Source: Reyranella massiliensis 521 (lineage in GTDB: Bacteria > Pseudomonadota > Alphaproteobacteria > Reyranellales > Reyranellaceae). Taken from it: DNA of 64,000 nt. Both the position numbers and the translations under genes were made by a program. The stretch spans positions 4,282,045 through 4,346,044 of the forward strand of contig NZ_HE997181.1 in assembly GCF_000312425.1 (NCBI RefSeq), given 5' to 3'. The notes beneath the pieces are model-generated. The model saw only the letters and a list, made by a program, of their open reading frames with translations, did no database searches and had not been told where the DNA came from. How positions within the stretch are numbered: position 1 is the first letter of the stretch; the number at the start of each line of letters is the position of its first letter. Below are positions 1-64,000 of the stretch, piece by piece.

Positions 1-135
1 GGCATGGATGATGCGAACCGCGACGCGTTCCTCGACGGCATCGAAGCGGCTGAGGTCGGCCTCTGCACGAATGATCGCGAAAGAGCGCCGGTAGATCTCC
101 GCACCGTCGCGAATGTAGTCGCGCGGCTCAACCAT
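1..135 (-). CDS. cobH: Precorrin-8X methylmutase, N-terminal part (partial at left edge)
   Basis: Only the first 45 codons are in the window. The reading from ATG at 135 gives [20 protein letters not shown] and continues with the IRAEADL segment and an RIIHA run, which matches the CobH N-terminus. CobH moves a methyl group from C11 to C12 in precorrin-8X to give hydrogenobyrinate. The start overlaps the end of cobG by 8 bases, so the two are probably translationally coupled in the riboswitch-led cob operon. The gene continues beyond base 1, so its length and active-site histidine cannot be checked here. Confidence 0.85.
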
Positions 136-1366
136 AGGCGTTCTCCGGGAACACAGAAGCAAGATCGTCGGCATCGACCGACCGTTCGGCTGGCCCCCGC
201 GTCGTTGCATGACGGATCAAGTGGTATCGACCGCCATCGCCCACCAGCACGAGGTCCGACGGCGCCGACCGCGCGCATCCTTTGGCGCAGCCCGAGACAT
301 GGAGGGAGCCGGTGAAACCCTTTGCCGAGGCAAGCCCGGCCAGGCGCCGGGCATCGCCGCGCGCATCGACGCTGCTCGACGTGCAGTCCGGCGCACCAGG
401 GCAGGCTTCGATCCGCAGCACGGGATCGTCGTCGCGCACGATCAGGCCAATGGCCTCGGCGCCATCGAGCAGCGCACGGCCTGCCGCGGCATCGCGAACC
501 GTCACATAGATCGTACGCCATGGCGACAAGTGGAGTTCGCGCGCATCCGCCATTGTCGCGAGATCGGCGAGACGGCAGAGCTGGGTTGCTTCGAGACGGC
601 CAAATGGCGCAGCAATGCCGACAGCATTCTGGACGAGGCCAAGAACGCGACCTCCGATCGTCTCGAAGGACGGCAGCTTGGAGAGCAACGGCGACACGGC
701 CGCCTGCACTCTGGCTAAATCCGCTCCCGGCAGATCACGCAGCCGGCGGTGCGGCGCGCAATCGAGAAAGGCGTGCATTGCCGTCGAGACAACGTTCAGT
801 GCAGCATCGGGTGCACAGGTCCCGAGCCACCGCATGCCCTCGCGCCCATCGAGACCGACCGCGAATTCATCGCCAACGGCGCGCAGGCAGATGTCGGCGC
901 GCTCGCTGGCAATGGAAACCGGGCCACCTTCGTCGATGGAAAGACCGAACTTCGTCGGCAGGTCGAGCAAGCGTCGATCGCTGGCAAGCAGCGCTTCCAC
1001 CGCCATCGCGATCCGGCGCACGTCCGATCCTGCCGCGGCAAGCGGCGCCACCATGACATTGCGCACCGCCTCCGTTTCGGCGTCCCTGTCTACGAGCCCC
1101 AATTGGCCGAGGGCGGCCTGCAGCTCACACAAGGCATCTGCTTCGACGCCGCGGATCTGCAGATTGGCGCGGCGCGTCAGGTCGATGTGGCCGTTGCCCA
1201 ACCGCCCCGCGAGATCGGCCAGGGCCCGTGCCTCGTCGAGCGAAAAGGCACCGACGCGCGGACGCACGCGCACGATCAGCCCGTCGCCGCTCTGCATCGG
1301 TCGCAGAACGCCGGGACACCATCCCTTTACGTCGCTTCTGGCTTCTATGGCCGCTGCCATGTTCAT
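128..1366 (-). CDS. cobG: Precorrin-3B synthase
   Basis: A 412-residue protein of the nitrite/sulfite-reductase ferredoxin-like fold. CobG is the oxygen-dependent enzyme that converts precorrin-3A to precorrin-3B before ring contraction, which marks the aerobic cobalamin route. An early [10 protein letters not shown] segment and a [12 protein letters not shown] segment match the family. Near the C-terminus a CPGAPDC motif followed by SGCAKGCA supplies cysteines for the iron-sulfur cluster and siroheme site. The ATG at 1366 lies 9 bases after the cobN stop; a second in-frame ATG at 1360 is an alternative start. It sits between cobN and cobH in one operon. Confidence 0.93.
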
Positions 1367-1375
1367 TGTCCGGTC

Positions 1376-4300
1376 TTATTCAACCGCCTGCGCGGGGTCC
1401 GCAAGCCCGATTGCCCGCACCAGCTCGCGCTCCACGGCATTGCGCCGCGTTACCCAGAGACCACGCCTCAGCGCATCGCGCAGCCGCCCTGCAATGGCGG
1501 CGGCCGCGGCCGGATTGCGCGCCATCATGGCGTCCAGAACCGCCTCGTCCGCGATCAGGGCCGCATGGGTCGCATCGAAGAGCGGTGCCGGCACGGCGTC
1601 GGCGGTGGCGGCGAAGGCGTAGAGCGCATCGACCGACTGGGCGATCTCCGCCACGCCGCGATGGCCATGCTCCAGCATGCCGCCGATCCAGCGCGGATTG
1701 GTGAGCCGCCCCCGCACGATGCGCGCGATTTCCTCGGCCAGACGCCGCGCCTTGGGCTGCTCGGACCGGCTGGTATCGAGATGATAAAGCTCGGGTTCAT
1801 TCCCCAGCAGGGCCGCGGCCGCGGCAAAGCCACCGGCGAAATCGGCGACTCCATCGCCGTCCAGAATATCGCGCTCCCGATCATCCTGCGGATGCACCAG
1901 GATCTCCGCCTCCGAGACGCGGCTGCGGAATCCTTCGCCGGCGTCGCGCACGCTTTCAGCACCGCCATAGGCGTGCGTCACGGTGGCAAGATAGGCCTCG
2001 CCCAGGTCGGCCCGCGTGCGCCAGTCGCCATCGAGCGCCAGGTCGGCTACCTGCGCACTGTAGCTTCCGGGCGCAGAGCCAAAGACCCGCGCCAGGTCCT
2101 CGCCTTTGCGATGAGCTTCGGCGAGCGGATTGTCTTCGGCCGGCTCGTCCAGCGCCGCCACCTTGCGCACAGCCATATCGAACAGCGCGATCTGCGCTTC
2201 GAAGATGTCGCGGAACAGGCCGGAAATGCGCAGGGTCACGTCGATGCGGGGCCGGTCGAGGGTGGCGAGCGGCATCACCTCGATGCCCGTGACCCTGCCG
2301 GACACCGCATCCCAGGCGGGCTTTACGCCGAGATAGGCCAGCGCCTGCGCGAGATCGTCGCCGCCCGTCCGTAGCGACGCCGAGGCCCAGAGATCGATCA
2401 CCAGCGCGCGCGGATGGTCGCCGTGGTCCTGCAGGTAGCGCCGCACCACTTCCGCCGCCGCGCGCGTGCCAATGGCAGCGGCCGTCCGGGTGGGGATGGC
2501 GCGCGGATCGATCGAGGTGAGATTGCGCCCCGTGGGCAGCACGTCGGCGCGGCCACGCGTCGGGGCGCCGGCAGGCCCCGGCGCAACACGCCGGCCGTCG
2601 AGGGCCGCGATCAACGCGCTGCGCTCCCGCCCGGCGGACGCACGCACCGCCGCCTCCTGCCCTGTCGCCTGGGCAAGCGCGTTCACCCTTGCTTCGTCCG
2701 GCGTACGGCCAAACACATGCAGACCGTCGCGGATGCTGAGCTCCTTGATGTCGCAAAGCTGCGCATCGAGCTTGGCGATGGCTTGGCGGTTTGGCTCGTC
2801 CTTCACCAAGCCGCATTCGCCGGCGAGCCCGTTGCTCCAGGCACACTCCACGATCTCCTCTTCGAGGAAGCGCAGACGACGGCGATCGAGTCCGTCGGCC
2901 GCGGCATATTCCTCGATGATGCTTTCCATCTCGGCCAGCGCGCCGTGCAGGCCGGCGGCGCTGAGCGGTGGGGTTAGATGGCCGATGGTGACGGCGCCCA
3001 GGCGGCGCTTCGCCTGCACCGCCTCGCCGGGATTGTTGACGATGAAGGGATAGATGACCGGCAACGCTCCCAGTACCGCCTCGGGCCAGCACTCGGCCGA
3101 TAGCGCCAGCGCCTTTCCGGGCAACCATTCCAGGGTGCCGTGGGTGCCGAGATGAACCAGCGCGTCGATGCGCTCTTGCTCGCGCAGCCAGGCATAGAGC
3201 GCGACGTAGGCATGGTTCGGCGGACAGCTCGTGTCGTGATAGCCCGACTTGCGATCAAGATTCGTGCCGCGGTCGGGCTGCAGCAGAACCAGCACCTTGC
3301 CACAGCGCAGCACCGGCAGTCGGAAATCCTGCGCCGGCTCGCTCCATGTCTCCGCCAGATCGCGCTGCAGGCTCGGCGGCAGATCGGCGAGCCACTCCCT
3401 GTAGCGCACCAGCGGAATCTCGATGTGATCTACGGCGCCTGCCAGCAGCCGCTCGACATCGGCCGGCTGCCACTGCCCGACGCCGACATCGTAGCCCTCA
3501 TCGCGCAACAGCGTGAGGATCTCGATCACGCTGGCGGCCGTGTCGAGGCCAACGGCATAGCCGGTACGACCGCCCCGGGCGGGATAGTCGGAGAGTATCA
3601 GCGCCAGCCGGCGGTCGCGGCGCGGCTTGGTGCCGAGTCTGGCCCAGGCCGCAGCAAGCCGCGCGACATAATCGACGCGATCGGCATCAGGTGCGTGATG
3701 CACACTTGCAAATTCGAGGCGTGGATCGACTGCCGTTTCGGCCTTGAACGAAATGGCGCGCGCCAGCAACCGGCCGTCGAGCTCGGGCAGGACGACGTTC
3801 ATCGCCAGGTCCGAAGGCGAAAGACCACGCGGCGAGCCTTCCCATGCTTCGCGCGTGCTGCCCGACAGCACGACTTGCAGCACCGGCGCATCGGCGGCAT
3901 CGAGCACGGTCGTCTCGTCCTGGCGCAGCGCCGAGAAGGCCGTGGTGTTGAGGATCACCCTCGGCTTGCGTTCTCCGATGAGCCGCGCGAGGTCGCGCTG
4001 GATCGCGGGATCCTTGAGACTGCCGACAGCGACGCCGAAGGCCGAGAGCCCCTCTCGGTCGAGGGCCTGTAACAGCGCTTCGATGGGCGCCATATCCGCC
4101 GCCATCAGATTGGCGCGATAGAACACGACCATCGCCGCCGGTCGGCCATCGGTCGGCGACCCGATGACGGAAAGCGGGCCGACCGGCCTGGGCGGCTGTG
4201 GCTCGACGTTGCGGCCCAGCAGCTTGGCGGCAAAACGCAGCGCCTGGCGCAGGTTTTCCGTGCCACCCGCGCGAAAGTAGGCGTCGAGGTCGGCCAGCTT

Positions 4301-4699
4301 GTCCGAGGTCAAGGTAGAGACGGCGGCAAGGCGCGGATCTGGCCGGTCGTCGCCCGGCAGCGCTGCGAACAGCATGCCTCTGTCGCGCGCCAGGTCGCCG
4401 ATATGCTCGAACCCGTAGCGCCAGTAATCGAGACCACCCAGGCCGCGTACGATGACGAGCCGGGCATCGGACAAGACGCGATCGACATAGAGATCGACCG
4501 ACATCGGATGCCTGAGCTTCTTCAGGCTGGCGAGCCGCAGCGTCGGCAGCAGATCGGCGTCATGGCGCCACGCCGCCGCCAGGGCCGAGAGGTCGCTGTC
4601 GGAAAAGGACAGAACGACGATCTCTGCCGGCGACTGGCCGAGGTCGATGGCAGTCTCGACCTCTTCGAGACCCGCCAGCTCGGTCGCCAGGACATGCAT
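1376..4699 (-). CDS. cobN: Cobaltochelatase large subunit CobN
   Basis: A 1107-residue protein of the CobN/magnesium-chelatase H family, which inserts cobalt into hydrogenobyrinate a,c-diamide together with the ATPase partners CobS and CobT (not in this window). The start MHVLATELAG was chosen because it lies 4 bases after the cobW stop and matches usual CobN N-termini; an ATG 30 codons upstream would run into cobW. A conserved GTHGTLEWLPGK motif lies near residues 514-525. The protein is somewhat shorter than the roughly 1250-residue family average. It is co-transcribed with cobW upstream and cobG downstream. Confidence 0.95.
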   Translation of the reverse strand: MHVLATELAGLEEVETAIDLGQSPAEIVVLSFSDSDLSALAAAWRHDADLLPTLRLASLKKLRHPMSVDLYVDRVLSDARLVIVRGLGGLDYWRYGFEHIGDLARDRGMLFAALPGDDRPDPRLAAVSTLTSDKLADLDAYFRAGGTENLRQALRFAAKLLGRNVEPQPPRPVGPLSVIGSPTDGRPAAMVVFYRANLMAADMAPIEALLQALDREGLSAFGVAVGSLKDPAIQRDLARLIGERKPRVILNTTAFSALRQDETTVLDAADAPVLQVVLSGSTREAWEGSPRGLSPSDLAMNVVLPELDGRLLARAISFKAETAVDPRLEFASVHHAPDADRVDYVARLAAAWARLGTKPRRDRRLALILSDYPARGGRTGYAVGLDTAASVIEILTLLRDEGYDVGVGQWQPADVERLLAGAVDHIEIPLVRYREWLADLPPSLQRDLAETWSEPAQDFRLPVLRCGKVLVLLQPDRGTNLDRKSGYHDTSCPPNHAYVALYAWLREQERIDALVHLGTHGTLEWLPGKALALSAECWPEAVLGALPVIYPFIVNNPGEAVQAKRRLGAVTIGHLTPPLSAAGLHGALAEMESIIEEYAAADGLDRRRLRFLEEEIVECAWSNGLAGECGLVKDEPNRQAIAKLDAQLCDIKELSIRDGLHVFGRTPDEARVNALAQATGQEAAVRASAGRERSALIAALDGRRVAPGPAGAPTRGRADVLPTGRNLTSIDPRAIPTRTAAAIGTRAAAEVVRRYLQDHGDHPRALVIDLWASASLRTGGDDLAQALAYLGVKPAWDAVSGRVTGIEVMPLATLDRPRIDVTLRISGLFRDIFEAQIALFDMAVRKVAALDEPAEDNPLAEAHRKGEDLARVFGSAPGSYSAQVADLALDGDWRTRADLGEAYLATVTHAYGGAESVRDAGEGFRSRVSEAEILVHPQDDRERDILDGDGVADFAGGFAAAAALLGNEPELYHLDTSRSEQPKARRLAEEIARIVRGRLTNPRWIGGMLEHGHRGVAEIAQSVDALYAFAATADAVPAPLFDATHAALIADEAVLDAMMARNPAAAAAIAGRLRDALRRGLWVTRRNAVERELVRAIGLADPAQAVE

Positions 4700-4703
4700 C
4701 TTG

Positions 4704-5738
4704 CTAGCCTGCGAGAAGTGCCCGGATCGCCGCCTGATCGAAACCCTTTTCGCCAATGACGACGAGGCGGCCCTGGCGCGGCTTGCCATCCGGCCAGCGG
4801 CGGTCGAACTGATGCTGAATGCGCGCGCCGACGCCCTGTACGAGAAGCCGCATCGGCTTGCCGTCGATCTCGACGAATCCCTTCATGCGCAGCACATCGT
4901 GGGTTTCGGCCGCCTTCACCATGCGGTCGACGAGCTGCTGCGGCGACGCGAAGGCCGGCAGGTCGACGATGAAGGTGTCGAAATCCTCGTGGTCGTGCTC
5001 GCCTTCGAGATCGTGATGCGACGGCCGCGCCTCGAGATCGGCTTCCGCCGCGGCGCCGAGCCCCAGCAGCACGCTGACCGGCACCTTGCCGTTATGCGCT
5101 TCGACGAGCGCGACGGCGCGCGGCAAGGTCTTGCCGATCTGGTCGATGACGGACTTCTTCTCGCCGGCATCGATGAGGTCGGCCTTGTTCAGGATGACGA
5201 GATCGGCGCAGAGAAGCTGGTCCTCGAACACTTCCTCCAGGGGATTGTCGTGATCGAGCGAGTCGTCGGCCGCGCGCTGGCGGGCAATCGCCTCCGGATC
5301 GTCGGCAAAGCGGCCGGCGGCCACGGCAGCGCCGTCGACCACCGCCACGACGCCATCGACGGTGACGCGCGAAGCGATCTCGGGCCAGTTGAACGCCTTT
5401 AACAATGGCTTGGGCAGCGCCAGTCCCGACGTCTCGATCACGATATGCTCGGGCGGCTGAGGACGGTCGAGCAGCCCCTTGAGCGTCGGCACGAAATCGT
5501 CGGCAACAGTGCAGCAGAGGCAGCCGTTCGCCAGTTCGACGATCGCATCTTCCGGGCAACTTTCAACACCACAGCCCTTCAGGATCTCGCCATCGATTCC
5601 GACATCGCCGAACTCATTGACGATCACCGCCAGGCGGCGGCCGCCGGCATTCTCCAGCACGTGCCGGACCAATGTCGTCTTTCCGGCCCCGAGGAAGCCG
5701 GTGACGATGGTGCATGGCACCTTGGCAAGCGTACTCAT
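4704..5738 (-). CDS. cobW: CobW-type GTPase (metallochaperone, COG0523)
   Basis: A 344-residue G3E-family GTPase. Walker A GFLGAGKT is at residues 14-21, the metal-binding CxCC motif (C73, C75, C76) follows, and an NKAD guanine-specificity motif is present. A His/Asp/Glu-rich linker (HHDLEGEHDHEDFD) precedes the C-terminal CobW domain. It probably delivers cobalt to CobN, given its position directly upstream. The ATG at 5738 overlaps the upstream TGA as ATGA and has a strong AAGGAG ribosome binding site; the longer reading frame upstream belongs to the preceding gene's strand space and was rejected. It is under the cobalamin riboswitch. Confidence 0.93.
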   Translation of the reverse strand: MSTLAKVPCTIVTGFLGAGKTTLVRHVLENAGGRRLAVIVNEFGDVGIDGEILKGCGVESCPEDAIVELANGCLCCTVADDFVPTLKGLLDRPQPPEHIVIETSGLALPKPLLKAFNWPEIASRVTVDGVVAVVDGAAVAAGRFADDPEAIARQRAADDSLDHDNPLEEVFEDQLLCADLVILNKADLIDAGEKKSVIDQIGKTLPRAVALVEAHNGKVPVSVLLGLGAAAEADLEARPSHHDLEGEHDHEDFDTFIVDLPAFASPQQLVDRMVKAAETHDVLRMKGFVEIDGKPMRLLVQGVGARIQHQFDRRWPDGKPRQGRLVVIGEKGFDQAAIRALLAG

Positions 5739-6118
5739 GGAGACTCCTTCAGGGGCATCGGTGGAACGCGCGCAATCGTGTTCTTGCGGATGTGCTCGGG
5801 CCGCTCGCGCCACACCGGCAGTCCGAATTCATGGGCGCTATGCTGGCGGGCGAACGCAAGAATGTCCGAGGCGTGCTGCTCGGGATCGAGATTGCCGATC
5901 ACATAGGTCCATTTACCGGGAGCAGCGACGGCCGCGCTGCAGCTCCGCGAGCAATTCGACAGGCACTCGACGCCGACAACGGAGAGGTTCGTTCCCGCCT
6001 GGGCCGATCCCCGTTCCACCGCCGCCAAAAGACGCGCCCCGGACCGCGGTTCGCCGGCAGATGCTTCGCCGCCACCGCGACAGGTCACGCAGACATAGAG
6101 CGTGGATAAAATCGTCAT
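5735..6118 (-). CDS. DUF1636 ferredoxin-like metal-binding protein
   Basis: A 127-residue protein with an N-terminal LYVCVTCRG segment and a central ECLSNCSRSCSAA segment. These five cysteines, with a thioredoxin-like ferredoxin layout, fit DUF1636, a family often found in cobalamin and cobalt loci. The start MTILSTLYV at 6118 lies 13 bases after hupE, and the stop overlaps the cobW start. Its role is not established. As an inference from position, it could act as a [2Fe-2S] electron carrier for corrin-ring enzymes or as a cobalt-handling protein. The C-terminal 30 residues are basic and proline-rich. Confidence 0.75.
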   Translation of the reverse strand: MTILSTLYVCVTCRGGGEASAGEPRSGARLLAAVERGSAQAGTNLSVVGVECLSNCSRSCSAAVAAPGKWTYVIGNLDPEQHASDILAFARQHSAHEFGLPVWRERPEHIRKNTIARVPPMPLKESP

Positions 6119-6131
6119 GGCGTGATTCCGA

Positions 6132-6761
6132 TCAGACGGTAAGACCAGCCGCCTGGGCAGCGACCGCACCGCCGATCAGTGCGACGACAATGCCAATCGC
6201 TGAAAGCGCCGATGTACGGATCCGATCGATGGTGAGGTGCTGAGCCAGGGCGCAGGCGCCGAGTCCGATCGCGGATTGCACGATGAAGAGCCCCACGAGA
6301 TAGGCGACGATCGGCGTAGGTTCCGCACCGACGACCGATTCGCCAAGCGCATGGCCGTGTACCAAGCCCGCAACGCCAAACAGAGGCACAGCAAGGGCCG
6401 GCGAGATCGCGACACGCAAGATCAGGAGCGCGCCGATCGCCAGTGTTGCCAGACCAACCAGGAGTTCGCCGCCCGGCAGATCGACCCGGGCGAGATGCAG
6501 CGCAACGCCCGCCATCATGGCGGCGCTGAAGATCAGAACAGGGACAACGCCGCGGCGTGCGATCCCCGCCAACGCGCCAACACCGACGATGGCTGCAAGA
6601 TGATCGAGACCAATGATGGGATGGCCAAGGCCCGACAACAGGCCCTGCAGGAAGGTCTGCGGCATTTCTCCACCCATCGGATGGTGTGCGTAGGCAGGCG
6701 CCTGCCAAACGAGCACGGCAAGCACCGCCAGAATGGTCGTTCGCCGAATCGGGGTCGTCAT
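6132..6761 (-). CDS. hupE: HupE/UreJ family cobalt or nickel transporter
   Basis: A 209-residue inner-membrane protein with a cleavable-looking signal ending APAYA before a mature start of HHPMGG. The family signature HX5DH is intact (H47, D53, H54 in GHPIIGLDH), and a second motif, LVHGHALGES, follows. About six membrane segments can be seen. It is the first gene after the cobalamin riboswitch, which by established B12-regulon logic points to cobalt uptake for corrin synthesis. The start at 6761 has a GGAGG site 8 bases upstream, and that site can pair with an upstream sequence (see the expression platform entry). Confidence 0.9.
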   Translation of the reverse strand: MTTPIRRTTILAVLAVLVWQAPAYAHHPMGGEMPQTFLQGLLSGLGHPIIGLDHLAAIVGVGALAGIARRGVVPVLIFSAAMMAGVALHLARVDLPGGELLVGLATLAIGALLILRVAISPALAVPLFGVAGLVHGHALGESVVGAEPTPIVAYLVGLFIVQSAIGLGACALAQHLTIDRIRTSALSAIGIVVALIGGAVAAQAAGLTV

Positions 6762-6768
6762 CGCCTGC

Positions 6769-6820
6769 CTCCGTCGTCGCGAGCCCAACGGGACTCGTCT
6801 CGCTGCCGTCTCCGACGGAG
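6769..6820 (-). promoter_or_regulatory. Predicted expression platform hiding the hupE ribosome binding site
   Basis: In the minus-strand RNA, CUCCGUCG (from 6820 to 6813) is perfectly complementary to CGACGGAG (from 6776 to 6769), which contains part of the hupE Shine-Dalgarno sequence. The pairing would close off translation of hupE when formed. It lies between the B12 box and the ATG, where the switching stem of a translational cobalamin riboswitch is expected. The upstream arm can also fold locally (CUCC-GUC-GGAG), which could be the antisequestering state. This is predicted by eye only. Confidence 0.45.
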
Positions 6821-6899
6821 CCCGCCTCCGGTCAGGACCGGATGTCGGGTGGACCTCGCTCCCGGCGGCTCCCCGCGCCAGGACTCGGATGCGGCACTT

Positions 6900-7080
6900 T
6901 CGACGGCAGGTTTCCTGGCTCTCGGCTCTCCGCCTCAGGCCACCTTCCCGGTTTCCCAGTGGTATCAAGGCCTTCGGCTTGCCGATTACAGTTGCGGGGG
7001 CAGCCTCGGATTAGGGCGAAATGCCCTTCACCGTGTTCCCTTTTGATCCCCTTGCGGGGCACCGTCCCGCGCTTGATACG
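6900..7080 (-). promoter_or_regulatory. Cobalamin riboswitch
   Basis: The minus-strand sequence carries the diagnostic blocks in order: GACGGTGCCCCGC near the 5-prime end, CAAAAGGGAACACGGTG, the GCCCCCGCAACTGTAATCGG core near 6982-7001, CCACTGGGAAACCGGGAAGG, and the B12 box AGCCAGGAAACCTGCC at about 6903-6919. Binding of adenosylcobalamin by this aptamer normally reduces expression of the downstream genes. Here these are hupE, DUF1636, cobW, cobN, cobG and cobH. It lies inside the gap between the two hupE-like genes, so only the downstream one is controlled by it. Confidence 0.95.
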
Positions 7081-7125
7081 GGCCGCGGTGAAGCGTCGTC
7101 AACGGGAATCGAGCCGCAACAACCG

Positions 7126-7755
7126 TCAGCCAAAGAGGCCGAGCGAGTTGGCGGCAGCGACCGCACCTGCCACGGTCACGACGGCGCCGATAACGGTCAG
7201 CTTCTTGAGCTGCGTCGGCTGACCGGAGATCTTGATTGCGAGAGCGCAGGCAATGGTGCCAACGCCAATCTGCACCAGGAGCATGCCGCCGATATAGGCC
7301 AATAGCGGCGCCGTCGGCGCCTGAGAGATCGATTCACTCAGCGAGTAACCGTGGAAGAGCCCGGCAATGGCGAAAAGAATGGATGCAATCTGCGGATGCA
7401 TCGTTTGCCGCCGCACGACCAGCGCACCGATACCGATGGTCGTCAGGGCAACGATGGCCTCATCGAAGGGAAGCGTAACGGGGCTGATCTGGATGGCGAC
7501 GCCAATGATCGATGCCGCACTGAAGGCCAGCAGCGGAATGAGTCCTCGCGCAGCGATACCCGCCAGGACGCCAATGCCGACAATTGCGGCCAAATGATAA
7601 TACTCGAAAATCGGATCGCCGACGCCCGAAGCCAACCCCTCGACAAAGGTGCGCGGCAGCTCTTCGTCGCCGGCCGATTGGCCGAGGGCGTTGCCTTGAA
7701 ATGCGACCATGAACACGGCCGACAGCACGCCCACCCAACGGACCGATGCCGACAT
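7126..7755 (-). CDS. HupE/UreJ-like membrane protein lacking the metal motif
   Basis: A 209-residue paralogue of the neighbouring hupE, alignable without gaps through the core (TFVEGLASGVG against TFLQGLLSGLG). It has lost key residues: HX5DH is changed to D47-P-I-F-E-Y-Y53-H54 (H47D and D53Y), and the mature N-terminal histidines are absent. FHGYSLSES replaces VHGHALGES. The start MSASVRW at 7755 has a GGGGAGG site. It lies upstream of the riboswitch, so it has its own promoter in the 151-base gap shared with cobO. Substrate is unknown; it may be a degenerate transporter or one with changed specificity. Confidence 0.8.
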   Translation of the reverse strand: MSASVRWVGVLSAVFMVAFQGNALGQSAGDEELPRTFVEGLASGVGDPIFEYYHLAAIVGIGVLAGIAARGLIPLLAFSAASIIGVAIQISPVTLPFDEAIVALTTIGIGALVVRRQTMHPQIASILFAIAGLFHGYSLSESISQAPTAPLLAYIGGMLLVQIGVGTIACALAIKISGQPTQLKKLTVIGAVVTVAGAVAAANSLGLFG

Positions 7756-7906
7756 GACCTCCCCGCTTTTTGCAGCGAGTCTTCCCAAACCCACTGTCGT
7801 CCATTTTGATAAGGGCGATAGCCAAGGGCCGTCAACAATCTTTGGCCCACCTTGCTGTCGCGGGTCCTCCCGATCATTCTGCGCTCCCATCGCACAGCAG
7901 GCCATC

Positions 7907-8518
7907 ATGACCATCGAACAAGATGAAGAAGCTCGTCACAAAGCCAAGATGGCCAATCGCAAGGCCATTCAAGACAAAGAAGTTGCACTCAAGACGGTCG
8001 AGAAGGGCCTCCTCGTCGTTCACACCGGCAAGGGCAAAGGTAAATCGACGGCGGCATTCGGCTTACTGCTGCGTGCCCTTGGCCGCGGCCTGCGCTGCGG
8101 TGTCGTGCAGTTCGGAAAAGGCGCCTGGCAAACCGGCGAGCGGTTCGCGGTCGAACGATTCGGCGATCAGGTGCAGTGGTATACCTTGGGCGAAGGCTTC
8201 ACCTGGGAAACGCAGGACCGCGAACGCGACGTGGCGGCTGCCCGGCGTGCCTGGGCGAAGGCGCTGGAGCTGATGGCCGATCCGTCGATCCGCTTCATCG
8301 TGCTCGACGAACTCAACATTTCTCTGCGTTACGACCACCTCGACATCGCCGAGGTCGTGACCGCCCTGAGGGCGCGACGTGCCGATCAGCATGTCGTTGT
8401 TACCGGCCGCAACGCCAAACCCGAGCTCATCGAAGCCGCCGACCTAGTGACCGAAATGACCTTGGTGAAACATCACTTCGCGGCCGGCGTGAAGGCGCAG
8501 GAAGGCATCGAGTTCTGA
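7907..8518 (+). CDS. cobO: Cob(I)yrinic acid a,c-diamide adenosyltransferase
   Basis: A 203-residue CobA/CobO-type ATP:corrinoid adenosyltransferase, which attaches the 5-deoxyadenosyl group to cobalt. The P-loop GKGKGKST is at residues 41-48, and FGKGAW, VLDELN and TGRNA segments match the family. The frame is open for 66 codons further upstream, but [16 protein letters not shown] is the usual N-terminus, so the ATG at 7907 was taken. Its ribosome binding site is weak. It overlaps cobQ by one base (TGATG), so the two are coupled. No cobalamin riboswitch was found in the divergent gap upstream. Confidence 0.94.
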
Positions 8519-10008
8519 TGAAGGATCGGCCTGCTGCGCGTGCCTTGATGATCCAGGGCACGGGCTCCGATGTCGGCAAGTCGCTGCTGGTCGCGGCCCT
8601 TGCCCGCGCCTATACGCGGCGCGGCCTCAAGGTGCGGCCGTTCAAGCCGCAGAACATGTCGAACAACGCCGCTGTCACGGCCGACGGCGGCGAGATCGGA
8701 CGGGCACAGGCATTGCAGGCGCGCGCCGCTGGCGTCGCGCCCAGTGTCCACATGAACCCGGTCCTCCTGAAACCCCAGAGCGATGTCGGCGCGCAGGTAG
8801 TGGTGCAGGGCCGGGTTGTCGGCAATGCCAAGGCACGCGAATTCCAGACAATGAAGCCGGCGCTGCTGGGCGCCGTGCTGCAAAGCTTCGACAAGCTCGC
8901 CGCCGAAGCCGATCTCCTCCTGGTCGAGGGCGCCGGCTCGGCGTCGGAAGTAAACCTGCGCGCCGCCGACATTGCCAACATGGGATTTGCCCGCGCCGCC
9001 AACGTGCCCGTCGTGCTGGTCGGCGACATCGACCGTGGTGGCGTGATCGCGAGCCTGGTCGGCACCAAGACGGTCATCGATCCTGCCGATGCCGCAATGA
9101 TCGTGGGCTTTGTCGTCAATCGCTTTCGCGGTGATCCGGCACTCTTCGCTGACGGCATGACGCTGATCGAACGGCACACGGGATGGCAGGCGCTGGGACT
9201 GGTCCCCTTCTTTCAGGACGCCCACCGGCTGCCGGCCGAGGATGCGCTTGGCTTGCCGAACAACCTCCGCGCTGCCGATGGCGCAGTTCGCATCGCCGTG
9301 CTCGCCTACCCACGCATCGCCAATTTCGACGACTTCGATCCGCTGCGGCAGGAGTCCGGAACGGACGTGGTGTTCGTCCGTCCGGGCGAAGCGATCCCCG
9401 GCGATGCCGCACTTGTCATCCTGCCGGGCTCGAAGGCGACCATCGCCGATCTCGCGGCGCTCCGTGCCGCCGGTTGGGACATCGATCTGCGCGCTCACCT
9501 GCGCCGCGGCGGGCACGTGCTGGGCATCTGTGGCGGCTACCAGATGCTCGGCCGCCATATCGCCGACCCTGAGGGCATCGAAGGGCCGCCGGGCAGCGTC
9601 GACGGGCTTGGCCTGCTCGATGTCGAGACCGTGCTGGGCGGCGACAAGGTCCTGGTCGAAGTCACAGGGCACACAGAAGCGGAGAGTGCGCCCTTCAAAG
9701 GCTACGAGATGCATATCGGCCGCACGACCGGCGCTGCGCGGCCACTTCTGGCGTTGGACGGCGGTGGCCGCGACGGCGCCGTCGACGTGAGCGGACGGAT
9801 TGCCGGATGCTATATCCACGGTCTGCTGGCGGACGACCGGCAGCGTCGCCACTGGCTGCACCGCATCGGCGCGGCCAGCACCGACTTCGACTACGATGCC
9901 GGTATCGAAACCACGCTCGACCGCCTGGCCGAGCACATCGAGCAGCACATGGATCTCGACCGGCTCTATGCGCTGGCGAGAGTGCCGGACCTCACATCAA
10001 CACGATGA
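8518..10008 (+). CDS. cobQ: Cobyric acid synthase (adenosylcobyric acid amidotransferase)
   Basis: A 496-residue enzyme that amidates four side chains of adenosylcobyrinate a,c-diamide using glutamine and ATP. The N-terminal dethiobiotin-synthetase-like domain has GTGSDVGKS and [12 protein letters not shown]. The C-terminal glutaminase domain has the nucleophile C338 in [10 protein letters not shown], plus the [10 protein letters not shown] and CYIHGLL segments. The start codon overlaps the cobO stop. Its 3-prime end overlaps the convergent cobD end by 17 bases. Length is typical. Confidence 0.96.
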
Positions 10009-10984
10009 TCGCCGCCAGCAGAGCGATGACCCCAATCTGGACGCCACAGGCCGTGCGATAGAGCTGCAACGCGGCGCGGATGTCGCTGGCGGTCAGCTCG
10101 GCCCGACCGTCGCCCATCCAACGATCGTCGACCGTCACGCCGCCATAGACACGCGGCCCGGCGAGCCGGATGCCTAGGGCGCCCGCCATCGCGGCTTCCG
10201 GCCATCCGGCATTGGGCGATCGGTGATGACGTGAATCGCGACGCACGGCTGCCATAGCATTCGCGGGCGAACAGCCCGGCAGCAACGACGCCGCCACGAT
10301 CAGCCAGAGCGCTGCCAGCCGCGAAGCCGGCAGGTTCACCAGATCGTCGAAGCGGGCGGAGGCCCAGCCGAAGGCGCGATAACGATCGGACTTGTGGCCG
10401 ACCATGGAATCGGCCGTGTTGACTGCCTTGTAGGCCAGCGCCCCCGGCAAGCCGGCCACGACAAGCCAGAAGAGCGGCGCCACGACGCCGTCGGAAAAAT
10501 TCTCGGCAAGGCTCTCGATCGCTGCACGGCAGATGCCGGCTTCGTCGAGCGCCTCGGTGTCGCGCCCAACGATGCGCGAGACCATGTTGCGCCCACCGGC
10601 GAGCCCATGCTCGTCGAGTCCGCTCGCGACATCCCCGACATGCGCAGCGAGGCTCCGTTGCGCGAGCAGCGAACTCGCCAACAGACCGCAGAACAGCGTA
10701 GCGAAGAGATCGTCGAAGATGTCCTCCAGCAGGTCCGCCACGAAGACGCCCGCGGCGATGCTCGCCCCCAGGAGCACGAGAAGGAGGACGACGCCCATCC
10801 CGCGGCGCTGCTCGAACGAGGCCGTGGGTGAATTCCACACGTCGTCGGCCCATGCTATGAGCCGCCCGATCCAGGTCACTGGATGGCCGATCGCACGATA
10901 GAGCGGCTCGGGATATCCAACGGCCGCTTCGATGGCGACGGCGACAAGGGCGAGACTGGCGAACATGAATGCTCTGCCTAACAT
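9992..10984 (-). CDS. cobD: Adenosylcobinamide-phosphate synthase (CbiB/CobD)
   Basis: A 330-residue polytopic inner-membrane protein that joins aminopropanol phosphate to adenosylcobyric acid. It contains the family segments [69 protein letters not shown] and [14 protein letters not shown]. The ATG at 10984 was taken, but ATG at 10966 (MFASLALV) is possible. With the first choice, the start codon overlaps that of divergent cobC inside a CATG palindrome. It belongs to the aerobic naming scheme; in enteric bacteria the equivalent is cbiB. Confidence 0.93.
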
Positions 10985-11978
10985 GACGCCCGCACCCGGA
11001 AAACGGCCAAGCCAAAGGGTCGAACATGGCGGCGACCTGTCCGCGATCCGTGCCCGTTTTCCCGACGCACCGGAGCCCTGGATCGACCTGTCGACCGGCA
11101 TCAACCCCGTGCCCTATCCGATGCCGATGCTATCCGCAGAGGCATGGACGCGGCTGCCGACGCCGGCGCAGGAGGAAGCGCTGATTGCCGCGGCTGCACG
11201 CCGCTATGGCGTGCCGGACCCGGCCACGATCGTCGCCGCCCCCGGCACACAGGCGCTGATCCAGACGTTGCCGCGCCTCCTGCCGCCCAGCCGGGTCGCC
11301 ATCCTCGGCCCAACCTACGAAGAGCACGAAGTCTGCTGGCGCCGGCAAGGCCATGAAGTCTCTACCGTCACCGATCCCGATCAAGCGGCGAACGCCGAGG
11401 TCGCGGTCGTCGTCAATCCCGACAATCCAAGGGGCCGCCTCCTGGCCCCCGACGAATTACCGTCTCCATCCAAGCTGCTGGTGGTCGACGAGGCGTTCAT
11501 CGATCTCCTGGCGCCCGCCTGCAGCCTCGCCGGGGCTCTGCCGCCGCGCACGGTCGTGCTGCGGTCCTTCGGCAAGACCTACGGCCTGGCCGGCCTGCGC
11601 CTGGGCTTCGCCATCGCCGGCCACGAACTCGCCGAGAAGCTGCGCGGCGAGTTCGGCCCCTGGGCGGTTTCGGGCCCGGCGCTGGAGATCGGCCGGGCGG
11701 CGCTCGACGACGATGCCTGGTTGAGCGCGACGGCAGAGCGCCTGACGGTGGATCGCCAGCGGCTCGATGAGATTCTCATCGAAGCCGGTTTTGTCATTCT
11801 GGGCGGCACGCCCCTCTTCTGCCTTGCCAGGCATCCCGAAGCGCCGGCCATGGTCGAGCGGCTTGGCCGTCGCGGCATCCATGTCAGGAGCTTCCGGCAA
11901 CAACCGACATGGTTGCGCTTCGGTCTGCCGGGCAGCGGCGATGCCTTCGAGCGCCTTGGCGCCTGCTTCAACGATTGA
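10983..11978 (+). CDS. cobC: Threonine-phosphate decarboxylase-like CobC (PLP enzyme)
   Basis: A 331-residue fold-type I aminotransferase-family protein that supplies the aminopropanol phosphate moiety of cobalamin. The conserved N-terminus EHGGDL...DLSTGINP is present, VVNPDNPRG forms the cofactor pocket, and K198 in SFGKTYGLAGLRLGF is the expected Schiff-base lysine. Starts at 10932, 10965 and 10983 are all in frame; 10983 gives the usual N-terminal length. Its start overlaps that of cobD on the other strand, so its promoter must lie within cobD. It is followed after 7 bases by the sulfatase. Confidence 0.9.
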   Translation: MTPAPGKRPSQRVEHGGDLSAIRARFPDAPEPWIDLSTGINPVPYPMPMLSAEAWTRLPTPAQEEALIAAAARRYGVPDPATIVAAPGTQALIQTLPRLLPPSRVAILGPTYEEHEVCWRRQGHEVSTVTDPDQAANAEVAVVVNPDNPRGRLLAPDELPSPSKLLVVDEAFIDLLAPACSLAGALPPRTVVLRSFGKTYGLAGLRLGFAIAGHELAEKLRGEFGPWAVSGPALEIGRAALDDDAWLSATAERLTVDRQRLDEILIEAGFVILGGTPLFCLARHPEAPAMVERLGRRGIHVRSFRQQPTWLRFGLPGSGDAFERLGACFND

Positions 11979-11985
11979 GGATCCC

Positions 11986-13812
11986 GTGGCCCGCTCTTCG
12001 CGCAGAACCTTCATCAAAGCCGCCTCGGCCGCGGCCGCCGCGTCGACGGTCGCGGCCTGCGATGCCCCGGCAAGCAATACAGCACAAGGTGTGCGCATCA
12101 CCGGCGGCACGGAGTCCAAGTTTCCATCTGCCGAGGCGCCGGGCTCGAACGATGGCGGTTACAACATTCTCTTCATCCTCACGGACCAGGAACACTATAT
12201 GGGTCCGCGCTGGCCGGTGCCGCTGCCCGGCCACGAGCGCCTGCGCCGCACCGGCACCTTCTTCGAGAACCACCAGATCGCCGCCGACATGTGCTCGGCC
12301 TCGCGGGCGGTGATCTATACCGGCCTGCACATGCCGCATAACGGCATCTTCGACAATGCCGGCGTGCCCTACATGAAGAGCCTGGACCCCAAGCTGCCGA
12401 CCATCGGTAAGGTCCTGCGCAAGCTCGGCTACTACACGGCCTACAAGGGCAAATGGCACCTCAACGGCGCGATGGCCATGGAGAACCATCCCGACGACAT
12501 CAAGGCACTGTTCGAGACCATGATGGATCGCGACTACGGTTTCTACGACTATACCGGCGTCGGCGATTTCATCGAGGGTGCCCGGGGCGGCTACCAGTAC
12601 GACCAGATCACGACGGCGCAGGCGGTACAGTGGCTGAAGGCCAAGGGCCGGCCGATGGCCGACAAGCGCCAGCCCTGGTATCTCGCGGTCAACCTCGTCA
12701 ATCCGCACGACGTGATGTGGGTGAATACCGACACGCCGGGCCAGCCGCCGCAGCAGGCAGTGGAGGCGAAGCTGAGCATGGCCTACCCGCCCAACGATTC
12801 GCTTTACAAGCGGCAATGGAACGAGATCCCGCTGCAGAAGACCTGGCAGCAATCGCTCGACACGCCCGACCGCGTGCCGGCCCACCGCATCTACCATGCC
12901 GCCAACGGGATCCTGACGGGCCTGATCCCGCAGGAGGAAAGCCGGGTGCGGATGCGCCAGAACTACTATTTCAACGCCATCCGCGATGTCGATCAACAGA
13001 TCGTGCAGTTGCTCGACCAGCTCGATCGCCTCAGCCTCACCGACAACACCATCGTCATCTTCACGTCGGACCATGGCGAGCTGCTGGGCTGCCACGGCGG
13101 CCTGTCGGGCAAGGGGACGACGACGTATCGCCAGCAGAACCATGTGCCGATGCTGGTGGTCCATCCCGCGATCAAGGGCGGGCAGCGCTGCCTCGAGACG
13201 ACATCGCATCTCGACTTCGTGCCCACCATCGTTTCGTTGGCCGGCAAGTCGACGGCGCCAGTGGCCGACGTCATGACGCGCATGAAAGGCCAGGACTTCT
13301 CGCCGTTGCTGCGCCAGCCGGAGAATCCGGAATTTACGCGACGCCGCGGCGGTGTGCTGTTCTGCTACAGCCAGCTCATGGTGCACGATCCGCAGTTCAC
13401 CAAGACGCTCTACGAGACCTTGCAGAACAAATCGATCGCGCGGTCGGCGCTGTTCCGCACCATCGAATCCTTCCCGGTCAACTGGCCGCTGCGCGTCTGC
13501 ATCCGGTCGATCGTCGACGAGCGCTACAAGTTCAGCCGCTACTTCTCGTTCCGCGAATTCAACACGCCGGCGACCTTGGAAGAATTGCGCGCGAAGAACG
13601 ACCTCGAACTCTACGACCTGCGCAACGATCCCGACGAGACCCTGAACCTCGCCTACGACTTCGACCGCAACCGCGACCTCATCGCCACGATGAACGCCAA
13701 GCTTAATGCGTTGATCGCCCGCGAGATCGGCGTCGACGACGGCAGCTTCCTGCCGCTCAAGGACTGGATCAACTGGAACGAGGCCCGACCGGAATCCGCC
13801 ATCAACATCTGA
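11986..13812 (+). CDS. Tat-exported lipoprotein sulfatase
   Basis: A 608-residue arylsulfatase-family protein. The start is GTG at 11986, supported by GAGG five bases upstream. The N-terminus has a twin-arginine motif (SRRTFIK, R6 and R7), an alanine-rich segment and a lipobox ending at C25, so a membrane-anchored lipoprotein outside the cytoplasm is likely. C103 in CSASR fits the C-x-[PA]-S-R motif for conversion to formylglycine, and ILTDQEH, GKWHLNG and FTSDHGELLG supply other metal and sulfate ligands. The natural substrate is unknown. It begins 7 bases after the cobC stop, an unexpected partner for a cobalamin gene. Confidence 0.85.
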   Translation: MARSSRRTFIKAASAAAAASTVAACDAPASNTAQGVRITGGTESKFPSAEAPGSNDGGYNILFILTDQEHYMGPRWPVPLPGHERLRRTGTFFENHQIAADMCSASRAVIYTGLHMPHNGIFDNAGVPYMKSLDPKLPTIGKVLRKLGYYTAYKGKWHLNGAMAMENHPDDIKALFETMMDRDYGFYDYTGVGDFIEGARGGYQYDQITTAQAVQWLKAKGRPMADKRQPWYLAVNLVNPHDVMWVNTDTPGQPPQQAVEAKLSMAYPPNDSLYKRQWNEIPLQKTWQQSLDTPDRVPAHRIYHAANGILTGLIPQEESRVRMRQNYYFNAIRDVDQQIVQLLDQLDRLSLTDNTIVIFTSDHGELLGCHGGLSGKGTTTYRQQNHVPMLVVHPAIKGGQRCLETTSHLDFVPTIVSLAGKSTAPVADVMTRMKGQDFSPLLRQPENPEFTRRRGGVLFCYSQLMVHDPQFTKTLYETLQNKSIARSALFRTIESFPVNWPLRVCIRSIVDERYKFSRYFSFREFNTPATLEELRAKNDLELYDLRNDPDETLNLAYDFDRNRDLIATMNAKLNALIAREIGVDDGSFLPLKDWINWNEARPESAINI

Positions 13813-13827
13813 GGCGGCGGCTGGCTC

Positions 13828-15315
13828 TCACGTGCCGCAGAACGTCCGATAGACGCGCTGGTCCGGCGGCGGCGGTTCCTCGTAGGCCGCAAACTCCGGC
13901 CGCGCCTCGTAGGGCTTGGCCAGAACGGTCAGCAGTTCCTCGAAGGGAGCGTAGTCCTCGCGCTCCGCGGCGGCCGTAAGGGCTGCCTCGACGCGGTGAT
14001 TGCGCGGGATGTAGACCGGGTTTACCGCATCCATCGCCGCCTTGCGGGCGGCACCGTCCATCGGCTCGGCTTCCAGCCGCTGCCGCCAGCGCACCGCCCA
14101 CGCGTCGAAGGCTTCCGGCTTGCTCTCGAACAGGCTGCGCACTGTTGCATCGGCAGCAGGATCGACCGCCGCATCGCCCAGACGGCGGAAGGCGAGGGTG
14201 AAATCGGCCTGGCCGTCGGTCAGTGCATTCAGGAAGGCCTGTGCGAGCTCGGCATCCTCCTCCTGTTCGGTCGTCAGTCCGAGTTTGGCGCGGAGTCCGC
14301 CGATCAGCGCCTCGACATAGTGGCCGCGGAACGACGGCAGCACTTCATTGGCGATTGCGAGGGCAGCGTCGCTGTCCTCGGCCAGCAACGGCAGCAAGGT
14401 TTCGCCGAACCGCGCCAGGTTCCAGTGCGCGATGCTCGGCTGATGAGCATAGGCATAGCGGCCCTGCTGGTCGATCGAGCTGAACACCGTCTCGGGATTG
14501 TAGGCGTCCATGAAGGCGCAGGGGCCGTAATCGATGGTCTCGCCGGCAATCGAACAATTGTCGGTGTTCATGACGCCGTGGATGAAACCGACCAGCAGCC
14601 ATTTGGCGACCAGCGATGCCTGGCGGGCGATGACCCGCTCGAACAGGACGCGATAGGGCTGATCCGAATCGCGTGCCTCGGGATAGTGGCGTGCAATCAC
14701 ATGGTCGGCCAGCAGGCGCAGGGCTTCCGAGTCGCCGCGCGCGGCAAAGAACTGGAAGGTACCGACCCGGATATGGCTCGATGCGACGCGGGTCAGCACG
14801 GCGCCGGGCAGTTCGCCGTCGCGCCAGATCGGCTCGCCGGTCGTGACGGCCGCCAGCGAGCGCGTGGTCGGAATGTTCAGCGCCGCCATCGCTTCGCTGA
14901 CGATGTACTCGCGCAGTACCGGCCCTACCGCGGCCCGGCCATCGCCGCCGCGCGAGAACGGCGTGCGGCCCGATCCCTTGAGCTGAATGTCCCGGCGCTG
15001 TCCGCCACGGTCGATGACTTCGCCCAACAGGATGGCGCGGCCATCGCCAAGCTGCGGCACGAAGTTGCCGAACTGATGACCGGCATAGGCCAGCGCGATC
15101 GGCTCGGAGCCCGGCGCGACGAGGTTGCCGGCCAGCATCTCGACGCCCTCCGGCGAGGCCAGCACCTCGGGATCGAGGCCGAGCTGGAAGGCCAGCGCCC
15201 GATTGAGCTTCACCAGCCGGGGTGCCGCAACCGGGGTCGGCGCCAGCCGCGCATAGAAGCGCTCCGGAAGCTTGATGTAGCTGTTGTCGAAAGGCAGGCC
15301 GGCCGGATTCGCCAT
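13828..15315 (-). CDS. selO: Protein adenylyltransferase SelO (YdiU/UPF0061)
   Basis: A 495-residue pseudokinase-fold protein that transfers AMP from ATP to Ser, Thr or Tyr residues of target proteins, with known links to redox stress. Family segments include [54 protein letters not shown] and DYGPCAFMD, which carry the ATP and metal-binding residues. The C-terminus ends RTFCGT, with cysteine where animal homologues have selenocysteine. It converges on the sulfatase, with 15 bases between the stops. The length is typical of the family. Confidence 0.95.
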
Positions 15316-15333
15316 GGTTTACTCGCGCTGGGT

Positions 15334-15693
15334 TTACTCGTCGTAACGGGCGGACGTGATGCCGCTGGCTCGGTCGTAGTGCAGCGAAATCTTCTGCAGG
15401 GTGCAGAGGTTCAGATACTGCCACACGGCGGGCGCGCCATCGTCGGCAAAACCCACCTTCAGATCACCCATGCAATAGTCGGTGGGCGCACGATAGGAGA
15501 CCTCCCGGACCTCGCCCGGCTTGATGACCGGGGGCCGCAGGAAGTTGGGTCCCCAGAAATTGAGCTGGGTCGGCGACACGGAAAGCTGGCTAATCGGATA
15601 ACCCGTGGCATTCTTCAGCCGGAACATGGTTTCTTGGGCAAACGCCTCCCCCGAACAGAAGACCAGGGCGGCAACAGCCAGACTGCGCAACAT
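15334..15693 (-). CDS. Small secreted protein of unknown function
   Basis: A 119-residue protein with a signal peptide (MLRSLAVAALVFCSGEAFA) and a mature part rich in beta-type residues: a NATGYPISQL segment, WGPNFLRP, IKPGEVREV, and two cysteines, in DYCMGDL and LNLCTLQ. This pattern recurs in short periplasmic alphaproteobacterial proteins without a known role. ATG at 15693 was taken; an in-frame TTG at 15699 sits at a better distance from the GAGG site and is a possible start. It lies 18 bases upstream of selO on the same strand, so the two may be co-transcribed. Confidence 0.75.
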   Translation of the reverse strand: MLRSLAVAALVFCSGEAFAQETMFRLKNATGYPISQLSVSPTQLNFWGPNFLRPPVIKPGEVREVSYRAPTDYCMGDLKVGFADDGAPAVWQYLNLCTLQKISLHYDRASGITSARYDE

Positions 15694-15770
15694 GAACAAT
15701 GAACCTCACCAGGGAAGAAGCGTTGCGGTCGACTTTGTCGCAGATCGTCGAACCGCGCTAGAGGGGCCCT

Positions 15771-16709
15771 ATGACGCTGCTGATCAGCCATCCGTCGTTT
15801 CTCGAACACGATACTGGCGACTATCACCCCGAACGAGCGGACCGGCTGCGTGCGGTCACGGCCATCCTGGCCGACGAGGAATTCGCCGGCCTGAAACGCC
15901 TCGTGGCCCCCGAAGCCACTATTGAACAACTCACGCGCGTCCATCCGCCGGGCTATGTCGACGCTATCCTGGGCATTCGCCCGCCGCCTGGCGAGCTGGT
16001 CCACATCGACGCCGACACCGTGATGAGTGCCGGCAGCGCCAACGCCGCGCGTCACGCGGCAGGCGCCGTCGTGGCCGCGGTCGACGGCGTTCTCGGTGGT
16101 GCAGCCCGGACGGCCTTTGCCGCTGTCAGACCGCCGGGCCATCACGCGACGCCGGACGTTCCCGGCGGCTTCTGCCTCTTCAATAATGTCGCAATCGGCG
16201 CGCGGCATGCGCAGGCGGCATTCGGCGTCGAGCGTGTGGCGATCATCGACTTCGACGTCCATCATGGCCAGGGAACGCAGGCCGTTGTCGAGCCGGAGCC
16301 GACGCTCTTCTACGCCTCGACGCATCAGTATCCGCTCTATCCCGGCACCGGCTTCCCGCGCGAGCGCGGCATTGCGGGCAACGTGGTGAACGTGCCGCTG
16401 GCCGCCGGCAGCGGCAGTGCCGAGTTTCGTACGGCCTGGAGCGAGCGTATCCTGCCCGCGCTCGACGGCTTCGCCCCCGAGCTGGTGATCGTTTCCGCCG
16501 GGTTCGACGGGCATCGCCGCGATCCGCTGGCGCAGCTCAATATCGAGACCGAGGACTTCGTCTGGCTGACCGAAGAGCTGCTGGCCATCGCCGGACGCCA
16601 TGCTGGCGGCCGCCTCGTCTCGGTGCTCGAAGGCGGCTACGACCTCGCCGCGCTCGCCGAATCGGTCGCCACCCATGTGCGGACACTGATGGCGGCCGAC
16701 GCCGCCTGA
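15771..16709 (+). CDS. Histone-deacetylase family amidohydrolase
   Basis: A 312-residue zinc-dependent deacetylase of the HDAC/AcuC/AphA superfamily. The catalytic pair H124-H125 is in RPPGHHATPD, zinc ligands D162 and H164 are in DFDVHHGQGT, and a later SAGFDGHRRDPL segment has the third ligand region. Bacterial members act on acetylpolyamines, acetylated acetyl-CoA synthetase or other acylated amines; the substrate cannot be decided from sequence alone. It is a single gene, with no clear partner. Its stop lies 4 bases from the convergent MgtC-family gene. Confidence 0.9.
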   Translation: MTLLISHPSFLEHDTGDYHPERADRLRAVTAILADEEFAGLKRLVAPEATIEQLTRVHPPGYVDAILGIRPPPGELVHIDADTVMSAGSANAARHAAGAVVAAVDGVLGGAARTAFAAVRPPGHHATPDVPGGFCLFNNVAIGARHAQAAFGVERVAIIDFDVHHGQGTQAVVEPEPTLFYASTHQYPLYPGTGFPRERGIAGNVVNVPLAAGSGSAEFRTAWSERILPALDGFAPELVIVSAGFDGHRRDPLAQLNIETEDFVWLTEELLAIAGRHAGGRLVSVLEGGYDLAALAESVATHVRTLMAADAA

Positions 16710-16713
16710 CGCT

Positions 16714-17427
16714 TCAGGACTCAGGGATCGCGCGGTCGATCTGCCAAGTCGCCGCGCTGACATGCGGCTCGAGGCTGAGTCGGCCCACGATCTGCTCCAG
16801 CGCCGCATCGTTGCGCTTCGCCGCCACCGCCTGCGCCGTCACCGTCACCTTCGACGTATCGGGGATGTCCTCGCTATCGAGGCGTCGCAGACCGAGGCCC
16901 GCTTGCGACAGCGCATGCAGGAGCAGGGACCGCATATGCGCTTCCTCGGCGCCGCGACAGGCGATCTCGACCGTGTAGTAGGTCTCCGAGTCCGTCGAGG
17001 TCAGCAGCCTGAAGTTCATGCGCCGCACCAGCGGCCGCAGGAAGAGGTTGGTGCCGATCACGAAGACCGCGGCGAGGATGCTCGGCCCGCCATGGCCCGC
17101 GCCGGCCAGGGTGCCGACCATGGCCGAACACCAGAGCGTCGCTGCGGTATTCAGCCCATGGACATTGACGCCCTCGCGCAGGATCACGCCCGCGCCCAGG
17201 AAGCCGATGCCGGTCACAACCTGGGCGGCGACGCGCGTCGGATCGCCCTGGCCGACCAGACCGGAAAACACGACGAAGCCCGCCGCGCCCAGCGCCACGA
17301 GGGCGTTGGTGCGCAGGCCGGCCATCTTCTGATGCCACTGCCGCTCGAAACCGATCGCAGAGCCCAGCACCAGGGCAAGGGTAAGACGCAGGGCGGGATC
17401 GCCCAGGGCCACAAAATCGAAGGACAT
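16714..17427 (-). CDS. MgtC/SapB family membrane protein
   Basis: A 237-residue protein. The N-terminal part has about four to five membrane segments with the family core LGSAIGFERQWHQKMAGLRTN and GIGFLGAGVI. The C-terminal part from roughly residue 150 is soluble and resembles an ACT-like domain (TYYTVEIACRG...VTVTAQAV). MgtC proteins are linked to growth at low magnesium and to inhibition of F-type ATP synthase; this member may be closer to the SapB branch. It appears to be transcribed alone. Confidence 0.88.
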   Translation of the reverse strand: MSFDFVALGDPALRLTLALVLGSAIGFERQWHQKMAGLRTNALVALGAAGFVVFSGLVGQGDPTRVAAQVVTGIGFLGAGVILREGVNVHGLNTAATLWCSAMVGTLAGAGHGGPSILAAVFVIGTNLFLRPLVRRMNFRLLTSTDSETYYTVEIACRGAEEAHMRSLLLHALSQAGLGLRRLDSEDIPDTSKVTVTAQAVAAKRNDAALEQIVGRLSLEPHVSAATWQIDRAIPES

Positions 17428-17474
17428 CGCCCCTCCATGATCGGGGCTGGTTGCAATTTGATGACGGCCCGTGT

Positions 17475-18800
17475 TCAGGCCGGATTGTCGAGGCTAAAGA
17501 CGCCGGTTGCTTCGTCGTAGGCAAACGCCTCGGCAAAGCGGCCCCAGGTAATGGCGGCCCGCAGGGTCTGCTCGGCGAACTGCTCGGACATGTGGTCTTC
17601 AAGTTCGTCGCGGAAGCGGCTGGCAGGAGCACGATGCGCACCGCGCTCGTCGAGCACCCGCTTGATGTGGCCGGCAAGCGGTACATAAGCCAGGAGATGC
17701 TGGGCGAACAGCCGCTTGCGGTCGTCAGGATCGAGATCGACGAAGCGACGGCCCGCCTCGGTCAGCTTGATGTCGCCCTCGACCAGTTCGGCGAAGCGCA
17801 GGAGCTGCAGGGTCTCGGCAATCGGAAACAGATCGTCGATCTCCATCTGCAAGGTTCCCGCCAGCGCCGGCAGATCGGCGTGACCGCGATAGGGTTCACC
17901 CGCCATGGCTTCGAGGAAGCCCGCCAACAGGTTGGGGGAGAGATGCGGCAACAGCATCGAAATGCCGCTACCGGCAAAGGCGCCCGGCGCCTTTCCAGCG
18001 GGCCGCGCCGTCATCAACGCATAGATGTCGTCGACGAGCTGACGGAAAGTCGGGTCGAGGCGATTGCGCGGCTGCGGCAGAGTCACCGGAATCTCGGCGA
18101 CGAGGCGCCCAGGATTGGACGAGAAGACCAGGATGCGGTCCGACATCAGCACCGCCTCCTCGATATTGTGCGTGACCAGCAGAATCGACGAGATCGGCAT
18201 CCGGCCCTCGCCCCAGAGATCGAGCAGGTCGGTGCGTAGGGTTTCCGCCGTCAGCACGTCGAGCGCGGAGAAAGGCTCATCCATCAGCAGCAGCTTGGGA
18301 TGAACGACCAGCGCGCGCGCCAGTCCGACACGCTGGCGCATGCCGCCCGACAGTTCCTTCGGATAGGCGCTCTCGTAGCCGTCGAGGCCGATCAGATCGA
18401 TGGCCGCCAGTGCACGCCGGTGGCGTTCGGCCGGCGCAATGCCCTGCGCCTCCAGGCCGATCTCGACATTCTCCTGCACGGTGAGCCACGGGAAGAGCGC
18501 GAAGGTCTGGAACACCATCGCGACGTCCCCGGCCGGTCCCGCCACCGGCCGGCCGGCGATCGACACCCGGCCTTCGCTGGCCGGCAGGAGGCCCGCGATG
18601 ATGCGCAACAGCGAGGACTTGCCGCAGCCGGAGCGGCCGAGCAGCGAGACGATCTCGTTGTTGCCGAGTGTCAACGAGATACCGTCGAGGACCAGCAGGT
18701 TCTCGCCGCTGCCCTTGGGGTAGAGCTGCCGCACCTTGTCGACGACGACCAGAGGCGGCGAGAACGGCGCCAACGGACGCGTGAGGAGGTTGGTGTCCAT
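17475..18800 (-). CDS. ABC importer ATPase with C-terminal AAA-associated domain
   Basis: A 441-residue protein. Residues 1-270 are a nitrate/sulfonate/taurine-type ATPase with Walker [11 protein letters not shown]-loop FQTFALFPW, signature [15 protein letters not shown] and Walker [13 protein letters not shown]. The remaining 170 residues match the AAA-associated C-terminal domain ([16 protein letters not shown]...[11 protein letters not shown]), which is alpha-helical and probably regulatory. The gene begins 11 bases after the permease. The ATG at 18800 has a nearby GGAG site. No binding protein lies in the cluster, so the substrate is unresolved; nitrate, sulfonate or a metal complex are possible. 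Confidence 0.9.
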
Positions 18801-18811
18801 TGTCGTCTCCT

Positions 18812-20560
18812 TCAGGTCAGGCGGAAGCGTCGTTCGGCGAGGCGATAGAGCGGTCGCCAGACCAGACGGTTGCAGGCGACGACCATGATCGACATGACGG
18901 CGATACCGAGGACGACGCGCGGATAGTCCCCCGCCTCCGTCGCCTGCGCGATGTAGGCACCGAGCCCGGTCGCCTCCAGCTTGGTATCGCCCCAGCTCGC
19001 GACCTCGGCCACGATGCTGGCGTTCCACGAACCGCCCGACGCCGTCAGCGCCCCCGTCACGTAGTAAGGCAGGATCCCCGGCACGATGACCTTCCGCCAC
19101 CATTGCCAGGAGCGCAGCCGAAACAGCACCGCCACTTCGCGCATGTCCGTTGGAAAGGCACTGGCGCCCGCAATGACGTTGAACAGGATGTACCACTGCG
19201 TGCCCAGGATCATGAGCGGGCTGAGCCAGATGTCCGGATCGAGCTTCCACGACACGATGGCGACGACGGCAATCGGAAACAACACGTTGGCCGGGAAGGC
19301 CGCCAGGAACTGTGCAATCGGTTGCACGCGCGTTGCGATCCCCAAGCGCAGGCCGATCCAGACGCCGACCGGGACCCAGACGAGGCTGGCAAGCGCGATC
19401 AGCACCGCCACGCGCAGCAACGTGAGGAAGCCGAGGCCTACCGCCTCCGCAACGTCGTCGAGCGTCAGCGTCTGATCGGCGAACATCACGATCCGCCACA
19501 ACGCCCAGGCGACGGCGATCAGCACCACAGCCAGCCACAGGACATCGGCACGCCGCCCCGCTCCGGCCGGCGCCACCCGCTGCGCCGCCGGCGCACGACG
19601 CGGTGCGACGGCTGCGACGCACGCCGACAGGGTGCCGATCAGAGCAGAGATACGACGGATCAGGCGGCCGCGGCGCCAGAGGTCATAAACCCACGAGCGC
19701 GGCCGTTGCTGTGCGGCGGTCTGCTCGAAGCGGAACTTGTCTGCCCAGGCCACGATGGGGCGAAACAGGAGCTGGTCGTAGACCAGGATGACGGCCGCCA
19801 TGGTGCCGACGGCCATCAGCACGGCCGCGACATCTCGTTGCGCAATGGCAAGCGCCAGCCAGGAGCCGATGCCCGGCAGCTTGATCGTGGTATCGCCCAC
19901 CGTGATCGCCTCCGAGGCGACGACGAAGAACCAGCCGCCCGACATCGACATCATGGTGTTCCAGATCAGGCCGGGCGCGGCGAACGGCACTTCGAGGCGC
20001 CAGAAGCGCAGCCACGGCGAGAGGCGGAAATGACGCACCGCCTCGTCGAGATCGCCCGGCACGGTGCGCAGGGATTGGTAGAAGCTGAAGGCCATGTTCC
20101 AGGCCTGGCTGGTGAAGATGGCAAAGATCGCCGCGCACTCCGCGCCGAGCTGGCTTTGCGGAAACAGGCCGATGAAGAACACGACAGTGAAGGAAAGAAA
20201 CCCCAGCACCGGCACGGACTGCAGGATGTCGAGGGCCGGCAGGATCACCAGCTCGGCACGGCGGCTCTTGGCTGCAAGCGTCGCGACGACGAAGGTGAAT
20301 ACGAGAGACGCCAGGATGGCGGCGAACATGCGCAGGGTCGTGCGCAGCGCATAGTCAGGCAGATTGGCCGGATCGAGCGTCACGGGATCGCTGGCGAGCC
20401 ATGCTGCCGGCGCGACCATCCCCCGCGCGCCATGCGCGATGGCGACGAAGACTCCGGCGATCAGGATGAAGATCGCGAGATCGTGGAAATTGGGCCACAC
20501 CCGCGCTCCGCCCAAACCGAGCGGCGCCGGAAGTCGGCTCTTTTCCCTGCGGTTGTCCAT
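18812..20560 (-). CDS. Fused double ABC permease (nitrate/sulfonate type)
   Basis: A 582-residue inner-membrane protein made of two permease domains in tandem. The first spans about residues 70-280 and the second about 350-570. Each ends in an EAA-type loop for the ATPase: [23 protein letters not shown] in the first and [19 protein letters not shown] in the second. Usually two separate subunits form a dimer, so this gene encodes the complete pore. Its GAGGGGG ribosome binding site overlaps the stop of the short leader ORF at 20571-20624, so its translation should depend on leader translation. Confidence 0.9.
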
Positions 20561-20570
20561 GTTTGCCCCC

Positions 20571-20624
20571 TCAGCTCGCCGCCGCGCGGCAAACTAGAGG
20601 ACAGATGTTGCGGATAGCCTTCAT
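20571..20624 (-). CDS. Leader peptide upstream of the fused permease (copy A)
   Basis: A 17-codon ORF reading MKAIRNICPLVCRAAAS. It has a perfect GGAGG site at 8 bases from the ATG, and that site is locked in the nested hairpin at 20626-20670. Its TGA overlaps the permease ribosome binding site, and the permease ATG follows after 10 bases, a layout typical of translational coupling or attenuation. Its start region and first residues resemble those of the leader ORF at 21427 (M-x-x-[IV]-R-[KN]-I-x-P-L). Two of 17 residues are cysteine. Function is inferred only. Confidence 0.6.
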   Translation of the reverse strand: MKAIRNICPLVCRAAAS

Positions 20625-20625
20625 C

Positions 20626-20670
20626 CGCGCCTCCTTCAGATCGGGTCGTTGGTTCGACCCGGGAGGCGCG
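20626..20670 (-). promoter_or_regulatory. Nested hairpin hiding the leader ORF ribosome site (copy A)
   Basis: On the plus strand the arms are CGCGCCTCC (20626-20634) and GGAGGCGCG (20662-20670), a perfect 9-base outer stem. Inside it are CGGGTCG (20642-20648) and CGACCCG (20655-20661), a perfect 7-base inner stem with a 6-base loop. Seven unpaired bases (20635-20641) sit on one side only. In the minus-strand RNA the 3-prime arm of the outer stem is the Shine-Dalgarno sequence of the 17-codon leader ORF. Opening the outer stem would permit translation. Confidence 0.7.
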
Positions 20671-20869
20671 ACCGGAGGAGAGCCTAGAGCGGCAGGCTAG
20701 TCCTCGGGATCTCGATCTCCCGGGCAAGAATCCCGGCCGTCGTCACGGTCGCAGAGCGACTGTGGCAATCGGACGAGGTGTTGCTAGATCGCGGGTTCAT
20801 CGAATCCCTTACGGTTGCTTTCGCGCGGCCCAATACGCCCGGACCAACGAGCGGTCAAGCGCAGCAGCG
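20671..20869. other. Gene-free leader region between csoR-like gene and copy A hairpin
   Basis: No credible ORF is present on either strand. Several short inverted repeats occur: AGCCT/AGGCT (20681-20698), CGGGA/TCCCG and CCGGG/CCCGG in 20704-20736, so the RNA upstream of the nested hairpin would be structured. A promoter-like sequence on the minus strand lies at 20830-20858. Confidence 0.5.
20830..20858 (-). promoter_or_regulatory. Predicted promoter for the leader and ABC importer
   Basis: On the minus strand TTGACC (complement of 20853-20858) and TATTGG (complement of 20830-20835) are 17 bases apart. The first box matches the vegetative -35 consensus at five of six positions; the second is a weak -10. 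It lies just after the csoR-like stop and would give a leader of roughly 200 bases before the copy A ORF. Read-through from the csoR-like gene is an alternative source of transcript. Confidence 0.35.
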
Positions 20870-21154
20870 TCACTTGAAGTACGAATGAACGATCTCGACG
20901 AGTTCCTCTGCCGCCTGCACGCGCGTGTCGTCGCGCTTGGACGTGCGATCGACGAAGTTCTCCAGGATATGGTCCTCGATCACCTCAGCGATGAAGCCGT
21001 CCAATGCGCCGCGGCACGCCGCCGCCTGCTGCAGCACGGATGAACAGCTCGCGTCTTCCTCGAGGCGCCTTTCGACGGCATCGAGCTGCCCCCTAATGCG
21101 CCGCACACGCATCAGGAGTTTTCGCTTTTCCTTTTCCCGCAGGGTGTCCGACAT
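20870..21154 (-). CDS. CsoR/RcnR/FrmR-family transcriptional repressor
   Basis: A 94-residue all-helical repressor of the DUF156 family, with the RRIRGQLDAVERRL first helix. The conserved pair is C37 and H62 (25 residues apart, as C35/H60 in RcnR and FrmR); a further C47 is present. The position four after the histidine is N66, not the Cys of CsoR or His of RcnR, and there is no His3. So it is not a typical copper or nickel/cobalt sensor; a formaldehyde- or sulfur-type sensor or a divergent metal sensor is possible. The start MSDTLREKEK at 21154 was chosen because upstream codons cross the operator-like sequence. Confidence 0.88.
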   Translation of the reverse strand: MSDTLREKEKRKLLMRVRRIRGQLDAVERRLEEDASCSSVLQQAAACRGALDGFIAEVIEDHILENFVDRTSKRDDTRVQAAEELVEIVHSYFK

Positions 21155-21164
21155 TTCGCTTGAT

Positions 21165-21188
21165 CCTATCCTGGAGGGGGGTATATAC
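21165..21188. promoter_or_regulatory. Operator-like G-tract for the CsoR/FrmR-type repressor
   Basis: The sequence CTATCCTGGAGGGGGGTATA starts at 21166. A run of six G flanked by A/T-rich TAT and ATA half-sites is the known layout of CsoR, RcnR and FrmR operators. It lies 19 to 33 bases upstream of the repressor ATG, which suits autoregulation. Whether it also governs the rightward transcript towards the porin cannot be told by reading alone. Confidence 0.55.
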
Positions 21189-21377
21189 GCGACGTCGGCG
21201 CGGCCTGTCCAATTGCCGGACGTCACGCCGGATCCACCCACCCGCAAAGGTCCCGATGAACCCGCGATCTAGCAGCAACTCGATAGAAGGACACAGTCGT
21301 CGCGCGACTGTTTCCGATGTCGACGCCGGCATGAGCGGCGGCGTGGGTTTGCGAGGGCCGGCCTGACCTCCTCCTGA
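21189..21377. other. Gene-free region between the repressor and the copy B leader
   Basis: No supported gene lies here. A perfect hairpin, ACAGTCG/CGACTGT with a 5-base loop, occupies 21293-21311 and is followed by only a short T run, so it is not a convincing terminator. The rightward promoter for the copy B leader should lie in this stretch, but no clear -35/-10 pair was recognised. Confidence 0.4.
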
Positions 21378-21427
21378 TCCGCGCCCCTGCCGGTCGGTGC
21401 AACCGATCTGATTGAAGGAGGCGCGGA
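21378..21427 (+). promoter_or_regulatory. Nested hairpin hiding the leader ORF ribosome site (copy B)
   Basis: The arms TCCGCGCC (21378-21385) and GGCGCGGA (21420-21427) pair perfectly over 8 bases and enclose an inner stem GGTCGGT (21392-21398) with ACCGATC (21402-21408), 7 pairs with one G-U and a 3-base loop. The outer 3-prime arm covers part of the GGAGG site and the A of the start codon of the ORF at 21427. Layout and the sequence GATCTGA...AGGAGGCGCGGATGA are shared with copy A on the opposite strand; copy B has four extra bases before AGGAGG. Confidence 0.65.
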
Positions 21428-21558
21428 TGACCAACGTCCGCAAGATCAGCCCACTCGCATTTCCGGGCATCCCCCTCTCGCCTGCCACTGGCGGGTGCGT
21501 GCCGACGGCCGCCTGGAGTGCGTCTGGAAACAGCTGCCAAAGACGAACAGCGACGTGA
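21427..21558 (+). CDS. Leader ORF upstream of the double-barrel porin (copy B)
   Basis: A 43-codon ORF beginning MTNVRKISPLAFPGIPLS, with a GGAGG site held in the copy B hairpin. The first ten residues share M-x-x-[IV]-R-[KN]-I-x-P-L with the copy A leader. After about residue 20 this frame becomes poor, while the -1 frame gives a protein-like stretch (CHWRVRADGRLECVWKQLP from 21483). So either this is a short leader that ends at 21558, or the original product was longer and continued in the other frame through 21683. The porin ATG lies 121 bases after the stop. Confidence 0.5.
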   Translation: MTNVRKISPLAFPGIPLSPATGGCVPTAAWSASGNSCQRRTAT

Positions 21559-21679
21559 TACGCCTCGACGACCATCGTGGTCCCGGGAGGTTACACGGCA
21601 GCGTAACGCCGCCCGGCGAAGATCGCCGCAACGTGCGGATGCAGAACCCGGGCGCGACGTGCATGATGCGGCAAGGACA

Positions 21680-23662
21680 ATGAAGAAGGCAGTCTGGTCG
21701 ACACACAGGGTTCTGGGAGGCCTCGCGGCAGCCGCGACGGCGTTCGGTGCCCTGTCCGCCCGGGCGGCCGATCCGGAACCTGCACGGTCCGGCTTCTATG
21801 TCGGCGGTCATGTCGGCTACCTGTTCGGCAACGCGACGGCGACCTTCGCCGATCCGATCGGCGTCGAGACCTCGGGCGGTGCATCGCCCTACGGCACCTT
21901 TTTCGGCGGCGTACAGGCGGGCTACGAACACTACTTCCCGTCGCACTGGATGCTCGGCCTCGAAGTCGACATGTCCTTCCCTAGCGCGGAGGATCTGGCG
22001 CAAGTCCTGTCCTACCGCGCGACGGCCGCGGGAACGGCCAACCAGCAGCTCGAATATCTCGCGAGCCTGCGCGGTCGCATTGGCTACGGCATCGGCCCCT
22101 GGACGCCCTTCGTCACCGGCGGCATCGCCTGGGCAAGTACCCGGTCCAGCCGTACGGACCTCACCACCGGCAACGAGGATGCAAGCCCCGGCAATGTCCG
22201 GGCGGGTTACATTCTGGGGGCCGGCGTCGACTACAGGCTCGACTCGAACTGGTCCGCGCGCGCCGAATATCTCTATACCAGCCTGCCGCTCAACGGCTTC
22301 GTCTTCGCCACGCCGGCCCGCTACGATTCACTCTACGACCTGCATCGCATTCGCCTCGGCCTGAACTACAAGTTCGGCACAAAGGAAGAAACCAAGGCCG
22401 AGCGCCCCGATCGTGGATTCGGTTCGTGGGAGATCCACGGCCAGACGACCTTCATCTTTCAGGGCTATCCGCCGTTCAACGCCCCCTACTCCGGCGCCAA
22501 CAGTCTGCCCCCCGAGGGCCAGAGCCGCGAGACCTGGACAACCTCGGCCTTCCTCGGCCTTCGGCTCTGGCGGGGCGCGGAGCTCTACTACAATCCCGAG
22601 CTGCTGCAGGGTTTCGGCGTTGCCAACACGACCGGCGCCGGCGGCTATCCCAATGGCGAGGCGCAGAAGTCCAACTTCCCCTACCCGCGCTACAACACCT
22701 CGCGGCTCTTCCTGCGCCAGGAGATCGGCCTCGGCGGCGAACGCGAGAAGGTCGAGAGCGACTACGGCCAGCTCTCGGGCGAGCGGGACGTGTCGAGGGT
22801 CACGCTGCAAATCGGCAAGTTCTCGGTGAAGGACGCCTTCGACGGCAATATCTATGCCGAAGATCCCCGCATGGATTTCCTCAACTGGTCGATCTGGGCC
22901 TCGGGCGCCTTCGACTATCCCGCCGATCGCCTCGGCCTCACCTGGGGCTTCATGGCCGAACTCAATCAGGCCAACTGGGCGCTACGCGCCGGCTACTTCC
23001 TGGTGGGCAACGAGCCCAACGCCAACACCTTCGACCTCGCGCTCTTCTCGCGCGGCGGCTATGTCGGCGAACTCGAACTGCGCTTCCGGCCCTACGACCG
23101 TCCCGGAGCCATTCGTTTCGGAACCTGGATGAACAGCGTCTTCTCCGGCTCCTACAACGAAGCCGTAGCATTGGCCGTCGCAAATGGCGTGACCGCCGAC
23201 GAAACGATTGGCCAGACACGACGCGGCCGAACCAAGTTCGGCTTCTACGTCAACCTCGAGCAGGAGCTGACCGACGACATCGGCCTCTTCAGCCGCTTCA
23301 GCTGGAACAACGGCAAGTCGGAGATCGTGGCCTTCACCGATATCGACGCCAGCCTGTCGCTCGGCCTGTCGATCAAGGGCACGCGCTGGGGCCGCGAACA
23401 GGATCGCATCGGCATCGCCGGGGCGCTGAATTCGATCTCGGGCGATCACAGCAGTTTCCTGGGCGCCGGCGGCCTCGGCGTCCTGGTGGGCGATGGCGCC
23501 CTCAGCTACGGCTCCGAAGGAGTGGTCGAGGCGTACTATGCCTTTCAAATCGCCAAGGGCATCGTCGCCACCGCCGACTACCAGCTCCTGGTCAACCCGG
23601 CCTACAACGCCGTGCGCGGCCCGGTGCATGTCTTCAGTGGCAGGCTGTCCGCACGCTTCTGA
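21680..23662 (+). CDS. Outer-membrane porin fusing an Omp25-like barrel to an OprB-like barrel
   Basis: A 660-residue protein with a signal peptide ending ARA before ADPEP. Residues about 38-233 look like an eight-stranded Omp25/Omp31-type barrel (FYVGGHVGYLFGN...GLNYKFGTK). Residues about 249-660 look like a carbohydrate-selective OprB porin (SWEIHGQTTFIFQGYPPF...VHVFSGRLSARF), ending in the aromatic residue expected at an outer-membrane barrel terminus. Each part is about the full length of its family. The start ATG at 21680 has AAGGA upstream. It is preceded by the copy B leader, so it is probably regulated with the ABC importer to the left. Confidence 0.85.
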   Translation: MKKAVWSTHRVLGGLAAAATAFGALSARAADPEPARSGFYVGGHVGYLFGNATATFADPIGVETSGGASPYGTFFGGVQAGYEHYFPSHWMLGLEVDMSFPSAEDLAQVLSYRATAAGTANQQLEYLASLRGRIGYGIGPWTPFVTGGIAWASTRSSRTDLTTGNEDASPGNVRAGYILGAGVDYRLDSNWSARAEYLYTSLPLNGFVFATPARYDSLYDLHRIRLGLNYKFGTKEETKAERPDRGFGSWEIHGQTTFIFQGYPPFNAPYSGANSLPPEGQSRETWTTSAFLGLRLWRGAELYYNPELLQGFGVANTTGAGGYPNGEAQKSNFPYPRYNTSRLFLRQEIGLGGEREKVESDYGQLSGERDVSRVTLQIGKFSVKDAFDGNIYAEDPRMDFLNWSIWASGAFDYPADRLGLTWGFMAELNQANWALRAGYFLVGNEPNANTFDLALFSRGGYVGELELRFRPYDRPGAIRFGTWMNSVFSGSYNEAVALAVANGVTADETIGQTRRGRTKFGFYVNLEQELTDDIGLFSRFSWNNGKSEIVAFTDIDASLSLGLSIKGTRWGREQDRIGIAGALNSISGDHSSFLGAGGLGVLVGDGALSYGSEGVVEAYYAFQIAKGIVATADYQLLVNPAYNAVRGPVHVFSGRLSARF

Positions 23663-23707
23663 TGCCGGCGTACGGCGGCGGGCGGGGCCGTCCGTGTCTC
23701 GCAGAAC

Positions 23708-25795
23708 CTACTTCCGGTCCATATGCCAGGTGCCATCCCAGCCGGCCGGCGCGCCGTCCCGCAACAGGGCTTGGCAGCGGTCGATGAAGACACGGCAGGG
23801 CGCATCCTCCTCGCGCAAGGCGGCAGCCGAGCGGAACGCCGCCAGGGCTTCGTCGAAGCGACCCGCGACATAGGCGTCACGCGCGGCATTCCATCGGGCG
23901 AGGAACGCCGCGTGCTCGGGCGCGCTTGCAATCTCACCCAGCGGCTCATGCACATCGTGCACCTCGGTCGTTCCCACGGCCACGACGCGGTCGATGTGAC
24001 GCCACACGAAAAGCCCGGCGGTCGGCTGGGCGACCTCGCCGCTGGCCAGGATCTCCGTGCCGTAGACCTTGTTCATCCCTTCGAGCCGTGAGGCCTGATT
24101 GGCGACCTGGCCGACCAGCGTGTAGTTGATCCGCTCCCGGGCACCGACGTTACCGACCACGGCGGGGCCGGTATGCAGACCGAAGCGCGTGCGAAAACCC
24201 GGCCGCCCGCGGTCGCGCCACTTCTCGGAAAGCTCGCGGCCAGCGGCGGCAGCCTGCAGGGCGCCGCGGCAAGCGTTGGCGATGTGATCGGGATCGGGCT
24301 CCGGTGCATTCCAGAACGCCATGATGCTGTCGCCGATATACTTGTCGATCATGCCGCGATTGGCCGAGATAGCCGAACCCAGCGCCTCGAAATAGCGCGA
24401 CAGGCGGCTGGTCAGCAGTTCCGGCTCCATCGTCTCGCTCAGCAACGAGAAGCCCTCGATGTCGGTGAACATCACGGTGATCTCGCGCCGTATACCCCCG
24501 ACGCCCGACGTCGACGGTGAACGCATGATCTGATGGACAAGATCCTTCGAGACATAGCGGCCGAAGATCTCCAACCCCTCGCGCATGCGCTCGACGGCAT
24601 CGGACAAACGGACGATCTCGGTGATGCGGCTCTGAACGGGTGTCTGATCGGAGAAGTCGAGCTGACGGATCTGATCGGTCTTGACCGCGATGCGCGCAAT
24701 CGACCGCGACACCAGGATCGACGCGATAAACGCCGCCAGAATGGCGAGCAGGACCGCCACTGCCGCCGCACCGGCTGCGCGCTCCAGCAAGATGCGAGAA
24801 TCGGCATTGAGCTCCGACAATGGCACGGCCACAGCGATCGTGAATCTCTGGCCGAGGGTCTCCTGCATGCGATGGGTGATGATGCGGTAGGTGCGACCCG
24901 ACACCTGCACTTCGCGATCGATCTTCTTGTCGGTCGCCAGCGCATCGACAATCGACTGACGCAGCAGATCGCGCACTGCAGCGTCGCCCGGCAGACAATC
25001 CGGCGCATCGGCCGCACAGGGCTCGGACTGGATATCGACTTCGCCTTGGCCGGACCCGATCATGATCACCGAGTTGCTGGTAATCTTGTAGGCTGTCAAA
25101 AGCTGGGACAGTGTCGACAAGGTGAAGTCGAAGCCGACGACCCCGTGGCCGTCGCGCAGGGGAACGCCGGCCGATATCCCAGCATCTTCCGTCTGGGCGA
25201 AGCGATAGGGCTGGGTCAGGATCGGCCCCTGCGCCTTCATCGCATCGATGTACCAGGGCCGCGTCCGCGGATCGAAGTCGGTCAGCCGCTCTTTGGCGGG
25301 ACCGTGGCTGCCGTCGGGTGCATAGAACCACCAGCTCTCCCGCCCCTCGGCGATGATACGCACGATGATCGCTTCGCCATCGGGAGCATCGAATTCGAGA
25401 CGCTGGGCAATCGAGTAGGAGCCCAACCGACCGGCATAGATGAAGCTGCCGTCGCCATAGCCGACGAAGCCGGCCTGCACGACCGAGTGACGGTCGAGCA
25501 TCGCGATCAGCTGCCGCCGCCGCTCCTCGTCGATCAGCGGATTCTCCGTGGCGTTGAAGCTCGGACCATCGGCCAATGTCTGGCCGACCGAGACGACGGT
25601 ACGCAGCCCCTCCGTCATGAAGCGCTCGACCGCCACTTCGAGCGCGGCAACGCGCTGGTCGGTCCCGCGCCGCTCCAGTGAACTGACCGACCGCCAGCCG
25701 AGCCAGAGCAGCGCCACCGCAAGCGGCAACACAATAAGCGCCATCAGCGTCAGGATGGTGACGCTGAACGAAATAGACCGACGACTTTGCTTCAT
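23708..25795 (-). CDS. Class III adenylate/guanylate cyclase with periplasmic sensor and HAMP
   Basis: A 695-residue membrane receptor. A membrane segment at about residues 12-33 precedes a large periplasmic double-Cache-like domain (WYIDAMKAQGP, GISAGVPLRDGHGVVGFDF), a second membrane segment near 350-375, a HAMP linker, and a class III cyclase domain from about residue 438. Metal-binding aspartates are in MFTDIEGF and IGDSIMAFWNAP, and INYTLVGQVANQASRLEG supplies the adenine-pocket and transition-state region. A C-terminal part of about 90 residues follows, perhaps one TPR-like hairpin. It probably turns an extracytoplasmic ligand into cAMP. It starts 27 bases after the upstream small secreted gene. 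Confidence 0.92.
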   Translation of the reverse strand: MKQSRRSISFSVTILTLMALIVLPLAVALLWLGWRSVSSLERRGTDQRVAALEVAVERFMTEGLRTVVSVGQTLADGPSFNATENPLIDEERRRQLIAMLDRHSVVQAGFVGYGDGSFIYAGRLGSYSIAQRLEFDAPDGEAIIVRIIAEGRESWWFYAPDGSHGPAKERLTDFDPRTRPWYIDAMKAQGPILTQPYRFAQTEDAGISAGVPLRDGHGVVGFDFTLSTLSQLLTAYKITSNSVIMIGSGQGEVDIQSEPCAADAPDCLPGDAAVRDLLRQSIVDALATDKKIDREVQVSGRTYRIITHRMQETLGQRFTIAVAVPLSELNADSRILLERAAGAAAVAVLLAILAAFIASILVSRSIARIAVKTDQIRQLDFSDQTPVQSRITEIVRLSDAVERMREGLEIFGRYVSKDLVHQIMRSPSTSGVGGIRREITVMFTDIEGFSLLSETMEPELLTSRLSRYFEALGSAISANRGMIDKYIGDSIMAFWNAPEPDPDHIANACRGALQAAAAGRELSEKWRDRGRPGFRTRFGLHTGPAVVGNVGARERINYTLVGQVANQASRLEGMNKVYGTEILASGEVAQPTAGLFVWRHIDRVVAVGTTEVHDVHEPLGEIASAPEHAAFLARWNAARDAYVAGRFDEALAAFRSAAALREEDAPCRVFIDRCQALLRDGAPAGWDGTWHMDRK

Positions 25796-25822
25796 TTCAG
25801 TCGAGGCTGAAGGCCAGCCCGG

Positions 25823-26188
25823 CTATTCCCTTACAGCCGCCCACTTGCAGCCGAGATTCTGCGTGGTGACGGTGAGCATCTTTGGTTGGGACGCAATATT
25901 GGCCACGATGTTGAGGTTCATACGCCCCAGATCGAAGTCGCCCGTGTAGATGCCATTGGCCCGCTGCTTCAGCTTGACGTTGATGCCGCCGGCCGACTTG
26001 ATCTCCGCCTGGCCGTTCACCATCAGGAACGTGTGCTCACGGGTGAAGGAAGGGTCGGCAGAGATGCAGCCCTGGATGTTCTTGGGGTCGGCCTTCAGCC
26101 AGAACTTCACATCGGCATCCTGCGCTGAAGCCGCAACAGGAGCCACTCCCGCAAGAACGAGAGCGGCAATTTTGATCATCTTCATCAT
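25823..26188 (-). CDS. Small secreted protein of unknown function
   Basis: A 121-residue protein with a signal peptide (MMKMIKIAALVLAGVAPVAASA) and a mature domain that looks beta-rich (HTFLMVNGQAEIKSAGGINVKLKQ, GIYTGDFDLGRMNLNIVAN). Two cysteines, in QGCISAD and LGCKW, could pair. The first of two adjacent ATGs has GGAGG at 6 bases. It is not recognised. It lies directly upstream of the cyclase on the same strand and may be co-transcribed, so a role as a periplasmic ligand or accessory to the sensor is possible but speculative. Confidence 0.7.
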   Translation of the reverse strand: MMKMIKIAALVLAGVAPVAASAQDADVKFWLKADPKNIQGCISADPSFTREHTFLMVNGQAEIKSAGGINVKLKQRANGIYTGDFDLGRMNLNIVANIASQPKMLTVTTQNLGCKWAAVRE

Positions 26189-26236
26189 TCGGTCCCTCCG
26201 ATCCCGTTCCCACTCTACAGCGGCGGGATCGGGCCG

Positions 26237-26929
26237 TCAGTCTTTACGGCCGAGCAACCCGTAGGCAAAGCCCGCGATCAGGCCGCCGACGATCGGCGCC
26301 ACCCAGAAGAGCCAAAGCTGCGAAATTGCCGCGCCGCCGACAAACAGCGCCGGCGCCGTGCTGCGTGCCGGATTGACCGACGTATTGGTGACGGGAATGC
26401 TGATCAAGTGGATCAAGGTCAGCGCAAGACCGATCGCCAGACCCGCCGCCGCCGGATGCGCCTTCTTGTCGGTGGCGCCGAGGATCACCGTCACGAATCC
26501 GAAAGACAGGGCGATCTCGATCACAAGAGCCGCGGTCATACTGTACTTACCGGGCGAATGGTCGCCGTAGCCGTTGGTCGCAAAGCCGCCGATGTCGGCG
26601 CCGGCTTTGCCGGTTGCAACCACATAGAGGATGGCTGCGCCCGCGATGCCGCCCAGGACCTGCGCGATCACATACTGGATGACCTCGCTCCAGGGAAAGC
26701 GACCGCCGGCGGCAAGGCCTACCGTTACGGCTGGATTGAAGTGGCCGCCCGACACGCCGCCAACGGCGTAGACCATGGTGAGAACGGTGAGGCCAAAGGC
26801 GAGCGCGACGCCGACGAAGCCGACCCCGAGCTGAGGAAAGGTCGCTGCGAGAACAGCACTGCCGCAGCCGCCAAGCACAAGCCAGGCGGTTCCCAGAAAT
26901 TCGGCATAAAGGCGATTGGCGATGGGCAT
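26237..26929 (-). CDS. aqpZ: Aquaporin Z (water channel)
   Basis: A 230-residue six-helix MIP channel with both NPA boxes: N65-P66-A67 in GGHFNPAVT and N186-P187-A188 in NTSVNPAR. H174 and R189 fit the narrow, water-selective filter of AqpZ, unlike the glycerol facilitators. The start [14 protein letters not shown] at 26929 was taken, with a GGGGGA site upstream; a longer frame to 26965 adds 12 residues unlike the family. It is transcribed divergently from the peptide-type binding protein. Confidence 0.95.
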
Positions 26930-27118
26930 CTTCAGTTCCCCCGAACAGTTGTCAGCACCAGACACCCCATCCCCGTTTGCAGCTTAGCATTGTTTACCGC
27001 CAATTTCTTCAATCGTGTGGATGACTTGCCGCGCTGCACAAGCGAAGCGTCACCAAATCGAAATTCAGTGGTCATGAAAGCGTCCTAGCGTCCGCTCCTC
27101 ATCGAAGGAGTTTGCGCC

Positions 27119-28756
27119 ATGTTCCTGCGCCGCCGCCGTTTGATTGCTGCCTCGGGCCTCGCCGCCACGAGTTTCGCCCTGCCCCGGGTCGCCATCGGCC
27201 AGGCCGACCAGCGGCCGAGCATCACCATCGCCGTGCAGCAGATCGCCAACAGCGCGGCGCTGGAGCCCCTGCGCGAGCAGTCGAATGTCGGCCAGCGCGC
27301 CTTCTCATTCCTCTTCGAGACGCTGATCATGTCGAACCTGCTCGGCAAGCTGGAGCCGGTGCCGGGCCTTGCCGAAAGCTGGAAGCGGATCGACGACCGC
27401 ACCGTAGAGTTCAGCCTCCGCAAGGGCGTGAAGTTCCACAATGGCGACGAGCTCACGGCCGACGACGTGGTCTTCACCTTCAGCCGCGACCGCATGTTCG
27501 GTCCCGACTACGACATCTCCTCGACCAAGACGCTGTTCACCTCGGTGCTGATCCGCGACTCGAACCAGGGCAAGAACCTGCCGCCGGAAGTGCCGGCTGT
27601 GGCCAAGCGCCTGTTCCCGGCACTGGAGAAGGTCGAAGCGGTCGACAAGTACACGGTGCGCTTCACCAACCGCACGCCCGACGTCACCCTGGAGGGCCGC
27701 ATCGGCCGGCTGGGCAGCGACATCATCTCCCGCCGCGCCTACGAGGAAGCCAAGAGCTGGCTCGACTGGGCGCGCGCGCCGGTTTCGACCGGCCCCTACA
27801 AGGTGCGCGAGTTCCAACCCGACCAGGTGCTGGTGATGGACGCGCATGACGACTATTGGGGTGGCCGCCCGCCGATCAGGAGCGTGCGCATGGTGGTCGT
27901 GCCGGAAGTCGCGACCCGCATCAACGGCCTGCTGGCCGGCCAGTTCGACTTCATATGCGACGTTCCGCCAGACCAGATCCCCGGCATCGAAAAGAACCCG
28001 AAGTTCGAGGTACTGGGCAGCACGATCGTCAACCACCGCCTTACGGTGTTCGACAAGAACCATCCGCGTCTTGCCGATCCGCGCATCCGCCGGGCCTTCA
28101 CCCACGCGATCGACCGTCAGGCGATCGTCGAGGCGCTGTGGTCGGGCCGCACGCGCGTGCCGGCCGGCCTGCAGTGGGAATTCTACGGGCCGATGTTCGT
28201 CGAGAACTGGACGGTGCCGTCCTACGACCTGGCCAAGGCCAAGGCGCTCCTGAAGGAGGCCAACTACAAGGGCGATCCGATCCCCTATCGCCTCCTGAAC
28301 AACTACTACACCAACCAGGTCTCGACGGCGCAGGTCCTGATCGAGATGTGGCGTCAGGCCGGCCTCAACGTGCAGATCGAGATGAAGGAGAACTGGCAGC
28401 AGATCTTCGACACCAACAGCCCGCGCGCCGTGCGCGACTGGTCGAACAGCGCCGGTTTCAACGACCCTATCTCCTCGATCGTGGCGCAGCATGGCCCGCA
28501 GGGCCAGCAGCAACAGGTCGGCGAATGGACCAACGAGGAGATGAACAAGCTCTCCGCGGCTCTCGAAGTCGAGACCGACATGCAGAAGCGCCGGGCGATG
28601 TTCAAGCGCATGCTCGAGATCTGCGAACGCGAAGATCCCGCCTTTACGGTACTGCACCAGAACGCGACCTTCACCGCCAAGCGCAAGGACATCAAGTGGA
28701 AGGCTTCGCCGTCCTTCGCGATGGAGTTCCGTAACACCAACTTCGCCAGCAACTAG
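27119..28756 (+). CDS. ABC binding protein, family 5 (peptide/nickel type)
   Basis: A 545-residue periplasmic binding protein. The N-terminus MFLRRRRLIAASGLAATSFA is arginine-rich and signal-like, possibly Tat-related, and cleaves near GQA. Family features are PGLAESWKRIDDRTVEFSLRKGVKFHNGDELTADDVVFTF and the DPRIRRAFTHAIDRQAIVEALW segment. It opens a five-gene operon (binding protein, ATPase, ATPase, permease, permease), so it determines the specificity of that importer. The ligand is not predictable; oligopeptides, opines, sugars or metal chelates are all known for the family. GAAGGAG lies 9 bases before the ATG. Confidence 0.9.
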   Translation: MFLRRRRLIAASGLAATSFALPRVAIGQADQRPSITIAVQQIANSAALEPLREQSNVGQRAFSFLFETLIMSNLLGKLEPVPGLAESWKRIDDRTVEFSLRKGVKFHNGDELTADDVVFTFSRDRMFGPDYDISSTKTLFTSVLIRDSNQGKNLPPEVPAVAKRLFPALEKVEAVDKYTVRFTNRTPDVTLEGRIGRLGSDIISRRAYEEAKSWLDWARAPVSTGPYKVREFQPDQVLVMDAHDDYWGGRPPIRSVRMVVVPEVATRINGLLAGQFDFICDVPPDQIPGIEKNPKFEVLGSTIVNHRLTVFDKNHPRLADPRIRRAFTHAIDRQAIVEALWSGRTRVPAGLQWEFYGPMFVENWTVPSYDLAKAKALLKEANYKGDPIPYRLLNNYYTNQVSTAQVLIEMWRQAGLNVQIEMKENWQQIFDTNSPRAVRDWSNSAGFNDPISSIVAQHGPQGQQQQVGEWTNEEMNKLSAALEVETDMQKRRAMFKRMLEICEREDPAFTVLHQNATFTAKRKDIKWKASPSFAMEFRNTNFASN

Positions 28757-28765
28757 GTACGGACG

Positions 28766-29770
28766 ATGAGCGCTCCCCTTGTTGCCCTGCGCGGCCTCAC
28801 CGTCGATTTCGAGAAGGACGGACACCTCTCGCGCGCCGTCGACGGTGTCGACCTCGAGATCGCGCCCGGAGAAGCCCTGGGCATCGTGGGCGAATCGGGC
28901 TCGGGCAAGAGCGTGACCTGGCTGGCCGCGCTCGGCCTGCTGCCGGCCAAGGCATGCGTCGCGGGTTCGGTGCGGCTCGAAAAGCAGGAGTTGATCGGCG
29001 TATCGGCGCGCGTGCTCGAGGACGTGCGCGGCAAACGCATCGCCATGATCTTCCAGGATCCGTCGAGCTGCCTGAACCCCGTGCATCGCATCGGCTGGCA
29101 GCTCGTCGAGGCCCTGCGGCTTCACCGCGGCCTCCATGGCAAGGCGGCCGAGGCCGAGGCGTTGCGGCTGCTCGACCAAGTGGGTATCGCCGATGCCCGC
29201 CGCCGACTGCAGGACTATCCGCACCTTCTCTCCGGTGGTCTTAACCAGCGCGTGATGATCGCCATGGCGCTGGCCGGCCAACCCGACCTTCTGGTGGCCG
29301 ACGAGCCCACCACGGCGCTCGACGCCACCATTCAGGCACAGATCCTGGCCCTGCTGAGCAGCATTCGCCGCGACACCGGCATGGCGCTGGTGTTGATCAG
29401 CCACGATCTCGGCGTCGTCGCCGAGAATGTCGACCGGGTCGCCGTGATGTATGCCGGCCGCCTGGTCGAGGAAGCGCCGGGCGACGATCTGTTCGGCGCG
29501 GCGCGTCATCCCTACACGCAAGGTCTGCTCGCGGCCCTTCCCTCTCTTACGGGTCCACGCCGACGGCTCGCGGCAATCCCCGGCACGGTACCCGATCCGT
29601 GGAGCGTGCCGGCCGGTTGTCGCTTCGCGCCGCGCTGCCCGGTCGCCGAGACCCGCTGTTCCAGCGCACCGCCACCGGCCCGCTCCGTGGGCTTCCGCCA
29701 CCTCGCGACCTGCCACCGGCAGGTTGCGGCCGGTTACTCGGCCTGGTCCTTGCCGCAGGCGGCGGAATGA
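28766..29770 (+). CDS. ABC importer ATPase, DppD/OppD type
   Basis: A 334-residue ATPase with Walker A GESGSGKS, signature [14 protein letters not shown] and Walker [13 protein letters not shown]. The C-terminal oligopeptide/dipeptide extension has [14 protein letters not shown], the cysteine-containing motif that holds an iron-sulfur cluster in several DppD-type proteins. The signature reads GGLNQR where most have GGMRQR. The stop overlaps the next start as ATGA. It pairs with the following ATPase to form a heterodimer on the membrane. Confidence 0.93.
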
Positions 29771-30753
29771 CCGCGCTGCTCGAAGCGACCGGCCTTCGCC
29801 GCCACTATCAGGTTCGTGCCGGAAACGGCCTCTTCACCACCAAAGCAACGTTGCGTGCCGTCGATGGCGTTTCGCTGACACTCGCGCCGGGACGAACTCT
29901 GGGCCTCGTGGGCGAGTCGGGTTGCGGCAAGTCGACCACCGGCAAGCTCGTGCTGGGTCTGGTGCCACCGAGCGCGGGCACGGTGCGCTATCGCGGTGAA
30001 CCGCTTCCTGCTGTCGGGACACCGACCTGGCGGAGGCTGCGCCGCCACATCCAGATGGTCTACCAGGATCCGCTGGGCGCCCTCGATCGCCGCCTGCCGG
30101 TCGGCTGGCAGATCGAAGAACCGCTCGCCATCCACGGACAAGCCACACCCGCCGAACGCCGCGACCGCGCCCAGGCCGCCATGAACAATGTCGGCCTGCA
30201 ACCGCACCAGTACGACCGCTATCCGCACGAACTGTCCGGTGGCCAGCGCCAGCGCGTCGTCCTGGCGCGCGCCCTGATGACCGGCCCCGACCTGCTGGTG
30301 TGCGACGAGCCGATTTCCGCACTCGATGTTTCCATTCAGGCGCAGGTCGTGAACCTCTTGCTCGACCTGCAGGAACAGCTCGGCATCGCCTATCTCTTCA
30401 TCAGCCACGACCTCAAGGTCGTGCGGCAGGTAAGCCACGACGTGGCTGTGATGTATCTCGGTCGCATCGTCGAACAGGGCGAAGCCGAGAGCCTGTTCGC
30501 CGCACCGGCACATCCCTATACGCGCGCCCTGGTCTCGGCGATCCCCACCATCGGTCCCCGCCGCGAGCGCCTGTTGCTCCAGGGCGATCCGCCCAATCCG
30601 GTGAACGTGCCATCGGGCTGCGCCTTCCATACGCGCTGCCCCTTCGCGACCGCGCAGTGCCGCGCCGAGACCCCGACCTTGCAGCCGATGGCAAGCGGCC
30701 GGCTGGTTGCCTGCCACCGCGTTCACGAACCCGCCCTGCAGGTCGCTGCCTGA
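29767..30753 (+). CDS. ABC importer ATPase, DppF/OppF type
   Basis: A 328-residue ATPase with Walker [11 protein letters not shown]-loop [10 protein letters not shown], signature [15 protein letters not shown] and Walker [13 protein letters not shown], followed by the C-terminal oligopeptide motif [14 protein letters not shown]. It overlaps the previous gene by four bases and the next by one, so all three are translationally coupled. An upstream in-frame extension to 29599 lies inside the previous gene and was rejected. It is the second ATPase of the five-gene importer. Confidence 0.93.
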
Positions 30754-31679
30754 TGCTGACGTTCGTCATTTCGCGCCTGCTGCGTGCTGGCCTGACCATC
30801 CTGTTCGTGATGACCTTCGCCTTCATCGTCCTTCGGCTGTCGGGTGATCCGGCGCTGCTCATCATGTCGGTCGATGCTCCTCCCGAAGCCGTGGCGGCCT
30901 TCCGCGAGGCCTGGGGCCTCAATCGCCCGATCTGGGAGCAATATTTCTCCTACATCGGCCATGCCTTCACCGGCGACTTTGGCAAGTCGATGCGCGACGG
31001 CCGGCCCGCCATCGACCTGGTGATGGAGCGCGTGCCCGCGACCCTCGCCATCACGATGCCGGCGCTCGCCCTCAAGATCGGCCTCGGGATTCCCGCCGGC
31101 ATCTACGCCGCCCTCCATCGCAACTCGATGGCGGACCGGCTGACCATGGCGGCCTCCGTGGCGGGCTTCACCATGCCGAGCTTCGTGCTGGCCCTGCTGC
31201 TGGTCCTGGTCTTCGCCGTCCAGCTCGGCTGGCTGCCGGCGAGCGGCAGCGGCTCGCTCGACCATGCCATCCTGCCGATCATCACCCTTGGCACCGGCGG
31301 CGCCGCGATCATGGCGCGCTTCACGCGCTCGGCCATGCTCGAAGTGCTGGGCCAGCCGTACATCCGCGCCGCATCGGCCAAGGGCGTGAACTGGCGCCGT
31401 GTCGTGTCGCGCCATGCCCTGCCCAATGCCGCCATCCCGACCGTGACCATCGTCGGCTTCATGGTGGGCAGCCTCGTGGCCGGCGCTGTGGTGGTCGAAA
31501 GCGTCTTCGCCTGGCCGGGAATCGGACGGCTGCTGGTCTCCGCCGTCGCCAACCGCGACCTTGCGGTGGTGCAGGCCATCCTGATGGTGATCGCGACCTG
31601 GATGGTGGCCGCCAACTTCACCGTCGACCTCGCCTATGGCTGGCTCGATCCGCGCGTGCGCAACGCTGCGGCGCATTGA
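30753..31679 (+). CDS. ABC importer permease, DppB/OppB type
   Basis: A 308-residue permease with six predicted membrane segments. The first (FVISRLLRAGLTILFVMTFAFIV) is followed by the long periplasmic domain typical of DppB, with GLNRPIWEQYFSYIGHAFTGDFGKS. The EAA loop for ATPase contact is around YIRAASAKGVNWRRVVSRHALPNAAIP. The start overlaps the stop of the upstream ATPase by one base (TGATG). It works with the following permease to form the channel. Confidence 0.93.
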   Translation: MLTFVISRLLRAGLTILFVMTFAFIVLRLSGDPALLIMSVDAPPEAVAAFREAWGLNRPIWEQYFSYIGHAFTGDFGKSMRDGRPAIDLVMERVPATLAITMPALALKIGLGIPAGIYAALHRNSMADRLTMAASVAGFTMPSFVLALLLVLVFAVQLGWLPASGSGSLDHAILPIITLGTGGAAIMARFTRSAMLEVLGQPYIRAASAKGVNWRRVVSRHALPNAAIPTVTIVGFMVGSLVAGAVVVESVFAWPGIGRLLVSAVANRDLAVVQAILMVIATWMVAANFTVDLAYGWLDPRVRNAAAH

Positions 31680-31687
31680 GGACTGTC

Positions 31688-32566
31688 ATGGCCATTGCAG
31701 AGCACACGTCCACTGCCTCCGTCGCGATCTCCCGCCGTCGCTTCTTCAAGCTGCCGTTCGGCGTCTCGCTGGCATTGGGGTGGCTCGGGCTGATGATCGT
31801 GGTCGCGCTCGGGGCCGAGCTATTGACGCCCTATTCCTTCACGGCGCTCGATCTCAAGGCGCGCCTGTCGCCGCCCTTGTTGATGGGCGGCAGCTTCGCG
31901 CATCCTTTGGGCACTGATGAGCTTGGCCGCGACGTGCTCTCGCGGTTGATCGTGTCGATCCGCATGAGCCTGCTGATCGCCCTGTTCGGCACCATCATCG
32001 CGGCCAGCCTCGGTACGGCCCTTGGCTTCCTGGCCGCTCACTTCCGCGGCAAGGTCGAGCAGCTCGTGCTGATGGCCATCGACTTCCAGGCCAGCATGCC
32101 GTTCATGATCATCGCCCTGTCGGTGCTCGCCTTCTTTGGCAACAACCTCGTCCTGTTCATCGCCCTGATGGGCTTCCATTCCTGGGAGCGCTATGCCCGC
32201 ATCGCACGCGGCCTCACCCTGGCGGCGAACGAGCAGGGCTATGCCGCGGCGGTACGCCAGCTCGGGGCCGGGCCGGGCCGCATCTATGGCCTGCACATCC
32301 TGCCCAACATCGCTTCGACCCTGATCGTCTCCATGACGCTCACCTTTCCCGAGATCATCCTGCTGGAGAGCGGGCTCTCGTTCCTCGGCCTCGGCGTGCA
32401 GCCGCCGCTGACTTCGCTCGGCAACATGGTGGGTTATGGCCGCGAATACATCACGCGCGCGCCCTGGATCATGCTGGCACCCGCCGGCGCCATCGTGGTG
32501 ACGACGCTTTCGATCAGCCTGCTGGGCGACTGGCTGCGCGACCGGCTCGATCCGACCCTGCGCTGA
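31688..32566 (+). CDS. ABC importer permease, DppC/OppC type
   Basis: A 292-residue permease. ATG at 31688 has GAGGA six bases upstream; an in-frame TTG at 31676 was rejected. It has the DppC hallmarks HPLGTDELGRDVLSRLI near residue 80 and GYAAAVRQLGAGPGRIYGLHILPNI as the ATPase-contact loop, then LLESGLSFLGLGVQPP. It is the last gene of the importer operon and ends 4 bases from the convergent livF. Confidence 0.93.
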   Translation: MAIAEHTSTASVAISRRRFFKLPFGVSLALGWLGLMIVVALGAELLTPYSFTALDLKARLSPPLLMGGSFAHPLGTDELGRDVLSRLIVSIRMSLLIALFGTIIAASLGTALGFLAAHFRGKVEQLVLMAIDFQASMPFMIIALSVLAFFGNNLVLFIALMGFHSWERYARIARGLTLAANEQGYAAAVRQLGAGPGRIYGLHILPNIASTLIVSMTLTFPEIILLESGLSFLGLGVQPPLTSLGNMVGYGREYITRAPWIMLAPAGAIVVTTLSISLLGDWLRDRLDPTLR

Positions 32567-32570
32567 TCTT

Positions 32571-33290
32571 CTATTCGACGCCGAGATAGATCCGCTGGAC
32601 GTCGGGATTGTCGAGCATCGCCTTGGCCGGCCCCTCGAGCACCGTGCGCCCGACCTGCAGGACATAGGCATGGTCGGCGGCTTCCAGCGCGACATCGACC
32701 GACTGCTCGGCTAGCAGGATGGTCTGGCCGGCTTTGTGAAGGGCGGCAAAGCTGTCGTACATCGCGTCGACGATGGCAGGGGCCAGCCCGAGGCTGGGCT
32801 CGTCGAGAAGCAGCAGCCGCGGCTCGCTCATCAGCGCCCGGCCAACCGCCAGCATCTGGCGTTCGCCGCCCGACATGGTGCCGGCCTGTTGCAGGCGCCG
32901 CTCCTTGAGCCGCGGGAAGACGCTGTAAACGCGGTCGAGCAGGTCGGGAATGCGCTTGCGGTCGGCGAGCGGGGTGGCGCCCAGCAGCAGGTTGTTTTCA
33001 ACGCTCTGCTGCGTGAACAGCCGCCAGCCTTCCGGCGAGAGCGCCAGCCCCTTGCGCACGATGGCATAGGCCGGCTGGCCGGCGATGTTCTCGCCCGCGA
33101 AGCTCACCTCGCCCTTCGAGACGGGCACGATGCCGGCAATGGCATTCAAGGTCGTGGTCTTGCCGGCGCCGTTGGAGCCCAGCAATGCCACGACCGAGCC
33201 CTGCGGCACTTCGAGCGACACTTCGGCCACGCCGATCAGGTCGCCGTAGCGCACCTCGAGGTGGCTGATCTTGAGCAGCGGCTGGCTCAT
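32571..33290 (-). CDS. livF: Branched-chain-type ABC ATPase LivF
   Basis: A 239-residue ATPase of the LivF class with Walker A GSNGAGKTT, signature MSGGERQMLAVGRAL and Walker B LLLLDEPSLGLAP. It ends the operon of enolase-superfamily gene, binding protein, livH, livM, livG and livF. The start ATG overlaps the livG stop as ATGA. The substrate may not be an amino acid: LivF-type systems also carry amides, urea and aromatic acids, and this operon starts with a catabolic enzyme. Confidence 0.93.
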   Translation of the reverse strand: MSQPLLKISHLEVRYGDLIGVAEVSLEVPQGSVVALLGSNGAGKTTTLNAIAGIVPVSKGEVSFAGENIAGQPAYAIVRKGLALSPEGWRLFTQQSVENNLLLGATPLADRKRIPDLLDRVYSVFPRLKERRLQQAGTMSGGERQMLAVGRALMSEPRLLLLDEPSLGLAPAIVDAMYDSFAALHKAGQTILLAEQSVDVALEAADHAYVLQVGRTVLEGPAKAMLDNPDVQRIYLGVE

Positions 33291-34012
33291 CCGTACCGTA
33301 CCTTGCGACGGCCGAGATAGGCTTCGATCACGACCGGATCGCTCGTCACCTCGCGCGGCGTACCACGCGCGATTTCGCGGCCCTGGTGGAACACCACGAC
33401 CCTCTTCGCCAGCGACACGATCACTTCCATGATGTGTTCGACGATCACGATGGTGATGCCGCCGCCATGAATGCGCCGCACCAGTTCGATGGCCTCGCGC
33501 ACCTCGGTCGGCGTCAGACCGGCCATCGCCTCGTCGAGCAGCAGCACCTTGGGCTCCGACGCAAGCGCGCGGGCGATTTCCAGACGCTTGCGGCCGGGCG
33601 TCCCCAGGCTGCGCGCCGGCGCATCGGCGAACTGACCGAGCCCGACCCTGTCCAGCACCGCCCGCGCCTTCGTCCGTGCGTCCCTGGCATTGGGATGACG
33701 CAGGAGCGCGCCGATCATCGCATTGTCGAGAACCGTCATGGATTCGAAGGTGAGCGGCACCTGGAAGCTGCGCGCAAGGCCCAGCCGCGCCCGCGCTTCC
33801 GGCGGTTCCTTGGTCACGTCGGCGCCGGCGAAATGCACGCTGCCCGAGGTCGGCGGCAGATCGCCGGTCAGGCAATTGAAGAAGGTCGACTTGCCGGCGC
33901 CGTTCGGCCCGATCAGGCCCAGGATATCGCCCTCCTCGACCGTCACCGAGGCATTGTCGACCGCCTTGAAGGCGCCGAACGCCTTGGTGATGCCGCGCGC
34001 CTCAATCAGCAT
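33287..34012 (-). CDS. livG: Branched-chain-type ABC ATPase LivG
   Basis: A 241-residue ATPase of the LivG class, with Walker A GPNGAGKST and Walker B VLLLDEAMAGLTP. The signature region reads SLGTPGRKRLEIARAL, a variant of the LSGGQ motif that is common in this subgroup. The C-terminal LGRRK ending is typical of LivG. The start MLIEARGITKAFG at 34012 overlaps the end of livM by 11 bases. It forms the ATPase pair with LivF. Confidence 0.92.
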   Translation of the reverse strand: MLIEARGITKAFGAFKAVDNASVTVEEGDILGLIGPNGAGKSTFFNCLTGDLPPTSGSVHFAGADVTKEPPEARARLGLARSFQVPLTFESMTVLDNAMIGALLRHPNARDARTKARAVLDRVGLGQFADAPARSLGTPGRKRLEIARALASEPKVLLLDEAMAGLTPTEVREAIELVRRIHGGGITIVIVEHIMEVIVSLAKRVVVFHQGREIARGTPREVTSDPVVIEAYLGRRKVRYG

Positions 34013-34988
34013 GGCCGTCCACCGTCTTCGAGGCACGAGGCGCCGTCGGCCGACGCCGGTCGAGCAGCGACAGCAGGCCGCTCGGCAGGAAGCGCGCGAT
34101 GATCACGATGATCGCGCCGTAGACCACGAAAGTGAGGCCCGCGCCCTGCCCGCCGAGATAGCTGTTCGACAGTTCCTCCAGCGGCACCAGGATCAGCGCG
34201 CCGACCAAGGGACCGAAGAGCTGCCCGGCACCGCCCAGCGCCGCCATCACCACCATCTTGACGGAGATCAGGATGCCGAAGCCCGACTCGGGATCCACGA
34301 AGCCGAACATGGTGAGGTAGAGCGAGCCCGCAAGCGCAGTGAAGGCCGCGCTCAGCATGTAGGCATAAAGCTTGTAGCGACCGGCCGACACGCCCAGCGA
34401 GCGCGCGGCGCGTTCGCTGTCCTTGATTGCGCGCAGATAGAAGCCCATGCGGCCGCGTTCGATCATGTGCGTCAGCCAGAGCAGACCCGCGAGGACGGCA
34501 AGGAAAATGTAGTAGTAGGGCGTCGCCGAGATGAAGGAGAGGTCGAGCACGCCTCTTGGCACCGGCGGCCCACCGAGGCCTTGCGCGCCGCCCAGGAACT
34601 CCGATGTCGAACTGAGCACGCGCACCAGCTCGGCAACCGCGATGGTCGCCATGCTGAAATAATGACCGGAGAGCTTCAGCGTCGGTACGCCGATCACGGC
34701 GGCAACGAGAACGCTCAACGCCATGCCGATCGGTGCCCCAGCAATCGGCGGCAGGCCGAGATAGGTATAGGTCACGACAGCCGAATAGGCGCCGATGCCG
34801 AAGAAGACGGAGTGGCCGACCGAAACCTGGCCGGCATAACCCCCGACAATATTCCAGGCGGAGGCGCCGATTGCCGCCAGCAGGACCAGCGCTCCGAGCC
34901 GCGCCCAGACCGGCGAGCCCGCGACGATCAGTGGATAGGCGAGCACGAGCGCCACGAGCACGATCTGGAGCAGGCGGTGACGCGTCAT
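34002..34988 (-). CDS. livM: Branched-chain-type ABC permease LivM
   Basis: A 328-residue permease with about nine membrane segments. Family signatures are AWNIVGGYAGQVSVGHSVFFGIGAY near residue 55 and AIKDSERAARSLGVSAGRYKLYAYMLSAAFTALAGSL, the ATPase-contact and membrane re-entry region. The start at 34988 overlaps the livH stop as ATGA; an extension to 35021 was rejected. It forms the pore with LivH. Confidence 0.93.
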   Translation of the reverse strand: MTRHRLLQIVLVALVLAYPLIVAGSPVWARLGALVLLAAIGASAWNIVGGYAGQVSVGHSVFFGIGAYSAVVTYTYLGLPPIAGAPIGMALSVLVAAVIGVPTLKLSGHYFSMATIAVAELVRVLSSTSEFLGGAQGLGGPPVPRGVLDLSFISATPYYYIFLAVLAGLLWLTHMIERGRMGFYLRAIKDSERAARSLGVSAGRYKLYAYMLSAAFTALAGSLYLTMFGFVDPESGFGILISVKMVVMAALGGAGQLFGPLVGALILVPLEELSNSYLGGQGAGLTFVVYGAIIVIIARFLPSGLLSLLDRRRPTAPRASKTVDGHAD

Positions 34989-35848
34989 GCCTTCCCCATC
35001 AGGCCCTGTGGCCGGAACCACAGGACCAGCACGAACAGGATGTAGACGATGACGTCCTTGTAGACGGGACCGATCAGGTAGGCGGAGAGCGATTCCACAA
35101 CGCCGATGACAAGGCCGGCCACCAGCGCGCCCAGCACGCTGCCGAAGCCGCCGAACGACACGGTGACGAAGGCCACGATGGCGAGCGTCTCGCCCACCGT
35201 CGGCGAGGTGTAGAAGAAGGTCGCGATCAGCGCGCCGGCGATGCCCGTCGCAGCGCCGGCCATGCCCCAGGCCAGGGCCTGCATGCGCTGCGGCCGGATG
35301 CCCATGAGCTGGGCAGCCGTCGCATCCTCCGAGACGGCCAGCATGCGACTGCCGATGGCCGTACGCGTCAGCAGCAGGTGCAGCGCCAAAGTGACCACGA
35401 GGCCGACAATTCCAGCCAGGACCCTCGCACCCTCGAAGCGGATACCCGCCAGAATGAACGAATGGCCGACCAGATCGTCGGGCAAAGTCTTGAAGTTGGC
35501 GCCGAAGGTCCAGAGCGCGCCATAGCGCAGGAACAGCGCGAGGCCGAATGTTCCCAGAATCTGGGCCAGCATCGGGCCGCGCATGATGTGGCGGACCAGC
35601 AGGAAGTAGCTCGCAATGCCCAAGGTCGCGATCAGCATGGCGGCGGCCGGCACCGAGGCCCAGGGTCCGCCGCCCAGCGCCGTCCAGATCATGACGGCGG
35701 TGTACATGCCCAGCATGACGAAGTCGCCGTGAGCGAAGTTCACGACGTTCATCATGCCCCAGATCAGGGTGAGGCCGGACGAGAAGAGCGCGTAGACTGC
35801 GCCCAGCAGCAGGCCGCTGACCACGACCTGCACGAGGATCGTCGACAT
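34985..35848 (-). CDS. livH: Branched-chain-type ABC permease LivH
   Basis: A 287-residue permease with about eight membrane segments. LGAVYALFSSGLTLIWGMMNVVNFAHGDFVMLGMY is the characteristic LivH opening, and MLAVSEDATAAQLMGIRPQRMQALAWGMAGAATGIAG is the ATPase-contact loop. It lies 28 bases after the binding-protein gene. The end overlaps livM by four bases. Confidence 0.94.
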   Translation of the reverse strand: MSTILVQVVVSGLLLGAVYALFSSGLTLIWGMMNVVNFAHGDFVMLGMYTAVMIWTALGGGPWASVPAAAMLIATLGIASYFLLVRHIMRGPMLAQILGTFGLALFLRYGALWTFGANFKTLPDDLVGHSFILAGIRFEGARVLAGIVGLVVTLALHLLLTRTAIGSRMLAVSEDATAAQLMGIRPQRMQALAWGMAGAATGIAGALIATFFYTSPTVGETLAIVAFVTVSFGGFGSVLGALVAGLVIGVVESLSAYLIGPVYKDVIVYILFVLVLWFRPQGLMGKA

Positions 35849-35876
35849 TGCGGGACTCTTCCCGCTGCGACCGTGC

Positions 35877-37133
35877 CTACCAGCCCTTGTACGGCAGGAT
35901 CAGCTCGTGAGTGGCGCGCGATTTCGGCCAGACCGATACGTAGTTGCCGTTGCGCATCTGCGTGATCAACGTCGAGGCCTGAACGTTCTGGCCTTTGTCG
36001 TCGAACTTCACGCCATCGTAGCCTGCCACGAGCTGTTCCGGCTTCATCTCGACGGCGCGCAACGCATCGCGGATCTTTGCCGGATCGGTCGAGCCGGCCT
36101 TGTTGATGGCCTCGGCCATCACGAAGAAGGCCTGCAGCACACGCGCCGAGACGTCGTCGAGGCCATCGCCGCCGGTCTTCTTCTTGTAGAGCTCGTCGAG
36201 GATCGCCGCGACGCTGCCCGGCTTGCCCGAGGCGAAGACCGAACGGCTGATCAAGCCCTCCGTGACCGAGCCCATGGCCTTCACGAAGGCCGGGTCGTTG
36301 AAGCCGCCATCGTCGGCGATCAGGATCGACGGCTTCCAGTTCAGTTCCTTCATCGTCTTGGCATAGAGGATCGCGTCCGACGTATAGGAGATGAAGATGA
36401 CGACGTCGGGGTTCTTCTCCTTGAGCTGCAGTACCTGCGGCTGCACGTCGGTCGAGTTGGCCGAGTAGGCGATCTTCTGCGTGACCGGCAGACCCGCCTT
36501 GCCGAAGGCGTCCGCCAGCACGCTGGAGACCGAGTTGCCGTACTCGGTGTTCTCGTGGACGATCGCAATCGAATCGACCTTGCGGCCCGCCGCCTTCTGC
36601 TCGTTGAGGAAGGTCGAGTAGGCCTTGGCAAAATCCGCGGCGACCGGCGTGGTACGGAAGAACCACTTGAAGCCGCGCTCCGTCAGATTGGCGGCCACCG
36701 ACTCGGCATTGAGGAAGGGAATGCCGTAGCGCTCCGCGACAGCCGACGCGGTAAGCGTGATGCCGGATTGATAGCAGCAGATGACAGCGGCGACTTTTTC
36801 CTCGGTGATCAGGCGCAGCGTCTGGTTCTGTCCGGCCGCCGGCGTGCCCTGATTGTCGGCGATCACCATCTGGATCTTGGCGCCCTTGAGGCCCGGCAAC
36901 CCACCACCTTTCGCCAGCGGCATCACCTTGGCGAGTTCGGCATTGCCGTTGTTAATGATATCGGCCCCCATCTCGAAGGCCATCTTGGCGTAGTTGCCGG
37001 TGCTCGCGGAGTTGCCACTCAAGGGATAGACGGCACCGATTTTGACGACCTGCTGGGCGCCGGCGGTCCCGCCAAGTCCCAGAAGAGCAAGTGCGGCAGC
37101 CGCCGCCACAGTCCGACGCATAGCCTTGATCAT
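35877..37133 (-). CDS. Branched-chain-type ABC periplasmic binding protein
   Basis: A 418-residue type I periplasmic binding protein with a signal peptide ending GTAGA before QQVVKIGAVYPLSG. Ligand-pocket segments include SGNSASTGNYAKMAFEMGADIIN, AVICCYQSGITLTASAVAERYGIP and IVHENTEYGNSVSSV. Start ATG at 37133 replaces a longer open frame. The protein is longer than LivJ/LivK (about 370), which is common for family members that bind non-amino-acid ligands. It follows the enolase-superfamily gene after 58 bases, so its ligand may be that enzyme's substrate. Confidence 0.92.
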   Translation of the reverse strand: MIKAMRRTVAAAAALALLGLGGTAGAQQVVKIGAVYPLSGNSASTGNYAKMAFEMGADIINNGNAELAKVMPLAKGGGLPGLKGAKIQMVIADNQGTPAAGQNQTLRLITEEKVAAVICCYQSGITLTASAVAERYGIPFLNAESVAANLTERGFKWFFRTTPVAADFAKAYSTFLNEQKAAGRKVDSIAIVHENTEYGNSVSSVLADAFGKAGLPVTQKIAYSANSTDVQPQVLQLKEKNPDVVIFISYTSDAILYAKTMKELNWKPSILIADDGGFNDPAFVKAMGSVTEGLISRSVFASGKPGSVAAILDELYKKKTGGDGLDDVSARVLQAFFVMAEAINKAGSTDPAKIRDALRAVEMKPEQLVAGYDGVKFDDKGQNVQASTLITQMRNGNYVSVWPKSRATHELILPYKGW

Positions 37134-37191
37134 TGATGTCCCCCAGATCAGACGTGCCCGCACCGCGAAAGTCTGGCACGGCCTCAGGCCA

Positions 37192-38328
37192 TCAGCAAAT
37201 CCGGTAGCGTTCCACGGCCGCAGGATCGAGTTCGATACCCAACCCCGGCCCGTCGGGTAGCAGGACATGTCCGGCCTCTAGCCTGGGTGGCGTCTTCAGC
37301 AATTGCGTACGGAGTGCATTGTCGCTCATGTCGTATTCCAGCATCTGCGGGTAAGGCGGATGCTCAGTATGCGGCGAGGCCGGCAACGAGGCGATGAAGT
37401 GGCAGGCTGTTGCCAGCCCGACGCCACCACCCCAGACATGCGGTGCCAGTCGCAGGTTCTGTGCTAGCGCCAGCGTGGCGATACGCTTGGCCTCGGTGAG
37501 CCCGCCGACGCCGGGAACCGAGGGCTGCACGATGTCGATGCAGCGCCCGTCGATCAGGGCGCGAAAGTCGCGAATCGTATGATGCGCCTCGCCGGCCGCC
37601 AGCGGGATCGGCGAACGTGCCCGCAGTTCGGCATAGCCCCGCAGGTCGCCCGGCGGCAACGGTTCCTCGATCCAGTGGATGCCGAAGGGTTCGATGGCGC
37701 GGGCGCATTCCAACGCCACGTCAGCCGTATAGGCACCGTTGATATCGACCATCAGAAGCTTGTCCGGTCCCAGCGCTTCGCGGCTGCGACGCACGCGAGC
37801 GACATCGTCGCGGATGCCACGGCCGATCTTGATCTTGGCCCCGGCATAGGGATGGTCCGCCGCCTCGGCCAGCATATGGTCGAGCTGACGGTCGGGATCG
37901 TCGGAGAAGAAGCCGGTCGAGGCATAGGCGGGAATCCGCGTCGTGCCGCAGCCGCCGATCAGGTCGCAGACGCGCACGTCGAAGCCTCGTGCAATGGCAT
38001 CCCATAGCGCCACGTTGATGCCGGCGAGGCAGGCGGTGAGCTGGTTGCCGACGCCCAGGTGATACATCGCGTTGCGGACTCGCGCCTCGACATGATCGAA
38101 GTCGAAGACGCTGCGACCGATAAACATCGGCTCGACCATGCGGAAATACTCGCGCGAGACCAACGGATTGCCGAAGACCTCGCCGATCCCCTTCACACCC
38201 TGTTCGGTTTCGACCTCGATGAAGCCACCCTGGCGGCGGAAGCCACCGCCACGCGACATTCCGTAGGCTTTCTCCGGCGCAAAGACATACTCCAGACCTG
38301 TGAACGACAGATGCTTGATGGTGGGCAT
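37192..38328 (-). CDS. Enolase-superfamily enzyme, mandelate racemase type
   Basis: A 378-residue protein with the mandelate racemase/muconate lactonizing enzyme architecture. Metal ligands are D195 (MVDINGAY), E221 (WIEEPLPP) and E247 (AAGEAHH). Bases are K167 in K165-I-K167 and H297 in APHVWGGG, so the full Lys/His pair of the mandelate racemase group is present. Acid-sugar dehydration is the commonest activity for such proteins; racemisation is the alternative. It heads the operon that continues into the branched-chain-type importer. GAGGAAG lies upstream of the ATG. Confidence 0.88.
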   Translation of the reverse strand: MPTIKHLSFTGLEYVFAPEKAYGMSRGGGFRRQGGFIEVETEQGVKGIGEVFGNPLVSREYFRMVEPMFIGRSVFDFDHVEARVRNAMYHLGVGNQLTACLAGINVALWDAIARGFDVRVCDLIGGCGTTRIPAYASTGFFSDDPDRQLDHMLAEAADHPYAGAKIKIGRGIRDDVARVRRSREALGPDKLLMVDINGAYTADVALECARAIEPFGIHWIEEPLPPGDLRGYAELRARSPIPLAAGEAHHTIRDFRALIDGRCIDIVQPSVPGVGGLTEAKRIATLALAQNLRLAPHVWGGGVGLATACHFIASLPASPHTEHPPYPQMLEYDMSDNALRTQLLKTPPRLEAGHVLLPDGPGLGIELDPAAVERYRIC

Positions 38329-38387
38329 GGATGCTTCCTCTCCTGTCGGTCTATGGTGCACGCCAAATCGAATTGGAGACAATGTCC

Positions 38388-39401
38388 ATGAACATTCCCA
38401 AGACCCATCGCCGTGTCGTCCTCGTCCGCCGGCCGCCGGGCGAGCCTGCCGAAACCGATTTCCGCGTCGAGGAAGCGCCCGTGCCCGAGCCGCGGCACGG
38501 CGAGGTGCTGGTGAAGGTGCACTATCTCTCGCTCGATCCCTATCAGCGCGGCCGCATGCGCGATGCCGCCTCCTATGCGGCTCCGGTCGGCCTCAACGAG
38601 GTGATGACAGGCGGCACGGTGGGCGAAGTGGTGAAGTCCGAGCATGCGGGCTTCAAGGTCGGCGACATCGTCGAGGATCGTCTCGGCTGGCAGGAATATG
38701 CGATCGGCGGCGGCCCCACCCTGCGCAAGGTCGATCCCACCATCGCGCCGATCTCGACCGCCAACGGCGTGCTGGGCATGCCGGGCATGACCGCCTATTT
38801 CGGCCTGCTGCATGTCGGCCAACCGAAGCCCGGCGAGACCGTCGTGGTTTCGGCGGCCTCTGGCGCCGTCGGCCAGGTGGTCGGCCAGATCGCCAAGCTC
38901 ATGGGCTGCCGCACCGTCGGCATCGCGGGCGGCGCCAAGAAGTGCGCCTTCGTGAAGGATGAGCTCGGCTTCGATGCCTGCATCGACTACAAGGCCGAGA
39001 AGGATCTCGATGCGGCCCTGCGCGCCGCCTGCCCCAACGGCATCGACGTCTATTTCGACAATGTCGGCGGCGCGATCTCCGACGCCGTGCTGCGCAACCT
39101 CAACTTCTTCGCCCGCGTGGCGCTCTGCGGCTCGATCTCGCAGTATAATGCCACCGCCGCCGAACTGGGCCCGCGCCTGATGGGCACCTTCGTCGGCAAG
39201 CGCGTGACCGCTCGCGGCTTCATCGTCACCGACTTCGCCCAACAGTATGGGCCGGCGATGCGCCAGATGGGCGAATGGGTCCGCGCCGGCAAGGTGAAGT
39301 ACCGCGAGGATGTCGTCAGCGGCATCGACAAGGCGCCGCGCGCCTTCATCGGCATGCTGCGGGGCGAGAACTTCGGCAAAATGCTGATCAAGCTCGTCTG
39401 A
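38388..39401 (+). CDS. NADP-dependent medium-chain oxidoreductase (alkenal/one reductase type)
   Basis: A 337-residue zinc-free MDR protein of the leukotriene B4 dehydrogenase/CurA group. LSLDPYQRGRM near residue 50 and the Rossmann motif SAASGAVGQVVGQIAK near 165 are characteristic, as is YFDNVGGAISDAVL. Such enzymes reduce the carbon-carbon double bond of enones with NADPH. ATG at 38388 is 9 bases from GGAG; the ATG at 38382 is only 3 bases away and less likely. It is divergent from the enolase-superfamily gene and followed after 8 bases by a CoA-transferase. Confidence 0.92.
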   Translation: MNIPKTHRRVVLVRRPPGEPAETDFRVEEAPVPEPRHGEVLVKVHYLSLDPYQRGRMRDAASYAAPVGLNEVMTGGTVGEVVKSEHAGFKVGDIVEDRLGWQEYAIGGGPTLRKVDPTIAPISTANGVLGMPGMTAYFGLLHVGQPKPGETVVVSAASGAVGQVVGQIAKLMGCRTVGIAGGAKKCAFVKDELGFDACIDYKAEKDLDAALRAACPNGIDVYFDNVGGAISDAVLRNLNFFARVALCGSISQYNATAAELGPRLMGTFVGKRVTARGFIVTDFAQQYGPAMRQMGEWVRAGKVKYREDVVSGIDKAPRAFIGMLRGENFGKMLIKLV

Positions 39402-39409
39402 GTTTTGCC

Positions 39410-40597
39410 ATGAGCTACGACGCCCCCCTCGCCGGCCTCAAGGTCGTCGATCTCAGCCAGGGTATCGCTGGCCCCTATTGCGCCATGCTGCTCGCCCAGC
39501 ATGGCGCGGAAGTGATCAAGGTCGAGAGCATCGGCGAGGGCGATTGGGCCCGCGCGCTCGGCGTGCGCTACGAAAGTCACACTGCTTTCTCGATCATCGG
39601 CAACATGGGCAAGCGCAGCATCTCGGTCGATCTCAAGACAGAGGCCGGCAAGCAGGTGCTATGGCGGCTGCTCGAGGGCGCCGACATCTTCCTCGAAGGT
39701 TTCCGCCCCGGCGTGATCAAGCGCCTGGGCTTCGACTACGAGGCGGTATCGGCCCGCGAGCCGCGCATTCTCTACGTCTCGATCTCGGGCTTCGGCCAGA
39801 CCGGCCCGCTCGCCGAGCGGCCGGCGATGGATCCCGTGCTGCAAGCCTACACCGGCATGATGATCGAGAATCGCGGCGAGGACGGAATCCCTCACCGTGT
39901 GCCGGTCATCGTCGTCGACATGTCGACCGCGCTCTATGCCTATCAGGCCTTGAGCACGGCCCTCTATGCGCGACGCGACGAACCGCGCGGACGTTACATC
40001 GACGTCAGCCTCATGCAGGCCGCAACGGCGCTGCAGTCGATCCGGCTGATGGCCTGCCACCTCGAAGGCGGCACGATGAAGCCGGGCGGTGTGCCAGGCG
40101 GCGTGTTCAAGACGGCCGATGGCTGGATGTCGATCGTTGCCATCAACGACCGCGACTGGGCAAGCCTGTGCGCGGCGATGGACATGCCTGCACTGGCCCA
40201 GGAAGCACGCTTTGCCACGCCGGCTCTGCGGCTTGCCAACGAAGCCGCCGTATACGCAATCGTCCGCCCGGCGATTGCCGCCAAACCATCGGCGCATTGG
40301 AGCGCGCGTCTCACCGAAGCACGTCTGATGCACGAGCGCCTGAACAGCTACGCCGACTTTCTCGACCAGCCGCAGGTGCGCGAGACCGGCCTGATCCACT
40401 GGCTCGAGCAAGCCGGCCTGCCGCAGAAGGTTCCGGTGCCGGCGCTTCCCGGCCTGCAGCCACCCATGCCAGGTACGCTCCGTGCAGAGGCTCCCGTGCC
40501 GGGCCAGCACAGTGCCGCGATCCTGGCAGAGCACGGCTACACGCCCGCTGAAATCGCCTCCCTGCTGGACAATGGCACGGTCGCTGCGGCGAGGTAG
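39410..40597 (+). CDS. CaiB/BaiF family CoA-transferase (class III)
   Basis: A 395-residue family III CoA-transferase. The conserved N-terminus LAGLKVVDLSQGIAGPYCAMLLAQHGAEVIKVE is followed by NMGKRSISVDLK and the catalytic-aspartate region AMDPVLQAYTGMM (usually D169 in formyl-CoA transferase). These enzymes move CoA between carboxylic acids through an aspartyl-CoA thioester. The pairing with an enoyl-reductase-like gene suggests breakdown of an organic acid. The substrate is not predictable. Confidence 0.93.
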   Translation: MSYDAPLAGLKVVDLSQGIAGPYCAMLLAQHGAEVIKVESIGEGDWARALGVRYESHTAFSIIGNMGKRSISVDLKTEAGKQVLWRLLEGADIFLEGFRPGVIKRLGFDYEAVSAREPRILYVSISGFGQTGPLAERPAMDPVLQAYTGMMIENRGEDGIPHRVPVIVVDMSTALYAYQALSTALYARRDEPRGRYIDVSLMQAATALQSIRLMACHLEGGTMKPGGVPGGVFKTADGWMSIVAINDRDWASLCAAMDMPALAQEARFATPALRLANEAAVYAIVRPAIAAKPSAHWSARLTEARLMHERLNSYADFLDQPQVRETGLIHWLEQAGLPQKVPVPALPGLQPPMPGTLRAEAPVPGQHSAAILAEHGYTPAEIASLLDNGTVAAAR

Positions 40598-40606
40598 AGT
40601 GGCGCC

Positions 40607-41668
40607 ATGAAGAAGAAGGCCGTTGTCGTCGGTGCGCTGGGTGTGATCGGCCGCTACATCGTCGAGAAGCTCGTCGCCGAAGGCGACTGGCAGGTGGTCG
40701 GCCTGTCTCGCCGCCCTGCGAGGAACGGTCCGCGCTACAGCCACGTCGCCGTCGACCTGCTCGATCTCGACGATGTCGCGGGCAAACTCGGAAAGCTTCG
40801 CGACGTCACGCACATCTTCTACGCCGCCTTCCAGCCCGGCACCGGCAACGCCGCGAACTATGCGGCGGTGATCGCCCCCAACCGCGACATGCTGGTGAAT
40901 TCGGTGAGCGCCATCGCCAAGGCCTCGCGCTCGCTGCAGCGGGTCGTGCTGGTGACGGGCACGAAGTATTACGGCACACATCTCGGCCCGCTGAAGACGC
41001 CGATGCGCGAGACCGACCCGCGGCACATGCCGCCGGATTTCTATTTCGACCAGATCGACTGGCTGACCGCCTTCCAGCGCGGCAAGAAGTGGAGCTGGGC
41101 GGAACTCCGCCCGCAAACGCTTTGTGGCTTCGCGCCGGGCACGGCGATGAGCATTCTCCCCGCGATTGCCGTCTATGCCGCCATCTCCAGGGAACTCGGC
41201 CTGCCGCTGCGCTTTCCTGGCAAGCCCGGCGCCTATGGCACGATCTATCAGGTGACGGAGTCCTCGCACTTCGCCAACGCGGCCCTCTGGGCGGCGACGG
41301 AGAAGCAGGCAGCCAACCAAGCCTATAACATCACCAACGGCGACTACTTCCGCTGGCGCAACGTCTGGCCGCGCATCGCCGAGGTCTTCGACATGAAGGT
41401 GGGCGACGTCCAGACGATCAGCCTCACCCAGCAGATGGCCGACAAGGCCGACCTCTGGACGGTCATGACCAGGAAGCACGGCCTCAGGCAATTCGACTTC
41501 GGCCAGCTCGTCGCCTGGCCGTTCGCCGACTATGTATTTGGCTCGGACTGGGACGTAATGTCCGATGTCACCAAGAGCCGCCTGCATGGTTTCCAGGAGG
41601 TGGTCGACAGCGAGGCCATGTTCGAGCGCCTGCTGACGCGCTTCCGTAAGGAGAGAATTGTTCCGTGA
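40607..41668 (+). CDS. PRISE-type SDR reductase (progesterone 5-beta-reductase/iridoid synthase-like)
   Basis: A 353-residue extended short-chain dehydrogenase with GALGVIGR as the nucleotide loop and GLSRRP for NADPH preference. TGTKYYGTHLG and PPDFYFDQIDWL match the two PRISE signatures, in which a lysine in the first and a tyrosine in the second replace the usual YxxxK. The family reduces enones, and bacterial members are often in catabolic clusters. The stop overlaps the hutD start as GTGA. It lies 9 bases after the CoA-transferase. Confidence 0.88.
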   Translation: MKKKAVVVGALGVIGRYIVEKLVAEGDWQVVGLSRRPARNGPRYSHVAVDLLDLDDVAGKLGKLRDVTHIFYAAFQPGTGNAANYAAVIAPNRDMLVNSVSAIAKASRSLQRVVLVTGTKYYGTHLGPLKTPMRETDPRHMPPDFYFDQIDWLTAFQRGKKWSWAELRPQTLCGFAPGTAMSILPAIAVYAAISRELGLPLRFPGKPGAYGTIYQVTESSHFANAALWAATEKQAANQAYNITNGDYFRWRNVWPRIAEVFDMKVGDVQTISLTQQMADKADLWTVMTRKHGLRQFDFGQLVAWPFADYVFGSDWDVMSDVTKSRLHGFQEVVDSEAMFERLLTRFRKERIVP

Positions 41669-42204
41669 TTACCCTGCTCGATCCGGTCAGCTATCGGCGT
41701 ACACCCTGGAAGAATGGCGGCGGAACGACCGTCGACATCGCCTATTCGGGCGAGAGCTGGCGGTTCGGCCGCACCCCGATCGTCGAGCCTGGCCCCTTCT
41801 CCGACTACACCGGCCACGATCGCGTTCAGGTGCTGGTGGCCGGCAGCGGCCTCGTGCTGGAAACGCCACAGGGCGAGATCGACGTACGCCAGCCCTTTCG
41901 CCCCGTGCGCTTTGCCGGCGAGACACCAATCGTCAGCCGGCTGGAAGCAGGCCCGGTCGAGGTCGTGAACCTGATCGGCGCGCGGGCCGAGGTGTCAATC
42001 GACATGGTCGTCCTCGACGAAGGCCACACACTCAATCTCCAGCCCGGCACTCACATCGCCTACAATCCTCGCGGCGAGGCGGCCGTTGCCGTACAGGGCA
42101 ACGAACGCCCCTTGGGCGCAGACTATGCGCTGAGGTTACAGCTCACGGGGCCACTGCGCCTCACCGGCCTCACAGGTTGCCTGCTGGTCGCCAGCATCAC
42201 TTGA
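41665..42204 (+). CDS. hutD: HutD/Ves family protein
   Basis: A 179-residue double-cupin protein with the HutD N-terminus TPWKNGGGTTVDIA and SWRFGRTPI, and a DRVQVLVAGSG turn. HutD is normally encoded with histidine-utilisation genes, where a role in limiting formiminoglutamate has been proposed, but no other hut gene is in this window. Here it is translationally coupled to a PRISE-type reductase. The start is GTG at 41665 with an AAGGAGAG site upstream. Confidence 0.9.
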   Translation: MITLLDPVSYRRTPWKNGGGTTVDIAYSGESWRFGRTPIVEPGPFSDYTGHDRVQVLVAGSGLVLETPQGEIDVRQPFRPVRFAGETPIVSRLEAGPVEVVNLIGARAEVSIDMVVLDEGHTLNLQPGTHIAYNPRGEAAVAVQGNERPLGADYALRLQLTGPLRLTGLTGCLLVASIT

Positions 42205-42213
42205 GGAACCGGC

Positions 42214-42495
42214 TCACTTGCACTTCACTTCTTCCTTGTATTCGCCGTTGGGCTTCCACTCGCGCTTGATCTTGCAGCCGCCCTGGCGGAACTCTTCCTT
42301 GCCCTCACCGACGTACGCGCGGCCATAGCCGGGCTTGCAGTCGACCTTGGTTTCGGATTCTCCATCGTCATCGAACTTGCGTTCGATCTCGCAGCCGTTG
42401 CTGCGATATTTCTGTGACCGGCTGTCGGCCAATACACTTGCTGCCGACGCCAGGATCAACAAAGCCGGCATGAAGGACAAAAGACTGGCTTTCAT
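42214..42495 (-). CDS. Small secreted protein with two 21-residue repeats
   Basis: A 93-residue protein with a signal peptide (about residues 1-23). The mature 70 residues contain two copies of a 21-residue unit at 34-54 and 73-93, following the pattern G-C-x-I-[EK]-R-x(5)-G-E-x-[KT]-x-x-V-x-C-K. Each unit has two cysteines, so two internal disulfides or a metal site are possible. The sequence is rich in Lys and Glu. No known family was recognised. AAGGAG lies 6 bases before the ATG. It converges on hutD. Confidence 0.8.
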   Translation of the reverse strand: MKASLLSFMPALLILASAASVLADSRSQKYRSNGCEIERKFDDDGESETKVDCKPGYGRAYVGEGKEEFRQGGCKIKREWKPNGEYKEEVKCK

Positions 42496-42587
42496 CGCGG
42501 GCTCCTTAAACTACTTCACCGAGGATCAAGCCTTGGCGGAGAATATGGCCCGACCGTGACCGAGCCCGATCACCAGGAGGAGTTTCG

Positions 42588-43511
42588 ATGCGGATTGCAG
42601 TAGTCGGCGCCGGCGGCGTCGGAGGTGGTTTTGGCGCTGCCCTTGCCCATGCTGGCGCGGACGTCACGTTCATCGCACGTGGCGCCCATCTTGCCGCCAT
42701 GAAAAATCATGGCCTCAGGATCGAGAGCGAGCGTGGCAACACCCACCTGAAGCCGACCCAGGCCACCGACGATCCTGCTACCGTCGGCCGGGTCGACTAT
42801 GTGCTGTTCTGCGTCAAGCTGTGGGACGTCGAAAGCGCGGGCGAGGCCATCAAGCCGATGGTCGGACCGTCGACGGCGGTGATTACCCTGCAGAACGGCG
42901 TCGATGCTCACGAGCGACTGATCCCGATCCTCGGTCCGCAATCGGTGATGCCGGGCGTCGCCGGCATCAGCGCGACCATCGCCGAGCCGGGCCTGATCCG
43001 CCAGACCGGGAAGGCCATGCGCATGACCTTCGGCGAGCCCGACGGCAGCCGCAGCCCGCGTGCGGTGGGCTTCGCCGAAATGTGCAAGAAGGCCGGCATC
43101 GACGGTGTGTTGAGCGAGTCGATCCTGACCGACCTGTGGCTTAAGTTCCTGATGCTTGCCGCCAATGCCAGCGTATCGGCGTTGACCCGCCTGCCGCTCG
43201 GCGAGATCCGCGGCGACAAGGATATCGACGCCCTGTTCCATGCCGCCTATCGCGAAGTCGTCGATGTCGCCCGCGCGGCCGGCATCGCCCTTCCGGCGGA
43301 TGCCGTGGACCGGGCGGTGTCGTTCACCCGCAATGCGCCGCCTCATCTCATGCCGTCGATGGCGACCGATCTGCTGCGCGGCAATCGCATCGAACTGCCC
43401 TGGCTTTCCGGCAAGCTCATCGAACTCGGCGCCAGACACAATGTCCCGACACCGACACACACGGTGATGTATGCTGCGCTCAAGCCCTACATCATGGGCA
43501 GGCCGGCCTGA
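42588..43511 (+). CDS. panE: 2-dehydropantoate 2-reductase family protein
   Basis: A 307-residue ketopantoate-reductase family protein with the nucleotide loop GAGGVGGGFGAALA, and VKLWDVESAGEAIKP and TLQNGVDAHERL as the expected NADPH and substrate segments. LWLKFLMLAANASVSALTR covers the region of the catalytic lysine. In pantothenate synthesis it reduces ketopantoate to pantoate, but alphaproteobacterial genomes often hold several homologues acting on other alpha-keto acids, and here the neighbours are a binding protein and a redoxin. A strong AGGAGG site is present. Confidence 0.85.
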   Translation: MRIAVVGAGGVGGGFGAALAHAGADVTFIARGAHLAAMKNHGLRIESERGNTHLKPTQATDDPATVGRVDYVLFCVKLWDVESAGEAIKPMVGPSTAVITLQNGVDAHERLIPILGPQSVMPGVAGISATIAEPGLIRQTGKAMRMTFGEPDGSRSPRAVGFAEMCKKAGIDGVLSESILTDLWLKFLMLAANASVSALTRLPLGEIRGDKDIDALFHAAYREVVDVARAAGIALPADAVDRAVSFTRNAPPHLMPSMATDLLRGNRIELPWLSGKLIELGARHNVPTPTHTVMYAALKPYIMGRPA

Positions 43512-43518
43512 GGGAAAA

Positions 43519-44265
43519 ATGCGCCTTCTTCTCGTTCTCCTTTCCATTCTTGTCGCTGGCGGCAGCGTCTCGGCTGCCGATCTCAAGCTCCTGACGGCCG
43601 GCGCCTACAAGCCGGCAGCGCTGGAACTCGTTGCGGCATTCGAGAAGAAGACCGGGCACAAGGTTACGATCGACAACGGCACGGCGGGCGCGTTGCAGAA
43701 GCGCGTCGCCGAGGGCGAGTATTTCGATGTGCTGGTGATCCCGCCGATCCCCATGGCATCGCTTCTCGGCAACCGCGTCGACGAGAGCAGCGCCAAGGAG
43801 CTGGCGCGCGCCGGCATCGGCGTCGGCATCAAGCAGGGAGCGCCTGCGCCCGACCTTTCCAATGTCGACGGCTTCAAGAAGGCGCTGCTGGCCGCCCGCG
43901 CCGTGGCCTACATCGATCCTGCGGCCGGCGGTTCGAGTGGCATCTATCTCGCGAGGCTGTTCGAGAAGCTGGGCATCGCCGACCAGATCAAGGCGAAGGC
44001 CGTGCTGGTTCCGGGCGGGCTGGTCGCCGACCGCATCGTCGACGGCAAGGCCGACATTGCCCTGCAGCAGAGCAGCGAACTCATGGGCGTGCCCGGCGTC
44101 CAGTACGTCGGCCCGATCCCCCTCGATGTGCAGCACTACACGATCTATTCCGGCGGCGTCTCCGTGGCTTCGCGCAATCGCGCCGCGGCCGACGCTCTTC
44201 TGCTGGCGCTGTCCGATCCCGGCAACGGACCAGTCCTGAAGAAGAAGGGCCTGGATAGTCCGTGA
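43519..44265 (+). CDS. ModA-like periplasmic binding protein without transporter genes
   Basis: A 248-residue type II binding protein with a signal peptide ending VSA before ADLKLL. AYKPAALELVAAFEKKTGHKVTIDNGTAGAL and AVAYIDPAAGGSSGIYLARL follow the molybdate/tungstate-binding fold. No permease or ATPase is adjacent, so it may use a distant transporter or act as a sensor. It lies 7 bases after panE and ends with a GTGA overlap with the redoxin gene, so all three form an operon. Confidence 0.88.
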   Translation: MRLLLVLLSILVAGGSVSAADLKLLTAGAYKPAALELVAAFEKKTGHKVTIDNGTAGALQKRVAEGEYFDVLVIPPIPMASLLGNRVDESSAKELARAGIGVGIKQGAPAPDLSNVDGFKKALLAARAVAYIDPAAGGSSGIYLARLFEKLGIADQIKAKAVLVPGGLVADRIVDGKADIALQQSSELMGVPGVQYVGPIPLDVQHYTIYSGGVSVASRNRAAADALLLALSDPGNGPVLKKKGLDSP

Positions 44266-44267
44266 CC

Positions 44268-44747
44268 ATGACCGAGACGCAAGTTTCCGCGCCGCCCATC
44301 GAGGCGGAGCGCTGGTTCAACACCGATCAGCCCCTCAGCCTCGAGATGTTCCGCGGCAAGGTCGTGGTGCTACACGCTTTTCAGATGCTCTGCCCCGGCT
44401 GCGTTTCGCAGGCCGTGCCGCAGGCGCGGCGCCTGTACGAGATCGCCAAGAATCTCGACGATCTCGTGGTGCTGGGCATCCATACGGTGTTCGAGCATCA
44501 CGCGGCGATGACGCCGGTATCGCTCGAAGCCTTCCTGCACGAATACCGCCTGGCCTTCCCGGTCGCCGTGGACCGGCCCTCGTCGGACGGCCCGATCCCG
44601 CGGACGATGGCGGCCTACGGCTTCAAGGGAACACCCTCGACGGTCGTCATCGACCGCGAGGGACATATCACGCGCCACACTTTCGGCGCCGAGGACGATC
44701 TCGTCCTCGGCCTCGTTCTGGGCAGCCTGCTCAGCGCCCGGCCTTGA
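44268..44747 (+). CDS. Thioredoxin-fold redoxin with a CPGC motif
   Basis: A 159-residue cytoplasmic TlpA/peroxiredoxin-like protein. The active-site motif CPGC is in LCPGCVSQ near residue 43, and the cis-proline region is GTPSTVVIDREG. A GTG at 44262 is the alternative start. The fold is clear, but the exact group is not, because the CPGC pair does not match peroxiredoxin, thioredoxin (CGPC) or DsbA (CPHC) exactly. The 3-prime end overlaps the convergent aminotransferase by 17 bases. Confidence 0.82.
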   Translation: MTETQVSAPPIEAERWFNTDQPLSLEMFRGKVVVLHAFQMLCPGCVSQAVPQARRLYEIAKNLDDLVVLGIHTVFEHHAAMTPVSLEAFLHEYRLAFPVAVDRPSSDGPIPRTMAAYGFKGTPSTVVIDREGHITRHTFGAEDDLVLGLVLGSLLSARP

Positions 44748-46023
44748 GCTCGTCGAACGCCTCTTTCCACGCATTGATCGTGTGATCGAGGTCGGCGCGG
44801 GTATGCGCCACACTGACATAGTACTTGCTCTCGCCCTTCATGATGCCACGGGCGCGCAGATGCTGGTTGAAGCGCTTCAGCATGGCGGCATCGCCCTTCA
44901 GCGTGTCGCGATAATCCTTGATCGGCTGGTCGGTGAAGACGATGTCGAACAGCGGCGGCTCACCGACCACCTGCGCTTTCAGACCGGCCTTCCGGATGAG
45001 CTCGTTCAGCGCGCCCATCAGCTCCCGGCCCGCCTCGAAGACCTTGTCGTAGGTGCCGGGCTGCTTCAGCACCTGCAGCGTCGCAAGGCCGGCGACGGCG
45101 GCCACGGGATTGCCGGACAGCGTGCCGACCTGGAAGATGAAATCCTCGTCGGTCATGGCGAGCCGGTCGAAATGCTTCATGATGTCGGCACGGCCGGCGA
45201 TGGCCGCCAGCGCAAAGCCGCCGCCCACGATCTTGCCCAGGGTGCAGAGGTCGGGCGTGACGCCGTAATATTCCTGCGCGCCGCCATAGGCGAAGCGGAA
45301 GCCGGTCACGACCTCGTCGAAGATCAGCGGAATGCCATGCTTGGCGGTCACGGCGCGCAGCGCCTGCAGGAAGCCGGGCTTGGGCGGGATCAACCGCTGG
45401 AACGGCTCGACAATGACACCGGCCAGTTCGTCCTTCTGCTCTTCGATCAGGCTCTCGACCATTTCGATGTCGTTGAAGGCAGCGATCACCATTTCGTCGA
45501 CCACCGACTTGGGAATACCTGCCGAGTCCAAGGTGCCGCGCGGAAAGTTGCCGGGGTTCTTGGGCGCCAGAGAAACGAGCGCATAGTCGCTCATGCCGTG
45601 GTAGCCGCCCTCGAACTTCAGGATCTTGTCGCGCTTGCGGAACGCCCGCGCCGCACGCATCGCGTAGAGATCGGCTTCGGTGCCGGAGCAGACAAAGCGC
45701 ACCTGCTCGGCGCAGGGCACGGCGTCGACGATCGCTTCGGCCAGCGCAATGCCATGCCGGTTGTTGCCGAAGAAGGTCGTGCCCAGGGGGACCTGTGCCT
45801 GCACGGCGGCCGTGACCTCGGGATGGGCGTGGCCGATGAACATCGGCCCCGAGCCCAGGAGAAAATCGACATACTCCCTGCCGGCTTCGTCGTAGATGCG
45901 GCCGCCCTTGCCTTCCTTGAGAATCACCTCGGCCGGCATATTGCCGAAGCTGCCACCCGGCAACACGCGCTTGGCCTGTTCGACGAGTTCGTTGGTCGGA
46001 TCGATCTGGGTCTGGATGTTCAT
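44731..46023 (-). CDS. Class III aminotransferase, glutamate-1-semialdehyde mutase-like
   Basis: A 430-residue PLP enzyme of the class III family. PAEVILKEGKGGRIYDEAGREYVDFLLGSGP and GTEADLYAMRAAR resemble glutamate-1-semialdehyde 2,1-aminomutase. The Schiff-base lysine lies in TLGKIVGGGFA, and VIVEPFQRLIPP and IFDEVVTGFR are the cofactor segments. Because alphaproteobacteria make aminolevulinate by the Shemin route, this is probably a catabolic aminotransferase and not hemL. A small cupin gene lies 15 bases upstream in the same operon. Confidence 0.9.
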   Translation of the reverse strand: MNIQTQIDPTNELVEQAKRVLPGGSFGNMPAEVILKEGKGGRIYDEAGREYVDFLLGSGPMFIGHAHPEVTAAVQAQVPLGTTFFGNNRHGIALAEAIVDAVPCAEQVRFVCSGTEADLYAMRAARAFRKRDKILKFEGGYHGMSDYALVSLAPKNPGNFPRGTLDSAGIPKSVVDEMVIAAFNDIEMVESLIEEQKDELAGVIVEPFQRLIPPKPGFLQALRAVTAKHGIPLIFDEVVTGFRFAYGGAQEYYGVTPDLCTLGKIVGGGFALAAIAGRADIMKHFDRLAMTDEDFIFQVGTLSGNPVAAVAGLATLQVLKQPGTYDKVFEAGRELMGALNELIRKAGLKAQVVGEPPLFDIVFTDQPIKDYRDTLKGDAAMLKRFNQHLRARGIMKGESKYYVSVAHTRADLDHTINAWKEAFDELKAGR

Positions 46024-46038
46024 GGCTTCCTCTACGCG

Positions 46039-46389
46039 CTACTCGATCGGGACGAAAATGGAATGGCGCATCTTGCCTGCGACCGCTTTGGAAAAATGGC
46101 CCTTGCCGTGCGTGTCCTCCACCAGGATGACTTCGCCCGGACCAATGATGCGTGTTTCACCGTCGCTCGCCTGAATGGAAACGCCGGCATCGAGGTTGAT
46201 GATGTACTGCCGACGCGGGGCCGGATGCCATTCGTAATCGTAGGTGCCCGGCGTCTGGCGAAAGATGATGCCGGTGGCCGGCAAGGTGGCCGAGGTCTTG
46301 CCGCCACGCCCTTCGTTCTTCCATTCGACCTCGATATCGCGGAAGTGCGTCTCGCCCTCGGCGTCGACATATAGGTTATGGATCCGCAT
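46039..46389 (-). CDS. Cupin-domain protein
   Basis: A 116-residue single cupin. The first motif region is YDYEWHPAPRRQYIINLDAGVSIQ and the second is GPGEVILVEDTHGKGHFSKAV. Metal-binding residues are only partly conserved: one H in each motif is obvious, so metal content is uncertain. The start MRIHNLYVD at 46389 was chosen over an upstream ATG that lacks similarity. It precedes the aminotransferase and is divergent from the HAD phosphatase (49 bases apart). Confidence 0.85.
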   Translation of the reverse strand: MRIHNLYVDAEGETHFRDIEVEWKNEGRGGKTSATLPATGIIFRQTPGTYDYEWHPAPRRQYIINLDAGVSIQASDGETRIIGPGEVILVEDTHGKGHFSKAVAGKMRHSIFVPIE

Positions 46390-46438
46390 GAATTTTTCTC
46401 CGCCTTGCCCTGCCAAAGATCCAGCTTAGAACGAAACC

Positions 46439-47101
46439 ATGCTGAGAAAACCTATTGAGGCCGCCCTTTTCGACATGGACGGTCTGCTGATCGACACCGA
46501 AGCGGTCTATGTCGAGGCGCTGCAGGCGGCGGCGCAAAGCCTCGACCTCGAAATGCCGCTGACCTTCTGCCATTCGATGGTCGGCATTCCGGGCAAGGAA
46601 TGCGACGTCATGATCCAGAACTTCTATGGGGCCGGCTTCCGCATCGAAGAGTTCCGGATGCGCTTCTCCAGCCATGCACAAAGCCTGCTGGAGGCCAACA
46701 TCCCCGTTAAGCCGGGTGTGGTCGAACTGCTCGACTTCCTGGCCGCCCGCGGCCTGCCCTTGGCTGTCGCCACCTCAGCAGGCCGGGCCACGGCGGAGCG
46801 CCATCTCGGCCGCGCCGGCCTGCTCGACCGCTTCCGCGCCGTCGCGACGCGCGACGATGTCGTGCACGCGAAGCCCGCGCCGGATGTCTATCTGGAGGCC
46901 GCTCGCCGTCTTGGCATCGCGCCGGAGCGCTGCGTCGCCTTCGAGGATTCGAACGTCGGCCTAACGGCTGCGCATGCCGCCGGGACCATGCCGATCATGG
47001 TGCCCGACATCCTGCCGCCGCTTCCCGAGGTTCGCGACAAGTGCATCACCGTGCTGGGCAGCCTGCGCGAAGCACGCCGGCTGTTCGAAGCCGCCCTCTA
47101 G
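46439..47101 (+). CDS. HAD-superfamily phosphatase (subfamily IA)
   Basis: A 220-residue hydrolase. The nucleophile and acid-base aspartates are in FDMDGLLIDTE (residues 11-20), motif II is VATSAGR, motif III is the lysine in DDVVHAKPAPD, and motif IV is FEDSNVG. A four-helix cap follows motif I. The similarity is to the phosphoglycolate phosphatase/beta-phosphoglucomutase group; the substrate is not predictable. It is followed after 20 bases by a RidA-family gene. Confidence 0.9.
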   Translation: MLRKPIEAALFDMDGLLIDTEAVYVEALQAAAQSLDLEMPLTFCHSMVGIPGKECDVMIQNFYGAGFRIEEFRMRFSSHAQSLLEANIPVKPGVVELLDFLAARGLPLAVATSAGRATAERHLGRAGLLDRFRAVATRDDVVHAKPAPDVYLEAARRLGIAPERCVAFEDSNVGLTAAHAAGTMPIMVPDILPPLPEVRDKCITVLGSLREARRLFEAAL

Positions 47102-47121
47102 AAAGAGATCGGAGCATCCGC

Positions 47122-47508
47122 ATGAAGATGATCTCGCACAGCCCCGTGTCGGGCATCTATCCGGCGACGCCCGACTATCTGCACGCGCTTGAGGTACGCA
47201 ACCCGAGCCGCTTCCTCTACGTCAGCGGCACCATGGGCCTCGACGAGCGCGGCATCGCCGGAAAGACACTGTCGGATCAGCTCGAGTTGATCTGGTCGAA
47301 CCTGCGGGCCATCTTGGCCAGCGCCGACATGTCAGTCGACAACATCGTTCGGGTCACCAGCTACCTGCGCGACCCTTCCTACGCAGAGGCCAATCAGAAC
47401 GCGCGAGTCGCTGCCCTCAAAGGCCGCGTCGTCCCGACGACCGCCATCGTCGTCCAAACTCTCGCTGCCGACTGGCTTGTCGAACTGGAAATCGTCGCAG
47501 CGGCTTGA
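47122..47508 (+). CDS. RidA/YjgF-family protein without the catalytic arginine
   Basis: A 128-residue trimer-forming protein of the RidA family: FLYVSGTMGLDERG, NIVRVTSYLRD, and a C-terminal VELEIVAAA. In enamine deaminases an arginine is found at the position matching E. coli R105; here the matching segment reads PTTAIVVQ (near residues 106-111) with threonine. Glutamates near 121-123 are kept. So it may belong to a subfamily with a different reaction. GGAG lies 7 bases before the ATG. It follows the HAD gene in the same operon. Confidence 0.85.
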   Translation: MKMISHSPVSGIYPATPDYLHALEVRNPSRFLYVSGTMGLDERGIAGKTLSDQLELIWSNLRAILASADMSVDNIVRVTSYLRDPSYAEANQNARVAALKGRVVPTTAIVVQTLAADWLVELEIVAAA

Positions 47509-47512
47509 GCGC

Positions 47513-48214
47513 TCAGAAGTTTTCGACCCACGGCCGTACCTCGACCTCCCAGCTCCAGGCGCTGCGATGCTGTTGCAGCACCGCCCAATAGGTTTCGGCG
47601 ATAGCGTCGGGATCGAGCAGGCTGTCCGGACGATCGGCCGGCACGGGTCGCGCGGCGCTGCGGATGCCGCCATCTATGACGAAGTGGGCGACATGGATGC
47701 CCTTCGGACTGAGCTCGCGTGCCATGGATTGCGCGAGGCCACGCAGCGCGAACTTGCCCATGGCGAAGGTCGCTGAAAGAGCGAAGCCCTTCACGCCGGC
47801 AGTCGCGCCCGACAGCAGCACCGCGCCGTGCTGCTTGGGCAACATGCGCTTTACCGCCTGCTGGGAGACGAGGAAGGCGCCGAAGGCGCTGATCTCTATC
47901 GCCCGTTTCACATCGTCGGGGACAAGGTCGACGAGCGGTGCGCGCACGCGGTTGCTGGCGTTGTAGACCACGACATCCGGCGTCCGGCCGGCAGCGTCGA
48001 GCGCGCCGAACAGGGCGGCAACATCGCCCGGGTCGGCGGCGTTACAGGTATGGACGGCCGCGCCCGTTTCGTTCGCAAGTGCGGAAAGCTTGTCCGTCTG
48101 GCGGGCCGCCAGGTCGACGGTGAGCCCGTTTTTGGCAAAGAGGCGGGCCAGCGAGGCGCTGAGGCCGGGGCCGGTGCCCACGATCAGCGCAGAGCGGTAT
48201 TTCGGCTTGTCCAT
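47513..48214 (-). CDS. Short-chain dehydrogenase family protein lacking the catalytic tyrosine
   Basis: A 233-residue Rossmann-fold protein with GTGPGLSASLA as the nucleotide loop, VVVYNAS for the NNAG motif and GATAGVKG for the serine region. The YxxxK motif is F150-A-M-G-K154, so lysine is kept but tyrosine is replaced by phenylalanine. Such proteins may use another donor or have lost reductase activity. The start at 48214 has GGAG downstream of a good upstream region; a longer frame to 48880 is an artefact over the DsbA-like gene. It is convergent with the RidA-family gene. Confidence 0.85.
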   Translation of the reverse strand: MDKPKYRSALIVGTGPGLSASLARLFAKNGLTVDLAARQTDKLSALANETGAAVHTCNAADPGDVAALFGALDAAGRTPDVVVYNASNRVRAPLVDLVPDDVKRAIEISAFGAFLVSQQAVKRMLPKQHGAVLLSGATAGVKGFALSATFAMGKFALRGLAQSMARELSPKGIHVAHFVIDGGIRSAARPVPADRPDSLLDPDAIAETYWAVLQQHRSAWSWEVEVRPWVENF

Positions 48215-48295
48215 GGAGGTCTCCGAAGGGTTCGGGTCATTGCTCCCGATTCGACGCGGGTATACGTTTCGACGCAATAGGGAAGGAAGCAGACC

Positions 48296-48967
48296 ATGGA
48301 TCAGGCCCATCCGATCGGCCGCATCGACGTCATCTCCGACGCGATCTGTCCCTGGTGCTACATCGGCAAGCGCCACCTTGAGCGCGCTCTCGATATCCTG
48401 GCCGAACACCATTGCAAGATCACCGTCGCCTGGCATCCGTTCCAGCTCAATCCCGACATGCCGGCCGAAGGCGTGGATCGGTTGAAATATCGCATCGCCA
48501 AGTTCGGCGGCCTCGAACGCTCCCGGCAGATCGACCAGCGCCTCACCGAGGCGGCGGCGAATGTCGGCCTGGAATTCCACCTCGACAGGATCACCCGCAC
48601 GCCCAACACGGTGAATGCCCACCGGCTGATTCGGTTTGCCGGCAAGAAGGGCGTTCAGGACGCAATCGTCGAGGAGCTGTTCGAGGGCTATTTCTGCAAG
48701 GGCGCCGATATCGGCGACTCCAGGATCCTGGCCGACATCGGCGCCGAAGGCGGACTCGATCGCGCCGAGGTGCTGGCCATGCTGGAAAGCGACGAGGGTC
48801 GCAAGGAAGTGCTGGCCGGCGACCAGATGGCGCGCAATGCCGGCATCCAGGGCGTGCCGAGCTTTGCATTGCAGGGCCACGTGCTGTTCTCGGGCGCCGT
48901 GCCGGCCGAAGAGATGGCCAACAGCTTCCGTCGGGCCTGGGATATCCTGAAGAACCGCGCGGCCTAG
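48296..48967 (+). CDS. DsbA-family oxidoreductase (FrnE-like)
   Basis: A 223-residue thioredoxin-fold protein with the insert typical of FrnE/2-hydroxychromene-2-carboxylate isomerase relatives. The CPWC motif is C18-P-W-C21, VNAHRLIRFAGKKG lies in the helical insert, and the cis-proline motif is QGVPSF. It has no signal peptide, so it acts in the cytoplasm. FrnE-type proteins support protein disulfide exchange in some bacteria; substrate here is unknown. AAGGAAG precedes the ATG. Its stop overlaps the end of the convergent AsmA gene. Confidence 0.9.
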   Translation: MDQAHPIGRIDVISDAICPWCYIGKRHLERALDILAEHHCKITVAWHPFQLNPDMPAEGVDRLKYRIAKFGGLERSRQIDQRLTEAAANVGLEFHLDRITRTPNTVNAHRLIRFAGKKGVQDAIVEELFEGYFCKGADIGDSRILADIGAEGGLDRAEVLAMLESDEGRKEVLAGDQMARNAGIQGVPSFALQGHVLFSGAVPAEEMANSFRRAWDILKNRAA

Positions 48968-51900
48968 CGGCCGCCCACGTTCATCGTCGGCGAGGAAACG
49001 GGCCCCTTCACGGTCATCACATAGTCGATCGACCCGCGCGACCCGGTGTCCAGGGAGATCGTCGTCTCGGTCGTGGCCGCCGTCAGACTGGTGCGGCTGT
49101 CGATCATGGCCACGGCGCCCCGCCCCTGCACCGTATGATTCTGCAAGGAGAGCACGCCGTTGGAAATGTCGAGGTCGCCCGCGACGCTGCTCTGAACATT
49201 GATGAAGCCCGACAGGACGGCCGAACCGAATCCCATTTCGGTGCTGAAGATACTGCCGACGCCGGTCGCAAAGGATGCGAGCCCCAGGGACCCCGCGGCG
49301 ACCGACGGGTAGAGGTAGCCGCTCACCTTGCCGCGCCCCGTCAGCGAATCCCGGATCTGCTCGGGCGAATTGCCCTGGCCACGCACTTCGATCTGCATGA
49401 CGTTGATCTTGCCGTCGACCGCCACCATCAGATGGTCGTTTCCGAAGGTGCTGGTCGTCGCGGCGCCGCGCAGCAGCTCGCCGAGATAGATACCCTGCAG
49501 CGAGCCGGTGAGGTCGATCGATATCGACGCCTTAGACGCATCGACAGTGCCGACGAAGTCGACGGCGCCGCCGTAGAACTGGCCCGTGAGCTTGGAGATC
49601 TTGAACACGCCGTTGCGCAGGCTCGCGGTCATGTCGCCATAGAGGACCTTGAGCGAGGAGAGTTCGAGGGCGCTGGTCTCGAGATTGAGCGTCGCATCGA
49701 AGGCGCGCAATGCCGAGAGGTCGATTGCCTTGCCGGTCGCCACGCGGGCCGGCGCAGCGCGCACCGGGGCCGGCGCGGCGTCGCCGCTATTGCCGGGCGC
49801 AGCCGGCAGCGGCGGGACAACGGCGCCATCGGCGACACCCAGCCAGCTGTCGAAATCCAGCGTTCCCGGAATGCGGAGGTTCGCCCTGATGTTCGGCCGA
49901 TCCGCCAGGCCGGCCTCGATGCGGCCGATCATCGGCGTGCGCATCGCCGTCAGATTGCCCTCGAACGAGATGTTCTTCTCGTTGCCCTTGAAGGCGCCTG
50001 CCGCCTCGACCCCGCCGATCCCCGATTGCGCACGCCCCGTGGCGACCGACACCAACTGGCTGGCGTCTCGCGCCTGCAGGCCGAAGCTCGGGAAATCGAA
50101 GGCGAAATTGTCTCCCAGCACCAGCGAGCCGGTGGCGCGGGCCGTGGCGCCCGCCATGGTGACGGCGACGTTGCGCACGGTGACCGCCCCCATCGTCCCG
50201 ACCACGCCGCCGGTCGCCGTCGCCGCGCCGATCTTGCCGTTGATGAACTTCGGCAGACCGGCATAGACCAGCAGCTTGTCAGTGTCGGGCATGCTTGTCG
50301 TGAAGGTGAGGTCGAAACGCGGATCCGTCCCGAAATCCGCGATCTGTCCCTTGAGATCGAGCTTGGCGCCCAGCAGGTCGGCGACCTTGAGACCGTTCAG
50401 CTTCAGGAGGTTGCCCTGGAGGCTCACATCGGCATCGACACCGTTCAGGGTCTCGCCGCGATAGACGAGCTTCGCCACCCTGGCCTTCATCCCGAGAACA
50501 GGAGCGCCCTTGTCGGGTACGGTCGGCACGGCGGGAGCCGCCGCGGCCGGCACGACGGGCGGCGCGATCGCCGCCGCAGTCGTAGTGGACTTCGGCACAT
50601 AGGCATCGAGATCGAAGCGATCGAGCTGCACCGTGGACACGACAGTGAGAGGCAGGCCGAACGTGATGCTGCCGCTGCCCGTCGCGCGCTGGCCATCCAG
50701 GTCGAGCACCAGCTCGTCGATCTTCACGGCATTGGACGTCGACGCGATCTTGCCGTCGAAGCGCAGTGTCTGAAGCATGCCGGCCGGCACGCCCGACGTG
50801 TCGATCCCGAGCCAGGCAAGAGTGTCGCGCGGCTTCGCGCTCGCGAGACTGATGGTGCCGGCGGACTGCACAGCGTCGGCCGCGGGCTTGGCGGCGGGAG
50901 CGCCGGGCTTGGCCGGTGTGGCTGCCGCATCGGCTTTCAGGACAGCCTCGCCCGGCAGGACAGCGCTCAGCCGCGGGATCTCGACGACACCCTTGTTGAT
51001 GGCGACGACCATATCGAGGTCGCGCACGGCGGCCTTGCGGTAGATGATCTCCTTCGCCTCCAGCGCCACGGAGACGGTCACTTGCGGCGGGAACAGCGAC
51101 AACGACGTCGCGGGTGGCGGCGATGGTGGGGCTGTGGCCTGCGGCTGAGACGCCGCCGGCTTGGACATCACCTCCAGCCAGCGGTCGACATTGACCTTCG
51201 GCATCGACAGGCGCCCCTGAATAGACGGCGCGGCGCCACCTGTAAGAGCCAGGTTGCCGGAAGCGGCGTCGCCCCCCATCGACATCCTGAAGTCGGCGAG
51301 GGCGAGACGATCCGCCTTGAGATCGACGCCGCCGTCGAATGCAAACTGGCCGACCAGCGACGCAGCGATGGCCGGCGGAGCCTGGCCTATCGCGCGCCAC
51401 ACCGAGGTGACGAAGTCGGCCAATCCGCCTGTCGCCACCGACAGTTTGCCGCTCACCTCGGCATCGGCAGCGATGCGACTGATGCGGCCATCGAAATCCA
51501 GGGTGCCGCTCTCGACCTTGAGCTTCAGCGCGGCGAGATGGCCCTTGTCGGTCGGCCCGCCGACGATCGCGTCGAGACTGAGCGGCACACCGTTCACGGT
51601 GGCCGTACCGATCAGTGTGAAGGGCCCCTCGAGCGAACCCGCCGACGCGGTCACATCGACTTTTTGCGCGGTCAGCGTGGTGCCCGTCGCCGGGACGATA
51701 TAGGTCAGCGTTCCCTGCACGATGCGCAGGCGGCCCACCGCAAGGTGAAACCCGGCACTGGGCGCCCCCGCGGGCTGGGCAGCACCGGCACCGGGGTCGA
51801 ACTGCCAATTGGGACGGCCTTCCGCGTCGGCTTCCAGGATGATGGCCGGCTTGTAGAGCGTGAGACGCCCCACCTCGAATTGGCCACGCAGCAGCGGCCA

Positions 51901-52194
51901 CCATGCGGGCGATGCGCCGATCCACTCCACGTCGACCATCTGCGCGCCCTTGGCACCCAGCGCATTGGCGAAGCGGACCTTACGCGCGCTGATGCGTGGC
52001 CGCGGGAACATCGAGAGCTTCAACGGCCCTTCGATCACCAGCTCGCGGCCGGTCGCCTCCTTGACCGCCTGGACAATGGCCGGCCGGTAGACATCGACAT
52101 CCACCACATGGGGCACGGCCGCAACGGCAAGAGCCAGTACGCCGAGTACTGCAGCGACCGCCATCACGATCCGGATTCGCACTTTTCTGGCCAT
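48964..52194 (-). CDS. AsmA-family envelope protein
   Basis: A 1076-residue protein with one N-terminal membrane segment (about residues 9-29) and a long periplasmic part with the AsmA N-terminal domain (VVDVDVYRPAIVQAVKEATGRELVIEGPLKLSMFPRPRISARKVRFAN) and the repeating groove-like strands of the family. The C-terminal region RGQGNSPEQIRDSLTGRGKVSG is the AsmA_2 segment. Such proteins are thought to bridge the inner and outer membranes and move phospholipids. Two low-complexity Ala/Pro-rich linkers interrupt it. The opposite strand is open for about 1290 codons, a shadow of this gene. Confidence 0.92.
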   Translation of the reverse strand: MARKVRIRIVMAVAAVLGVLALAVAAVPHVVDVDVYRPAIVQAVKEATGRELVIEGPLKLSMFPRPRISARKVRFANALGAKGAQMVDVEWIGASPAWWPLLRGQFEVGRLTLYKPAIILEADAEGRPNWQFDPGAGAAQPAGAPSAGFHLAVGRLRIVQGTLTYIVPATGTTLTAQKVDVTASAGSLEGPFTLIGTATVNGVPLSLDAIVGGPTDKGHLAALKLKVESGTLDFDGRISRIAADAEVSGKLSVATGGLADFVTSVWRAIGQAPPAIAASLVGQFAFDGGVDLKADRLALADFRMSMGGDAASGNLALTGGAAPSIQGRLSMPKVNVDRWLEVMSKPAASQPQATAPPSPPPATSLSLFPPQVTVSVALEAKEIIYRKAAVRDLDMVVAINKGVVEIPRLSAVLPGEAVLKADAAATPAKPGAPAAKPAADAVQSAGTISLASAKPRDTLAWLGIDTSGVPAGMLQTLRFDGKIASTSNAVKIDELVLDLDGQRATGSGSITFGLPLTVVSTVQLDRFDLDAYVPKSTTTAAAIAPPVVPAAAAPAVPTVPDKGAPVLGMKARVAKLVYRGETLNGVDADVSLQGNLLKLNGLKVADLLGAKLDLKGQIADFGTDPRFDLTFTTSMPDTDKLLVYAGLPKFINGKIGAATATGGVVGTMGAVTVRNVAVTMAGATARATGSLVLGDNFAFDFPSFGLQARDASQLVSVATGRAQSGIGGVEAAGAFKGNEKNISFEGNLTAMRTPMIGRIEAGLADRPNIRANLRIPGTLDFDSWLGVADGAVVPPLPAAPGNSGDAAPAPVRAAPARVATGKAIDLSALRAFDATLNLETSALELSSLKVLYGDMTASLRNGVFKISKLTGQFYGGAVDFVGTVDASKASISIDLTGSLQGIYLGELLRGAATTSTFGNDHLMVAVDGKINVMQIEVRGQGNSPEQIRDSLTGRGKVSGYLYPSVAAGSLGLASFATGVGSIFSTEMGFGSAVLSGFINVQSSVAGDLDISNGVLSLQNHTVQGRGAVAMIDSRTSLTAATTETTISLDTGSRGSIDYVMTVKGPVSSPTMNVGGR

Positions 52195-52320
52195 GGCCCC
52201 GTCAGAACGCTTCTAGGATCGTCAGGATGCCCTGAACCGCAACCTTTGGCACGCCATCAGGCCGAAGGTCCGTAGCGACACGCCAATCGACAGAGCAGCA
52301 CGATCGGCAAGGCGTCACGA

Positions 52321-52596
52321 TCATCGGACCCGAAGCCGTTCGGGATGCCTCCAGGCATCAATGACACCAGAATGCGGCCAAAAGTTTGCAACGGCGAACG
52401 CTCGCGCCGCAGACGATGTCACCCAAGCGCATCCTTTTCCGCCAGCAGATGCCCCTCCCTTGACGAAGGCGCCGAATACGAGATCGTCCAGCGTGCTGTC
52501 GGTCGGCCCGTAGATCACGATCTTCTTTTGCGCCGCGGCAACGCCAAGGAGCAGGACCGTCGGGATCAAGCCAGATACGGCGGACGCACGTGCCAC
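52321..52596 (-). CDS. Possible small secreted protein, perhaps frame-shifted
   Basis: From GTG at 52596, GGAGG lies 6 bases upstream and the product starts MARASAVSGLIPTVLLLGVAAA, a credible signal peptide followed by QKKIVIYGPTDSTLDDLVFGAFVK. Third-base G/C use is high up to there, then falls. In the next frame the codons become good again (EGHLLAEKDALG) and end in a stop. So either the annotated 91-residue product is real, or a one-base change has broken a shorter original gene of about 60 residues. No family was recognised. Confidence 0.35.
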   Translation of the reverse strand: MARASAVSGLIPTVLLLGVAAAQKKIVIYGPTDSTLDDLVFGAFVKGGASAGGKGCAWVTSSAARAFAVANFWPHSGVIDAWRHPERLRVR

Positions 52597-52857
52597 GACC
52601 GTCCTCCACCTCTCCTTCCAAATCTTCGACCGTGTCGGCAACAGCAAACGACACAGGAAGACATCGCCGGATCGGCAGCGACGCTCCCGGGACGGCCGAC
52701 GAGTCATTTGTATGTATTGTTTCTTCAGCTTCTCTGATTGCATCCAAAGTGGAAACGAATCGATTGGATATGCATGAATGAACCTACCGATGGCTCATCG
52801 GCGCTGTAAGCTTCCCGCGAAGCTGCGGCGCCGGGCCCGGCAACGCGCGCAAAGGTC
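52597..52857. other. AT-richer gene-free region upstream of the orphan binding protein
   Basis: No supported gene is seen from 52597 to 52857. The part from about 52700 to 52790 is clearly richer in A and T than its surroundings and holds TTGCAT, TTGGATATGCAT and short A-rich runs, so a promoter for the gene at 52864 probably lies there. No exact -35/-10 pair could be fixed. Confidence 0.4.
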
Positions 52858-52863
52858 GTGGGA

Positions 52864-54456
52864 ATGCGTTCGAGGGTCGCAATCTGGTGTTTGGCAGTGG
52901 CCGTCCTCGGCTGGTGCGACGCGGCACTCGCGCAGAAAAGTGGCGGCGCACTCCGCATCTTTCATCGCGACAATCCGGCCAGCGCATCGATCCTCGAAGA
53001 GACTGCGGCGTCGACGGTCGTCGCCTTCATGCCGGTATTCAACAACCTTGTAATGTTCGACCCGGCGAACGCGCAGAATACGCCGGAGTCGATCATTCCC
53101 GATCTAGCCGAGTCCTGGCGCTGGAACGACGACAAGACCGAACTGACATTCAAGCTGCGCAAGAACGTGACGTGGCACGACGGCTTTCCCTTCACGTCCA
53201 GCGACGTCGAATGCACGTTCAATCTGTGGACCGGCCGGGCGCGCAACAAGCTGCGCAGCAATCCGCGAGGGGCCTGGTTCGGCAACATCAACTTCGTCCA
53301 TGCGCCCAACGACTATGAGGTGACGATCCATCTCAACCGGCCCCAACCGGCGCTGCTCAGCATGCTGGCGTCGGGCTTTTCGCCGATCTACCCCTGCCAC
53401 GTCCCCCTCGCCCAGATGCGCACCAAGCCGATCGGCACGGGCCCCTTCAAGCTCGACTCCTTCAGCCAGTTCGACCGCATCCGACTGGTGCGCAACCCTC
53501 GCTACTGGAAGGAAGGGCGGCCCTACCTCGACTCCATAGAATTCTCCGTCGTCACCAGCCGCTCGACAGCTCTGTTGAGCTTCGTCGCCGGCCGCTACGA
53601 CATGACTTTCCCCAACGACGTGACGATGGCGCAATTGCGCGACGTGCGGCGCCAGTCGCCCCGTGTCCAATGCGAAGCGACGAGCCTGAACAACAACACC
53701 AACCTGATGCTGAACCGCGATGTTCCGCCGTTCAACAATCCGGATATCAGGCGCGCACTTGCCCTGGCCCTCGACCGCAATGCCTTCATGGAGGCGCTTA
53801 CCGATGCCAGCGGCGCGATTGGCGGACACCTGCAACCGCCGCCCGATGGTCAGTGGGGCATGTCGGCCGAATCTCTGGCCAACGCGCCGGGATTCGGGAC
53901 GGACATCGCGCAGAACCGCGAAGCCGCCCGCGCCCTCATGCGCAAGGCGGGGTACGGCCCGGACCGCACGCTGCCGGTGAAGATCTTCACGCGGGCCATT
54001 TCGCTCTACCGCAGCCCGGCGGCCGTGCTCGCCAACCAGCTCCAGGAAATCCATATCGACGCCTCGCTCGATGTCGTGGAGACCTCGCACTGGTTCACGC
54101 GCCTCGAGCGCCGCGACTACACGCTGGCACTCGAAACGACCGGCAATGCCGTCGACGATCCCGACCAGGTTTTCTACGAGAATTTCTCCTGCCGATCGGA
54201 ACGCAACTACAACCACTACTGCAATCCCGAAATCGAGCGCCTGTTCGAGGCGCAATCGGCAGAGCTCGATGTCGACAAGCGCCGTCACCTCGCCCAGGAG
54301 ATCGATGCGAAGCTCCTGGCCGACGCGGCGCGGCCGCCGATCATATGGAATCGCGCCGCGACCTGCTGGCAGCCCTACGTCAAAGGCTACGTGCCGCAGA
54401 TCAACAGCTCCTATAACGGCTTCCGTTTCGAGGACGTCTGGATCGATCGGCGTTAG
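52864..54456 (+). CDS. Orphan ABC binding protein, family 5
   Basis: A 530-residue periplasmic protein with a signal peptide ([22 protein letters not shown] ending at ALA before QKSGG; a run of hydrophobic residues). [43 protein letters not shown] and [21 protein letters not shown] are family 5 features. No ABC permease or ATPase is adjacent, so it depends on another importer or acts as a sensor. ATG at 52864 is 8 bases from AAAGG; the GTG at 52858 is too close to that site. It is convergent with the YaiI-family gene. Confidence 0.9.
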
Positions 54457-54926
54457 CTGAGGACGGCCCCACGTCGCTTCAACCTTTGAATTGCCTCGTC
54501 GAGGGCCGACAGGAAGCGGGATCGATCCCGCGCTGACATCGGCTTCGGCCCACCTGTCGTCTCGCCCATGGCACGCAGGTTCGACATCAGGTCGCGGCTG
54601 GCCATCGCCATGCCGATGGACGACGTGGTGAAAGGCACCCCCGTCGAACCGATGACCGCCGCGCCCTTCTTCAGGCTGCGGTCGGCGAGCGGAATGTCCG
54701 ATGTGATGACGATATCGTCGGGACCGACACGCTCGGCGATCCAGTCGTCGGCGGCGTCGAAACTGTCGCCAACCACGACCCGCTCGATGCGCAGGTCGCG
54801 CGGAACGTTGATGTAGGAATTCGCGACGACATAGACCTTGAGCCCGTAGCGTTCGGCCACCCGATACACTTCGGCCTTCACCGGGCAGGCATCGGCATCG
54901 ACATAGATCGCAATCGCAAGGTTCAT
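54453..54926 (-). CDS. YaiI/YqxD family protein (DUF188)
   Basis: A 157-residue protein with the PIN-like DUF188 fold: [30 protein letters not shown] at the N-terminus, [24 protein letters not shown] in the middle and [17 protein letters not shown] at the C-terminus. Acidic residues of the nuclease-like pocket (D9, D11 in the VDADACP motif) are present. The biochemical role is not established. Its stop overlaps the end of the binding-protein gene by four bases. Confidence 0.92.
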
Positions 54927-54966
54927 AGGCCGGTTTTGCCGCGACCGGCCCGCATCGTCTACCCCG

Positions 54967-55007
54967 CTCGCTCATGTCGAGACCTGGATGATCCCGACAC
55001 GAGCGAG
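54967..55007 (-). terminator. Long hairpin after the repeat-protein gene
   Basis: The arms 54967-54979 (CTCGCTCATGTCG) and 54995-55007 (CGACACGAGCGAG) pair over 13 positions with one mismatch and a 15-base loop. It begins 12 bases beyond the stop of the gene at 55019. There is no U run, so it is a weak intrinsic terminator at best; it may instead protect the 3-prime end of the mRNA. Confidence 0.4.
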
Positions 55008-55018
55008 ATGAGGTGCCC

Positions 55019-55570
55019 TTACTTCGTCTGGGGCGAGATCACGTAGCCGCGCGCGTCAAGACGATTGCCCTGGGCGTCGTAACGGAAGCCGAACTCGTCC
55101 TTGAAGGCGACGGGATGGGGGCCGGAGCCAATCTGTGAGGACGCGCCGATGTCTGCAGACGAGGTCATCGGCATCGAAGAACTCCGGGAGGGACTGACGC
55201 CTGCCGCGCCGGGCACGCCAGCGCCCACAGCTCCCCTCTGGTCGCCGGGCTGACGGACCCAATCGTTGCGGCCGAGCAGCGGCCGGCCGTACGGATCGAG
55301 CGGCTCGCCAGCAGCCGGTGCCGAGGTCTGCATCGGCATCGCCGTGGTCGCCGGCGGCATGGCAGCCATGTCGCCCGGAATGGTGGTCGTCGTGGTGGCC
55401 ATGCCGGCGCCAACGCCCGTCGCCGGGCCGGGTTGGTCGCCGGGCTGGCGAACCCAGTCGTTGCGGCCGAGCAGCGGGCGGCCGTAAGGATCCACGGGAT
55501 TTGCGGTCTGCGCATGAACCGCGCCGGCCGAAGCTATCAGCGCCATGGCAAGCAGCGTGCGGTGCATCAT
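55019..55570 (-). CDS. Secreted protein with two exact 20-residue repeats
   Basis: A 183-residue protein with a signal peptide (MMHRTLLAMALIASAGAVHA). The mature part is rich in Ala, Gly, Pro, Ser and Thr and contains DPYGRPLLGRNDWVRQPGDQ twice, at residues 27-46 and 92-111, with identical sequence. The C-terminal FGFRYDAQGNRLDARGYVISP looks like a shorter relative of the same motif (DxxGxxLxxRGxV). No family was recognised; a cell-wall or outer-membrane-associated role is only a guess. AGGAGG lies 7 bases before the ATG at 55570; a longer frame to 55636 was rejected. Confidence 0.8.
   Translation of the reverse strand: MMHRTLLAMALIASAGAVHAQTANPVDPYGRPLLGRNDWVRQPGDQPGPATGVGAGMATTTTTIPGDMAAMPPATTAMPMQTSAPAAGEPLDPYGRPLLGRNDWVRQPGDQRGAVGAGVPGAAGVSPSRSSSMPMTSSADIGASSQIGSGPHPVAFKDEFGFRYDAQGNRLDARGYVISPQTK
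55240..55297 (+). repeat. Direct repeat, copy 1 (inside the secreted repeat protein gene)
   Basis: A 58-base unit that differs at five positions from the unit at 55435-55492, 195 bases away. All differences are silent in the encoded repeat, which points to selection on the peptide after duplication. Confidence 0.85.
55435..55492 (+). repeat. Direct repeat, copy 2 (inside the secreted repeat protein gene)
   Basis: Partner of the unit at 55240-55297. It encodes the first of the two identical 20-residue repeats of the secreted protein. Confidence 0.85.
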
Positions 55571-55646
55571 GGATGGGCCTCCTGAAACTTGGATACCCCA
55601 GCAACGCACGCCGATGTTGCGGGGTTGCGCCCGCAAGCAACCTCGT

Positions 55647-56753
55647 TCAGCTCAATACGGCAATTTTCTTTCGTTCAATCAGGGCGAAATCGATCACCGC
55701 CCCCAGCCCGGGTCCGTTCGGGACATGCACCTGGCCGTCGCGTCCCACCACGATGTCCTGTTCCAGCCCATATTTTTGCGCCGCGTCGGGCAACAGCACC
55801 TCGAAGAATTCGGTGTTCCGGATCGACGCGATGACATGAAGGTTCGCCACATTGTTCAGCGAGTTGCCGCCGTGATGAACCTCGTAGTTCATGCGGAAGG
55901 CTTCGGCGAGATGTGCCGTCTTCACCAGAGTGGTGATGCCGCCTTTCACCGCCACATCGCCGCGCAGATAATCGGTCGCCTGCTGCATGATCCATGGCTG
56001 GTAGGAATCGAGGCCGGTGATCGGATATTCCGTCGCCAGAATCGGGATCGACAGTTTCTGCTTCAATTTCACGTAATTGTAGATGTCCTGATCCGCGAGC
56101 GGATCCTCGTACCAGTGAAACCCCAGCTCCTGCGCGGCGAGGCCGACGCGCACAGCCGCCGGATAGTCGTAGCTCCACGTCGAATCGAGCATGATCGTAT
56201 AGTCGCCGACGGCATTGCGTACGGCCTCGCAGACCTCGATGTCCTCCTTCCAGCGGGTCGGCGGATGGATCTTGTAGGCGGCCCAGCCATTCTCCTTGAA
56301 CTGCATGGCCTCCTCGGCATAAGCAGCGGGCGACGGCAGCACGGCGGAGCTGGCATAGGCCGGCACCGATTCGCGGTAGGTTCCGAGCAATCGGTGGATC
56401 GGCTGGCCCATCGCCTTGCCGACCAGATCCCATAGCGCTACGTCCACAGCGCCGATCGCCCGCACGCCGGCCGATCTTTGGCGTTTCCAGATCTCCTGGT
56501 TGAGGTGTTCGCGCCGCAAGGGGTCCTTGCCGATCAGCACCGGCTTCAGGTGGGTGATCAGTCCCTGCCCGTCCGTCGTCGCCGGATTCATGGCGGAACC
56601 GAGGAAGGCATGCCCCTCGATTCCCTCGTCGGTCATGAGGCGCAACAGGCCGAGCGCGCTCTTGCCGGAGAAGCGGCCGGTATGGGCACCATAGGTCGTG
56701 GGCGGAATGTCGTCCCAGGCGAATAGAGTGAGCGCTACATCGGTGATCTTCAT
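55647..56753 (-). CDS. Enolase-superfamily enzyme with a KxH motif
   Basis: A 368-residue member of the mandelate racemase/muconate lactonizing group. Metal ligands are D190 (IMLDSTWSY), E216 (WYEDPLAD) and E242 (LATEYPI). The second-strand motif is K161-I-H163 in place of the usual KxK, and the His base region reads EVHHGGNS (H293-H294). It therefore probably does acid-sugar or similar chemistry with a different base set from the gene at 37192. The start MKITDVALTLFAW at 56753 overlaps the esterase stop as ATGA, so the two enzymes are made together. Confidence 0.87.
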   Translation of the reverse strand: MKITDVALTLFAWDDIPPTTYGAHTGRFSGKSALGLLRLMTDEGIEGHAFLGSAMNPATTDGQGLITHLKPVLIGKDPLRREHLNQEIWKRQRSAGVRAIGAVDVALWDLVGKAMGQPIHRLLGTYRESVPAYASSAVLPSPAAYAEEAMQFKENGWAAYKIHPPTRWKEDIEVCEAVRNAVGDYTIMLDSTWSYDYPAAVRVGLAAQELGFHWYEDPLADQDIYNYVKLKQKLSIPILATEYPITGLDSYQPWIMQQATDYLRGDVAVKGGITTLVKTAHLAEAFRMNYEVHHGGNSLNNVANLHVIASIRNTEFFEVLLPDAAQKYGLEQDIVVGRDGQVHVPNGPGLGAVIDFALIERKKIAVLS

Positions 56754-58288
56754 CGCTTGCTCTCCCAAACCCGTCGCTCTGCCGCGAAGGGGTCGATATC
56801 GAGGTGGCAGACTGTGTCGAAAATCATCGTGGTGCGCATGCTCGCGGAATAAGCCGGCCATGTCGGCAGGCCACTGTGACCAGGATCGCCGTTGCGCGCG
56901 AAGGCGATCCAGGCGCGACCCATCGTTTCGGCGAGAGGCAGACGCGCCGGATCGCTGCCGGTCAACTCCGCCGTCTCGAGATTGCCGAAGACGAAGGGAA
57001 TTTCGAGCGTGTGACAGGAACGCAGCCGGCCGTTCAGCACCGGCGTCTCCCAGGCGAAGAGGTAGACGAACACCGGCGCACCGCCCTGGGCGAGCTTGCG
57101 CTCGGCCATCAACAACGACGGCGCGCGAATCCCCTGGTCGGAAACGATGGCGATGGCGATTTCGTCCGGCCGCAGCCGCGGCTGAGCCTTGCGATAGATG
57201 TCGACGATTTCGGCCGCCCGCGCGCCGAGATAGGGCGTCAGCGCTTCGGGCAGGTTGCCGAAGGTCGCTTCGGTGATCCAGGGCATGTGGCCCAGGAACA
57301 ACGTCATCTCGTCCTTGTTGCTGCCGATCATCAACGGCACGTGCGCCGAGGCGAGCGGCGCATGCGGCGCGAAGGGTCCACCCGGAAAGAGACGGCCGTC
57401 GATTACCGGATTGAAGCCAAGCCGCCGGCGGTCAGCGAAGGCCGCGCGGCTGACGCCCGCCAGCACCTTGACCTGCGCCTCGAGGAGCTTCGCCACGGGC
57501 ATGTTCCTCAGCTCGCCCGCGTGTGCGATATCGAGACCGAGATGGTCGAGCATCTGCCGGGCCGTCTTCGTGCCGTCGTCACGGTCAGCCATCTGCACGG
57601 CCGGCCCGCTCTGGACGATCGCCTTGTGGAAGAGCCCTTTGGCCGATGGCATGGCCATCAGCACGCTCACCTTCGCGCCCCCACCCGATTCGCCGAAGAT
57701 GGTGACGTTGCGCGGATCGCCGCCAAACCGGGCGATATTGTCCCGCACCCACTCCAGGGCCGCCACGATGTCGAGTACGCCGGCAAGGCCGCCACCGGCG
57801 AAGTCGTCGCCGGCAATATCCTCGAGGTGGAGATAGCCCAAAGCTCCCAAGCGGTGGTTGAACGAAACCACGACGACATCGTCGAGGCGGCAGAGATTGG
57901 CACCGTCGGACCAGGGCGAGGAGCCGGATCCGGTGATGAAGGCACCGCCATGGCACCAGAACAGGACAGGCCGGTGGGAACCCCGCCGTCCCGATGTCCA
58001 GACATTGAGATAGAGGCAATCCTCGTCGAGCTTCTGGCGGCCCGCGAGCGTGAAGATCCGCAGCAGGTCGTCCGGCAGGGCGAACACGTTGAGGCTCTGC
58101 ACCGCCATGTTGCCGTAGGCCTGGGCATCGCGTACGCCGGCCCAGGGCTCGGGCTTCTCGGGTGGCCGGAAGCGTCGGTCGGCGAGCGGTGGCGCGGCGT
58201 AGGGAATTCCCTTGAAGATGTCGACACCACGTTCGGCGGTGCCGCGAACGCGACCGGCCGTTGTCTCAATGATGATTTCAGCGCTCAT
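56750..58288 (-). CDS. Type B carboxylesterase/lipase
   Basis: A 512-residue alpha/beta hydrolase with the type B features GRVRG, EDCLYLNVW, the oxyanion motif CHGGAF and the nucleophile S201 in FGESGGG. Acid and base residues should lie in the SNKDEMTLF and RSCHTLEIPF regions. No signal peptide is seen, so it is cytoplasmic. It is the first gene of a two-gene unit with the KxH enolase-superfamily enzyme, which suggests hydrolysis of an ester whose acid is then processed by the second enzyme. The substrate is unknown. Confidence 0.92.
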   Translation of the reverse strand: MSAEIIIETTAGRVRGTAERGVDIFKGIPYAAPPLADRRFRPPEKPEPWAGVRDAQAYGNMAVQSLNVFALPDDLLRIFTLAGRQKLDEDCLYLNVWTSGRRGSHRPVLFWCHGGAFITGSGSSPWSDGANLCRLDDVVVVSFNHRLGALGYLHLEDIAGDDFAGGGLAGVLDIVAALEWVRDNIARFGGDPRNVTIFGESGGGAKVSVLMAMPSAKGLFHKAIVQSGPAVQMADRDDGTKTARQMLDHLGLDIAHAGELRNMPVAKLLEAQVKVLAGVSRAAFADRRRLGFNPVIDGRLFPGGPFAPHAPLASAHVPLMIGSNKDEMTLFLGHMPWITEATFGNLPEALTPYLGARAAEIVDIYRKAQPRLRPDEIAIAIVSDQGIRAPSLLMAERKLAQGGAPVFVYLFAWETPVLNGRLRSCHTLEIPFVFGNLETAELTGSDPARLPLAETMGRAWIAFARNGDPGHSGLPTWPAYSASMRTTMIFDTVCHLDIDPFAAERRVWESKR

Positions 58289-58297
58289 GGCCGCAGT

Positions 58298-58678
58298 CTA
58301 GCGCGAGGAACGGGCGCGTGGCGCGGTCTCATCGCCGACAAGTGCCGCGAGCTTCTTGGGTGCGGTCAGCCGATAGCTGTGCCGTACCACCTCTGCCACC
58401 TCGTCCCAATCGCGCTTGCGGTCGAGCCGCATGCCGATCCAGCCCTTGTGCCCAACATAGGGTGGAACAAAGAAAGTCTCGGGATCGGCGCCGACCAGGG
58501 TCGCCTGGCTACCAGGCGCCGCCTTGCACCAGATCGAAATGCGGCCGTCACCCCGTTTTTCCATAGCGAAAATCTTGTCCCGCACACGAAACGTCGGATC
58601 GCCCCAAGCCTCCTTCTCGACGACCTCGGGCAAGGCAAGACAAATGGATCGCAGGCGGGCTGTCAGCTGAGAGGACAT
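58298..58678 (-). CDS. MmcQ/YjbR family protein (DUF419)
   Basis: A 126-residue protein with the MmcQ-type fold: RLRSICLALPEVVEKEAWGDPTFRVRDKIFAM, then ISIWCKAAPGSQATLV and PPYVGHKGWIGMRLDRKRDWDEVAEVVRHSYRLTAPKK. The family has a CyaY-like fold and is thought to bind DNA in some members, but no activity is established. The start MSSQLTARLRS at 58678 was chosen over a long N-terminal extension. It lies 9 bases upstream of the esterase gene. Confidence 0.9.
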   Translation of the reverse strand: MSSQLTARLRSICLALPEVVEKEAWGDPTFRVRDKIFAMEKRGDGRISIWCKAAPGSQATLVGADPETFFVPPYVGHKGWIGMRLDRKRDWDEVAEVVRHSYRLTAPKKLAALVGDETAPRARSSR

Positions 58679-58724
58679 GCGGTCGAGCCTATCATCCGGC
58701 AGCGGTTGACCATAGACTGGCGCC

Positions 58725-59450
58725 ATGTCCGACAAAGCCCGAAACGAACTCGCCCCGACCGGCGTCCTGCGCGCCGGCATCAACCTCTCCAACTTCCTGC
58801 TGGTCACGGGCCGCACGGAAAAATCCGAGCCGGTCGGCGTCGCGCCTGACATGGCGCGCGCGATCGCCGACAAGCTCGGCGTCCCTGTGACCTACGTTCT
58901 CTTCAAGTCGCCCGGCGAACTTGCCGACCAGGCCGGCAAGAACGTGTGGGACATCGGCCTGATCGGCGCCGAACCGCAGCGCGCCGAGAGGATCAGCTTT
59001 ACCGCCGCCTATGTCGAGATCGAAGCGACCTACATGGTGCCGGCGGGATCGCCGATCGCCTCCATCGCCGACGTCGACAAGAAAGGTGTGCGTATCGCCG
59101 TGTCGGCGCGCTCGGCCTACGATCTCTGGCTCGAGAACAATATCCGCAACGCCACCCTGGTCCGCGTGAGCGGCCTCGACGCGGCCTATCAGACATTCAT
59201 GAATGATAAGCTGGACGTCCTGGCAGGTTTGCGGCCTGGCCTCCTCAAGGACGTCGAGAAGGCGCCGGGCCTCAAGATCCTCGACGGCAAGTTCACGGCG
59301 GTGCAGCAGGCCGTCGGCACAGCGAAGCCGAACGCAGCAGGTGCCGCCTTCCTTGCAGAGTTCGTCGAGACGGCGAAGAAGTCCGGCCTGGTCGCGAGCC
59401 TGATCGAGCGACACAAGGTCAAGGGCCTCTCGGTAGCCCCGCCCGCCTGA
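58725..59450 (+). CDS. Family 3 binding-protein-like protein without a signal peptide
   Basis: A 241-residue protein with the type II periplasmic binding-protein fold of family 3: GVAPDMARAIADKLGVPVTYV, WDIGLIGAEPQRAERISFTAAYVEIEATYMV and IAVSARSAYDLWLE. The N-terminus MSDKARNELAPTGVLRAGINLS has no hydrophobic signal, so the protein should remain in the cytoplasm. A cytoplasmic solute-binding role, perhaps a sensor or a buffer, is possible. An upstream signal codon set was not found in frame. It is followed after 17 bases by a membrane protein. Confidence 0.82.
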   Translation: MSDKARNELAPTGVLRAGINLSNFLLVTGRTEKSEPVGVAPDMARAIADKLGVPVTYVLFKSPGELADQAGKNVWDIGLIGAEPQRAERISFTAAYVEIEATYMVPAGSPIASIADVDKKGVRIAVSARSAYDLWLENNIRNATLVRVSGLDAAYQTFMNDKLDVLAGLRPGLLKDVEKAPGLKILDGKFTAVQQAVGTAKPNAAGAAFLAEFVETAKKSGLVASLIERHKVKGLSVAPPA

Positions 59451-59467
59451 GGAGCCCCGGCCTTCCC

Positions 59468-60160
59468 ATGGACCTCAACGTCAAGGCGCTCTACCTGGTC
59501 GGCGGCATCGTCATGACCTGTGGCGCCGGGGCGGCCCTTCTCACCTGGTACCATCACCGCGACGCGCCGGGATTGCGAGCCTGGGCAGCCGCACTCCTGT
59601 TGAGCAGCTTCGGCGCGCTGGTCCTTCGCTTTCCCGACGCGGCGTCCTCGGCCTGGATCGTGCTGGCCGCCAACGCCGTGATCGTCGCGGGCTTCGCCAT
59701 ACTGTGGGTCGGCGTTCGTCAATTCAACGAAGACAGCCTTAGCGTTCGCCGCTCCCTGCTTCTCGTTGCAGCGGTCGTTGTCGCCTATCTCGCGATCTGT
59801 GGCATTGCCCAATCGGTCGATGCCGGCCGCAATGCCGCGTCGATGCCCTTCTCCCTGTTTCTCGGCCTGCTCTCCAGTGGCGCAGCCTATGAAGTCTGGC
59901 AGGGCCGACACCGTGATAGCCTCACGACCCGCCTCCCGACGGCTTTGGCCCTGGCCGGACTTGGCCTAGCACGTCTCGTTCGCGCCGCAACGCTTGCCCT
60001 GCAGTCAGCAGAATGGCTGCCCCCGGGCCAGGTGGCCGAGTTCCATCCCTATACGCTCTACGCCACCATCGTGTTCGTGCTGGCGACCACGTACGGGCTT
60101 GTCCTGATGGCCAACGAAAGCGCCGTCCGGCGCGACGCCGAGCTCTTCGCCGACCGCTAG
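59468..60160 (+). CDS. Seven-helix membrane protein resembling a GGDEF-protein sensor module
   Basis: A 230-residue protein with about seven hydrophobic segments (starting VKALYLVGGIVMTCGAGAALLTWYHH). The layout and the QFNED and LMANE motifs resemble membrane sensor modules at the front of diguanylate cyclases. The product stops just after LMANESAVRRDAELF, where the coiled coil and GGDEF domain should begin. It is either a truncated receptor or a stand-alone sensor. Its stop overlaps the end of the convergent ABC ATPase by four bases. Confidence 0.75.
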   Translation: MDLNVKALYLVGGIVMTCGAGAALLTWYHHRDAPGLRAWAAALLLSSFGALVLRFPDAASSAWIVLAANAVIVAGFAILWVGVRQFNEDSLSVRRSLLLVAAVVVAYLAICGIAQSVDAGRNAASMPFSLFLGLLSSGAAYEVWQGRHRDSLTTRLPTALALAGLGLARLVRAATLALQSAEWLPPGQVAEFHPYTLYATIVFVLATTYGLVLMANESAVRRDAELFADR

Positions 60161-60900
60161 AGTTCGCTGCCGACGAACTGGCGGAACTCTGCCGTCCGGG
60201 GATTGGCAAACAGCTCCGCCGTTGGACCGATCTCCCACACTTTGCCTTGGTGCATGAAGACAACCAGGTCGGCGACCCGGCGCGCGAAGCCCATTTCGTG
60301 GGTCACCGTGATCATGGTCATACCGCGCTGCGCCAGGTCCTCCATCACGCCCAGCACCTCGGCGGTCAGTTCCGGATCGAGCGCCGAGGTAACTTCGTCG
60401 AACAGCATGACCTGCGGCTGCAGAGCCAGCGACCGCGCGATCGCCACGCGCTGCTGCTGGCCGCCGGAAAGCTGTTCGGGATAGGCGCCGAGCTTGTCGG
60501 TGAGGCCGACGAGGCCCAGCACCTCGGCCGCCCGCTTTCTGGCGTCGTCGCGAGACTGCTTCTTCACCAAGGTGAGCGCCAGGGTGATGTTCCGCTCGAC
60601 TGTCAGGTGCGGAAAGAGATTGTAGCTCTGGAACACCATGCCGACGTCGCGCCGGAGCTGGGCGCGCGCGGCGCTGCCGGGGCGGCCGACTGAATGGCCG
60701 CAGACCTCGATGCTGCCACCCTGGATGGTTTCGAGGCCGGCCACGCAGCGCAGCAGGGTGCTCTTGCCTGAGCCGCTGCGGCCCACGATCGCCACCGTCT
60801 GGCCGCGCGTGACCTCGAAACCCACGCCATCGAGCACGCGCAGGGGGCCGAACTCCTTGATGACGTCACGGACGCGGACGACTGCCTCACCTTCCGGCAT
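60157..60900 (-). CDS. Polar amino acid-type ABC importer ATPase (GlnQ/HisP-like)
   Basis: A 247-residue ATPase with Walker A GRSGSGKST, Q-loop FQSYNLFPHLTV, signature LSGGQQQRVAIARSL, Walker B VMLFDEVTSALDPEL and H-loop TVTHEMGFAR. The start at 60900 overlaps the end of the upstream permease by 14 bases; a longer frame to 60987 was rejected. It closes an operon made of two binding proteins, two permeases and one ATPase. Confidence 0.94.
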   Translation of the reverse strand: MPEGEAVVRVRDVIKEFGPLRVLDGVGFEVTRGQTVAIVGRSGSGKSTLLRCVAGLETIQGGSIEVCGHSVGRPGSAARAQLRRDVGMVFQSYNLFPHLTVERNITLALTLVKKQSRDDARKRAAEVLGLVGLTDKLGAYPEQLSGGQQQRVAIARSLALQPQVMLFDEVTSALDPELTAEVLGVMEDLAQRGMTMITVTHEMGFARRVADLVVFMHQGKVWEIGPTAELFANPRTAEFRQFVGSEL

Positions 60901-61534
60901 TGGCCTTCCTCTCGAGATGGCGGCTCGCCACCGACAGCGGGTAGCAAATGGCAAAGTAAATGGCGCCGACCACGGCGAAGATCGCAAACGGCTCGAAGGT
61001 CGAGTTGTTGACGATCTGGCCGGCGCGCGCGAGTTCGACGAAGCCGATCACCGAGGCGAGCGACGTGTTCTTCACGATCTGGACCATGAAGCCCACGGTC
61101 GGCGGCGTGGCGATGCGCACGGCCTGCGGCAGGATCACATAGGCATATTGCTGGACGGAGTTGAGGCCCAGACAGTCGGACGCCTCCCATTGTGTCTTGG
61201 GTACTGCCTCGATGCAGCCACGCCAGATTTCGCCGAGGAAGGCCGCGGCGTAGATCGTGAAAGAGACGCCGGCAGCGACCAGCGGATCGAGCTTGTAGCC
61301 CAGGATGCCCAGGCCGAAATAAGAGAGGAACAGAACGATCAGGAGCGGCGTGCCCTGCACGACCTGGATATAGACGCTGGCCAGGCCGCGCAGCAGCTTC
61401 GACCGCGAGACGCGCATCAGGGCGAGCGGCAGGCCGACCAAGGCTCCACCAGCGAACGCGATCAGCGACAGCAGTATGGTCCAGCGTGCCGCCTCGATGA
61501 GGTAGAGGATGTGGGTGGCGCTGAGCTGGATCAC
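60887..61534 (-). CDS. Polar amino acid-type ABC permease (second subunit)
   Basis: A 215-residue permease of the HisM/GlnP type, with the EAA loop TQWEASDCLGLNSVQQYAYVILPQAVRIATPP. The start is GTG at 61534, four bases overlapping the upstream stop; a longer open frame to 61588 was rejected. It forms a heterodimer with the permease encoded just upstream. Confidence 0.92.
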   Translation of the reverse strand: MIQLSATHILYLIEAARWTILLSLIAFAGGALVGLPLALMRVSRSKLLRGLASVYIQVVQGTPLLIVLFLSYFGLGILGYKLDPLVAAGVSFTIYAAAFLGEIWRGCIEAVPKTQWEASDCLGLNSVQQYAYVILPQAVRIATPPTVGFMVQIVKNTSLASVIGFVELARAGQIVNNSTFEPFAIFAVVGAIYFAICYPLSVASRHLERKANAGR

Positions 61535-62214
61535 AGCGGCGTCCCGAGCTTGCGCCGGCGCTCGAACAGCACCAGGCCGATGCCCCACAAAGCGAAGCGA
61601 TAAAGCGCCGAAAGGGCGAGATAGACCACCGCCACGATCACATAGACCTCGAAGCTGCGGTAAGTGTCGGATTGCACGAGGTTGGCGGTCGCCGTCAGCT
61701 CTTCGGCCGAGATCTGCGAGGTGATCGAGGAAGCCAGCATCAGCAGCACGAACTGGCTCGACAGCGCCGGATAGACGCGCTCCATCGCCGGCAGCAGCAC
61801 GACATGCAGGATGGTCTGCAGCCGGGTCAGGCCGAGACAGTCAGCGGCTTCGAGCTGCGTGCGCTGGATCGACTGGATGCCCGCCCGCATGATCTCGGTC
61901 GTGTAGGCGCCCATGTTCACGGTCAGCGCCACGATGGCCGAGACCTCGGCGCTGAGCTTCAGTCCGAGGCTGGAGAGGCCGAAATAGACGATGAAGATCT
62001 GAATCAGCAGCGGCGTGTTGCGGATCGCCTCGACATAGACGCCGACGATCCGGCGCAACACCGGCCCGCCATAGACGCGGGCCAGGGCGCAGACCGTCCC
62101 CACCAGGAAGCCGAGCGCAATCGCCGCCACGGTGAGCTGGATCGTCAACCAGGCGCCGGCCACGAAATCGGGCCAGCGCTCGGCCAGGAACTCGAAATCG
62201 AACTTATACGACAT
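61531..62214 (-). CDS. Polar amino acid-type ABC permease (first subunit)
   Basis: A 227-residue permease with five to six membrane segments and the EAA loop QLEAADCLGLTRLQTILHVVLLPAMERVYPALSSQ. It lies 19 bases after the second binding-protein gene and overlaps the next permease by four bases. Family members move amino acids such as glutamate, arginine or cystine. Confidence 0.93.
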   Translation of the reverse strand: MSYKFDFEFLAERWPDFVAGAWLTIQLTVAAIALGFLVGTVCALARVYGGPVLRRIVGVYVEAIRNTPLLIQIFIVYFGLSSLGLKLSAEVSAIVALTVNMGAYTTEIMRAGIQSIQRTQLEAADCLGLTRLQTILHVVLLPAMERVYPALSSQFVLLMLASSITSQISAEELTATANLVQSDTYRSFEVYVIVAVVYLALSALYRFALWGIGLVLFERRRKLGTPL

Positions 62215-62233
62215 GGCTCAGCCGCATCAGCGG

Positions 62234-63037
62234 TCAGCCACCGGCCTTGAGGAGCATCGCCGGGTCGATGTCGATCCCGTGATATGTCTTGTAGATGGCC
62301 ACCAGCTTGCCGTTCTGCAGGTTGGTTCGCACCCAGTTGTTCACCCAGTCGAGCAGCCGCGGCTCGCCCTTGCGCATGCCGATGGCGAGATAGTTGGTCT
62401 GCATGGTGATCTTGGGTTCGAGCGTGCGCGCCGGGTTCTTCTTGCTGATGGCCGGCAACAGCGAGCGCGCCGTCGCGAGAACGTCGACCTGCCCTGAGGC
62501 GAAGGCCAACGCCATGGTGGCGTCGTCCTCGTAGCGCACCAGTTGCGCACCCTTGGCCTGCCGCGTCAGGTCGGTGTCCTGCGTCGTGCCGCGGACGACC
62601 GCGACTTTCTTGCCGTCGAGATCGGACATCTGCTTGATCGCGTCCGACTTCATGCCGGCCACGACCGAGGGATGGTCGGCATAGGGGACCGAGAAGTCGA
62701 CCACCTTGGCGCGCTCCGGCGTGATCGACAGGGTCGAGACCACGAGGTCGGCCTTGTTGGTCTGCAGAAACGGGATGCGCGTCGGTCCCGTCGTGGTCAC
62801 GATTTCGAGTTCGACGCCGAGATCCTTGGCCAGCAACCGCGCCAGGTCGACGTCGGATCCCGTCGGCTGCATTTTGTCGTCGGCCATGCCAAAGGGCGGG
62901 ATCGCAAGGTCGATCGCGATCCGCACCTTGCCCGCCTTCTTGATGTCGTCGAGCGTATCGGCTTGCGCCGGCAGGGCGAACAGGACCGCCGCAAAGACTG
63001 CGCCCAGGAGCGAGCGCAGCACCGTTCCGGTCTTCAT
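62234..63037 (-). CDS. Amino-acid-type periplasmic binding protein (second of a tandem pair)
   Basis: A 267-residue family 3 binding protein with a signal peptide ending PAQA before DTLDDIKKAG. VRIAIDLAIPPFGMADDKMQPTGSDVDLARLLAKDLGVELEIV is the ligand-lobe segment, and ADLVVSTLSITPERAKVVDFSVPY is the hinge region. Its sequence is very close to the next upstream gene, so the two arose by tandem duplication. It is encoded between its paralogue and the permease. Confidence 0.93.
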   Translation of the reverse strand: MKTGTVLRSLLGAVFAAVLFALPAQADTLDDIKKAGKVRIAIDLAIPPFGMADDKMQPTGSDVDLARLLAKDLGVELEIVTTTGPTRIPFLQTNKADLVVSTLSITPERAKVVDFSVPYADHPSVVAGMKSDAIKQMSDLDGKKVAVVRGTTQDTDLTRQAKGAQLVRYEDDATMALAFASGQVDVLATARSLLPAISKKNPARTLEPKITMQTNYLAIGMRKGEPRLLDWVNNWVRTNLQNGKLVAIYKTYHGIDIDPAMLLKAGG

Positions 63038-63051
63038 GGCTGCCCCCGCGG

Positions 63052-63843
63052 CTACTGCTTCAGGATGACGTCAGGCAGGCCGTTGCCGTGGTACTTCTTG
63101 TAGATCGCGTCCAGCTTGCCGTTCTTGAGGTTGGTCTCGATCCACTTGTTCACTTCTTCGAGCAGCCGCTTCTCGTCCTTCTTGACGCCGACGGCGAGCT
63201 TGAAGGTGTCGAGCACGAACTTCACCTCGACCTGACGGGCCGGGTTCTTCTTGTCGATCGGCGCGACCAGCAGCTCGGCTGTCGAGAAGATATCGACCTG
63301 GCCCGAAAGGAAGGCCTGTGCCTCGGTCGCATCGTCCTCGTAGCGCACCAGCTTCATGCCCTTGGGCCCTTCCTTGGTGAGCTGCGTGTCGTGGGTGGTG
63401 CCGCGCACGGTCCCGACGGTCTTGCCGTCGAGATCGGCCATGCTCTTCACGTTCACGTTCTTGGGCGCGGCGATGACCGTGCGCAACACGGCATAGCCCT
63501 TCGAGAAGTCGATGACCTTGGCGCGCTCCGGCGTGATCGAGAGCGTCGAGATCACGAGGTCGGCCTTGCCGGTCTGCAGCGACGGAATGCGCGAGGCGCC
63601 GGTGGTCGGCACATGCTCGAACTCCAGTCCCCAATCCTTGGCCAGCAGCTTCGCCGTCTCGATGTCGGAGCCGGTCGGCTGCATCTTGTCGTCGGTCATG
63701 CCATAGGGTGGCACGCCGAGATCGACGGCGATGCGGATCTTCTTGGCTTTGCGAATATCGTCAAGCGCATCGGCATGCGCCGCCGTGTTCATCCCCATCA
63801 CTGCCACCGCAGCAAGCGCCACGGCCACCAACATTCTCTTCAT
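63052..63843 (-). CDS. Amino-acid-type periplasmic binding protein (first of a tandem pair)
   Basis: A 263-residue family 3 binding protein with a signal peptide ending HADA or nearby. The pocket segment VRIAVDLGVPPYGMTDDKMQPTGSDIETAKLLAKDWGLEFEHV is nearly that of its paralogue, while the C-terminal halves differ more. The first lobes match closely, including GRGTT-type and YEDDAT segments. Two binding proteins for one importer usually widen the ligand range. CGGAGGAAG lies before the ATG. Confidence 0.93.
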   Translation of the reverse strand: MKRMLVAVALAAVAVMGMNTAAHADALDDIRKAKKIRIAVDLGVPPYGMTDDKMQPTGSDIETAKLLAKDWGLEFEHVPTTGASRIPSLQTGKADLVISTLSITPERAKVIDFSKGYAVLRTVIAAPKNVNVKSMADLDGKTVGTVRGTTHDTQLTKEGPKGMKLVRYEDDATEAQAFLSGQVDIFSTAELLVAPIDKKNPARQVEVKFVLDTFKLAVGVKKDEKRLLEEVNKWIETNLKNGKLDAIYKKYHGNGLPDVILKQ

Positions 63844-63884
63844 CGCTTCCTCCGTTTTGATTTCGTTGCTTGTTTTCTTGCTCC

Positions 63885-64000
63885 TTACCGGCCGGCATCC
63901 ATGTCGGCGAGCTTGGCCACACGACGCCGGAACTCCTCCGCCGTCGAGAACTTCGCATCGAGGTAGGCCGCGATCAGGTCCTTGGCGAGCCAGGGGCCGA
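63885..64000 (-). CDS. C-terminal end of an unidentified gene (partial at right edge)
   Basis: The last 37 codons of a gene entering from the right, ending in TAA at 63885. The product ends with GPWLAKDLIAAYL, then DAKFSTAEEFRRRVAKLADM and a short tail. It is helical and charged, and no family could be assigned from this fragment. It ends 41 bases before the first binding-protein gene on the same strand, so it probably is the first gene of that importer operon or a catabolic partner of it. Confidence 0.6.
   Translation of the reverse strand, partial: GPWLAKDLIAAYLDAKFSTAEEFRRRVAKLADMDAGR

Follow-up and report, generated by a model that had tools for sequence, protein, structure and literature searches.

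Paired leaders with a short upstream ORF and a Shine-Dalgarno-burying hairpin before an ABC permease and a porin of Reyranella massiliensis: a possible lock on divalent-metal uptake

In the genome of Reyranella massiliensis 521, a fused ABC permease (18812..20560, minus strand) and a double-barrel porin (21680..23662, plus strand) are each preceded by a leader with nested hairpins, copy A and copy B, respectively. Both lie in the 64,000-nt stretch of contig NZ_HE997181.1 analysed here (the window). Are the two leaders one element, and what would such an element control? A preliminary description had proposed a common cis-acting element that hides the Shine-Dalgarno (SD) sequence of a short ORF, with ligand, temperature or peptide-driven ribosome pausing as the means of control. 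As described below, the common element holds: the copies are homologous, the element is conserved in other genomes and its outer stem covaries. The candidate sensing part and the range of genes served had to be redrawn.

Architecture of the two leaders

Copies A and B are homologous over about 240 nt, with a local alignment score of 136, whereas 300 shuffles gave 43 at most, and by their sequences they are paralogues of one cis-regulatory module. The alignment opens with an SD sequence followed by ATGAACCCGCGATCTAGCA. The leader boundaries given previously were too short, as the leaders extend about 120–130 nt further upstream, each with a conserved short ORF, here uORF1 (ORF1). In copy A, uORF1 (20684..20800, minus strand) has 38 codons (MNPRSSNTSSDCHSRSATVTTAGILAREIEIPRTSLPL), the stop codon TAG and the SD sequence TAAGGG ahead of its ATG, and contains an inverted repeat, CACAGTCGC TCT GCGACCGTG (20744..20764, minus strand). 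In copy B, uORF1 (21256..21366, plus strand) has 36 codons (MNPRSSSNSIEGHSRRATVSDVDAGMSGGVGLRGPA), the stop codon TGA and the SD sequence AAAGG. In both, the uORF1 stop lies 59–60 nt before the start of a second short ORF, ORF2.

By fold and by sequence, the SD of ORF2 is buried alike in the two copies, in an outer stem around an inner stem. In the copy A hairpin (20626..20670, minus strand), a perfect outer stem of 9 pairs, CGCGCCTCC (20670-20662) with GGAGGCGCG (20634-20626), encloses a 7-nt bulge ATCTGAA and an inner stem of 7 pairs, CGGGTCG (20661-20655) with CGACCCG (20648-20642); the SD GGAGG sits in the 3′ arm of the outer stem. The outer stem of the copy B hairpin (21377..21428, plus strand) is longer: 21377-21388 pairs with 21416-21428 in up to 12 pairs with one bulged A, taking in also the A and U of the ORF2 start codon, and the inner stem GGTCGG/CCGATC begins at about 21391. 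The minimum free energy (MFE) of the 65 nt ending at the start is −31.9 kcal/mol for A and −31.4 kcal/mol for B, corresponding to z scores of −3.2 and −3.9 against dinucleotide shuffles, of which 1/300 and 0/300 reached an equally low value. The nested hairpins are thus present in both copies. A fully paired SD together with an MFE of −29 kcal/mol or lower was found in only 2 of 92 strong-SD ORFs (at least 100 aa) sampled from 360 kb of the same genome. Two further pairings were considered and dropped: a long-range contact between CCGCG at the uORF1 start and CGCGG at the SD, absent in genomes G020 and G046, and an alternative start-codon hairpin GCGGAT/ATCCGC, which shows no compensation in G020.

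In copy A, ORF2 is a remnant of 17 aa (20571..20624, minus strand; MKAIRNICPLVCRAAAS), and its TGA overlaps the permease SD, confirming from the sequence what had been claimed. It has equal length in G035 and G037, and in G038 it has 26 aa and overlaps the permease start. An ORF2 that ends on the permease SD is what translational coupling would be expected to look like. ORF2 of copy B (21427..21558, plus strand) has 43 aa (MTNVRKISPLAF...) and is a 1-nt frameshift of a gene for a small protein of the CRW family, C-R-W-x4-[DN]-G-R-L-x-C-x-W, mostly of 55–80 aa: in alignment one base is lost relative to G035, G037 and G038, whose frame runs on to C.W..DGRLECIW and into the porin. In these three genomes (loci L080, L081 and L082) ORF2 has no stop before the porin, an in-frame read-through which would make the porin signal peptide internal. 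CRW proteins gave no match against Pfam or NCBIfam; intact CRW ORF2s occur in G020, G023, G057, G046b, L149, L156 and others. The motif M-x-x-[IV]-R-[KN]-I-x-P-L, reported as shared by the two peptides, is indeed common to A and B, but it is the N-terminus of this family, of which A keeps a truncated member and B a frameshifted one. Because ORF2 is degenerate in both copies of the window genome, copy B may be decaying.

Occurrence in relatives and covariation

A model-based search of related genomes, as suggested in the preliminary description, recovered homologues of the leaders. An RNA model built without the A copies (R1) finds all four of them with E values from 7e-5 to 1e-10 (1.4e-9 for copy A of the window), and new leaders in G057 (E 2e-9) and G023 (E 5e-7). 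A further copy in G046 (E 2.4e-4) was accepted on its surroundings, which include uORF1, ORF2 and the operator, since other matches of like score lie inside ordinary ORFs and the score alone is not decisive at that level. Matches in G022, G002, G005 and G020:C205 were rejected, being inside longer ORFs with no surrounding uORF1 or ORF2. A pattern search with the SD and peptide core reached only 4 of 121 genomes; the wider spread came from the RNA model. Furthermore, the ORF2 protein motif, sought in a set of one genome per species (about 85,000 species), led to L149 and L156, where the module is complete, as well as to L157, from an Acetobacteraceae MAG, where ORF2 and an Nramp gene follow a weaker hairpin (z −1.8). 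Among 385 genomes of the class, the uORF1 motif had one match outside the genus, and a second RNA model (R2) three, in or across ordinary ORFs without the module; all were judged to be chance.

Altogether 18 copies of the module were found, in 13 genomes that belong to Reyranella or to other alphaproteobacteria; three copies have a divergent hairpin. The module precedes an OprB porin, the fused ABC permease, an NRMT-like Nramp, or a CRW gene alone. G035, G037 and G038 carry both copies, arranged as in the window. The arrangement for common control of importer and porin, as first proposed, is seen in these four Reyranella genomes, which are close relatives; in other genomes the leader stands before a porin, before an NRMT-like Nramp or before nothing but a CRW gene. 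G020 and G046 also have the porin leader, though their stems have diverged; in G046 the start codon buried at the place of the ORF2 start is that of the porin itself, and in G023 no transporter gene follows ORF2. Permease homologues in 23 other Reyranella genomes are 71–81% identical, and 20 of the 23 are without the leader. In the other three, G017, G015 and G044, the permease leader has a uORF1 starting MTPRP.......H.RLATV, and the permease SD is covered by a hairpin of another build, with fold z scores of only −1.2 to −1.9.

A uORF1 with an SD is present in all 18 leaders, and every complete copy retains it. Its length is 20–39 aa (only 20–23 aa in G057 and G023), and its stop lies 52–72 nt before the downstream ATG, directly ahead of the hairpin. 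The uORF1 of copy A is kept in 4/4 A leaders and is recognisable in L149 and L156. The core HSRR[AS]T is conserved while the C-termini differ (GLRGPA, GLWRFI, GSRGSA, SYRAN, LGSP, PRTSLPL), which speaks against arrest at the end of uORF1. Differences by codon position number 211/196/313, a mild third-position bias, and the first codons are conserved at the nucleotide level, so that uORF1 is equally likely to be constrained as RNA and as peptide. The dyad within uORF1 is maintained in 13 aligned leaders with partly changed sequence, and G046b has an inverted repeat of different sequence at the matching place.

Because MAFFT places the 5′ arms of the two hairpin types two columns out of register, A- and B-type leaders were tested separately. 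Among five B-type sequences, including G046 and G020, the outer stem has 3 double-compensatory pairs, which come from two divergent sequences, with five of its ten pairs invariant; 93.8% of its cells are paired against 34–47% for slid partners. For nine A-type sequences the values are 96.3% and 35–47%, with one double change only, in the inner stem. With shuffles that ignore relatedness, covariation can be said to back the outer stem moderately. In partition-function folds the SD is largely buried in 18/18 leaders, with a mean unpaired value of 0.12–0.20, but 0.41 in one G046 copy. The leaders have no Rfam match at the gathering threshold and nothing meaningful at E ≤ 10, consistent with the earlier remark that no named riboswitch class was recognised.

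Two other structured leaders were seen during these searches. The sole Rfam match in the window is a cobalamin riboswitch (6888-7081, minus strand; 109.8 bits), which precedes HupE/UreJ-like genes and adjoins CobW-like and cobalamin-synthesis genes. Moreover, G023 (L095/L181) and G046 (L146/L182) have a second leader type with a uORF starting MD[SC]HP and a stem GTTCATCT/AGATGAAC; the SD buried by this stem belongs to a porin in G023 and to a CRW gene in G046.

Transport genes and the CsoR-type repressor

The permease has two BPD_transp_1 stretches by Pfam, and is followed by an ATPase with AAA_assoc_C and then, at the end of the operon, by an MgtC family protein (16714..17427, minus strand; Pfam PF02308, NCBIfam). 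The porin is an OMP_b-brl domain fused to an OprB domain (Pfam). Downstream of the leaders, an OprB porin is found in the window genome, G020, G057 and L149, the ABC operon with MgtC in the window genome, and an Nramp in G046b, L156 and L157, the last with the weaker hairpin. The best PDB match for the Nramps of L156 and L157 is 7qia, which we take to be the Mg2+ transporter EleNRMT; the PDB search itself names only a divalent metal cation transporter. The signature of NRAMP-related Mg2+ transporters (NRMTs) is DxxG in helix 1 and TxxA/T in helix 6 (PMC8806188). All three Nramps have GTTIAPW or GTTVAPW, together with DAGG in L156 and DAGA in L157 and G046b.

Divergent to leader B lies a gene for a metal- or formaldehyde-sensing repressor of the CsoR/RcnR/FrmR family (20870..21154, minus strand; Pfam PF02583, E 5.1e-22), for which NCBIfam ranks FrmR best and RcnR next, both below cut-off. 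Between this gene and the leader is a G tract resembling a CsoR-type operator, TATCCTGGAGGGGGGTATATA (21167..21187). An identical 20-mer is found upstream of leaders in G035, G037, G038, G020, G057 and G023, a near-identical one in G046b and looser variants in L149 and L156; most B-type leaders have a divergent CsoR-family gene with the G tract TATCCTGGAGGGGGGTATAT. No CsoR-type operator was found before copy A. In G023 (L140, 1512-3215, minus strand), the CsoR-family gene has a His-rich CDF-type cation exporter as its neighbour, and the two form a dmeRF-like pair that diverges from the leader.

From the OprB porin, the MgtC-ended ABC operon, the NRMT-like Nramps and the CsoR-family gene, metal uptake is the likely theme, and since the module stands before metal-transport genes in relatives it looks like an undescribed metal-uptake switch. 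One leader would then be common to an inner-membrane ABC importer, an Mg2+-type Nramp and a porin, with an undescribed family of small proteins, CRW, as the usual first product of the locked transcript.

Elsewhere in the genus, 9 of the 23 permease homologues outside the leader-bearing genomes (L021-L025, L027, L028, L030, L031) carry PHO-box-like direct repeats, for example TGTCAT-N5-CGTCAT, about 83–108 nt before the aligned start, and such repeats were found neither in the four leader-bearing permease copies nor in 80 kb of control sequence. This suggests that the ABC system may be under phosphate-linked control there.

A translational lock, its alternatives and known systems

The reading preferred here, to which we give an even chance, is a translational lock on divalent-metal uptake, in which uORF1 would be part of the sensor. 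The module would run from a promoter (in B with a CsoR-type operator) through uORF1, the SD-burying hairpin and ORF2 (CRW gene or remnant) to the transport gene. By default, as far as folding tells, the SD would be buried and ORF2 and the genes coupled to it little translated. We infer that a signal tied to the supply of divalent metal, most likely Mg2+ or another divalent cation, would open the lock, the probable route being uORF1, either by its translation or by the way its RNA folds. ORF2 would then be translated, and in copy A the ribosomes that terminate on it would move on to the permease start, only a few bases downstream; a further layer of control in copy B, at the level of transcription, probably comes from the CsoR-type repressor. 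As candidate for sensing, uORF1, which lies upstream of the hairpin, takes the place of the ORF proposed earlier. With a 30-nt ribosome footprint placed at five uORF1 positions including the stop codon, the SD stays buried in most folding models, so either the real footprint or helicase reaches further, or the RNA structure of uORF1 acts, or another factor opens the stem.

The two main rivals are a hairpin that does the sensing itself and constitutive damping. In the first, the hairpin would be a small riboswitch and uORF1 secondary: a metal ion or metabolite, bound at the inner stem and asymmetric bulge (consensus GGTCGG..CAACCGATCTGA), would alter how far the SD is exposed. Such a riboswitch would account for the well-conserved letters of these parts across porin, Nramp and ABC contexts and for the SD lying within the same element. 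It appears unlikely, given that Rfam is silent even at E 10, that neither loop nor bulge is constant in G020, G046 and the A copies, that folding of the leaders found no alternative structure exposing the SD, and that every complete copy keeps uORF1. Control by temperature finds a stem that appears unlike the usual RNA thermometers, being G+C-rich with predicted energies of −25 to −32 kcal/mol. This very stability, unaffected by modelled ribosomes, would suit a hairpin that merely holds the CRW protein low or imposes coupling without any signal, control being left to the CsoR-type repressor, whose operator is conserved in nearly all B-type loci. Constitutive damping of this kind is nevertheless a rather poor candidate, as copy A keeps uORF1 and the hairpin though no such operator was found there, and uORF1 with its SD and stop position is maintained in 18/18 leaders.

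That the likeness of A and B reflects a recent duplication only, both copies decaying without current function, would agree with the frameshifted ORF2 of B, the truncated one of A and the many Reyranella without the leader. It is improbable all the same: hairpin and uORF1 are intact at both loci in four genomes, and more divergent genomes carry the module with compensatory changes. The stalling peptide fares slightly worse, and is very improbable. The motif common to A and B had suggested it, and the conserved HSRR[AS]T core might place the arrest in uORF1; the motif, however, begins a protein family of 55–80 aa and lends stalling no support, uORF1 has no conserved C-terminal arrest sequence, and the HSR core coincides with the inverted repeat, which is kept with other letters in G046b.

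More broadly, the module could belong to a new class of metal-responsive leaders, in which CRW, Mg2+/metal transporters and an outer-membrane porin are jointly controlled by a uORF and an SD-locking hairpin. Such leaders would have been copied from locus to locus, and some of them would have come under a CsoR-type repressor; we propose this tentatively, as the less likely outcome. In the collection of papers searched, none describes the module. What is known of metal-uptake leaders with small ORFs comes mostly from a few model bacteria, and here such a leader would occur in a poorly studied alphaproteobacterial lineage.

Among known systems, the closest in layout is mgtQ of Salmonella, a small ORF before mgtB in the mgtCBRU operon, whose translation frees a buried ribosome-binding site; it encodes 8 aa, and the ribosome translating it is destabilised by the codons for Asp2 and Glu5 (PMC8092293). 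In both systems, a metal-transport gene whose operon includes mgtC has its ribosome-binding site sequestered by a stem-loop, and a short ORF precedes that stem-loop (PMC8092293). Unlike mgtQ, uORF1 has 20–39 aa, ends before the stem and as a rule has no Asp or Glu in the first ten or so codons, and its effect is a putative one. The M-box riboswitch of Mycobacterium tuberculosis with the uORF rv1805A is likewise a structured leader, whose translational platform governs a small conserved ORF, again the first product, ahead of a metal-linked operon (PMC12810186), but the present leaders match neither the M-box nor any other Rfam family. Finally, DmeR/DmeF shares with the B-type loci a repressor of the CsoR/RcnR family and a G-tract operator, and in G023 also an adjacent CDF-like exporter, as read from the sequence. 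The repressor here differs in scoring below the NCBIfam FrmR and RcnR cut-offs, and the transcript divergent to it is that of an uptake or CRW gene.
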